The translations under genes were made by a program, and so were the position numbers. Under the pieces are notes generated by a model that worked only from the letters and a program-made list of their open reading frames with translations, was not told where the DNA came from and did not search any database. From the IMG/VR virus record IMGVR_UViG_3300032462_000127, positions 1-20,389 of that record: 20,389 nt of DNA. The stretch is one strand, 5' to 3'. The stretch is from a virus. Positions 1-20,389 of this stretch are shown here, one piece after another; positions within the stretch are counted from its first letter, which is position 1, and each line of letters begins with the position of its first letter.

Positions 1-9
1 GATAGTTTG

Positions 10-474
10 ATGCCACCAACAAGGATACCTACTAGCATTTTGCGTCTGCGTGGATCTGAGCTTTGCTCCGCCAGAGCAAGCGAACCGGTCGGTACAGATT
101 CTCCCGCCCGGATGACCCCTATGGTAGGGCGCAGCGATCGTGCTATGTTTTATTTCGCACAACTCATTAGTGATTTGCGTTCGCTTGGGGTGTACGCAGT
201 TGAAGATTCAGCTGCTCACAACTCATGGGCGCATGCGATGGACGAGATGGAGCGAGCAGAAATTGTGTTACTAGCCGAGGGAATGGTGACCACCTGCAGA
301 AACGGAACACATGTGAATCCGTGGTGTAAAGTACGGGACTCCGCCAGGAATGAAGCGGCGAGGCTGTCAAAAGATTTTGGGTTGACACCATCGGCGCGCG
401 TAGGGTTAAGTTCGTCGAAGAAAAAGACCGCAGATCAAAGTATCGAAAACATCTTCAAACGCAAAACCGCGTAA
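10..474 (+). CDS. terS: Terminase small subunit, P27 family
   Basis: Probable DNA-recognition subunit of the packaging terminase, which binds phage DNA and presents it to the large subunit. The N-terminus (PPTRIPTSILRLRGS) matches the P27-family pattern of a P-T-x-L-x-LRG block. The C-terminal part (NPWCKVRDSARNEAARLSKDFGLTPSARVGL) matches the family's usual NP-x-x-K-x-x-x-x-A and F-x-LTP-x-SR ending. The length of 154 residues is normal for the family. The ATG at 10 is preferred because it gives the expected N-terminus; a TTG at 7 and an open frame to the window edge mean a start further upstream cannot be excluded. It lies directly upstream of the large terminase gene, as usual. Its last 60 or so bases overlap a second open frame that leads into the large subunit (see 410-553). 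Confidence 0.88.
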   Translation: MPPTRIPTSILRLRGSELCSARASEPVGTDSPARMTPMVGRSDRAMFYFAQLISDLRSLGVYAVEDSAAHNSWAHAMDEMERAEIVLLAEGMVTTCRNGTHVNPWCKVRDSARNEAARLSKDFGLTPSARVGLSSSKKKTADQSIENIFKRKTA

Positions 475-553
475 GCCTTTAAGCGTCGCAGGCTTCTCGG
501 CAACGGCTACCGCTAAAAAGGGCGATTGGTTTGATTTTGAAGAGTTAGATCGG
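410..553 (+). other. Open reading frame extending large terminase upstream without a usual start codon
   Basis: The large-terminase frame stays open from just after a TAA at 407-409 to its first ATG at 554. I find no ATG, GTG, TTG or CTG in these 48 codons. The last codons read GDWFDFEELDR, which resembles the FDEE-type segment that normally precedes the conserved HxKGxWAG block, so the region looks protein-coding. Its upstream part overlaps the end of the small terminase gene in a frame that a +1 shift (or -2) would join. Possible explanations are a non-canonical start such as ATC at 434, a frameshift from the small subunit, an assembly indel, or a decayed N-terminus. Confidence 0.5.
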
Positions 554-2062
554 ATGGATCAATTCTTCAATCTGTTGCAACATCAGAAGGGCATCTGGGC
601 TGGTCAAAGTTTTAAGCTGTTACCGTGGCAACACCATTTGCTCGCATCGCTAATATGTTGGAAACGCATTGATGGAACGCGTCGTTTCCGACAGGCTTAC
701 ATTGAAGTTCCGCGCAAGAATGGTAAGAGCACGCTTGTATCAGGCCTCGCGCTTTACATGTTGCTGTGTGATCGTGAGCCGGGTGCTGAGGTGTATTGCT
801 GTGCGTCGGCGCGTGATCAGGCTGCAATCGTAGGTGATGCGTGTCGGCAAATGGCTCAAGGTTCTCCAGTGCTATCTAGTCGAGTTGAGATATTTCGCAA
901 TGTGATCACGCATGGGAATAGCAAACTAGAAATCCTGTCTAGTGATTCTGGAACCAAACACGGAAAGAATGCGAGTTGTTTGATATTTGATGAAACGCAC
1001 ACTTTTCCAAACAGAGAACTGTATGACGCAATGGCTACATCCCAGGGTGCTCGCGCTCAACCGCTAAACATTTCAATCACCACAGCAGGCCACGACCGCG
1101 AATCATTGTGCTGGGAATTGCATTCATACGCAGAGAAGGTGCGAGATGGAATTGTTGACGATCACGCATTCCTACCGTGCCTATTTTCTGCAAACATTGA
1201 TGCGGATTGGAAAGATCCGAAGGTTTGGCGCAAGTGCAACCCATCGCTGGGCGTAACTATTCACGAAGACTTTTTAACTGCTGAATGTGAAAAGGCAAAA
1301 GAAATTTCTGGATTCGAAACTACATTTCGTCAACTCTATTTATGCCAGTGGACTCAATCCAAGCGCACATGGATCACCGCGGATTCTTGGAATAAATGCG
1401 AATCAAGCACGGCCGATAAAGATTCTCTTCGGGGTCGTGAATGTTATTTAGGTTTAGATCTTTCCACTAATACGGATCTAACGGCATTGGCCTTGATCTT
1501 CCCAAATTCCAATGGCAGCGTAGATGTTTTAACTCAGGCTTGGTGCCCCGAGGAGGGCGTATTGCGCAGGAGTCGCAGCGATCGCGCACCCTACGATGTG
1601 TGGGTACGCAAGGGGCATTTAATATCTACACCTGGATCAGTTGTAGATTACGATTTTGTTGCGGATTACATCAGACAATGTTGCGTTCTCTATGAGGTGA
1701 AATCTGTCGGCTACGATCCGTGGAATGCAACGCAACTAAGCACGGGTTTGTACACCGAGGGTGTACCAATGATCGAAGTTCGTCAGGGCTATCGCACACT
1801 GTCTGAGCCATCAAAAAAACTTGAGGCATTGGTGGTTAGTAAAAAATTAAGACACAATGGAAACGATCTGTTAAACTGGTGTGTAAGCAATGCGGTGATT
1901 GACACAGATCCTGCGGGCAATATAAAGCCAAGCAAAGCAACCAGCACCGAGCGCATCGACGCGCTTGCTGCGTTAGTGACTGCATTGGCTGCGTGGATGC
2001 ACAAAGAAAATACTAATTCCGGACCATCGGTCTATGAAGAAAGAGATTTAACATGGCTCTAA
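554..2062 (+). CDS. terL: Terminase large subunit (ATPase-nuclease)
   Basis: Packaging motor that cuts concatemeric DNA and pumps it through the portal using ATP. The N-terminal ATPase half shows a Walker A motif PRKNGKST (residues 53-60), a Walker B LIFDE (143-147) and a coupling-type segment ISITTAG (173-179). The C-terminal RNase H-like nuclease half has candidate metal-binding aspartates in GLDLS (D302), GYDPW (D388) and RIDALAA (D469). The HQKGIWAG and LLPWQ blocks near the start are typical of the Terminase_1 (PF03354) group. The 502-residue product is slightly short because the only ATG falls inside the usual N-terminal block. A weak AGAG Shine-Dalgarno lies about nine bases upstream. 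The stop overlaps the portal start by ten bases. Confidence 0.95.
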   Translation: MDQFFNLLQHQKGIWAGQSFKLLPWQHHLLASLICWKRIDGTRRFRQAYIEVPRKNGKSTLVSGLALYMLLCDREPGAEVYCCASARDQAAIVGDACRQMAQGSPVLSSRVEIFRNVITHGNSKLEILSSDSGTKHGKNASCLIFDETHTFPNRELYDAMATSQGARAQPLNISITTAGHDRESLCWELHSYAEKVRDGIVDDHAFLPCLFSANIDADWKDPKVWRKCNPSLGVTIHEDFLTAECEKAKEISGFETTFRQLYLCQWTQSKRTWITADSWNKCESSTADKDSLRGRECYLGLDLSTNTDLTALALIFPNSNGSVDVLTQAWCPEEGVLRRSRSDRAPYDVWVRKGHLISTPGSVVDYDFVADYIRQCCVLYEVKSVGYDPWNATQLSTGLYTEGVPMIEVRQGYRTLSEPSKKLEALVVSKKLRHNGNDLLNWCVSNAVIDTDPAGNIKPSKATSTERIDALAALVTALAAWMHKENTNSGPSVYEERDLTWL

Positions 2063-3735
2063 TTGATCTACTAAAGAGATATCTAGGTTCGCAGCCACCA
2101 CGCTCAGACTATGAGGACAATATCCCGATAGGTCAAACGCTTGGAGGATCAATACAATCATATGTACAAGCGCATTCTTACACTGGTGAATCAATCACAC
2201 CACACCGAGCAATGGAGGCTCCGAGTGTATTCAGTTGTGTAAACTTAATCAGCAGCAGCGTTGCACGATTGGAATGGCAAATACTCCGAGAGAATCCCGA
2301 GGGCAAAATCAATGAGCCATCACACCCACTGTACAATTTGTTGAATACTGAATGGAGTGATGATGTCGGCGCCATGCAAGGCAAGGAATTGCTGTTGCAA
2401 TCCGCTTTACTCTCTGGGAACGGGTACGCCTACATTCATCGAGATGCTCGCGGGGTTCCAGTTGCGCTTGAACCAATACGCGCAGATTACATCCAAATGT
2501 ACCGCGACGGTGAAAATCAACCGTACTATCAGGTTTATGGTGGAAAATACACGGGCACAGACACCGAGAAAGTTTCCAAGAAATTCCGGGCCTACGATGT
2601 TTTCCATCTGGTGGGCCCGTCGAGTGAGGGGCTGCTTGGAATCCCACCAATTCATCGCATGCGTGATTTGATCGGGCTTGAGTTAGTCATCTCAGAATAT
2701 GTCACTCGGTTTTATGCAAATAACGCCGTACCAAGTGGAACCCTGAGCATGCCCGGCAAACTTTCACCAGAGGCATCAAAGCGATTGCGGGAAGCGTGGA
2801 CTGCTGCGCACGGAGGTGCTAGTCGTGCAGGTCGCGTTGCAGTGCTGGAAGATGGGTTGAAATATCAACAGTTGAGTAGCACGATGAAGGAAAATGACTT
2901 GATTGAGATGCGTCGGTATTGCAGACAGCAAATTGCTGCAGCGTTTCAGGTGCCTAGTCATAAAATTGGTGACTCCGATGGAACTTCCTACAACTCAGCC
3001 GAACAGGCTGATAGCGAATTTGTTAAACACACTTTGTCAGGATGGGCGCAACGATTAGAGCAAGAGGCCAGTAGAAAATTAATTGTGCGCGGTCAGCCGT
3101 ATTGCACACGCATCTCATTTGATTCTTTGCTGCGAGCTGATATGTCTACGAGATATGCAGCGTATGCAGTTGCAGTTACGAATGGATTGCTAACACCCAA
3201 TGAATGCCGCGCATTGGAGGGTCGCCCAGCGATGGAGGGTGGTAATGCAATTCGCGTACCGCTAAACACAACGGCAGCAAGCAGTGCGCAGGCACAGCCA
3301 GACGCAGTGCCTGCTGTTCCTGCTAGTGTAGATGTTGCACCAGTTGAGATGTTGAGCAGTGCAACTGATATTGCACTAGCGGTAATCAAGCCGGCGGTGC
3401 AAGCAGCATTTGCTCGCAACATCAACAAAGTTACTGAGTATTTAGTAAAGCAACGCACACAATCCAAACTAGATAAGTGGCATCCACCGATTGAAGATCT
3501 GCACGCTGAATTGCGAGCCTGCATCGTCGGGCTAGGCAGTGTGCTCGATGCGGAAACTTCACTAGCAACATTGGATGCATACAGCGTCGGGCACGCGGGA
3601 ATGCTTAGGCAGAGCGTCGGTGCAATTGCTGATCTGTCAACGGTGTTTGAGCAGTGGGAAAAAATTCCAGTTGCAGCCACCGAGGAACTTTTGAAATTAA
3701 TAAACACAGGAGAAAACAATGAAAAACGAAATTAG
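2053..3735 (+). CDS. Portal protein, HK97 family, with long C-terminal extension
   Basis: Forms the ring at the unique head vertex through which DNA enters and leaves. The core (residues 1 to about 400) carries HK97-type portal blocks: SSVARLEWQI, SGNGYAYIHRDARGVPVAL, the SSEGLLGIPPIHRMRDLIGL segment, RFYANNAVPSGTL, and the RRYCRQQIAAAFQVPSHKIGD stretch followed by YNSAEQADSEF. After LTPNECRALEGRPAM the usual protein ends soon. Here it continues about 155 residues through an Ala/Pro linker into a predicted helical domain of unknown role, giving 560 residues. It overlaps the large terminase gene upstream and the protease gene downstream, which suggests translational coupling. Confidence 0.93.
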   Translation: MALIDLLKRYLGSQPPRSDYEDNIPIGQTLGGSIQSYVQAHSYTGESITPHRAMEAPSVFSCVNLISSSVARLEWQILRENPEGKINEPSHPLYNLLNTEWSDDVGAMQGKELLLQSALLSGNGYAYIHRDARGVPVALEPIRADYIQMYRDGENQPYYQVYGGKYTGTDTEKVSKKFRAYDVFHLVGPSSEGLLGIPPIHRMRDLIGLELVISEYVTRFYANNAVPSGTLSMPGKLSPEASKRLREAWTAAHGGASRAGRVAVLEDGLKYQQLSSTMKENDLIEMRRYCRQQIAAAFQVPSHKIGDSDGTSYNSAEQADSEFVKHTLSGWAQRLEQEASRKLIVRGQPYCTRISFDSLLRADMSTRYAAYAVAVTNGLLTPNECRALEGRPAMEGGNAIRVPLNTTAASSAQAQPDAVPAVPASVDVAPVEMLSSATDIALAVIKPAVQAAFARNINKVTEYLVKQRTQSKLDKWHPPIEDLHAELRACIVGLGSVLDAETSLATLDAYSVGHAGMLRQSVGAIADLSTVFEQWEKIPVAATEELLKLINTGENNEKRN

Positions 3736-4243
3736 AACAACAGGCGTAACGCAATCAGCTGGTGCATTGCGAGTGCGCGGATATGCAGTTACATGGGCCG
3801 CCTATGACATGGGATCCGAATTGGAACGCATAGATCCGAACGCATTCGATCGGGCCCTCGAAGATCCGGGAGATATTGCACTGCTGTGGAATCATGATAG
3901 CGGTAAACCATTAGCTCGCGTTCGCGCCGGCAACCTGAGACTATTTGCGGATGCTACTGGCCTCGGATTTGAGGCAACATTGCCAGATACAGCGACTGCG
4001 AGAGAGGCCCACGCTCTGGTGCAAAGTGGAGTGGTAAGCCAGTGCTCATTTGGGTTTATGGTACGAAGGGAAACCTACGAAAAGGGCGATGGTAAAAAAT
4101 CCGTGCGTGTGATTATGGATGCAGATTTGTTGGAAATTTCCCTAGTAACATTTCCGGCTAACCCCACAACGAGTGTTGAGGCTCGCGCAGCCGAAGCAAC
4201 CCGTATTAAGACTCGGAAGATTGTATTATTTCCGGAATACTGA
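3719..4243 (+). CDS. Prohead protease, HK97 family
   Basis: Serine protease that removes the capsid delta domain during head maturation. The 174-residue sequence shows the family's catalytic histidine context (LLWNHD, H59), the nucleophile context (QCSFGF, S110) and the conserved LLEISLVTFPANP segment (residues 137-149). The N-terminal GYAVTW and the IDPNAFDRAL block are also typical. The start lies inside the end of the portal gene and is served by an AGGAGA Shine-Dalgarno at 3708-3713. The gene is followed by a 220-bp non-coding leader rather than running straight into the capsid gene, which is unusual for this module. Confidence 0.94.
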   Translation: MKNEIRTTGVTQSAGALRVRGYAVTWAAYDMGSELERIDPNAFDRALEDPGDIALLWNHDSGKPLARVRAGNLRLFADATGLGFEATLPDTATAREAHALVQSGVVSQCSFGFMVRRETYEKGDGKKSVRVIMDADLLEISLVTFPANPTTSVEARAAEATRIKTRKIVLFPEY

Positions 4244-4250
4244 TATGCCC

Positions 4251-4278
4251 TTGACATAGGATTAAAATCATATACTAT
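4251..4278 (+). promoter_or_regulatory. Putative sigma70-like promoter ahead of first capsid gene
   Basis: A perfect TTGACA -35 box at 4251-4256 is followed after 16 bases by TACTAT (4273-4278, four of six matches to TATAAT). An overlapping TATACT at 4271-4276 matches better (five of six), but its 14-base spacing is short. The site lies just after the protease stop codon. It would produce a transcript with a leader of about 180 bases before the capsid start at 4464. Confidence 0.55.
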
Positions 4279-4299
4279 ACCAACAACTTAATATTGCCG

Positions 4300-4463
4300 C
4301 GACGAGCGAGCTGCGCCTAGTGCGTGCTCGACTCGAAGCGAGCGAATCTCCGTGATGCTCTAGTAGCGCACTGATTCGAGCAACTGGTTTTTTTCGACGA
4401 ACACCAACTTGCTTGATCGTGCGTTTTTTTATGCAGATTAAGCGATCATAAAGGGAATCAAAC
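4300..4463 (+). ncRNA. Structured 5' leader of first capsid gene, possible pseudoknot
   Basis: This non-coding stretch contains several complementary blocks. AGTGCG (4319-4324) pairs with CGCACT (4367-4372), and CGAATC (4343-4348) pairs with the immediately following GATTCG (4373-4378). Together these form the crossing topology of an H-type pseudoknot with stacked stems. A small hairpin GCTCG (4326-4330) with CGAGC (4339-4343) could form inside or compete. Runs of seven T at 4388-4394 and 4424-4430 follow, and the capsid Shine-Dalgarno (AAGGGA, 4450-4455) comes last. The arrangement suggests attenuation or translation control, but this is inferred from sequence complementarity only. Confidence 0.4.
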
Positions 4464-5600
4464 ATGAGATTAGATCCATCTTCAGACGAGTATCGCCAAC
4501 TATTTTCACTGTATTTGCGTCGCGGTTCTGTAGGCATGACTGATGCTGAAGCGCGTGCAATTTCATCTACTAGCGGTGGCACAACCATCATCCCAACAAC
4601 CTACTCCAACATGTTTATGGAGGAATTGGGCAACGATGAAATCATTGGAAAAGTTACAAAATTCAACACATCTACAAACACCTTCAATCTAACTGTAATT
4701 ACACCAGTTGGTAGCGGTGGATTTAGTGTTCAAAAGAATCCTGGCGAGGCTGGGACTTTAATTGACGCAACAACATCACAAACAACCGTAACACCCCCAG
4801 TATTTGAATTACCGGGAACTAGCAACACAGGCTCAACAAACGCTGCGCTCACATTGAAACGCCAAAGCGTTATGGTGAAGGTCAGTCGTGAATTGCTAGA
4901 GGATTCTGCTGTGCAAGGCGAAGCGGGTGTTGAGCGCATTATTTTGCGTCAAGCTGCTCAGGACATTGCTGACACCGTAAGCAAACAAATTTTAGTAGGC
5001 AATGCAACTGATTCAATTACTGCTGGAACTACATCAGCGGTTGGCAGTGATTCTTGTCACGGAATTTTTAACACCTGTCGCCGATATGGGAGAGCATTTG
5101 GAACTTCAGCTTTAACTGTCGGCGGCTCTTTAGATTCAAGTGCAATAAGAAGCTCTTTACAAGCATTTATTTTTGGTTTTACTGTTCCAACAATTTTACC
5201 AGCACAATACTGGCGCAGATCTAGTTTAATTCTTAACGGTCAGCTTGGTCGCAGCGGTTCAGGTGCTCACGGATTAAATTTATGTGCTGCAGCAACTTCT
5301 CAACAGGCAATTGCACTGGGTTCCAAGGATCGCTACATGTTTGGTCTTCCATGGACACTTGCAGACATGAGCGTTGGAAATACAGGTACAAGCGCAGTTT
5401 CATTAGGCAACGAACCTATGGCGTTGCTCTGTGATCTCAGCAGATACATGTTGGTTACAGCAAGCGATGGTGTGGCTGTGACAAGACTGAATGAAACTTA
5501 TGCAAATACAGATGAGGTTGCATTTGTAGTCAGTTTGCGATGCGCAGGCGTGCTTGCAGATGTAAACGCAGCTATTGCGCTTGGCTTAACAATCACTTGA
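4464..5600 (+). CDS. HK97-fold major capsid protein, first copy, without delta domain
   Basis: A capsid subunit of the HK97 fold, 378 residues. The N-terminal EYRQLFSLYLRRG...EARAISSTSGGTTIIP aligns with the segment of the second capsid protein that follows its scaffolding domain (ELTRAWENYYRLG...EIRALSEASGGDTLAP). The protein therefore begins where mature capsid would begin. Further family marks are VKVSRELLEDS, the GLPWTLADMS segment and the C-terminal RLNETYANTDEVAF. It has its own promoter, leader and Shine-Dalgarno (AAGGGA). Its middle uses noticeably more AT-rich codons than the second copy. It could be the main shell protein, a vertex or minor subunit, or an alternative capsid; sequence alone does not decide. 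Confidence 0.88.
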   Translation: MRLDPSSDEYRQLFSLYLRRGSVGMTDAEARAISSTSGGTTIIPTTYSNMFMEELGNDEIIGKVTKFNTSTNTFNLTVITPVGSGGFSVQKNPGEAGTLIDATTSQTTVTPPVFELPGTSNTGSTNAALTLKRQSVMVKVSRELLEDSAVQGEAGVERIILRQAAQDIADTVSKQILVGNATDSITAGTTSAVGSDSCHGIFNTCRRYGRAFGTSALTVGGSLDSSAIRSSLQAFIFGFTVPTILPAQYWRRSSLILNGQLGRSGSGAHGLNLCAAATSQQAIALGSKDRYMFGLPWTLADMSVGNTGTSAVSLGNEPMALLCDLSRYMLVTASDGVAVTRLNETYANTDEVAFVVSLRCAGVLADVNAAIALGLTIT

Positions 5601-5611
5601 TAAATTATTTA

Positions 5612-5638
5612 AGACACCCACCGCTGCGGTGAGTGTCT
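5612..5638 (+). promoter_or_regulatory. Hairpin between the two capsid genes
   Basis: AGACAC (5612-5617) and CACCG (5619-5623) pair with CGGTG (5627-5631) and GTGTCT (5633-5638) around a CTG loop, with one C-A mismatch. The stem begins 11 bases after the first capsid stop. No T-run follows, so it is more likely an RNA-stability, processing or partial-termination element than a full intrinsic terminator. Confidence 0.55.
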
Positions 5639-5698
5639 AGCAGATCGCGTTGATTTGCAGAACTCACGCAGCAAAACAAACAGAAGGAAACTTTTACT

Positions 5699-6955
5699 AT
5701 GGCAAGCGAAACTTACAAAACATTGGTTGAAAGAATGGGCGCGGTTTACGCGGAACTCAAGGCGTTAGTTGATGGAGCAAACGCTACCGACGGCGGCATG
5801 GATCCAGCAGCTGAGCAAAAGTACTCTAGCCTCAAGGCTCAGTACGCAAGCTTAACTGCACAGCGTCAGCGCAATGAGGAGTTGATGGGCATGGAGCAAG
5901 GCGCCAAGTTTGATGCTCCAGAGGCGCCAGCACTCATTACTCGCGCAACTGGTGGCGAGTATCGTCGTCCAACCTACGGATACAAGACCACAACAAGCAG
6001 TCCGGAACTAACTCGCGCTTGGGAAAATTACTACCGACTGGGCGAGCACACCAATCCAGGCGATATGCGCGAGATCCGGGCACTCAGCGAGGCATCTGGC
6101 GGAGACACTTTAGCTCCAATTGAATACCACAATCAATTGGCTGCAAAAATGAAGACGATGACTGCTGTTCGTCAGGTTTCTAAGGTTATACAGGTGGGTT
6201 CTTTTAGCCGCGAAATCGCGATTGAATCGGTAACCGGAACTGCAAACTGGACTGCAGAGGCTGGCACATTTTCAGAATCTGGATCGACATTTGGCAAAAT
6301 CACATTGACACCTAGAAAACTCACTGGACTGCTCAAGGTTTCTAACGAGCTCATCGAGGATGCTCCCGCTCGTGGTGCGGGTTTTTCGATCGAATCAATA
6401 CTTGTAGAGCAGTTTGCTCGAATGTTTGCGCAGGCCGAGGAGCTTGGTTTCCTGGCATCGTCCGCAGTCACCAACGGGCCGCAATCTCCGATCATGGCCC
6501 AGACCACGGGGAATGATAAAACCTGTGCGTCTGCAACCACCTTCACCGCTGCCGAAGTTATCGCGTGGATTTACACACTGCCCCGCCAATATCGTCAAAA
6601 TGCAAGCATCATCACAAGCGATGCGGTACTCGGTGTTTTGCGCGGGCTTGCTTCAATTGCGAGTGGTACTGTTAATTATTTCTGGCAGAACAGCAATGCT
6701 CTTGGCGAGCCTGATCGTCTGATGGGGATACCTGTTTATGCATCGGCTGCTATGCCTGCTATGACTACGGGAAACAAGGTCGCCGTTATCGGCGACTTTG
6801 GCAATTATTGCGTTTTGGCTGAACGCAGCGCGTATTCGATGCGCGTACTCAAGGAGCTGTTTGCGACTAACAACCAGACTGGATTTATCTCAACTAGCAG
6901 ACTCGATTGCACCGTTACTCAACCAAGCGCGTTTTCTTATCTGACAATGGCATAA
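5699..6955 (+). CDS. HK97-fold major capsid protein, second copy, with delta domain
   Basis: A capsid subunit of 418 residues with the standard HK97 arrangement. Residues 1 to about 75 are a charged, helical delta (scaffolding) domain (ERMGAVYAELKALVDG, SLKAQYASLTAQRQRNEEL). A linker follows, then the segment before the mature shell domain (ELTRAWENYYRLG...EIRALSEASGGDTLAP). The shell domain carries LLKVSNELIEDAPA and the LMGIPVYASAAMPAM segment, and ends in RLDCTVTQPSAFSYLTMA. The protease encoded upstream would be expected to cleave off the delta domain. A strong AGAAGGAA Shine-Dalgarno (5682-5689) precedes the start. It is a distant relative, not a recent duplicate, of the capsid gene upstream. 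Confidence 0.94.
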   Translation: MASETYKTLVERMGAVYAELKALVDGANATDGGMDPAAEQKYSSLKAQYASLTAQRQRNEELMGMEQGAKFDAPEAPALITRATGGEYRRPTYGYKTTTSSPELTRAWENYYRLGEHTNPGDMREIRALSEASGGDTLAPIEYHNQLAAKMKTMTAVRQVSKVIQVGSFSREIAIESVTGTANWTAEAGTFSESGSTFGKITLTPRKLTGLLKVSNELIEDAPARGAGFSIESILVEQFARMFAQAEELGFLASSAVTNGPQSPIMAQTTGNDKTCASATTFTAAEVIAWIYTLPRQYRQNASIITSDAVLGVLRGLASIASGTVNYFWQNSNALGEPDRLMGIPVYASAAMPAMTTGNKVAVIGDFGNYCVLAERSAYSMRVLKELFATNNQTGFISTSRLDCTVTQPSAFSYLTMA

Positions 6956-6968
6956 TCATTCACGCAAC

Positions 6969-6996
6969 CCTCCGCACGCAGAAATGCGTGCGGAGG
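6969..6996 (+). promoter_or_regulatory. Perfect 12-bp hairpin with GAAA loop covering a ribosome binding site
   Basis: A perfect 12-bp stem (6969-6980 with 6985-6996) closes on a GAAA tetraloop. It begins 13 bases after the second capsid stop. The 3' arm contains GGAGG (6992-6996), the only good Shine-Dalgarno for the ATG at 7002, so folding would hide it. Only ATTTC follows, so a role as an intrinsic terminator would be weak; RNA end protection, processing or translation control are alternatives. Confidence 0.7.
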
Positions 6997-7001
6997 ATTT
7001 C

Positions 7002-7208
7002 ATGCTCAACATCAAGATATTGCAATCCATAGAAACCGATACCACCATCCACGCGGTGGGCGATGTTATTTGCGTTGATGAACGCACCGCTACCGAATGG
7101 CTGTCGCTGGGGTTTGCGGAGCGTGCGGAAACACATCCAGATCAACCAGAATCATGCGTGCGCGGCGCGGCATGCTGTAAGGCCGTTCGTAGGGGTGCGC
7201 AGCGATGA
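7002..7208 (+). CDS. Small hypothetical protein in the head-tail connector region
   Basis: A 68-residue protein of unknown function. The start at 7002 is chosen because GGAGG lies five bases upstream; an in-frame ATG at 6984 falls inside the hairpin loop and has no ribosome binding site. The N-terminal part (MLNIKILQSI...HAVGDVICVDERTATEWLSLGFAERAE) resembles small proteins often placed between capsid and connector genes. The C-terminal part holds three cysteines (CVRGAACC) and a basic end. Its stop overlaps the next start in an ATGA junction, so the two are probably co-translated. Possibly a minor head or connector component. Confidence 0.7.
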   Translation: MLNIKILQSIETDTTIHAVGDVICVDERTATEWLSLGFAERAETHPDQPESCVRGAACCKAVRRGAQR

Positions 7209-7840
7209 ACCTGCGCAGCAACCTTGTGGACAACGGTGCGGTATCAGCTGTAATTACAACCGCTGATTTCAAAACGCATGCACGAATTTATCACTCGCAG
7301 GATGACACCTACATCGATACGCTTATAGTTTCATCAACTCAGGCAATCGAGCACGCTACGCGCAGGGCGTTTGTAAACAGATCGTTTATATACACGCTTG
7401 TAGATTTCCCATCACCGGGTTTCCCATCATCCATCGAGTCTACCGGGTCAGCAAATGGTGAGATTATTTTGCCGCGCTCGCCGATGAGCAGTATCACCAG
7501 TATTGTGTATAACAATACATCGAGTGTTGCAACTACGCTGATTGAGAACACTGGCTACTATTCATACTCAATTAATGGCGTAGGTAGAATTGTTGCACCT
7601 AGTTCAACGGCGTGGCCGCAAGTGGAAGATTTGGGCAGACCAGCCGTAACAATTACATTTATTGCCGGCTACGGATCATCTGCGAGCAGCACTCCAGCAG
7701 CACTGCGTCACGCGGTAATGCTAATGGCTACGCATCTGTATGAAAATCGTCAACCCGTAAACATTGGCAACACTGTCAACGATATTCCCAAAACGGTTGA
7801 CGCTTTGATTGCACAATATCACACTGGAGATTACGCATGA
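7205..7840 (+). CDS. Head-tail connector protein (gp6/phiE125 gp8-like)
   Basis: Probable connector that docks under the portal ring. The N-terminal segment (ITTADFKTHARIYHSQDDTYIDTLIVSSTQAIEHATRRAFVNRSF) matches the helical start common to gp6-like and phiE125 gp8-like adaptors: a short stretch of D-D-x-x-I-x-x-L-I followed by A-x-x-x-x-E-x-x-T-x-R. The rest has the usual ILPRSPMSSITSIVY block and an AVMLMATHLYENRQ helix near the end. The length of 211 residues is typical. It overlaps both neighbours by four bases (ATGA). Confidence 0.85.
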   Translation: MNLRSNLVDNGAVSAVITTADFKTHARIYHSQDDTYIDTLIVSSTQAIEHATRRAFVNRSFIYTLVDFPSPGFPSSIESTGSANGEIILPRSPMSSITSIVYNNTSSVATTLIENTGYYSYSINGVGRIVAPSSTAWPQVEDLGRPAVTITFIAGYGSSASSTPAALRHAVMLMATHLYENRQPVNIGNTVNDIPKTVDALIAQYHTGDYA

Positions 7841-8178
7841 ATGTTGGAATATTGCGCACACCATTGCGGGTCTATTCAAAACTCTACGCAACCGACGAAT
7901 ATGGCCAAACTTCTGCATCGTACACAGCGGGTGGAACCGTGTTCTGTTCTGTCAACGAAGCAACCGCAGAAGAGAAAATAAACCACCGCGCACTAAATCA
8001 AGTCGTTACGCACAAAATTCGCATGCGTTGGAATGATATTGTTTTGCACACTTCACAATTAAAAACACTTCAGACTACGGATGGCATGAGTACCAAAACT
8101 TGGGAAGTGATTACTGTTATCAATTTTCAAGAGCGCAGGGAATTTCTTGACTGTGTTTGCATGGAGATCGTAGCCTAG
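7837..8178 (+). CDS. Head closure / head-tail adaptor protein
   Basis: A 113-residue protein with the hallmarks of the phage head-tail joining family (SPP1 gp16-like). It starts with MNVGILRTPLRVYSKLYATDEYGQ, followed by a beta-rich stretch with a variable loop, and contains the RMRWNDIVLHTSQL segment that in the family forms a conserved R-x-R-x-x-x-x-I strand. It would plug or seal the connector once DNA is packaged. Its place between the connector and the next tail-joining gene fits. The stop overlaps a GTG start at 8178. Confidence 0.8.
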   Translation: MNVGILRTPLRVYSKLYATDEYGQTSASYTAGGTVFCSVNEATAEEKINHRALNQVVTHKIRMRWNDIVLHTSQLKTLQTTDGMSTKTWEVITVINFQERREFLDCVCMEIVA

Positions 8179-8726
8179 TGGGAAAGTCAACCGCATTCTC
8201 GCTGAAAAAAATGTCTGCGCGTGGAACAGCCGCGCAGGTGAAGCAGATCAACGCTGCTCTGTTCAGGTTAGGCACAACCGAGCTCATCAATATCTACCAT
8301 CAGGTTTCAACCGATGCTTTGGAGCCAGTTCGTGAGGGCTTGTTGTCAAAATTCTCTGCGCATCGAGGAGAAAATGACTATGAAAAACCGCCCAAATCCG
8401 GCCGACTTCATCGGTGGAAGTTCAAATTTTCCAAACTGCCCGGACACACGGTTGGTTTCACGCGGGCCATGGTTGCAAACGCATTCAAGGTCAAGGGCTT
8501 TGGATTCAAAATAGGAACCTTTCACGATAAGCCATATGCACGAATAAAAGCATGGGCTCCCGGTATCTGGATAGTTGATGGTGGAAGATATCGCGGACAG
8601 AACACATACCAGGGGTGGAATGTCATTATGAGTTTGTTTGCTAATAGCAAGTCTCAAATTCAGAATTACATACGGACAAACATGCCAATAGCAATCAAGA
8701 AACGCGCAGCGGAGCTAGGGCTATGA
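8178..8726 (+). CDS. Putative HK97 gp10-like tail component / head-tail joining protein
   Basis: A 182-residue protein occupying the position of HK97 gp10-like neck or tail-completion proteins. The GTG at 8178 is preferred because it overlaps the previous TAG by one base; an upstream TTG at 8157 and an ATG at 8210 are alternatives. The N-terminal part has the expected helix with VKQINAALFRLGTTELINIYHQVSTDALEPVREGL. A basic C-terminal end follows (NMPIAIKKRAAELGL). Assignment rests on gene order and overall pattern; no catalytic motif is expected. It joins the next gene through ATGA. Confidence 0.6.
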   Translation: MGKSTAFSLKKMSARGTAAQVKQINAALFRLGTTELINIYHQVSTDALEPVREGLLSKFSAHRGENDYEKPPKSGRLHRWKFKFSKLPGHTVGFTRAMVANAFKVKGFGFKIGTFHDKPYARIKAWAPGIWIVDGGRYRGQNTYQGWNVIMSLFANSKSQIQNYIRTNMPIAIKKRAAELGL

Positions 8727-9208
8727 GTTACGATCCGCAAACAATGCTAATCCCAGCGGTGGTGATTGATGCTATTGCACAAGTATCCACTGTAGTTGCA
8801 TTGGTTGGCGCACGCATCTATACCGATATGCGTGCGCAGAATAGTGCGCTTCCAGCAATCGTGATTACTATTGATTCGGATGATGAAATGGCTACATCTT
8901 TTAGTAGAGAGTGCCTTGTACGCAAGGCGCACATCTCATGTTATTGTATTTCAACTACCTTAAAAATTTCTAGGAAAATTTCTAGTTATTTGCGCCGTGG
9001 CTTGCATGGAGCACATGGACAATCACGCGGAGTGAAGATTGTTGAAATGCGTGCGCACAAAATTACTACATCACTGGATACGGGTATGGAAGGCGATCAG
9101 TCGGGTAACTATTACGCAGTCAGCGTTGATTTAGAGATGACTTACATCTCCGATGCTGCTGCTCCAATCACGATTACGGACGCTGGCGACGGCGTTCCAG
9201 ACGAATAA
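8723..9208 (+). CDS. Tail completion/terminator protein, DUF3168/gp17-like
   Basis: Probable tail terminator that caps the tail tube before it joins the head. The 161-residue sequence has an N-terminal helix (IDAIAQVSTVVALVGARIYTDMRAQNSALPAIVITI), which matches the family pattern of L-x-x-x-V-G-x-R-I-Y-x-x-x-x-P-x-x-x-x-P-x-I-x-I. An alternating beta-alpha stretch follows (AHISCYCISTT...ISSYLRRGLHG) and ends in a strand (YYAVSVDLEMTY). The position directly before the tail-tube gene agrees. The acidic C-terminal tail (ITDAGDGVPDE) is an addition. Confidence 0.72.
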   Translation: MSYDPQTMLIPAVVIDAIAQVSTVVALVGARIYTDMRAQNSALPAIVITIDSDDEMATSFSRECLVRKAHISCYCISTTLKISRKISSYLRRGLHGAHGQSRGVKIVEMRAHKITTSLDTGMEGDQSGNYYAVSVDLEMTYISDAAAPITITDAGDGVPDE

Positions 9209-9219
9209 AGGAAAATCAC

Positions 9220-9681
9220 ATGGCAAGTTATTCTAGTTTTGGTTCTACAATTTTAATCGGCACAACGACTGGGGGGGTTACTTACGCAACACCTTCTGGA
9301 ACTTTGTTATCAGTTAAAAATATCTCCATTGAAGGAATGAAAACTTCAATTCTCGAAACATCTACGATTTCAGATCGTCACAAAACCTATGCACCCGGCA
9401 TGATTGATTCTGGAAGTCTAAGTTTTGATGTCAATTTCAACTCGGACGATACGGGGCATATGGCAATTCTTGCGCAACTTGATGTAACAGCCGCAGCCAC
9501 CGCTCCGGTGCTGAAATCATTTTTGATCACATTCGGTATTGCTTCGATCAATCCCGGTACATCATTTGCCTTCACGGGCCTTGTGGAGTCATTCACTATC
9601 AAGGGTTCGATGGATGAAATTGTAACGGCCAGCATGAGTGTAAAAATCAGTGGGGCGGTAACCACTTCAGATCTGACATAA
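9220..9681 (+). CDS. Major tail (tube) protein
   Basis: Building block of the tail tube. The 153-residue sequence is beta-rich and small-residue-rich, with the usual tube-protein features: an early ISIEGMKTSILETSTISD strand pair, a SGSLSFDVNFNSDD strand, and a final SFTIKGSMDEIVTASMSVKISG segment. In tail-tube proteins the last of these is the common ending in which a strand with G-x-x-D-x-I-x-x-x-x-x-x-I is followed by the C-terminus. It is preceded by an AAAGGA Shine-Dalgarno and followed one base later by the tail-chaperone pair, the standard order in long-tailed phages. Confidence 0.87.
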   Translation: MASYSSFGSTILIGTTTGGVTYATPSGTLLSVKNISIEGMKTSILETSTISDRHKTYAPGMIDSGSLSFDVNFNSDDTGHMAILAQLDVTAAATAPVLKSFLITFGIASINPGTSFAFTGLVESFTIKGSMDEIVTASMSVKISGAVTTSDLT

Positions 9682-9682
9682 A

Positions 9683-10045
9683 ATGGATACAAAATCTAAA
9701 ATCCTCGGGCTCAAATTAACAGTCCCACAAGAGAAGGTGAATGTACCCGGTGTGGGTGATGTCACGGTTCGTGGCCTCACCGCCGCAGGGCGCGACTCCT
9801 GGGAACAACGCATTTTCAATAGCAAGGGTAAAACAGTGCGCAACATACGCGCATCGCTTGTGTGCCTATGTTTGTACGAGAATGATTCTGCAATATTTAC
9901 CGAAAGCGACATCGAACAACTCGGCGAATTGCCCGCACAAGTTGTTGATCGACTCTATGATATTGCCAGCAAATTATCGGGTATGACAAAAGACGACAAG
10001 GTGGTAATGGAAAAAAACTCAGAGAGCGGCCCATCAGATACCTGA
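9683..10045 (+). CDS. Tail assembly chaperone, gpG-like, frameshift donor
   Basis: Encodes the upstream member of the tail chaperone pair that keeps the tape-measure protein soluble and guides tube assembly. The 120-residue sequence (GLTAAGRDSWEQRIFNSKGKTVRNIRASLVCLCLYEND, DIEQLGELPAQVVDRLYDIASKLSGM) resembles the tail assembly chaperone families found after tail-tube genes. Near its end the codons GAA AAA AAC form the slippery heptamer A AAA AAC (10012-10018). A -1 shift there keeps the first 112 residues and adds 104 residues from the following frame, making a predicted 216-residue gpGT-like fusion ending at 10332. Confidence 0.85.
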   Translation: MDTKSKILGLKLTVPQEKVNVPGVGDVTVRGLTAAGRDSWEQRIFNSKGKTVRNIRASLVCLCLYENDSAIFTESDIEQLGELPAQVVDRLYDIASKLSGMTKDDKVVMEKNSESGPSDT

Positions 10046-10080
10046 TGATGCGTTTGGCTTTAGCGATGGGCCGCACTCTG
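10012..10080 (+). promoter_or_regulatory. Programmed -1 ribosomal frameshift signal (A AAA AAC plus stem-loop)
   Basis: The heptamer A AAA AAC at 10012-10018 is in the correct phase for tandem slippage. Seven bases later begins a perfect 10-bp GC-rich stem (10026-10035 with 10065-10074), extended by an outer 5-bp helix (10020-10024 with 10076-10080) across a single A-A mismatch. The zero-frame stop (10043-10045) lies in the 29-base loop. The new frame is open through the downstream chaperone domain to 10332. All parts of a stimulated -1 site are present. Confidence 0.88.
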
Positions 10081-10332
10081 GCTGAATTAGGAGCAACGAT
10101 GTCTAGTCAAGAACTTACTGAGTGGTCTGCATTTGAAGCCGTTGACGGGCCTATAGGATCGCAGCGCGATGATCTGCGCTCTGGAATTGTTGCTGCAACC
10201 CTTGCCAATTGTCACAGCACGCGCAAACAATTTAATGCGCATGATTTTATGCCCTACTATTCAAAGCCAGAGCCAACCGCTGAGGAATCATTGGCTGCAT
10301 TAAATGCAGCGTTTGGGGGTCGCAATGGCTAG
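10045..10332 (+). CDS. Tail assembly chaperone, gpT-like domain made by -1 frameshift
   Basis: The downstream half of the chaperone fusion. The sequence MRLALAMGRTLAELGATMSSQELTEWSAFEAVDGPIGSQRDDLRSGIVAATLAN fits the gpT-like pattern: LA-x-x-LG-x-TL-x-EL, then S-x-E-x-x-E-W, then P-x-G-x-x-R-x-D. The DFMPYYSKPE segment is also typical. An ATG exists at 10045, but no good ribosome binding site was seen, and the frame is open back to the slippery site at 10018. It is therefore probably made mainly as the C-terminal part of the fusion, not independently. It overlaps the tape-measure start at 10325. Confidence 0.82.
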   Translation: MMRLALAMGRTLAELGATMSSQELTEWSAFEAVDGPIGSQRDDLRSGIVAATLANCHSTRKQFNAHDFMPYYSKPEPTAEESLAALNAAFGGRNG

Positions 10333-11944
10333 TGCAAGCATCCAGATCGGTGTTGAGATGGTTGGCGCGGGTTCGTATGCATCGGCATCAGAGCGTGTCA
10401 TACGGGATAATGAAAACATGGCTAAGAGCGCAGAGATGAAAGCCAATCGCGCCATTAAAGCAGCAGAGCGACAGGCTGCAATAATGACCAAAAGCAAAAG
10501 GCAAATAGATTTAGATTCTGCAAAGGGAGCAACTCCAGAAGCGATTTCAAAAATAAATTCTGCGCATGACACTATTGACGCAGCAACCGCAGCACAAAAG
10601 AAAATAACAGATGCTGTAGAAAATGAAAAACAAAAACAAATTCAAATCAGTTTAAGAGCAAAAGAAACGGCAGTAAAACTTGCTGAAAATGAAAAACAAA
10701 AACAATTAAGCATACATAAAAGCACGCTAAATGAAAAGCAAAAAGCAGACGAAAATTACGCACATACTTCAAGTTATTCACAAACAATAAATAAAGACAG
10801 TGCAATGTTTGGTATAACATCCAAAACACTGTTAAAAGGCTTTGTTGGATTTTCTGCTGTAAAAATAGGATTGCAATCAATCACTGAAGTCTTGTCGGCA
10901 ATGACTAGCAAAAAGCAAATAGATGCAATGCAAGTCTATTCAAATGTGATGATAGGTTTTGTAAAGTCACTACCGGGTGGTGATCAAATAATGCTTTTAG
11001 CCGAAGCGATTAAGGGTGGTGAATCGATTGCGCAGATTGAAGCAAGTACAGCTGCACTCGAAAACAAAACTAAAGTTTTGGCACAATACGGCAAAGTTGC
11101 AGAACAAATTAATCAAGCTAGAAAAAATACATCACTAGATTCTGTGGATTTACGAATAGAAAATAGAAGACTACACAAAGAGGATGTAAAAAATAGTTTG
11201 GTTGCGGGAGGGTATTCGGCTCAAGTCGCTGAAGCAATGGCTACAGCACAAATTCAAAAAGAACTTCAATTACAAACATTGCAAGAAAAACGATTGTCTA
11301 TTGACAACAGATTAAATGATGCAGCAAAAAGCTACGACACATTCATGGCTGAAATAGCTTCTAAGTCTGCTGGGTTAAATGAAGATCAAGCACAACACAG
11401 TTTGGGGAGAATAGACCAATTGGTTTCCGAACTTATTCAAGCGCAACGCATATCTGATGTGCAAACAAATCATGCTAAAAATGAACTAGATTACACGGAA
11501 AAAACTAATGTTCTTAGAAAAACAATGATGGACGCGCAGTTATATTATGAAAAAAATAAAAAAGATCAGGATCTAAGATTAAAGAACATTGAAGATGCAA
11601 AAATGGCTGAAGATCTTATGGGTTCATATAGGGATCAATTAAAAACAGAAAAACAAATAACCGCAGAACGAGAAAAGCAAGCGCATTTAACTAAAGCGCA
11701 AATTGCAGAAGCTGCGGCTATACGCCAAAAGTTGCAGGATAAACAATTACAAGAAGAAGCCACCGCTCTTGCTACTAGGGCTATAAACTTCTCAAATGTT
11801 GAATCACTGAGTACAGCGGTAGGTGGCGTGAAGGTTGCTGGTATGAGTGATAATTCAATTGCTGGGATGAAACCCAGCGTTGCACTAATTGCTGCTGCTG
11901 TGTTGGCGATAAAGGCAAATACAACGAAGGTCAATCTACCGTGA
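10325..11944 (+). CDS. Tape-measure protein, short and A-rich
   Basis: Probable tape measure that sets tail length and is ejected with the DNA. The assignment rests on position directly after the chaperone pair and on composition: 539 residues, strongly helical and Lys/Gln/Ala-rich, with coiled-coil stretches (about residues 25-150 and 270-480). A hydrophobic patch lies around residues 160-195 (GITSKTLLKGFVGFSAVKIGL). The N-terminal ASIQIGVEMVGAGSYASA resembles tape-measure starts. No lytic or peptidase domain is visible. At about 0.15 nm per residue it would give a tail near 80 nm. The coding strand is much richer in A than its neighbours. The start at 10325 has GGGGG a few bases upstream. 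Confidence 0.75.
   Translation: MASASIQIGVEMVGAGSYASASERVIRDNENMAKSAEMKANRAIKAAERQAAIMTKSKRQIDLDSAKGATPEAISKINSAHDTIDAATAAQKKITDAVENEKQKQIQISLRAKETAVKLAENEKQKQLSIHKSTLNEKQKADENYAHTSSYSQTINKDSAMFGITSKTLLKGFVGFSAVKIGLQSITEVLSAMTSKKQIDAMQVYSNVMIGFVKSLPGGDQIMLLAEAIKGGESIAQIEASTAALENKTKVLAQYGKVAEQINQARKNTSLDSVDLRIENRRLHKEDVKNSLVAGGYSAQVAEAMATAQIQKELQLQTLQEKRLSIDNRLNDAAKSYDTFMAEIASKSAGLNEDQAQHSLGRIDQLVSELIQAQRISDVQTNHAKNELDYTEKTNVLRKTMMDAQLYYEKNKKDQDLRLKNIEDAKMAEDLMGSYRDQLKTEKQITAEREKQAHLTKAQIAEAAAIRQKLQDKQLQEEATALATRAINFSNVESLSTAVGGVKVAGMSDNSIAGMKPSVALIAAAVLAIKANTTKVNLP
10619..10705 (+). repeat. Two 21-base direct repeats inside the tape-measure gene
   Basis: The same 21-base A-rich block occurs at 10619-10639 and 10685-10705, exactly 66 bases (22 codons) apart. 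Each copy encodes ENEKQKQ, and a looser third copy (NEKQKAD) follows near 10730. This looks like internal duplication in a coiled-coil segment, which can change tail length by recombination. Confidence 0.8.
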
Positions 11945-12870
11945 CAACTACACTGGAATACGGCCAAAGGCCGGGGGGCTTGAATGTTCGACTAGATAGA
12001 GGAAAGTGGTCCTCATCGGTTACTTATGTGGTTACCGAGAAGGCTGGCCAGCAACTAACACCAGAAATCATCTATTCAACATCTACCAACTCAACTACAT
12101 TTATTCAGGTTATTGGGTCTGTTGAGGATGGGGTATCTGGTGGCTCGCAAGCCCTTGTATCGTTAGGCGCCTTTTTAGCTGGGCGTTTGCGTCAAGTATC
12201 GCACGATTTGCGGCAGGTTGACGACGGTGGTTTTGTCTATGAGGTTCAGATAAATTTTGAATCCAGCGTTGCCGATACAATCACTGCCGCAATTGATACA
12301 AAAAACGAAGGGCAGCCTGGCTTCGTAGCCATTGAATACAGCGCGCAGGGTGAGGCTGTGGATGTATACAGGGTGTATGTTACGGCGCCAAGCAACAAAG
12401 ATACTCCATCAGATGTAGATATTGGGGGAACCAAAGTTGATGAGGGTGGTCAACCAATTACATTGTTTAACAATGTTTCACGCATAACAATTCGCAATGT
12501 TGTAGCAGGAAGGCCGCCACTTACGGCGATGGCGCATTTGAATCAACGGAATAGCGAAACCTTTACAATAGGAACTTACGATTTTCCACCTTCTACCCTA
12601 TTATTCACTGGTGTAAACATCACACGCACTGGTTCATCAACATATGAAATAGTCTACACCATTATCTATGAAAATGGATTTCACCTTAGACAAATTGCTA
12701 CAAAATCAAGGGAGACTGATAAACCAATTTGCGGAACCATTGATGATGCTTGCTCAACGGCTGCACCTTCAGCTGTTACTGCGATAACCACATCGCATGC
12801 GCGATGTGTCTATTTTCGTCAACCATTCCCTACTTCATTTCCATTTTCTGACTTGAATATCACACAATGA
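11941..12870 (+). CDS. Unrecognised tail-region protein, 309 residues
   Basis: Function not recognised. The position after the tape measure is that of a distal-tail (Dit-like) protein, but I see no clear family motif. The sequence is predicted to be mostly beta-strand, with a long run of S/T/G-rich strands (SSVTYVVTEKAG, YSTSTNSTTFIQVIGS) and a distinctive segment in the second half (YDFPPSTLLFTGVNITRTGSSTYEIVYTIIYENGFHLRQI). Three cysteines lie near the C-terminus. The start is the GTG at 11941, overlapping the previous stop, with GAAGG upstream. It ends in an ATGA overlap with the next gene. Likely a structural tail-tip or hub component. Confidence 0.6.
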   Translation: MTTTLEYGQRPGGLNVRLDRGKWSSSVTYVVTEKAGQQLTPEIIYSTSTNSTTFIQVIGSVEDGVSGGSQALVSLGAFLAGRLRQVSHDLRQVDDGGFVYEVQINFESSVADTITAAIDTKNEGQPGFVAIEYSAQGEAVDVYRVYVTAPSNKDTPSDVDIGGTKVDEGGQPITLFNNVSRITIRNVVAGRPPLTAMAHLNQRNSETFTIGTYDFPPSTLLFTGVNITRTGSSTYEIVYTIIYENGFHLRQIATKSRETDKPICGTIDDACSTAAPSAVTAITTSHARCVYFRQPFPTSFPFSDLNITQ

Positions 12871-13400
12871 GAGTTAACGGAAACACACGCGAAACGATTG
12901 GGCCGTGGAGTCCCAATATGGTTTTAGAAATTGCCAACACGGTGAACTATGTGCAGCAGGTGCGCGCACAAAATCCGCAAAGATTTTCACGACCACTACA
13001 AATTTTCACATCTCGCATTGTTGGAACACCCACCCCTATCTCGGGAAAAACCGCAACCGTTGGAGGCGCATCAGCACCTGTAGCGTGGAAATATGATTGG
13101 GAGGAGGTTTCATTTAATGCGGCAAACACCTACGAAATAACGCTTGGGTATCGTCGTACGCGCACACTCGCAGGTTCCAGTGGATGGGCGTACAACGGTT
13201 GTGAGGGGCCTCAATCTATCGCGACTAGCAGCTATGCAACACTGGGGCCAGGAATAACCACAGCCAACATCCCAGCAGGTATGAATTTCAAATCCATCTG
13301 TGAAAATACTATAGTGCTGATGTATGCACTCGAAAGAAATAATGGCGAACCATTTTTTTTCTTCAGTTGTCCAAACGCCATAGATGGTACCTGCGCATGA
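12867..13400 (+). CDS. Unrecognised tail-region protein, 177 residues
   Basis: Function not recognised. No signal peptide or membrane segment is obvious. The sequence combines a polar N-terminus (NGNTRETIGPWSPNMVLEIANTVNYVQQV) with predicted beta strands (WEEVSFNAANTYEITLGYRRTRT) and a C-terminal part with four cysteines (NGCEG, SICEN, FSCPNAIDGTCA). Tight ATGA overlaps on both sides put it in the same translation unit as the 309-residue gene before it and the membrane-protein genes after it. A minor tail or base-plate role is the simplest guess. Confidence 0.55.
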   Translation: MRVNGNTRETIGPWSPNMVLEIANTVNYVQQVRAQNPQRFSRPLQIFTSRIVGTPTPISGKTATVGGASAPVAWKYDWEEVSFNAANTYEITLGYRRTRTLAGSSGWAYNGCEGPQSIATSSYATLGPGITTANIPAGMNFKSICENTIVLMYALERNNGEPFFFFSCPNAIDGTCA

Positions 13401-13687
13401 ATCACATTCCAACAATTGGCCCGCTTCAACCCATTAACCCACAGATGCAGATGGCTATCAGCGTATTGCAATTGGTGGTGTTGGTTATTGGTGTTGGTGG
13501 TGTGTTTGTAACCCTAGGCAGGAAGGACGCGATCCTTGAACGGCAAGATCGAGACCTAACCGAACTGCGGCAGATTTCGATGGATCTAGTTAAGGCTCAG
13601 GTGCTGGGTGCCGCGAACGATTCAAGGCATCACGATGCGATTGGTGCGCTCGGAATCCGCCTCGAACGCTTGGAGCAGCGCAGATGA
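13397..13687 (+). CDS. Small membrane protein with C-terminal coiled coil
   Basis: A 96-residue protein with one clear membrane segment (residues about 19-40, AISVLQLVVLVIGVGGVFVTL), followed by a charged helical region predicted to form a coiled coil (GRKDAILERQDRDLTELRQISMDLVKAQ...GIRLERLEQRR). The ATG at 13397 is chosen for its ATGA overlap with the preceding gene. The layout, N-terminal membrane anchor plus periplasmic-type coiled coil, is that of inner-membrane spanins, and holins can also look like this. No family motif was recognised. Confidence 0.6.
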   Translation: MNHIPTIGPLQPINPQMQMAISVLQLVVLVIGVGGVFVTLGRKDAILERQDRDLTELRQISMDLVKAQVLGAANDSRHHDAIGALGIRLERLEQRR

Positions 13688-14220
13688 GGCACGCAGTATG
13701 GAGCATTTGGATTCTGCTAGCGATCTGCATGGGTGCGTGTTCCGCATCGCATGCTATTGCTGCCGCTGCGAGCGATGTGCAAAATCATGCAGACGCTATA
13801 GATCGACTCAGCGTCACCCTGCAACGCAATGAATACCCAAAGAATGCGCAGGCAATTGGTACGCAAATTCAAGGCGAGGCGCAAGCCATAAAAGAGGCAA
13901 CAAAAACCATCCACGAATCAATCGCGGGCGTTCAAGATGTGGTTCCCGCATGGATGATTCTAATACAATGGATTCTCATTGTTGCAGCGATTTCCGGTGG
14001 TATATACCTGCTCAGCGCAAGCGGGTTGCTAACGGTTATACGATTGGCCATTAACTGGATACCGCGACCTAAGCGCGTTGAAGCGTCGCTTGCTGCCGCA
14101 GCGCTAGATCCAGCGCAAGCAGAATCAACTAGGGAATGGATCGCAGCAAAGCGGGCAAGTGACCCGTTATTTGATCGTGCCTACAAACAGGAGATACAAA
14201 ATGCTACTAGCAACAATTGA
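13684..14220 (+). CDS. Membrane protein with putative lipoprotein signal, spanin-like
   Basis: A 178-residue protein. The N-terminus (MRHAVWSIWILLAICMGACSAS) is a signal peptide with a possible lipobox ending at C19, although methionine at the -3 position is not ideal, and ordinary signal peptidase cleavage near SHA or AAA is possible. Residues 20-88 are a polar helical stretch. A membrane segment follows (about 90-118, WMILIQWILIVAAISGGIYLLSASGLL), then a basic, probably cytoplasmic tail of about 55 residues. N-terminal lipid plus C-terminal membrane anchor is the layout of single-chain (unimolecular) spanins, but the long tail is atypical. Start and stop overlap both neighbours. Confidence 0.6.
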   Translation: MRHAVWSIWILLAICMGACSASHAIAAAASDVQNHADAIDRLSVTLQRNEYPKNAQAIGTQIQGEAQAIKEATKTIHESIAGVQDVVPAWMILIQWILIVAAISGGIYLLSASGLLTVIRLAINWIPRPKRVEASLAAAALDPAQAESTREWIAAKRASDPLFDRAYKQEIQNATSNN

Positions 14221-14326
14221 AAGTCTAATCGGTTCTACATTCGCAAGTTTTGCAGCATTGTTTATTGGTTACATTGCTGGCAACATTTTACCTATGCAAC
14301 GCATTAGCGAATGGTTCAAGAAGTAA
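14201..14326 (+). CDS. Very small single-span membrane protein, 41 residues
   Basis: A short gene overlapping the end of the previous one. The ATG at 14201 is preceded by AGGAGA at 14189-14194, a good Shine-Dalgarno. The product, MLLATIESLIGSTFASFAAL followed by FIGYIAGNILPMQRISEWFKK, is one hydrophobic helix with small residues and a basic, amphipathic C-terminus. It sits next to two other membrane-protein genes and just before the large cysteine-rich gene. A small holin or a membrane adaptor is possible; the sequence does not allow a firm assignment. Confidence 0.6.
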   Translation: MLLATIESLIGSTFASFAALFIGYIAGNILPMQRISEWFKK

Positions 14327-14329
14327 ATT

Positions 14330-17182
14330 ATGAGCATGATGCAAGCAGGTTGCTGTTGCGGTGCTGGCGGACTCACTCATGTTCGTGCAGGGTGGTATCA
14401 CTATTCAGTTATTGAAGCCAGGGTTGCATACACCTACATTTCTGGTGGTGTTTGTTGCACTGGAGGATACTGGACTGAAAATGCACCGATGATTGCTCCA
14501 GCTGGGCATCCGCTAGCGCAACCATCCATTCTCGCTGATGTGGTTGATCTGGAATGTGGTGCCTATCACACGATTGCAAGGCTTGCAGATAATTCAATTG
14601 TGGCGTGGGGATTAAACCACAAGGGCCAGTGCGATGTTCCGTCTGGATTGCAATACGGTGCTGGATCACCACACGCAAAGAAGGGTTTAATCATATCCCT
14701 GCACTGCGGATACAGCACATCTGCTGTAATGTTTAGCGATGGAACTGTGTTGTGCTGGGGTGAGTCCGCAGTATCGAGCACTGTAAATGCATGGACTGAT
14801 CTGATGATAAGTCCTATCCAGATGATAGATCAGGATGGAAACACTTCGGGCGGGACATTTGATTACGATAATGTTGATCCGACGAACACCGCATATGCTA
14901 AGCCATTGTTTCCACCGTCTACTTGGAATCGGAACAAAGATGTGTTTGGTCAGATTTCACACAGCGGATTAGGAAACTACCCCAAGTTTGATCTTGGTTG
15001 CGAAACAAATCAAATGTACCCGCTAAACATGAGTCTAGGTGTTTCATGTTTGCCCGCTGCGAGCAACAACACCGAATCTTGCAATGTGTGTTCATCCAAC
15101 ACACCGCCCTATGACGCTATCGCGCTTGGAGTACCCTCAGCAGTCGGGAATAACTCATCATGCCTTACATGTGATTCAGTAGTTGTTGCGTCTGATTTCG
15201 CTGTGGGTATGCAGAGAACAGGGCAAATCATTACGAGCAGGGCAACCAACCACAAAACGGGTTCAGCAACAAATTGCAGGGATTGTTCCAACGACAATCG
15301 CGTACGCAATTTTCAAAGCTTGTTTGTTGATTATTCAAAAGACTGCTATCAAGCATTCACAATAACTAAGCCAGCATTTCCAAATTCAACTTGCCCGACT
15401 TGCTCAGTAAGTCCTGCACGAAATTACACATTTTCTGGAGGTATTGCATCTAGTGATTGGCTTAATTTCTGCGGAGCAGTAAAATGGTGTGCTGGAAATT
15501 TTGCTTTTCCGTGCCCGTCAGCGCAATGCTGGATGAATAGCGTATCTATTCCAAATTGCAATTGCTGTTGTGACGCGTATACTTTGGACGGAACATTTCC
15601 CGCATTTCAAAATTGCACCGATTGTTCATCAACATCTGCACCCGCTGTTTGGAAGAGATTCGATTATGTTGATGCAAATCCATGTGAATCGGGCAACAAC
15701 GCCGAGGGAACTGGGTGCATGGGAGCCGAACACGATTGGGAGAACTATGACCCCAATTGGGCGAAGGCTTGGGGTGCATCGGCTAATTCTGATGGCTCAG
15801 CGACAACGGTATCGGCTGGCAGTATGTTTACCGCAGGATTGCAGGTCAAATACTCGGGAGGTGCAGTGCCTGCGTGGAATGTGAATGCGTCGTGTCAGTT
15901 TGCATATGGTTGGAATACCCTATTTACCCCACAAAACAACATACACATATGCGGTGCTGATACTTCACCGAGTTACAAATGTAATCCGCAGCAATCAATT
16001 ACCGCAGTATGCACAGACAGATTTCCATCAACTGATGGAGGATCTACTGGCAATGCGTCGTACTATTGTGCTGGTAAGGATAATTCATTAGGCTCAGATT
16101 TTTGGTATCCAAAACAAATGTTTGCAAGCACATTAGTATGCGGTACAAATTCTGCGCATTGGTTAACGCAAGGCTTGCAAGTACCCGAACAATTCTTTTC
16201 TGGCGCAAATAATAGTGACGATGGTTGTTCAGCAGTCTCACCACAATTGCAGTTACATGACTGCACCGACGCGGCGTATCAACAGCATGAAAATTCTCCG
16301 ATATTTACATCGGCGACGGTGTGGGCTCCAGCAGGTATCTTTTACAACGCAACAGATCTTAATGGAAATTACAACCCCTTTTTAGTTTCTGATTGTCCAG
16401 TTGCAGGGCCAACACAATATGAAAATAAAAACTATGTAATGCCAACCAAGGCGTGGGGGCCGATTTCGTTGGCACTGTATAGCGGATTTGGTACATCGTA
16501 TTTTTCTGAAACTACCGTGTGTGCGCACTATCGAACTGGCACACTAGAAAAATACCCGCCATTTGTCCCCCGCATGATGGGAGATGTGAATGCGTTCATT
16601 TGGTCGTTTGGTGGCGTTGTTGACGGAACATGGGGAATACCACCTGAAAAAAATCTATTCTGCAACAATGATCCGAGTGGTTTAGCCGATCATCCTGAAA
16701 CTATTCCGCACTGTAAAAACTATAACGGAACTGGAAAGGTGCAGGCTGTACCTAACTTCTGTTATACCAATCCGCCGATTTCGATGGCTACCAGCCGAGC
16801 AGCGTGCATGATTGTTGGTGCGGTAACACGACAAATGACTAAATTGGTTGGTGGCTTACCAGTTGCAACTGATCCATCAGATAATCAATATCAGATAGAT
16901 AACTGCTGCAACGGTGTGGAAACAGATTACGATGGTTCAACCGTTTCAGTTGCAATTGATTCATGCGCCGTGTGCCAGATGTCCACGGACACGGTGGAAA
17001 AATTCGGATGCAACCGCAGTCAGAGCAGAATGCTCCATGTTTGGGGATCACTGTACGATCCTTGCCCACCGTGGGCAAGGATCGTTACATCGACCTGGAC
17101 ATGGCCAAGCCATCTAACGGGAACAACAGTCACGGCAACCAGTGCTCAGGGTATCACTACAACCTATCCCCCCAACTGCTAA
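14330..17182 (+). CDS. Giant cysteine-rich protein with RCC1-like blades, putative tail fibre or adhesin
   Basis: A 950-residue protein with about 53 cysteines by hand count. The N-terminal part (residues about 15-145) has RCC1-like beta-propeller blades: VRAGWYHYSVI, then VVDLECGAYHTIARLADNSIVAWGLNHKGQCDVP, then ISLHCGYSTSAVMFSDGTVLCWG. The rest is unlike any family I know. It contains at least six CxxC pairs (CNVC, CLTC, CRDC, CPTC, CTDC, CAVC), mostly in an N/S/T-C-x-x-C-S/D context, plus a C-x-CCC cluster (IPNCNCCCD), many asparagines and aromatic residues. No signal peptide or membrane segment is evident. The place at the end of the tail genes suggests a receptor-binding or fibre protein stabilised by disulfides or metal, an inference from context. 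Confidence 0.65.
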   Translation: MSMMQAGCCCGAGGLTHVRAGWYHYSVIEARVAYTYISGGVCCTGGYWTENAPMIAPAGHPLAQPSILADVVDLECGAYHTIARLADNSIVAWGLNHKGQCDVPSGLQYGAGSPHAKKGLIISLHCGYSTSAVMFSDGTVLCWGESAVSSTVNAWTDLMISPIQMIDQDGNTSGGTFDYDNVDPTNTAYAKPLFPPSTWNRNKDVFGQISHSGLGNYPKFDLGCETNQMYPLNMSLGVSCLPAASNNTESCNVCSSNTPPYDAIALGVPSAVGNNSSCLTCDSVVVASDFAVGMQRTGQIITSRATNHKTGSATNCRDCSNDNRVRNFQSLFVDYSKDCYQAFTITKPAFPNSTCPTCSVSPARNYTFSGGIASSDWLNFCGAVKWCAGNFAFPCPSAQCWMNSVSIPNCNCCCDAYTLDGTFPAFQNCTDCSSTSAPAVWKRFDYVDANPCESGNNAEGTGCMGAEHDWENYDPNWAKAWGASANSDGSATTVSAGSMFTAGLQVKYSGGAVPAWNVNASCQFAYGWNTLFTPQNNIHICGADTSPSYKCNPQQSITAVCTDRFPSTDGGSTGNASYYCAGKDNSLGSDFWYPKQMFASTLVCGTNSAHWLTQGLQVPEQFFSGANNSDDGCSAVSPQLQLHDCTDAAYQQHENSPIFTSATVWAPAGIFYNATDLNGNYNPFLVSDCPVAGPTQYENKNYVMPTKAWGPISLALYSGFGTSYFSETTVCAHYRTGTLEKYPPFVPRMMGDVNAFIWSFGGVVDGTWGIPPEKNLFCNNDPSGLADHPETIPHCKNYNGTGKVQAVPNFCYTNPPISMATSRAACMIVGAVTRQMTKLVGGLPVATDPSDNQYQIDNCCNGVETDYDGSTVSVAIDSCAVCQMSTDTVEKFGCNRSQSRMLHVWGSLYDPCPPWARIVTSTWTWPSHLTGTTVTATSAQGITTTYPPNC
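17055..17085 (+). repeat. Perfect 14-bp inverted repeat inside the cysteine-rich gene
   Basis: ACGATCCTTGCCCA (17055-17068) and its exact reverse complement (17072-17085) are separated by CCG. The repeat lies about 100 bases before the stop codon and encodes YDPCPPWARIV. It would make a very stable RNA hairpin. No T-run follows, so it is not a usual intrinsic terminator. Confidence 0.85.
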
Positions 17183-17183
17183 C

Positions 17184-17639
17184 ATGAAATCCCAAACAGT
17201 TTGGCACAATAAACCATCTGCGGATTATGTGAGACCCACACCAGCACCTGCACCAGCACCAGCACCTGCTCAAGTACATCTAGGGGTGGGTGAATCTAGG
17301 GCGTGGGGGTTTGCCAGCAAGGCAGGCGCCTATCTAGCCGCCGAGGCACAGCTCGCAGCGCAAGGCCCTGCGAGCGCAGAGGATTACGCTGCACGCGTAG
17401 CAATATGCATGGGGTGCGATGGCAGGGTAGATGTTATGGAGACGCTCACAGACAGCGTGGGATTTTGCACACGGTGTGGATGCACAAGTAAGCGCGCCGC
17501 GCTCAGCGTTAAACTAACTATGCCGACAATCAGTTGCCCGCTGGGGAAATTTGCAGCAGTTCAGGGAACAGGCGCCACCGTAGCCGGCGCCCTAGGTGCT
17601 GTCGCTGGGGTGATTGGTTCCGTTATCAGGCTGATATAA
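17184..17639 (+). CDS. Zinc-ribbon-like protein with Pro/Ala linker and hydrophobic C-terminus
   Basis: A 151-residue protein of unknown function. Residues 18-30 are a Pro/Ala linker (PTPAPAPAPAPAQ). Residues 71-121 carry six cysteines in the order C75-x2-C78-x16-C95-x2-C98-x-C100-x17-C118, ending in CPLGKF. This C-x2-C, C-x2-CGC, CPLGKW-like pattern is known from many phage and bacterial hypothetical proteins and probably binds zinc. The C-terminus (residues 128-151) is a Gly/Ala/Val-rich hydrophobic helix (GTGATVAGALGAVAGVIGSV) that could enter a membrane. The ATG at 17184 lies one base after the stop of the cysteine-rich gene and is preferred to an earlier in-frame ATG at 17142 because it avoids overlap. 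Confidence 0.65.
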   Translation: MKSQTVWHNKPSADYVRPTPAPAPAPAPAQVHLGVGESRAWGFASKAGAYLAAEAQLAAQGPASAEDYAARVAICMGCDGRVDVMETLTDSVGFCTRCGCTSKRAALSVKLTMPTISCPLGKFAAVQGTGATVAGALGAVAGVIGSVIRLI

Positions 17640-17868
17640 ACCGACGGTTATTATATTTTTCGAGGTGTTTCCGCAATTTTCGCAATGCGGAAATCTCGCC
17701 TATGCGCACTGCCGCGATCGGTATCCGCAGTATCAGGGCGGTATCGGGTACCGAGTAGCATGGGTGGTGATAGTGGTTTTGCGCGGTTCCCGCGCGGCCA
17801 GGCTTGGTATCGGCTCTAATCATGTGTGATACTCCAAGGCATGAGATGCGGGTCTGACAATACATATA

Positions 17869-17884
17869 CGATACTCAAGTATCG
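17869..17884. promoter_or_regulatory. Operator-like inverted repeat CGATACT-CA-AGTATCG
   Basis: Two exact 7-base arms flank a two-base centre. The arms contain the GATAC/GTATC pentamer that recurs through the non-coding region (17721, 17730, 17741, 17807, 17828). It lies about 50 bases upstream of a possible promoter, as expected for a repressor or activator site. The binding protein is unknown. Confidence 0.45.
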
Positions 17885-17935
17885 GATAGATGCAAGTCGA
17901 ATATCATAATTTTACGCAATATCTTTGTATTTTTA

Positions 17936-17963
17936 TTGTGCGGTGTGTTTTTGCGTGTATATT
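17936..17963 (+). promoter_or_regulatory. Weak sigma70-like promoter for the recombination genes
   Basis: TATATT at 17958-17963 (five of six matches to the -10 consensus) lies 16 bases after TTGTGC at 17936-17941 (only three of six matches to the -35 consensus). It is the best placed candidate upstream of the gene starting at 18007. The poor -35 box suggests that an activator or a phage factor would be needed, if it is used at all. Confidence 0.3.
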
Positions 17964-18006
17964 GCAGCCTCAGCGTCGGACACAAAACCACAAAAAATGG
18001 AACAAC

Positions 18007-18348
18007 ATGCAGGAAACACAGACAAAAATCGAACGGTACAGGGTAGAGGATTCGGCGCGATCGATGATTAGGGCGGAATCGGATCGCCTGCACGCGATCA
18101 AACTATCGGAGCAGCAGCGGTATCTGGCCGATGCTCAAAAATGCCACGACCTGGCGCGTGCCGAGCGCGCAAAATTGCAGGCAGAGCGCGATATCATCGA
18201 GCGCGCAAAATGCGAAATATCGTGCGGGTGGGAGACGCTGGCAACATTCGCCGAGCGCTACGCGTTCAGCGGCGAGTTTGCGAAAATAATCCCGTATATC
18301 AACGCATTCCTGAAAAATAGAGAGGCCGACAATAATGCAAATTTTTGA
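18007..18348 (+). CDS. Hypothetical coiled-coil protein before the recombination genes
   Basis: A 113-residue protein of unknown function. Residues 1-75 are highly charged and predicted to form one long helix or coiled coil (IERYRVEDSARSMIRAESDRLHAIKLSEQQRYLADAQKCHDLARAERAKLQAERDIIERAK). A short folded segment follows (CEISCGWETLATFAERYAFSGEFAKIIPYINAFLKN). An in-frame ATG at 17890 would add 39 residues, but that stretch spans the putative promoter and reads like non-coding sequence, so 18007 is preferred. The end overlaps the exonuclease start by 14 bases, tying it to the recombination operon; a partner or regulator of that machinery is possible. Confidence 0.65.
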   Translation: MQETQTKIERYRVEDSARSMIRAESDRLHAIKLSEQQRYLADAQKCHDLARAERAKLQAERDIIERAKCEISCGWETLATFAERYAFSGEFAKIIPYINAFLKNREADNNANF

Positions 18349-18979
18349 AGTTGACCAGGGCAGTGATGAGTGGCGCAAGTTGCGCACTGGAAAAGTCACC
18401 GCATCGGTGGTCGAATATGTGGTAGCCCCCCCACTGCGTTCGGGCGGCGAATCCGCAGGGCGCAGAAATCTGCGAGCGAAAATCATCGCGGAGACAATGA
18501 CTGGGCAACCGACCGAGTGTATTTTTGTTTCTGCGGCGATGAAAAACGGTGTAGAGAACGAACCACTAGCCCGCGCCGCGTACGAAATCGCGCTCGGGTT
18601 AACGGTGAATCAGATCGGATTCGCCCTGCACGCGAGCGTCGAACGATTCGGATGCAGCCCTGATGGTTTGGTCGGTGTTGACGGACTGATAGAAATCAAG
18701 TGCCCGTTACCAGCCACACATATTAGCTACATGCTTGCGGGCATTCCCGCGCCGGAATATGTGGCGCAGATGCAGGCACAGATGAGCGTGACTGATAGAG
18801 AGTGGTGTGATTTTGTATCGTTTTGTCCGTCGATGCCGTTCCGCCACCAACTTTTCGTGCGCCGTCTGATGCGCGATGACGGTTACATTCTCGGGATGGA
18901 ATCTGAAATAAAAATTTTCCTTGCCGAGGTCGATAAAACAATCGAAAGCCTAGACACAATCGAGGTATTTACCCAATGA
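18335..18979 (+). CDS. YqaJ/lambda-exo family 5'-3' exonuclease
   Basis: A 214-residue exonuclease that would resect double-strand ends so that the annealing protein can pair the exposed strands. Motifs of the YqaJ/lambda-exo (PD-(D/E)XK) fold are clear: GSDEWRKLRTGKVTAS (9-24), NGVENEPLARAAYE with its conserved glutamate (71-84), CSPDGLVG with the metal-binding aspartate D110, IEIKCP with E120 and K122, and the QMQAQMSVT helix (145-153). The closing CDFVSFCPS strand is also typical. It overlaps the genes on both sides, and the ERF gene follows through ATGA, the usual exonuclease-annealase pairing in phages. Confidence 0.93.
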   Translation: MQIFEVDQGSDEWRKLRTGKVTASVVEYVVAPPLRSGGESAGRRNLRAKIIAETMTGQPTECIFVSAAMKNGVENEPLARAAYEIALGLTVNQIGFALHASVERFGCSPDGLVGVDGLIEIKCPLPATHISYMLAGIPAPEYVAQMQAQMSVTDREWCDFVSFCPSMPFRHQLFVRRLMRDDGYILGMESEIKIFLAEVDKTIESLDTIEVFTQ

Positions 18980-19914
18980 ACGAGACACACATCATATCCC
19001 CTATCGCAGTCAGTACGGGTTCGCAAAGTATGCTCGCTACGATTTGCACCGTAGCATCTATAGATGGTGTAGATATAGGTAAGGTTCACCAACTTTTCGC
19101 GATGCACCGCGAACTTCTCGACCGAGAAGCAGAGCAAAATTTCAATGCGGCGATGGCGCGAACTCAGTCCCAGATGGTGCGGGTTATTTCTACTCACAAA
19201 AACACGCAGACCAATTCGAGATATGCAAAACTCGCAGACATCATCGAGCAGATATCTCCGATCTACACAGCAGAGGGACTATCCATTTCATTCGACTCTG
19301 AGGATTGCGCTCGCGCAGGATGGCTGCGCACCGTAGCCATCGTTTCTCATGCTGGAGGATTCTCTCGGAAATATAAAAAAGACATGCCCAACGATTCGGT
19401 GGGCACACGCGGAAACGCAAACAAAACAGAGATACACGGAGAAAAATCAACCGTAACCTACGCGAGGACTACGCTGATATGCATGATTTTCAACATTCCC
19501 GTCGGAGAAGACAACGACGGGAACGGATCAAAAAATAGAGGACTGCCACAAGAAAATGTGGACGCTGGAATCTCTGCGCTAGGTGCGAGCGCATCCCTAG
19601 ACGACCTAAAAAAATTATTCGATCAACTCTACCAAGCCGCACAGGAGGTGAATGATACGGCTGCGATGCGAGCATTCATCGAATCGAAAGACTCATCGAA
19701 AAAAAGAATCGGCCTACTGCCATTAAATAACACGCCTCCGTTCCGAGATATTGTTGACGACTTTATTTTCAAAATCCAAAACGCTACTACCATGGACGGT
19801 CTACGGGCGGTTCACAAGGCCGCGATATCTCTAGCGGTTATAGATGCTGCATCCCTTAAGAAAATAAATGAAGCGAAAAACCTTGCGAAAAAAATCTTGG
19901 GAGGAGAAAAATAA
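18976..19914 (+). CDS. erf: ERF-family single-strand annealing protein
   Basis: A 312-residue recombinase that anneals complementary single strands during phage recombination and genome circularisation or repair. The N-terminal half matches the ERF core: FNAAMARTQSQMVRV (56-70), the THKNTQTNSRYAKLADI segment (73-89), PIYTAEGLSISFDS (95-108), and later VTYARTTLICMIFNIP with DNDGNG. The C-terminal third is helical and variable, as usual, and ends in a Lys-rich tail (AKNLAKKILGGEK). It is directly coupled to the exonuclease by an ATGA overlap, so the two are probably made in similar amounts. Confidence 0.93.
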   Translation: MNETHIISPIAVSTGSQSMLATICTVASIDGVDIGKVHQLFAMHRELLDREAEQNFNAAMARTQSQMVRVISTHKNTQTNSRYAKLADIIEQISPIYTAEGLSISFDSEDCARAGWLRTVAIVSHAGGFSRKYKKDMPNDSVGTRGNANKTEIHGEKSTVTYARTTLICMIFNIPVGEDNDGNGSKNRGLPQENVDAGISALGASASLDDLKKLFDQLYQAAQEVNDTAAMRAFIESKDSSKKRIGLLPLNNTPPFRDIVDDFIFKIQNATTMDGLRAVHKAAISLAVIDAASLKKINEAKNLAKKILGGEK

Positions 19915-19916
19915 AA

Positions 19917-20228
19917 ATGTACTCTACAGACATAGTGATTAGTGCGGTTCAGATTGCTCTTGCGCGGCGCGGGTATGAATATCCGCGTAGGGGCGAGCGC
20001 GGTAAAAACACAACGGTTGCACGGATCATGGCAGCGGATGCTCTGCACTATTTTTCACGCGCATCCAATTCGGGCGCTGCAACCGCGGTCAACTGTTCAA
20101 CCGCGAGCGGAAAATCTTTGCGTCTCAGAGCATCGAGCGAGCAGTGGGGGCGTGATGATCGTGACCTGTGGATCGCGGAAGTGCGAGCTATCATAGATTC
20201 AATCGTTCAAAAATCTACACAGCAGTAA
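19917..20228 (+). CDS. Hypothetical protein after the annealing protein
   Basis: A 103-residue protein with no recognised family. It starts two bases after the ERF stop and has a strong GGAGGAG Shine-Dalgarno about a dozen bases upstream, inside the end of the ERF gene. The sequence is basic in its first half (ALARRGYEYPRRGERGKNTTVARIMAADALHYF), serine-rich in the middle, and closes with a predicted helix (WGRDDRDLWIAEVRAIIDSIVQK). Nothing indicates a membrane segment or a catalytic site. Its place suggests a role in early DNA metabolism. Confidence 0.6.
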   Translation: MYSTDIVISAVQIALARRGYEYPRRGERGKNTTVARIMAADALHYFSRASNSGAATAVNCSTASGKSLRLRASSEQWGRDDRDLWIAEVRAIIDSIVQKSTQQ

Positions 20229-20275
20229 AAAAATAGTGCGAGTGCGAGAATGTAATAATGCAAGGGTGTTTCAGA

Positions 20276-20389
20276 ATGAAAATTATCATAGAGATCGTGA
20301 TCGCAGACGAAAAATTCAACGCCAGAGACATTACGGACTGGGGAGAACACGCAATCGCGTGCGCGAAAACACAACTGGTGCATGATGAA
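20276..20389 (+). CDS. Hypothetical protein, 3' end outside window
   Basis: An open frame running off the window edge, 38 residues visible (MKIIIEIVIADEKFNARDIT, then DWGEHAIACAKTQLVHDE). The ATG at 20276 is preferred because AAGGGTG lies about eight bases upstream; an in-frame ATG at 20258 is the alternative. The visible part is too short to assign, but the alternating hydrophobic start followed by a helix suggests a small alpha-beta protein. Confidence 0.5.
   Translation, partial: MKIIIEIVIADEKFNARDITDWGEHAIACAKTQLVHDE

Follow-up and report, generated by a model that had tools for sequence, protein, structure and literature searches.

Tandem HK97-fold capsid genes in small uncultivated phages: a delta-bearing major capsid protein and a delta-less candidate vertex protein

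Why would a small phage encode two different HK97-type capsid proteins side by side? The question is raised by IMG/VR virus IMGVR_UViG_3300032462_000127, a record of 20,389 bp that was analysed over its whole length (the window) and in which two such genes, here called MCP1 and MCP2, lie in tandem. The literature searched, which lay mostly outside subscription journals, holds no description of a small siphophage with a pair of HK97-type capsid genes. The answer we favour, at a probability of a little below 0.6, is a two-protein shell with MCP2 in the hexamers and MCP1 in homomeric pentamers, carried by a small-headed, siphophage-like group of about 25 kb.

The window runs from TerS and TerL through portal and S78 protease to MCP1 and MCP2, which follow gaps of 220 nt and 98 nt, respectively, and on through g7 and connector to a head completion protein, tail genes, a YqaJ-type exonuclease and an Erf-like annealing protein (Table 1). 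The virus is also represented by another contig (IMGVR_UViG_3300027976_000208; 24,779 bp), which is identical wherever compared, extends the window by ~4.6 kb upstream and adds a RepB-primase/AAA protein as well as PDDEXK-like and HNH endonucleases. Behind the tail genes, positions 14330-17182 encode a 950-aa protein with RCC1-like repeats (PF13540), possibly the receptor-binding protein.

Table 1. Features of the capsid region and its surroundings (window positions unless a locus is named)
Feature	Position	Strand	Basis or remark
Terminase large subunit	554..2062	+	PF20441 + PF03354
Portal protein	2053..3735	+	PF04860, E 4.9e-91
S78 prohead protease	3719..4243	+	PF04586, E 1.5e-41
Sigma70-type promoter, TTGACA-16-TACTAT, 10/12	4251..4278	+	TTG...A(T)AAT/ACT motif at the same place in all aligned leaders
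Conserved leader RNA	4291..4374	+	covariation; hairpins P1 and P2
Hairpin P1, loop CUAGU	4296-4343	+	part of leader RNA
Hairpin P2, loop CUAGU	4352-4371	+	part of leader RNA
Terminator-like stem	4365..4430	+	5' arm (4365-4375) doubles as P2 3' arm; U-run 4424-4430
MCP1, capsid protein of HK97 fold without delta domain, 378 aa; pentamer (vertex) candidate	4464..5600	+	PF05065, 44.9 bits
Hypervariable segment in the A domain of MCP1, residues ~214-330 (approximate limits)	5103..5453	+	identity profile and model
MCP1-MCP2 intergenic hairpin, 11 pairs, without U-run	5613..5637	+	strong
MCP2, major capsid protein of HK97 fold, 418 aa; hexamer candidate	5699..6955	+	PF05065, 155.9 bits
MCP2 delta domain, N-terminal, about residues 1-97	within 5699..6955	+	model helices 6-67
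g7, small conserved gene	6984..7208	+	lectin/GDSL gene directly behind g7 in spike-bearing relatives
Head-tail connector (gp6-like)	7205..7840	+	PF05135, E 2.4e-10
Lectin-like/GDSL gene, examples	L130:7250-8557, L085:10604-11908, L120:9461-11209, L039:5590-7023		head module

An initial sequence-only reading had placed tandem HK97-type capsid genes at 4464-6955. The coordinates proved exact, and both products pass the PF05065 (Phage_capsid) cut-off of 24.2, MCP1 with E 1.3e-11 and MCP2 with E 1.9e-45. Each also matches PHROG_10 'major head protein', and a Pfam search with MCP1 (E<=0.01) returned no family besides PF05065. That the two sequences are clearly divergent was borne out by direct comparison (24% identity, E 3e-11), and profile-profile comparison aligned them with a probability of 99.9% (E 2.6e-32). 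Since MCP1 columns 10-360 align on MCP2 columns 94-414, MCP1 lacks just the N-terminal ~95-100 residues. This stretch is the delta domain, as had been proposed: MCP1 aligns over its full length to MCP2 from residue ~97, and the MCP2 model begins with two helices (6-29 and 36-67), followed by a disordered linker and then the capsid domain, with no counterpart of this beginning in MCP1.

The reading depended on both proteins adopting the HK97 fold—a check set beforehand—and both predicted models do retrieve HK97-fold shells. At a modest model confidence (pLDDT 69 for the AlphaFold2 model of MCP1, 71 for MCP2), the best PDB matches are all phage shells for MCP1 and HK97-fold shells for MCP2, at a probability of 1.00 in either case. 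The predicted folds match 375 (MCP1) and 390 (MCP2) PDB chains at E<=0.001, of which the best 50 are all HK97-fold shells. With MCP2, the RcGTA capsid was returned by the PDB sequence search (E 1.2e-55) and also came first in the fold search. A hidden delta domain, a mis-called start, a split ORF and a frameshift ahead of MCP1 were considered and rejected: stop codons close all three forward frames across the 220 nt, and no hidden upstream delta frame is present in relatives. All 48 non-redundant MCP1 homologues lack a delta domain and begin 1-8 residues ahead of a common helix (LDRxSEEYRxLFxxYLxRG); a few allow a longer start, without delta-like sequence. Given that no homologue has a delta domain, it is plausible that assembly of MCP1 depends on that of MCP2. 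The pair of capsid genes, as first read, is confirmed as real.

Nor is the pair a one-off. A search for other phages with the same arrangement found it throughout an IMG/VR group, in which MCP1 forms one clade of single origin (support 97/93), apart from MCP2 and from outgroup capsids. Scans of IMG/VR for MCP1 returned 31 loci and later, in one scan, 79; every contig spanning the site has the order protease, a gap of 170-236 nt, MCP1 and MCP2, and the pair is kept down to MCP1 identities of 24-30%. In many genomes MCP2 lies 18-28 nt behind MCP1. Such a spacing is too short for the intergenic hairpin of the window. In one record (L030/L132; IMGVR_UViG_3300045125_000050), frame changes break TerL, portal and MCP2 each, likely a mark of low-quality assembly. 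When the search was based on MCP2 instead, contigs reaching far enough also carried MCP1 with the sole exception of L133, whose protein is 29% identical to MCP2 and groups with single-capsid phages in the tree, and whose contig begins only ~330 nt upstream. MCP1 had no match among the 50,697 phage records of INPHARED (E<=1e-5); divergent MCP1 queries against cultured phages reach only the mature domain of ordinary capsid proteins, and a host search with the MCP1 profile against genome contigs (one scan) gave three ordinary capsid genes and no true MCP1. The curated relatives carry a single capsid gene directly after the protease; a second gene, a long leader and a start without delta domain thus occur together and define the group. 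The source of MCP1 may be either a duplication within the lineage or a capture.

Both genes are under purifying selection, with a median dN/dS of 0.12 for MCP1 and 0.14 for MCP2 over dozens of contigs. As they are also present together in every spanning contig, the suggestion that one is a replaced gene merely being retained is disfavoured. We found no point in favour of the broader idea that MCP1 is a capsid gene in decay or one replaced not long ago, or that it is an artefact of assembly; its intactness in dozens of independent assemblies, its dN/dS of ~0.12 and its single deep origin all speak against this, making it scarcely credible.

The way in which MCP1 varies bears on the capsomers that it might build. 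Among 26 long-class homologues, pairwise identity falls to 0.22-0.45 in the A-domain segment, assigned on the predicted model by its place after the spine helix and ahead of the last long P-domain strand, with limits taken from secondary structure only. It is 0.52 in a block at the N-terminal edge of this segment and 0.62-0.79 in the N-arm, E-loop and P-domain blocks of the same genomes, whose MCP2 proteins contain no comparable hypervariable block. Moreover, the trees conflict: MCP1 of the window groups with L005/L007 and its MCP2 with L014/L047/L093/L094, and L106 combines an MCP2 near those of L007 and L061 with an MCP1 of another class. On these phylogenies, MCP1 is exchanged independently of MCP2. 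Homomeric MCP1 capsomers are favoured because contacts within the capsomer vary freely whereas those to MCP2 neighbours are conserved.

Both proteins might instead be in the shell with no pentamer/hexamer split, MCP1 occupying some or all hexamers, a cap, a portal-proximal ring or mixed irregular capsomers. Family 2B two-component encapsulins do form mixed HK97-fold shells of variable composition (PMC12407261), and MCP1 being the promoter-proximal gene would suit such a role. Mixed capsomers, however, are hard to reconcile with an A domain that varies without matching change in MCP2 and with an MCP1 that is swapped across MCP2 lineages, and in both phage precedents the second protein is found at pentamers; we consider an undivided shell unlikely. 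The evidence computed here fits pentamers or a subset of hexamers alike, and it is by analogy that we would assign MCP1 to the vertices, because the phage precedents (T4 gp24 and SaPIbov5 Ccm) put the second protein there.

A role at the virion surface is suggested by an extra gene between g7 and connector, present in 17 of the 49 non-redundant genomes; the window virus, with its long MCP1, is without it. The product (384-583 aa) has a C-terminal part that is either lectin-like (PHROG_5939, CBM_4_9, Laminin_G_3) or a GDSL hydrolase, and its N-terminus carries a short recurrent peptide, e.g. MSRSNAAAALLFR, MKGNAYVPFMLRRGDGST or MLITWRRESRRTGPGVYG. The gene occurs only alongside one MCP1 clade (SH-aLRT 89 in one tree, 95/89 in another). 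Mapped on the MCP1 tree, its presence requires a single change, as against five for MCP2 and eight for the portal; well supported branches force at least four of these for MCP2 and at least seven for the portal. Complete or near-complete genomes lacking the gene have no spike homologue elsewhere. Block transfer could account for part of the association, and linkage alone is a poor explanation since MCP2 and g7 separate the gene from MCP1. On the simplest reading, the lectin/GDSL protein would attach to MCP1 capsomers as a head spike. In some members, MCP1 type predicts the presence of a sugar-binding or lipase-like surface protein; this tight link to an adhesin gene makes it possible to test whether the head itself contacts the host.

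The shell in question should be small. One record of 25,139 bp (IMGVR_UViG_3300027777_000018; L144+L145) has an exact 99-bp end repeat and therefore represents a complete genome of ~25.0 kb. Fourteen of the 15 records checked for size measure 24.4-27.8 kb and none is longer, and two further contigs, judged directly by their end sequences, share a homologous start immediately ahead of TerS. HK97, which serves as the reference, has a genome of 39.7 kb and a T=7 head. With T number scaling with genome length at an exponent of 0.71 (PMC8814770), 25 kb would correspond to T of roughly 5, a value outside the classical series; a T=4 head, a trihexagonal lattice or an elongated head are possible geometries.

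Between protease and MCP1, all members of the group carry a promoter-like hexamer pair and a conserved transcript. Since the clades do not align in register, RNAalifold on the all-clade leader alignment gave the terminator stem only; two hairpins emerged from a structure-guided subset of 16 sequences. In this alignment, 89% of cells are paired and 12 pairs are changed on both sides, a result reached by 0/500 shuffles, with no slid version coming near. Covariation resides mostly in P1; P2 is nearly invariant within the subset and, by inspection, differs between clades (GCC/GGC, CUC/GAG, GCU/AGC, CGC/GCG). The two hairpins bear similar pentaloops (CUAGU/CUCGU; CUGAC/CCCGA). The leader model (R1) scores 67.2 bits on the window, whose own row is part of the model, and the leader fold has a z of -3.85. 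The terminator stem also covaries in RNAalifold (3/6 pairs changed on both sides), and it shares an arm with P2 in the window and the two best-sampled lineages; two lineages at a greater distance have no clear terminator. A pairing between the P1 loop and the terminator arm was considered first, but just part of the sequences allow it, and the P2/terminator overlap took its place.

Leaders with promoter, hairpins and terminator are also seen at L005, L007, L014, L015 and L070. The leaders of the window and five relatives had no match in Rfam 15 (up to E 1 and 0.5); two eukaryotic miRNA matches elsewhere in the sequences searched arose by chance. An exact IMG/VR scan for a conserved part returned 12 contigs, and those checked all belong to this group. 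In one lineage, the model gave weak matches in the MCP1-MCP2 gap (L070:5674-5764, L072:4766-4856, L075:2051-2141; E 0.2-0.5), which may be chance. The leader would likely act by attenuation or antitermination ahead of the capsid genes; alternatively, it may yield a small RNA ending at the terminator.

With its own promoter and a possible attenuator in front, MCP1 could be dosed conditionally, as would be needed if the phage made its heads both with and without MCP1, as a switch of size or shape, or if MCP1 altered the head size of another element, in the way that Ccm acts on phi12 heads (PMC8569155). Yet the longest contigs (24.4-27.8 kb) reveal no second genome size, and because the promoter and leader precede both genes, and MCP2 follows within 18-28 nt in many genomes, MCP1 and MCP2 would rise together. 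We hold such a switch to be improbable. Its own promoter would equally serve an MCP1 acting outside the virion, as a decoy or by interfering with satellites or phages in the same cell, and satellites are known to use capsid homologues as weapons (PMC8569155). Defence genes are usually patchy, however, and MCP1 is found in every spanning contig, always between protease and MCP2; its conserved N-arm, E-loop and P-domain and the spike association likewise argue against a decoy, which seems quite improbable.

Among the three options first raised for the pair, then, a mixed shell appears to fit best, nothing points to alternative heads, and a replaced but retained gene is disfavoured. In the two-protein shell that we infer, MCP1 and MCP2 would both be shell proteins of the virion. 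MCP2, bringing its own scaffold in the delta domain, would form the hexamers; MCP1, which starts where the mature subunit starts, would form homomeric capsomers of its own, most likely the 11 non-portal pentamers. Curvature would be set by the MCP2 delta domain together with the portal, and MCP1 would join that shell. The A domain of MCP1, at the capsomer centre, would face outward and diversify, and one MCP1 clade probably bears the separate lectin- or GDSL-type spike there. A bolder version can be offered tentatively: a penton-plus-fibre arrangement in a tailed phage, with a scaffold-less pentamer protein that evolves through exchange of its outward A domain or bears an exchangeable lectin/esterase spike, and with a new leader-RNA class—two pentaloop hairpins, the second set against the terminator—governing shell-protein expression.

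Dedicated vertex proteins of the HK97 fold have so far come from T4-like phages and one satellite system. If the two-protein shell is real, the division of labour between pentamers and hexamers would extend beyond the T4 lineage to tailed phages of the smallest size, and to a vertex protein that has no scaffold. How subunits of identical fold are sorted into pentamers versus hexamers is an open question that could then be studied in a compact system; the leader RNA would be a handle on phage control of capsid stoichiometry. The group would then consist of small uncultivated bacterial viruses with a dedicated second HK97-fold shell protein, a kind that is already known.

Among cultured or curated phages, those nearest in TerL (44%), portal and MCP2 (31%) are 'Ca. 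Heliusvirales' and streptococcal phage capsid modules, which differ in having one capsid gene, 14-20 nt behind or overlapping the protease, without a long leader. The closest solved sequence and best fold match to MCP2 is the capsid of the Rhodobacter gene transfer agent (6tb9, 6tba), whose head is small as well but made of a single capsid protein. Family 2B encapsulins resemble the pair in that two HK97-fold shell proteins are encoded together and co-assembled, yet they are non-viral, lack a portal and tile irregularly. For the candidate spike, T4 Hoc, T5 pb10 and phi29 gp8.5 offer a parallel as exchangeable carbohydrate-binding head proteins that aid attachment (PMC7602432). These have Ig-like and other folds and sit at hexamers or quasi-threefold sites, whereas the candidate has a lectin-like or GDSL part and follows the second capsid protein in its distribution.

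With 24% identity to the phi12 CP, SaPIbov5 Ccm provides the pentamers of a small T=4 shell (PMC8569155). It resembles MCP1 as a capsid-protein homologue at this level of identity; unlike MCP1, it is satellite-encoded, redirects helper head size and retains a delta domain of 87 residues. In our pair both genes are the phage's own, and MCP1 lies within a complete terminase-portal-protease-capsid-tail module and has no cleavable delta domain. T4, in turn, has separate scaffold core proteins, a genome of 169 kb and a capsid gene order reversed relative to MCP1-MCP2. Its gp24 is ~20% identical to gp23, loses only 10 residues as against 65, and forms the 11 pentamers (PMC9958956). T4 belongs to another capsid family—with MCP1, the PDB sequence search returned no T4 chain and Pfam PF05065 only—and MCP1 has no residual propeptide. 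As in our pair, however, gp23 and gp24 are neighbouring HK97-fold paralogues, the vertex protein being almost without a propeptide, and MCP1 shares with the gp24 type both its place beside the major capsid protein and the missing propeptide. Because Ccm retains its delta domain, it is gp24 alone that matches the delta-less state of MCP1.
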